Origin: Candidatus Bathyarchaeota archaeon | GTDB taxonomy: Archaea > Thermoproteota > Bathyarchaeia > Bathyarchaeales > Bathyarchaeaceae | DNA: 7,619 nt | NCBI GenBank assembly: GCA_003662715.1 | Contig: QMYO01000070.1 | Location: forward strand, 1-7,619 | Reading direction: 5' to 3' | In this document: piece after piece, positions 1 to 7,619 of the stretch | Layout: the number at the start of each line of letters is the position of its first letter | How positions within the stretch are numbered: position 1 is the first letter of the stretch | Made by a program: the position numbers and the translations under genes | Notes under the pieces: model-generated | Seen by the model: only the letters and a program-made list of their open reading frames with translations | Database searches by the model: none | What the model was told of the DNA's origin: nothing

Positions 1-1009
1 CCTCTATTTTTTTGTCCATATCTATGATTTCCTTCTCCAAAGCGGAAAGTTTCTTTTTGTATTCTTCAAGCTCATGCTTCCAATGAGCTTCTCCAGTCTC
101 GTCTTTGCGAAGCTTGCAGGAGCTTATTTCCATCTCGCAACGTTCGATTTCAGCTGTTATAGTCTTCTTTGTTTTTTCAAGTTTAACTCGTTCTTGATGA
201 AGCTGGTGAAGTTGCCGGTCAAATTTTTTGGAAAATGTAGTAATTTTTTTATCGTATTTTTTCTGGATTTGTTGCATTTTTTCTAGTACCGAAGGTTTGA
301 GCGCCATTATTTTTTCGTTGAATTTCTTTCTAATTTCTCTAATTTCTTCATGAATGGTTTTTACGTGTTCTCTTGTTGTGGCGCTCAGCATTCTCATGCT
401 TTTGCGTAAGCTCGCTATGTCCTCTTTTAGAGTTGTTCTGAGATTTGAGAAATCTTGAATGAAAGACGAAAGTGTGGATTCGTCGAGGGTGGGAGACAGG
501 AAGGCTTTATCAAGTATGGGTCTCTGAATCGTCTTTGCTTCTTGAAGATAAGAAACAAAGTCTTGGATGAACTCGCGGTCCGCAATAAGCCCTTCTATCG
601 TCTTTTCCTCCTGACCTTTAAAGCCTTGGAAGTAGTTGAGAGCGTCAGAGAGAAAAGCAGCGTATGCTTCTCGCCTTTTTGCGCTTCCTTTGAGGTCATT
701 GATGAACGTTTTGATATCAGGCAATATATCATACGTCAACGTATGTGATATGCCGCCGAACCCATCAAAAAGCAGATTTCTCCCTCTCCATGGAACCAGC
801 CAAACGGGATAACAAGTTTCAGCAACGAAAACCAGTTCCTCAACTGGCTTCTTTAAAATGAATCCTTCCCCTTTCCTTCTTTCTGATTCAGCGAGGCAAA
901 GGATAACTGCTCTTTCCATCTCTTTTGTAAAGATTTCTTCACGGTCTTTGGCGGACACCGCGAAGGGGAAAAGTAACTTCGTCACCTGTTGAGTCACATT
1001 TTCCACCAT
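1..1009 (-). CDS. Coiled-coil protein of unknown function, C-terminus off the left edge
   Basis: The minus strand is open without a stop from an ATG at 1009 to the window edge, giving 336 complete codons; the gene continues beyond base 1. Residues 1-165 look globular: a helical start, then a beta-rich stretch (about 50-95) with VFVAETCYPVWLVPWRG and LFDGFGGI, then mixed helices. From about 185 to the end the protein is Lys/Glu/Gln-rich, almost free of Pro, and reads as long coiled coil, with a short break near 238-240 (KPS). There is no signal peptide or membrane segment, so it is probably cytosolic. The ATG has no clear Shine-Dalgarno site but sits about 30 bases after the start point expected from a TATA box at 1063-1070. 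I do not recognise the family. The plan (globular head plus long coiled coil) would suit a scaffold, a cytoskeletal or a DNA-associated protein, but nothing here decides between these. Confidence 0.85.
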   Translation of the reverse strand, partial: MVENVTQQVTKLLFPFAVSAKDREEIFTKEMERAVILCLAESERRKGEGFILKKPVEELVFVAETCYPVWLVPWRGRNLLFDGFGGISHTLTYDILPDIKTFINDLKGSAKRREAYAAFLSDALNYFQGFKGQEEKTIEGLIADREFIQDFVSYLQEAKTIQRPILDKAFLSPTLDESTLSSFIQDFSNLRTTLKEDIASLRKSMRMLSATTREHVKTIHEEIREIRKKFNEKIMALKPSVLEKMQQIQKKYDKKITTFSKKFDRQLHQLHQERVKLEKTKKTITAEIERCEMEISSCKLRKDETGEAHWKHELEEYKKKLSALEKEIIDMDKKIE

Positions 1010-1062
1010 TAATTTATAATTAGCTAACCTTACATTTTTGCTAATTCTTGCGCATTTCTTCA

Positions 1063-1070
1063 ATATAAAA
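1063..1070 (-). promoter_or_regulatory. TATA box for the coiled-coil gene
   Basis: The minus strand reads TTTTATAT here, close to the archaeal TATA consensus. A start point about 26 bases downstream falls near 1040, giving a short leader before the ATG at 1009. This suggests the coiled-coil gene can be transcribed on its own and not only from the gene at 1172-1681 upstream. Confidence 0.45.
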
Positions 1071-1171
1071 GTGATTGATTTTTACGAACAATAAATTATG
1101 AATTAAACTTCAAATTACTCTCGCGCTCATAGCGTTGCGTCAGCTAGACTTCTTTGATGTTTATGATAAAC

Positions 1172-1681
1172 TCAGCGTGGAGATTCTAGTTGTATTCGAA
1201 AAGCGCATTTGCTGGCACCAGTTGCTAGACTTTCGATAAGTTCGGCTTTGACTGGTCTCTTAGTAACTGTTCCAAATATATGTTCAAGCCAGCTGGTGAA
1301 ACAGAAAGAACACTGGATAGGCGACATTTCAATAATTCCCTCAGATACTAATGGGCATTCACATTTCGTTGGTTTGAATTCATAAATCACAGTGTTTTTC
1401 TCCCTCTCACATCGGGCACCTAGATGCTCATTCATTATTGAAACAAAGGAATCTAGATCATAAGATGTTAGGTCCCCATTGTAAACTTCTGCAACAATTT
1501 TAGCACAGTTTGTGCCACAGACCTTCATGATTTTCTTGGCTGCTTCCTTACTTACCTGGTTTAAACCAGTTGCCATACTTCTTATCCATACTCTAAGAAA
1601 TTCCTCATATTTTTCTGCTTCCTTCAATTGATTAGCAAGTTCAGGCGGATAGGCTTTAAGTTCCTTCTCGGCCATTTTCAT
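1172..1681 (-). CDS. Cysteine-rich protein with V4R-like C-terminal half, putative sensor
   Basis: A 169-residue soluble protein. The first 45 residues are helical and charged. The rest holds eight cysteines: C55 and C59 (CGTNC), C91, C107 and C109 (CEC), C124 and C127 (CSFC), and C159. The last 60 residues (CECPLVSEGII, CSFCFTSWLEHIFG, then VKAELIESLATGASKCAFRI) follow the layout of V4R-type and related small-molecule or metal-binding domains, which end in a helix, a PV.V...ES strand and a G..C.F.I strand. A zinc, iron or Fe-S ligand role for the cysteines is inference. An in-frame TAG lies immediately upstream of the ATG at 1681, and an in-frame TAA further up, so this ATG or the one two codons later (1675) must be the start; neither has a strong ribosome binding site. 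The gene ends with TGA. Its closest known relatives may be uncharacterised archaeal families; I cannot assign a specific ligand or partner. Confidence 0.82.
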   Translation of the reverse strand: MKMAEKELKAYPPELANQLKEAEKYEEFLRVWIRSMATGLNQVSKEAAKKIMKVCGTNCAKIVAEVYNGDLTSYDLDSFVSIMNEHLGARCEREKNTVIYEFKPTKCECPLVSEGIIEMSPIQCSFCFTSWLEHIFGTVTKRPVKAELIESLATGASKCAFRIQLESPR

Positions 1682-1744
1682 CTACCGCTATGGTTCTTAA
1701 TGGGTCCCGCTATTATTGGTTTCCCTCTCCTTTACTGGATATTC

Positions 1745-1762
1745 TGCGCGCGCATATAAAAG
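1745..1762 (-). promoter_or_regulatory. TATA box with abutting GC palindrome, for the Cys-rich gene
   Basis: On the minus strand CTTTTATAT (1762 to 1754) is a near-consensus archaeal TATA box. The perfect 10-base palindrome TGCGCGCGCA (1745-1754) overlaps its last base and lies between the box and the start point expected near 1731. A repressor bound there would block transcription, so an operator is plausible. The leader of about 50 bases also holds a purine-rich GGAGAGGGAA (1721-1730) with no start codon at a usable distance. Confidence 0.5.
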
Positions 1763-1781
1763 CGGCTAAAAATGATGCTTG

Positions 1782-1828
1782 AAAACGGCGTTTTTCGATA
1801 CGTTCTCAATTATGACTCCGTAACGTTA
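1782..1828. promoter_or_regulatory. Palindromes in the region upstream of trmI
   Basis: Two short symmetric elements occupy the divergent region: AAAACG-G-CGTTTT (1782-1794, arms of six around one base) and TAACGTTA (1821-1828). The second overlaps an A/T-rich stretch (TTATTATT, about 1826-1833) that could be a weak trmI TATA element, with a start point near 1855. Their role as binding sites is inference; both are short enough to arise by chance. Confidence 0.25.
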
Positions 1829-1868
1829 TTATTCTGCAAACCAGTTAGAGGAAACGGCAGGACTAGCA

Positions 1869-2645
1869 TTGTCACAAATCATCAAAGAAGGAGACAATGT
1901 TCTACTTTACCTAAACCGAAAGAGAACATACCTAGTTAAAGTGGAAAAGGAAAAAAGCTTCCACACCCACAAAGGATTCATTCAACTAAGCGAGTTGATT
2001 GGCAAAGAATATGGAACTCGAACAACAAGCAGCATGGGAATCGAATTCGTGGCGCTCAAACCCACCCTGCGAGACCACGTGTTCAAAACGTTAAGAAAAA
2101 CACAGATAACCTATCCAAAAGACATAGCGTTAATTATTATGTTCAGCGGAGCTGGACCCGGCAGCCGAGTGGTGGAGGCGGGAACTGGAACTGGAGCACT
2201 CACTACTGCACTTGCCTTTTACGTTAAGCCGACAGGACATGTGTACAGTTATGAGGTTCGAAAAGAGTTCATTAAGACAGCGCTTAAAAATCTAGAGAGG
2301 GCTGGAGTGTCTGAATATGTGGATGTAAAAAACAAGGATGTCACAGAAGGCATTGATGAAAAGGAGATAGACGCTGTGGTTTTGGACCTAGCAACTCCGT
2401 GGCTTGTTGTGCCACACGCTTACTCAGCGCTGAAGGGAAGCGGAAGCCTAGTGAGTTTCAGCCCCACGATTGACCAGGTTGTGAAAACGGTTGAGGCTAT
2501 GAAGGAAAACGGATTCGTAGATATTCAGACTGTGGAATGTCTCATGCGGAGAATGCAAACTGAAAGAGGGAAAACCCGACCTGAAACTTTAATGACTGGG
2601 CACACTGGTTACATTACTTTTGCGCGCAAAGCCCTTAAACAATGA
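1869..2645 (+). CDS. trmI: tRNA (adenine-N1)-methyltransferase, TrmI family
   Basis: A 258-residue class I SAM-dependent methyltransferase. In archaea TrmI makes m1A at position 58 of the tRNA T-loop, and in some species also at 57, acting as a tetramer. Residues 1-65 form the small N-terminal beta domain (IIKEGDNVLLYL...). The catalytic domain shows motif I VVEAGTGTGA (101-110), motif II YEVR (128-131), the DLATPW motif (173-178; DLPxPW in many relatives), and the closing RPE...TGHTGYITFARK (about 237-254) typical of the family. The length is normal. The start is a TTG at 1869: an in-frame TAA lies some 45 bases upstream and no ATG or GTG lies between, and the protein from this TTG matches the usual N-terminus. 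Purine-rich GAGGAAA upstream is only a weak ribosome site. The gene is alone on its strand, ends with TGA and is followed by a T-rich terminator. Confidence 0.93.
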   Translation: MSQIIKEGDNVLLYLNRKRTYLVKVEKEKSFHTHKGFIQLSELIGKEYGTRTTSSMGIEFVALKPTLRDHVFKTLRKTQITYPKDIALIIMFSGAGPGSRVVEAGTGTGALTTALAFYVKPTGHVYSYEVRKEFIKTALKNLERAGVSEYVDVKNKDVTEGIDEKEIDAVVLDLATPWLVVPHAYSALKGSGSLVSFSPTIDQVVKTVEAMKENGFVDIQTVECLMRRMQTERGKTRPETLMTGHTGYITFARKALKQ

Positions 2646-2667
2646 TTCTTAGATTGCTTGTTGGGTG

Positions 2668-2688
2668 TTTTTTATTTTTTTAAAAAAA
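2668..2688. terminator. Two-way T-tract terminator between convergent genes
   Basis: The plus strand reads T6, A, T7, A7. Archaeal RNA polymerase stops at runs of U, so the two T runs would end trmI transcripts, and the A7 run is a T7 run for the opposing gene that stops at 2701. The core ATTTTTTTAAAAAAAT (2674-2689) is a perfect 16-base palindrome, serving both directions in 43 bases between trmI's last codon and the opposing gene's stop. Confidence 0.65.
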
Positions 2689-2700
2689 TGTGGGGAGTTT

Positions 2701-3609
2701 TTATTCTTTTAATGTTTCAATCGCAGATTTTCTTAATGTTCCCAGCTGTTTGATTACGTATCCTATGCCGAATAGCACTACGGCAAAGCCTAACAGTATA
2801 GAGGTCGTTGAGAACGAAGACGCTAAGCTTGCCGAAGCTTCCCAATTGCTTATTCTAGCCTCTATCTCCCTGATAAAGAGGTCATCAAGTTTCGTGCCTA
2901 AGGTTTCTTCCGTTAAATATGCACTATTGTATAGGATTAAGGCAGCATTATAATGAGCTTTCGCACCAACAAAGTCTCCTCGCTCATATAATGCGTCGCC
3001 ATTACTCGTTTCGTTCTGCGCCTTATATACCGCTAACTTTGCTTCAGTGCTATTGAAAGTTAAATCTTTGAAGGGATCATTTGATGCTATTCGTGTGATC
3101 ATTTGCCTTAGCTCCCAAGCTTCAGCCTGATCCGTTGGGTACACGACAAATAGTTGCGCGAATAGCTGTGCGCGTGTTCGCTGCCAAGTGTCAACTATTT
3201 CGGTGGGTCCAGTTGTAGCATTAACATGTTCTACGTAAATTGTATAATCATGAGCCCATTCGCTGGTTACGGTTTCAGTTGCATTGGCTGTGAAGGTGAC
3301 CTTGAAAACCTCTGTTTCATGCCATCCTATCTGCGCTATGTTTGTCGACAGGTCTAAGGTTTTGTTTTGTCCCCAATCGAAGTTTATTATTACCTTTGAA
3401 ATGTTCAAACCGTTCGGATACATATCATTTTCTACCACTACAAGAAGGCTGACAGTTGAGCCGTTCGCGTATACTACTTGTCCATCCTTCTGCAGGTAGG
3501 GCTGAAGCCAAGTGATCTCTTCAATGTGTGCTTGAGCTGGGCTAATCGTTACCATCGAAATCAAAGTAGCAAATAGAAAGCTACATAACAGTATAGAGAT
3601 TTTTCTCAT
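2701..3609 (-). CDS. Secreted, C-terminally anchored surface protein of unknown function
   Basis: A 302-residue exported protein. Residues 1-27 are a signal peptide (RK, hydrophobic core, then SPAQA before H28). Residues about 30-145 look like a beta-sandwich: alternating strands with STVSLLVVVE, VIINFDW, VFKVTFTA and YTIYVEHV. Residues about 160-255 are helical, including GDALYERGDFVGAKAHYNAA, which resembles one tetratricopeptide-like helix pair. A single membrane helix (about 264-287) and a short basic tail follow, so the bulk lies outside the cell. Seven N-x-S/T sites (N49, N69, N82, N109, N130, N186, N199), all in the outer part, fit archaeal N-glycosylation. There are no catalytic motifs; a binding or structural role in the envelope is a guess. 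The layout is like archaeal surface proteins that pair an Ig-like domain with a membrane anchor. It ends with TAA. Confidence 0.85.
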   Translation of the reverse strand: MRKISILLCSFLFATLISMVTISPAQAHIEEITWLQPYLQKDGQVVYANGSTVSLLVVVENDMYPNGLNISKVIINFDWGQNKTLDLSTNIAQIGWHETEVFKVTFTANATETVTSEWAHDYTIYVEHVNATTGPTEIVDTWQRTRAQLFAQLFVVYPTDQAEAWELRQMITRIASNDPFKDLTFNSTEAKLAVYKAQNETSNGDALYERGDFVGAKAHYNAALILYNSAYLTEETLGTKLDDLFIREIEARISNWEASASLASSFSTTSILLGFAVVLFGIGYVIKQLGTLRKSAIETLKE

Positions 3610-3617
3610 TTTTCATT

Positions 3618-3624
3618 CCCCTTT
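3618..3624 (-). promoter_or_regulatory. Ribosome binding site for the surface protein
   Basis: The minus strand reads AAAGGGG, eight bases before the ATG at 3609. An out-of-frame ATG lies between them, so the spacing and signal peptide favour the ATG at 3609. Confidence 0.6.
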
Positions 3625-3652
3625 CAAGTCGCCCTCAATTATGGAATGTAAC

Positions 3653-3661
3653 TATATAAAA
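3653..3661 (-). promoter_or_regulatory. TATA box for the surface protein gene
   Basis: The minus strand reads TTTTATATA, an almost ideal archaeal TATA box. The expected start point near 3631 leaves a leader of about 22 bases that holds the AAAGGGG site. The gene therefore has its own strong promoter even though the small membrane gene lies only 83 bases upstream on the same strand. Confidence 0.7.
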
Positions 3662-3692
3662 CATTTTAGGAATGGTAGAAAGAATCTGACTG

Positions 3693-3965
3693 TTAAACTA
3701 GTCGTTTTCTGGCATATAGGAAGATGCCTAATGCGAAAACAAAGCTAAAAGCTAAAATTAATCCACCGTTCAGCAAGTTTATTCCGAGAAGTGCTGCGCT
3801 CTCACCGTTCAATGTTTCATCTAACGGCAACCTCTCTGTTGAGCGCATGCCCAAAAGCACGGTGGGTTCTTGGTATCTCGTTGCGGGAAGCAGTTGCAAC
3901 GGAGCAAGCATTACTGTGACGCCTAGCAAAACCGCGGTTACCATATAAGCCAAGGTTTTTTTCAT
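3693..3965 (-). CDS. Small two-helix membrane protein of unknown function
   Basis: A 90-residue protein with an N-terminal hydrophobic helix (about 5-27, after MKK), an outside loop (about 28-60, TRYQEP...ERLPLDETLNGES), a second hydrophobic helix (about 62-84) and a basic end, RKRLV. The first helix could be a cleaved signal peptide, leaving a one-helix anchor, or stay in place as a hairpin. A good ribosome site GAGGAAG (3974-3980) lies eight bases before the ATG at 3965, which supports this as a real gene despite its size. It precedes the surface protein gene on the same strand and shares its simple exported, membrane-anchored plan, so the two may work together at the membrane; that is inference from position. 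I recognise no family. Stop codon TAA. Confidence 0.75.
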   Translation of the reverse strand: MKKTLAYMVTAVLLGVTVMLAPLQLLPATRYQEPTVLLGMRSTERLPLDETLNGESAALLGINLLNGGLILAFSFVFALGIFLYARKRLV

Positions 3966-3973
3966 ATACTCAT

Positions 3974-3980
3974 CTTCCTC
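3974..3980 (-). promoter_or_regulatory. Ribosome binding site for the small membrane protein
   Basis: The minus strand reads GAGGAAG with eight bases to the ATG at 3965. An intervening out-of-frame ATG closes at once on TGA. Confidence 0.6.
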
Positions 3981-4003
3981 ACATTATTGAAGGGTCGTAA
4001 CAA

Positions 4004-4012
4004 GCTTTTAAG
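4004..4012 (-). promoter_or_regulatory. Probable TATA box for the small membrane protein gene
   Basis: The minus strand reads CTTAAAAGC. A start point about 26 bases on, near 3982, would leave a leader of about 17 bases that begins just ahead of the GAGGAAG ribosome site. Confidence 0.4.
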
Positions 4013-4028
4013 TCTACGTTTTAGAACA

Positions 4029-4049
4029 GCGCAAACGCCAATTTTGCGC
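4029..4049. repeat. Perfect inverted repeat between divergent promoters
   Basis: GCGCAAA (4029-4035) and TTTGCGC (4043-4049) are exact reverse complements, separated by seven bases. The element lies between the TATA boxes of the small membrane gene (4004-4012) and elp3 (4085-4092), outside any coding frame. Centre-to-centre spacing of 14 bases is longer than one helical turn. A site for a dimeric regulator of one or both genes is plausible but unproven. Confidence 0.45.
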
Positions 4050-4084
4050 ACACAATAATCGAGAATCAGAGGCAAAATGAAGAG

Positions 4085-4092
4085 TATTTATG
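4085..4092 (+). promoter_or_regulatory. Probable TATA box for elp3
   Basis: TATTTATG lies about 40 bases before the elp3 ATG, giving an expected start point near 4115 and a leader of some 13 bases. The small odd palindrome GCAT-T-ATGC (4100-4108) sits between box and start point. No strong Shine-Dalgarno site precedes the ATG. Confidence 0.4.
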
Positions 4093-4127
4093 TAAAAGCG
4101 CATTATGCTATTTTTAGTTGAGTCCTC

Positions 4128-5714
4128 ATGAACAAAACAGCGTGCAGAGAAATCATCCAACACCTAATGACAATTTCAAACCTAACCAAAGAAGACACAA
4201 ATCTAATCAAACTGCAAGTCGCCAGCAAATACAAACTGAAAAAAGTTCCCCCCAACTCTGAGCTAATACGCTATCTTAAACCAAACGAAAAAACCAAACT
4301 TCTCCCAATCCTTCGCAGAAAAGCTGTGCGCACAATCTCTGGAGTAACAATAGTCGCTGTAATGACCAAACCTTGGCCCTGTCCCCAACAGACTCCATGC
4401 GCCTATTGCCCCGGCGGACCGCCCTATGGGGTTCCTCAGAGCTATACTGGGCATGAGCCAGCAGCCATGAGAGGGATACAGAACAGGTTTAACCCATATA
4501 GGCAGGTGAAAAGGCGTGTTGAGCAATTAAAAGCAATTGGGCACACCGTGGATAAGGTGGAACTTGTAGTGATGGGTGGAACATTTCTAGGTATGCCTCT
4601 GAACTATCAAAAACGCTTCATTCAACGATGTTTAGATGCCATTACAAATAGGAAGTCCAGTTCGTTGGAGGAAGCCAAGAAAAACGCGGAGGCTAGTCGA
4701 ATCCGCAACGTCGGCATCACTGTGGAGACGCGTCCGGACTGGGCTAAAGAAGAACACGTTAATCACATGTTATCTATGGGCGTAACCCGCGTGGAGCTGG
4801 GCGTACAAAACATATACGACGATGTTTATGAGCTGGTTGGTCGAGGACACAGCGTTCAGGATGTGGTTGAGGCTACTCGCATACTGAAGGACGCTGGATT
4901 GAAAGTAGCTTACCATCTTATGCCTGGATTGCCTGGCTCAAACTTTAAACGTGATTTAGAGGCGTTCCACCGGATTTTTACGGATTCCAGTTTTAAGCCA
5001 GACATGATTAAGATTTATCCCTGTCTTGTTCTTAAGGGAACCAAAGCTTACGAGTGGTGGAAACGAGGAGAATATCAACCATACACTACTGAAGAGGCGG
5101 CTAAGCTTATTCTTGAAGTGAAGAAGATGATTCCTCGCTGGGTTCGAATCATGCGGGTTCAAAGGGACATTCCAGCTTATCTTATAGAGGCTGGAGTGAA
5201 CAGAGGTAATCTTCGGCAGATTGTTTTAAGGAAGCTTAGAGAACAGAAACTGAGATGTCATTGTATTCGATGTCGGGAAGTTGGGCATCGGTGGTTAAAA
5301 GACAAGGTGAAGCCTAATCTAGATAATGTTCAAGTGTTAGTTAAAAAAGAGAAAGCATCGGATGGAGAAGACGTTTTCATTTCAGCCGAAGACCCAACTA
5401 ATGATGTTTTGATAGGTTATCTTAGGCTGCGTATTCCATCCGATAGGGCGCATAGACCCGAAATTCCCTTTGAAACAGCTTCGATAATACGTGAGCTTCA
5501 TGTTTATGGTCCATTGGTTCCTGTTGGAAGACACATGGTGAGGGCATGGCAACATAAAGGCTATGGCGAGATTCTTTTGTCTACGGCTGAACGAATATCT
5601 AAGGAAGATTATGGTAGGAGAAAAGTTGTAGTTACAAGTGCGCTTGGAACAAAACCGTATTACAAACGGTTTGGTTACGATTATGATGGACCATACGTTT
5701 CTAAAACTGTGTGA
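4128..5714 (+). CDS. elp3: Elp3 family tRNA uridine(34) acetyltransferase-like radical SAM enzyme
   Basis: A 528-residue Elp3. The enzyme uses a radical SAM domain and an acetyl-CoA domain to start cm5U-type modification of the wobble uridine (U34) in tRNA; in archaea it works without the other Elongator subunits. The N-terminal region (1-80) has the usual basic tRNA-binding stretch and KLKKVPPNSEL. The 4Fe-4S cysteines are C85, C91 and C94 in PCPQQTPCAYCPGG, followed by QSYTGHEPAAMR (104-115). Further family motifs are VVMGGTF (147-153), TVETRPDW (198-205), RVELGVQ (221-227) and HLMPGLPGS (263-271). C377, C379 and C382 (CHCIRC) are the expected metal-binding cysteines between the domains. 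The C-terminal GNAT domain has the acetyl-CoA loop HKGYGE (476-481) and ends GTKPYYKRFGYDYDGPYVSK. It is complete, ends with TGA, and converges on the CBS gene with 31 bases between them and no clear terminator. Confidence 0.97.
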   Translation: MNKTACREIIQHLMTISNLTKEDTNLIKLQVASKYKLKKVPPNSELIRYLKPNEKTKLLPILRRKAVRTISGVTIVAVMTKPWPCPQQTPCAYCPGGPPYGVPQSYTGHEPAAMRGIQNRFNPYRQVKRRVEQLKAIGHTVDKVELVVMGGTFLGMPLNYQKRFIQRCLDAITNRKSSSLEEAKKNAEASRIRNVGITVETRPDWAKEEHVNHMLSMGVTRVELGVQNIYDDVYELVGRGHSVQDVVEATRILKDAGLKVAYHLMPGLPGSNFKRDLEAFHRIFTDSSFKPDMIKIYPCLVLKGTKAYEWWKRGEYQPYTTEEAAKLILEVKKMIPRWVRIMRVQRDIPAYLIEAGVNRGNLRQIVLRKLREQKLRCHCIRCREVGHRWLKDKVKPNLDNVQVLVKKEKASDGEDVFISAEDPTNDVLIGYLRLRIPSDRAHRPEIPFETASIIRELHVYGPLVPVGRHMVRAWQHKGYGEILLSTAERISKEDYGRRKVVVTSALGTKPYYKRFGYDYDGPYVSKTV

Positions 5715-5745
5715 CGCTGAAAGAAGTTTTGTATAGCCGCATTGC

Positions 5746-6165
5746 TTAATGACCGAAGTCGGCGTACTGTATGATTCGCCTATAAAGGGTTATATCGTAT
5801 GGGGTAAAAATTCCGACTACCCTGTTATTTTCAACAACTGGGACACGTTTTATGCCATATTTAGCCATTAGCTTAGCTGCTTCGAGAACCGAATCGTCTG
5901 GAGAACAGGTTATTGGGGATGCTGTCATGAATTCTTTGACTTTCACTTTACTTGGGTCTAAGCCTTTGGCTATGACTTTTGTTAACAAATCCCAGCCAGT
6001 GACGATTCCGATGGGCTTTCCGTTTTCTGTGACGGGAAAGCCTTCTATTTTGTGTTTCACTATGAGTCTAGCTACTTCAAGTGCTGTCATATCTGTGTCT
6101 ATTCTAACCACTTTTTTGGTCATTATGTCGCCTACTTTTGCTGAAAGGTAATTTTCTTTTAACAT
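5746..6165 (-). CDS. Two-CBS-domain protein
   Basis: A 139-residue cytosolic protein made almost only of two CBS domains: about 12-67 (VGDIMTKKVVRID ... PIGIVTGWDLL) and 77-132 (VKEFMTASPITCSPDD ... RVVGIFTPYDI). Such pairs fold into one Bateman module that binds adenine nucleotides such as AMP, ATP or SAM and works as an energy or ligand sensor, alone or with a partner. No further catalytic or DNA-binding domain is present, so its partner cannot be named. The frame is open further up to a TTG at 6216, but I choose the ATG at 6165: it has GGAG six bases upstream, and the extra 17 residues (basic, not CBS-like) would overlap the likely promoter. It ends with TAA. The gene diverges from gatD and converges on elp3, with no operon partner visible. 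Confidence 0.88.
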   Translation of the reverse strand: MLKENYLSAKVGDIMTKKVVRIDTDMTALEVARLIVKHKIEGFPVTENGKPIGIVTGWDLLTKVIAKGLDPSKVKVKEFMTASPITCSPDDSVLEAAKLMAKYGIKRVPVVENNRVVGIFTPYDITLYRRIIQYADFGH

Positions 6166-6171
6166 TTTTAG

Positions 6172-6175
6172 CTCC
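6172..6175 (-). promoter_or_regulatory. Ribosome binding site that sets the CBS gene start
   Basis: GGAG on the minus strand lies six bases before the ATG at 6165. This decides for that ATG over the TTG at 6216, which has no such site. Confidence 0.55.
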
Positions 6176-6196
6176 AATTTATTCCTTAAAGTGAGG

Positions 6197-6204
6197 GATT
6201 TAAG
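6197..6204 (-). promoter_or_regulatory. Possible TATA box for the CBS gene
   Basis: The minus strand reads CTTAAATC, preceded by AAAAGG, which would suit a BRE element. The expected start point near 6175 would give a very short leader starting at the GGAG site. It would place the upstream TTG at 6216 before the transcript begins. Confidence 0.35.
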
Positions 6205-6335
6205 CCTTTTCTTCAATTCATTAACTATCTACTTGGTAATCAAATGTGTCTATTAAATCTACATCTACCCGAAAACAGAAATGGGTGTGCACGTAACTCT
6301 AATAATAAATTATTCTATATTCCCTAACAGATGCT

Positions 6336-6341
6336 GGAGAG
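6336..6341 (+). promoter_or_regulatory. Ribosome binding site that sets the gatD start
   Basis: GGAGAG lies eight bases before the TTG at 6350. A/T-rich sequence at about 6301-6320 (AATAATAAATTATT and TCTATATT) could hold the TATA box. The ATG at 6281 in the same frame has no ribosome site and would place coding sequence across that A/T-rich stretch. Confidence 0.55.
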
Positions 6342-6349
6342 AACAAGAT

Positions 6350-7576
6350 TTGAGCAGTGAGTTCCCAGGATATAAAGGCAAAGCATTACAAGTTCTGAGG
6401 AAGGCTGGCGCCGAAATCGGCGACATGATACGAATCATTAAAGATACAGAAACTTACGAAGGCATACTCATCCCCCGGTCTGGATATGGTGATGAAAAAC
6501 ATGTTGTAATAAAGATGAAAAGCGGCTACAACGTTGGAGTTCACCTAACTCCAAATACGCGGATTGAAAAAATCGGAGTAGGAGCCAAACCTACCTTCAC
6601 GTCACCCCCATTACCGAAACAAAAACCCGGTTTACCCAAAGTAACCATCATAAGCACTGGAGGCACCATCGCCAGCCGAGTGGACTATCGCACGGGCGGG
6701 GTGCGTTCAGCTCTCTCCGCAAGCGACCTCTATAGTGTTGTTCCAGAACTTTCACAAATTGCGGCGATAGACGCCCAGATTTTGTTCAGTCTTTACAGCG
6801 AAAACATCACCGCAAAACATTGGGCGGAGACGGCTGAAACCGTTGCAAAACACATTCAAAAGGGCGTAGCAGGAGTGGTGATTGCTCATGGAACCGACAC
6901 CATGGCATACACCGCCGCAGCACTAAGCTTTGCGTTGCAAAATCTACCCGTACCCGTGATACTGGTGGGTTCTCAGCGGTCGGCGGACCGCCCTAGCTCT
7001 GACGCTGCAACCAACCTGATAGGAGCGGTTAGAGCGGCTGCGTGGGCTCCGTTCGCTGAGGTGGTGCTCGCTATGCACCAAACAGTGTCAGACAAAGCCA
7101 TAGTGTTCCATCGGGGAACCAAAGTTAGGAAATGTCATACAAGCCGACGGGACGCCTTCCAATCAATAAACACTTCACCGCTTGCCAAAATAGAAAATGA
7201 AGAAATCACCATGATGTTGGAGGATTACTGTCAACGCGACCTTTCACGAAGGCTGGTTTTGAAACCGAACTTTGATGAAAAAGTGGCGCTTGTAAAATTT
7301 TATACTGGTTTAAACCCAGACGTCATCGATTGGTATGTTGATAAGGGTTATAGAGGGATAATCTTTGAAGGAACTGGGCTGGGCCACGTCAGTAGCTATT
7401 GTTTCTCAGCGATTCGAAAAGCCATTAAAAAGGGTTTGGTTGTCGCCATGACTTCCCAATGCATTTGGGGACGCTTGAACATGAGCGTTTATGACGCGGG
7501 TAGAGACCTCCTAGCGATGGGAGTGTTTCCGCTTGAAGATATGCTACCTGAAACCGCTTTGGTGAAGTTGATGTAG
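6350..7576 (+). CDS. gatD: Glutamyl-tRNA(Gln) amidotransferase subunit D, up to an in-frame TAG
   Basis: GatD is the asparaginase-like subunit of archaeal GatDE; it frees ammonia from an amide donor so that GatE can turn Glu-tRNA(Gln) into Gln-tRNA(Gln). Numbered from the TTG at 6350 (408 residues to the TAG), residues 1-78 form the N-terminal GatD-specific beta domain (YKGKALQVLRKAGAEIGD, TYEGILIPR, SGYNVGVHL). The type-II asparaginase-like core has TGGTIA with T106, HGTDTMAYTA with T182 and D183, and K261 in VRKCHTSRRDAF, matching the catalytic Thr-Thr-Asp-Lys set. Also present are GSQRSADRPSSDAATNL and FEGTGLGHVS. The start was chosen on GGAGAG spacing and because known GatD proteins begin just before YKGKA; the frame is open back to an ATG at 6281 (23 residues more). 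The frame stops at TAG (7574-7576) just after ETALVKLM, where relatives continue with W.LG.T, so the C-terminus appears cut short by about 30 residues or the TAG is read through. Confidence 0.93.
   Translation: MSSEFPGYKGKALQVLRKAGAEIGDMIRIIKDTETYEGILIPRSGYGDEKHVVIKMKSGYNVGVHLTPNTRIEKIGVGAKPTFTSPPLPKQKPGLPKVTIISTGGTIASRVDYRTGGVRSALSASDLYSVVPELSQIAAIDAQILFSLYSENITAKHWAETAETVAKHIQKGVAGVVIAHGTDTMAYTAAALSFALQNLPVPVILVGSQRSADRPSSDAATNLIGAVRAAAWAPFAEVVLAMHQTVSDKAIVFHRGTKVRKCHTSRRDAFQSINTSPLAKIENEEITMMLEDYCQRDLSRRLVLKPNFDEKVALVKFYTGLNPDVIDWYVDKGYRGIIFEGTGLGHVSSYCFSAIRKAIKKGLVVAMTSQCIWGRLNMSVYDAGRDLLAMGVFPLEDMLPETALVKLM
7574..7576 (+). other. gatD: In-frame TAG at a conserved Trp position of gatD
   Basis: The frame reads ALVKLM, TAG, GLGQT. 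GatD proteins that I recall from other archaea carry KLM-W-x-LG at this point, so TAG stands where TGG (Trp) is usual, one base apart. It could be a sense codon (pyrrolysine or suppressor tRNA), a real nonsense mutation, or a sequence error. None of the six other complete genes here ends with TAG. Confidence 0.7.
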
Positions 7577-7619
7577 GGTTTGGGGCAAACAAAGAAGGTT
7601 GAAGAGGCAAATACTCTTC
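7577..7619 (+). CDS. gatD: Probable GatD C-terminal continuation after the TAG, cut by the window edge
   Basis: In the gatD frame the 14 codons after the TAG read GLGQTKKVEEANTL. This resembles the W.LG.T....EV...M segment that follows the asparaginase core in archaeal GatD and precedes its last, GE-containing residues. The resemblance is from memory of the family and the stretch is short, so it needs an alignment. The other reading, the start of the next gene (gatE) at a TTG at 7580, has no ribosome site and no GatE-like sequence. Confidence 0.6.

Follow-up and report, generated by a model that had tools for sequence, protein, structure and literature searches.

A TAG codon at an invariant tryptophan site of gatD at the end of a Bathyarchaeota sequence

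GatD, as part of the GatDE amidotransferase, is expected to be essential for Gln-tRNA in archaea, and archaeal codes in which TAG is a sense codon throughout the genome exist. Recoding may also be local: the available text of PMC9723677 describes localised pyrrolysine recoding in Sifarchaeia, where 21% of CDSs end in UAG, and pyrrolysine in Bathyarchaeota is already published, as the available parts of PMC9723677 and PMC9499178 indicate. At the level of titles and abstract openings, the literature gave no description of a TAG in gatD. We analysed a stretch of 7,619 nucleotides (the window), which its closest relatives in homology searches place in Bathyarchaeota. Its gatD is the same as other archaeal GatD genes in its three Pfam domains and its equivalog scores, and has an Elp3 homologue upstream, an arrangement also found at the bin28 locus L001, but differs in having TAG for an invariant Trp and, past it, three residues that occur in none of the best 120 homologues. 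Bin28 (G001, a MAG, CP070759.1), the nearest genome compared, resembles the Sifarchaeia, as the available text of PMC9723677 presents them, in its pyl genes, TAG-bearing mttB genes and 27% of TAG stops; the window differs from that pattern in that its TAG interrupts gatD rather than a methylamine methyltransferase gene, and the pyl genes are those of its relative bin28. What the window has in common with archaea that use TAG as sense genome-wide is a conserved gene with TAG in its frame, whereas bin28, the nearest pyrrolysine-bearing relative, differs from them in using TAG as an ordinary stop.

All three GatD domains (GatD_N, Asparaginase and Asparaginase_C) were matched by Pfam on the read-through product, and the NCBIfam GatD equivalogs scored 532 and 521 bits on 6353-7573, well over cut-off. 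The gene probably starts at the TTG at 6350 (residue 29 of P0001), since its orthologue in bin28 likewise starts with TTG; many of the GatD matches begin at or near this residue and a few somewhat further upstream. The frame does not run uninterrupted to the C-terminus: it reads ETALVKLM, then TAG, then GLGQTKKVEEANTL, and is open to 7619. Coordinates are given in Table 1.

Table 1. Features of the window and of bin28 that bear on the gatD TAG
Feature	Location	Strand	Basis
tRNA methyltransferase gene (GCD14/TrmI-like), uninterrupted	1869..2645	+	Pfam; 86% to bin28 over 1-258
Elp3-like radical SAM/acetyltransferase gene, uninterrupted	4128..5714	+	Pfam; 79% to bin28 over 1-528
gatD, Glu-tRNA(Gln) amidotransferase subunit D, likely TTG start to codon before TAG	6350..7573	+	Pfam, NCBIfam, bin28 comparison
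In-frame TAG at invariant Trp codon of gatD	7574-7576	+	homologue alignment, TGG in relatives
14 GatD-like codons past TAG, to sequence end	7577..7619	+	alignment; G438, K444 and N449 (P0001 numbering) absent from best 120 homologues
bin28 pylT-like tRNA, PylSn/PylSc, PylB, and separate PylC	L089:13267-15611 and G001:C1:689087-690112		profile and structure scans
bin28 mttB copies with TAG	G001:C1:492486-493919, 670585-671265, 1163065-1163574		

The interrupted codon is otherwise invariant. Its column holds Trp in 120/120 homologues (the best 120 of 8000 scored), and the codon is TGG in 57/57 gatD loci covering the site, from 61 fetched from genome contigs, 4 of which stop short of it. Both solved GatD chains, 1zq1 and 2d6f, have Trp here as well, and the residues that follow are conserved as far as these chains. 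All six of the nearest GatD proteins (P0002-P0006 and P0022; 91-92% identity) have Trp, and bin28, whose GatD is 84% identical to that of the window, keeps TGG. The sequence past the TAG is GatD-like; therefore, the continuation of the frame is not due to chance. These results bear out the preliminary description in its identification of gatD, in the Trp it expected at the TAG and in the GatD-like continuation; its position and numbering of the TAG are also correct. When the whole class was searched, GatD turned up in 226 of 256 genomes, and among the matches listed the only inside stops were in G003 (TGA), G004 (TGA) and G158 (TAA), with no in-frame TAG. As far as seen, the gatD TAG would thus be private to the window sequence, with a second case possible, as GatD proteins cut at the same codon are hard to spot among the best 120 of 8000.

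The tail past the TAG carries unusual residues. Eight of 423 GatD positions (31, 317, 411, 421, 437, which is the TAG, 438, 444 and 449) hold something found in none of the best 120 homologues, and four of the eight, the TAG site counted, fall in the last 15 positions. With the TAG excluded, three of seven private residues lie within 14 of 422 positions (P of about 0.004, a statistic that rests on few events). As a control, the same count on the 120 homologues themselves gave 288 private residues, of which 15 fall at 438-451, and none of these proteins contributes more than 2. In the tail, the commonest residues V, D and K are replaced by G, K and N, respectively; near the TAG, a compensating indel pair (one base in, one T out) fits the letters about as well as two substitutions. 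Plain mismatches with P0002 are not clearly higher in the tail than in the rest of the C-terminal third (4/35 at 414-448 and 2/3 at 449-451, as against 5-6/35 in each of the preceding three stretches), and residue-neutral differences from bin28 in the tail look ordinary by eye in the alignment. The tail is still GatD-like, yet private residues cluster in it. This clustering suggests errors, or selection that has slackened, over the final 43 bases, and tends to speak against a tail that the cell translates and requires. The preliminary description had offered pyrrolysine, a suppressor or a mutation or error as explanations side by side; the residues shift the balance to error or lost constraint.

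The reading that we favour, at little better than even chances, is that the TAG is an error at the sequence end and that the gene is an ordinary archaeal gatD. Several base calls in the last bases would be wrong or would come from poorly supported reads, and one wrong call would turn TGG into TAG. In the cell, gatD would read Trp at this site and continue for about 33 residues, and the amidotransferase partner gene would probably come next, as in bin28. Position 7619 appears to be a contig end, because the length of the window is uneven and frames run off both its ends; we infer both this and that the changes are errors and not real. Provided that the contig stops at 7619, any given base has about a 1.2% chance of lying within 46 bases of either end (92/7619, an after-the-fact calculation). 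An error at the sequence end would explain the TAG, its odd neighbours and its place. Against it, if the nearest proteins represent the original, the tail and the TAG would together require five or more altered bases out of 46, a high number for short-read assembly. The changes in the tail also keep the frame, a tail freed of selection by a real nonsense mutation would look identical, and neither the mismatches with P0002 nor the residue-neutral differences from bin28 clearly stand out there.

Elsewhere in the window, the genes that can be compared with bin28 are uninterrupted. On the window side, neither stops nor frameshifts break the alignments of w1 (residues 11-354), the tRNA methyltransferase gene and the Elp3-like gene, and the same holds for w4, which aligns at lower identity. 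No match in bin28 was found for w2 and w5, and only a distant one for the CBS-domain gene. As the comparable genes are uninterrupted, visible trouble is confined to the window end. The six other complete window ORFs taken as genes do end in TAA or TGA (TGA, TGA, TAA, TAA, TGA and TAA), as was initially noted, but their stops are a poor sign that TAG is rare or reassigned, since none in six has a probability of about 0.15 given the 27% TAG of bin28.

A recent, real nonsense mutation, TGG to TAG, in a natural strain, by which GatD would be truncated inside its C-terminal domain, lose about its last 34 residues and be left partly active or dead, is possible but distinctly less probable. An unread tail would gather changes, and the clustered odd residues past the TAG fit such relaxed selection. 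The cut product still scores 521-532 bits and is without only the last 30-33 GatD model positions, and TAG is an ordinary stop in bin28. Against this, GatD is expected to be needed, and bin28 has a single GatD match; conservation of the Trp and of the residues that follow extends to the solved chains; and a mutation at the extreme sequence end would be an odd coincidence. A nonsense mutation would explain the TAG and its odd neighbours, though not its place.

Decoding of the TAG as pyrrolysine, in an organism that would carry tRNA-Pyl and PylRS as bin28 does, with Pyl-tRNA competing with release factor so that some full-length GatD is made with Pyl for Trp, is unlikely. The idea was a reasonable one to raise, because pyrrolysine genes exist in the nearest relative. 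In bin28, a pylT-like stretch at L089:13267-13335, a tRNA cloverleaf with a CUA anticodon, lies just before pylSn, pylSc and pylB; the call rests on our own structure scan, the fold and the position before pylSn, and the stretch was reported by neither Rfam nor ARAGORN. PylS is split, with PylSn at 97.5 bits (cut-off 51.15) and PylSc at 276 (cut-off 178.15), and PylB (407.2 bits, cut-off 348.2) lies with it on the last assembly piece. PylC is found elsewhere in the genome (323 bits, cut-off 248.3). No PylD reached the cut-off of 150.05 in the bin28 assembly (highest score 19.1 bits), whose pieces are linked by 152 runs of 100 N; this is a point against pyrrolysine.

Three bin28 mttB copies carry an in-frame TAG at one common site, reading ...AGC-TAG-ADAKIVD..., and together with the pyl genes they favour the pyrrolysine alternative. 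Two further mttB copies of the same type (193707 and 691069, G001:C1) end at assembly gaps just ahead of the TAG site, and repetition of this gene may be why the assembly is fragmented. Another bin28 gene of the mttB family (G001:C1:518503-519939, minus strand) has, by eye, an in-frame TGA where its paralogue at 682458-683894 has Cys; possible explanations are a selenocysteine codon or a mutation, and the available text of PMC9499178 mentions selenocysteine for Bathyarchaeota. In the second-nearest genome, G002, an mttB-like fragment (L165:341-955) has a TAG followed by homologous sequence and adjoins another mttB copy; it looks like a decaying duplicate. We rejected its TAG (L165:626-628) as evidence, since by eye it occupies a Gln-/Glu-like position, unlike the bin28 site.

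The distribution of PylS gives a mixed picture. Of 256 genomes in the class, only three have it over cut-off, namely bin28, G210 and G216 (L198 and L199), and it was not found at that level in the 0.8 Mb covered of G002; this patchiness weighs against pyrrolysine in the window. On the other side, the protein collection holds at least 36 PylS clusters at least 80% identical to that of bin28, one of them over just 70% of the query, and PylS-bearing relatives are therefore not rare in the data.

The preliminary description also mentioned that some archaeal lineages may read most TAG codons as pyrrolysine. Such a reading fails in bin28, where 346 of 1289 picked ORFs of at least 150 aa (27%) end in TAG. 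Extensions past TAG have a median of 12 codons, with 26/346 over 100; they resemble those past TAA (median 14, 36/504 over 100) and are somewhat longer than those past TGA (median 10, 20/439). TAG is as frequent as a stop in G008, a genome without PylS over cut-off (181/680 picked genes of at least 120 aa, versus 373/1401 in bin28). A blastp comparison of bin28 with the 680 genes picked in the initial 800 kb of G008, which covers only genes common to both sets and missed the mttB copies, found homology past a stop for 6 of 10953 candidates. Four of these were TAA, one TGA and one TAG, so that the genome-wide continuation past TAGs for which a check had been proposed does not appear; in the reverse scan of G008 stops, 4 of 5146 candidates were found, 3 TAA and 1 TAG. 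An earlier tblastn scan, which we rejected as evidence because it admits antisense gene shadows and which the blastp scan supersedes, was likewise without a TAG excess in bin28: among the matches listed, 399 of 3303 candidates were spanning, with TGA at 177/1255, TAG at 112/917 and TAA at 110/1131. We therefore rejected a genome-wide pyrrolysine code in bin28, where TAG is an ordinary stop and continued homology is not commoner past it than past the other two stops. Pyrrolysine decoding in bin28 looks local.

In favour of pyrrolysine, the available text of a review (PMC9499178) indicates that its insertion is probably decided by competition at UAG, with no required signal. The ordinary use of TAG as a stop in bin28 tells against pyrrolysine in gatD, as does the absence of conservation of the TAG, the site being TGG in every relative covered. 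Pyl in place of an invariant Trp would be drastic, for no evident catalytic reason, and a tail that is read should lack clustered odd residues. Read-through as pyrrolysine would explain how such a mutation could be borne, and bin28 shows that the machinery exists close by, but not why odd residues cluster. It is more doubtful still that in a Bathyarchaeota lineage tRNA-Pyl would serve as a natural amber suppressor, letting the essential gatD tolerate UAG at the invariant Trp. A dedicated TAG suppressor tRNA, such as a tRNA-Trp or tRNA-Gln whose anticodon has mutated to CUA, would restore sense reading and retain Trp or a neutral residue, but is very improbable: ARAGORN found no tRNA in the window and, with introns allowed, no CTA anticodon in bin28, where a strict-geometry scan, which can miss tRNAs, matched only the pylT-like gene.

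If the TAG is an error or a strain-level nonsense mutation, which we think likelier, it serves as a caution: an in-frame stop close to where a metagenome sequence ends needs read support before recoding is proposed, even near lineages that encode pyrrolysine. If it is real and read through, an essential gene for Gln-tRNA synthesis would depend on pyrrolysine decoding. Such a case would bear on the passage of UAG from stop to sense, as a stage between local recoding and a broader pyrrolysine code.
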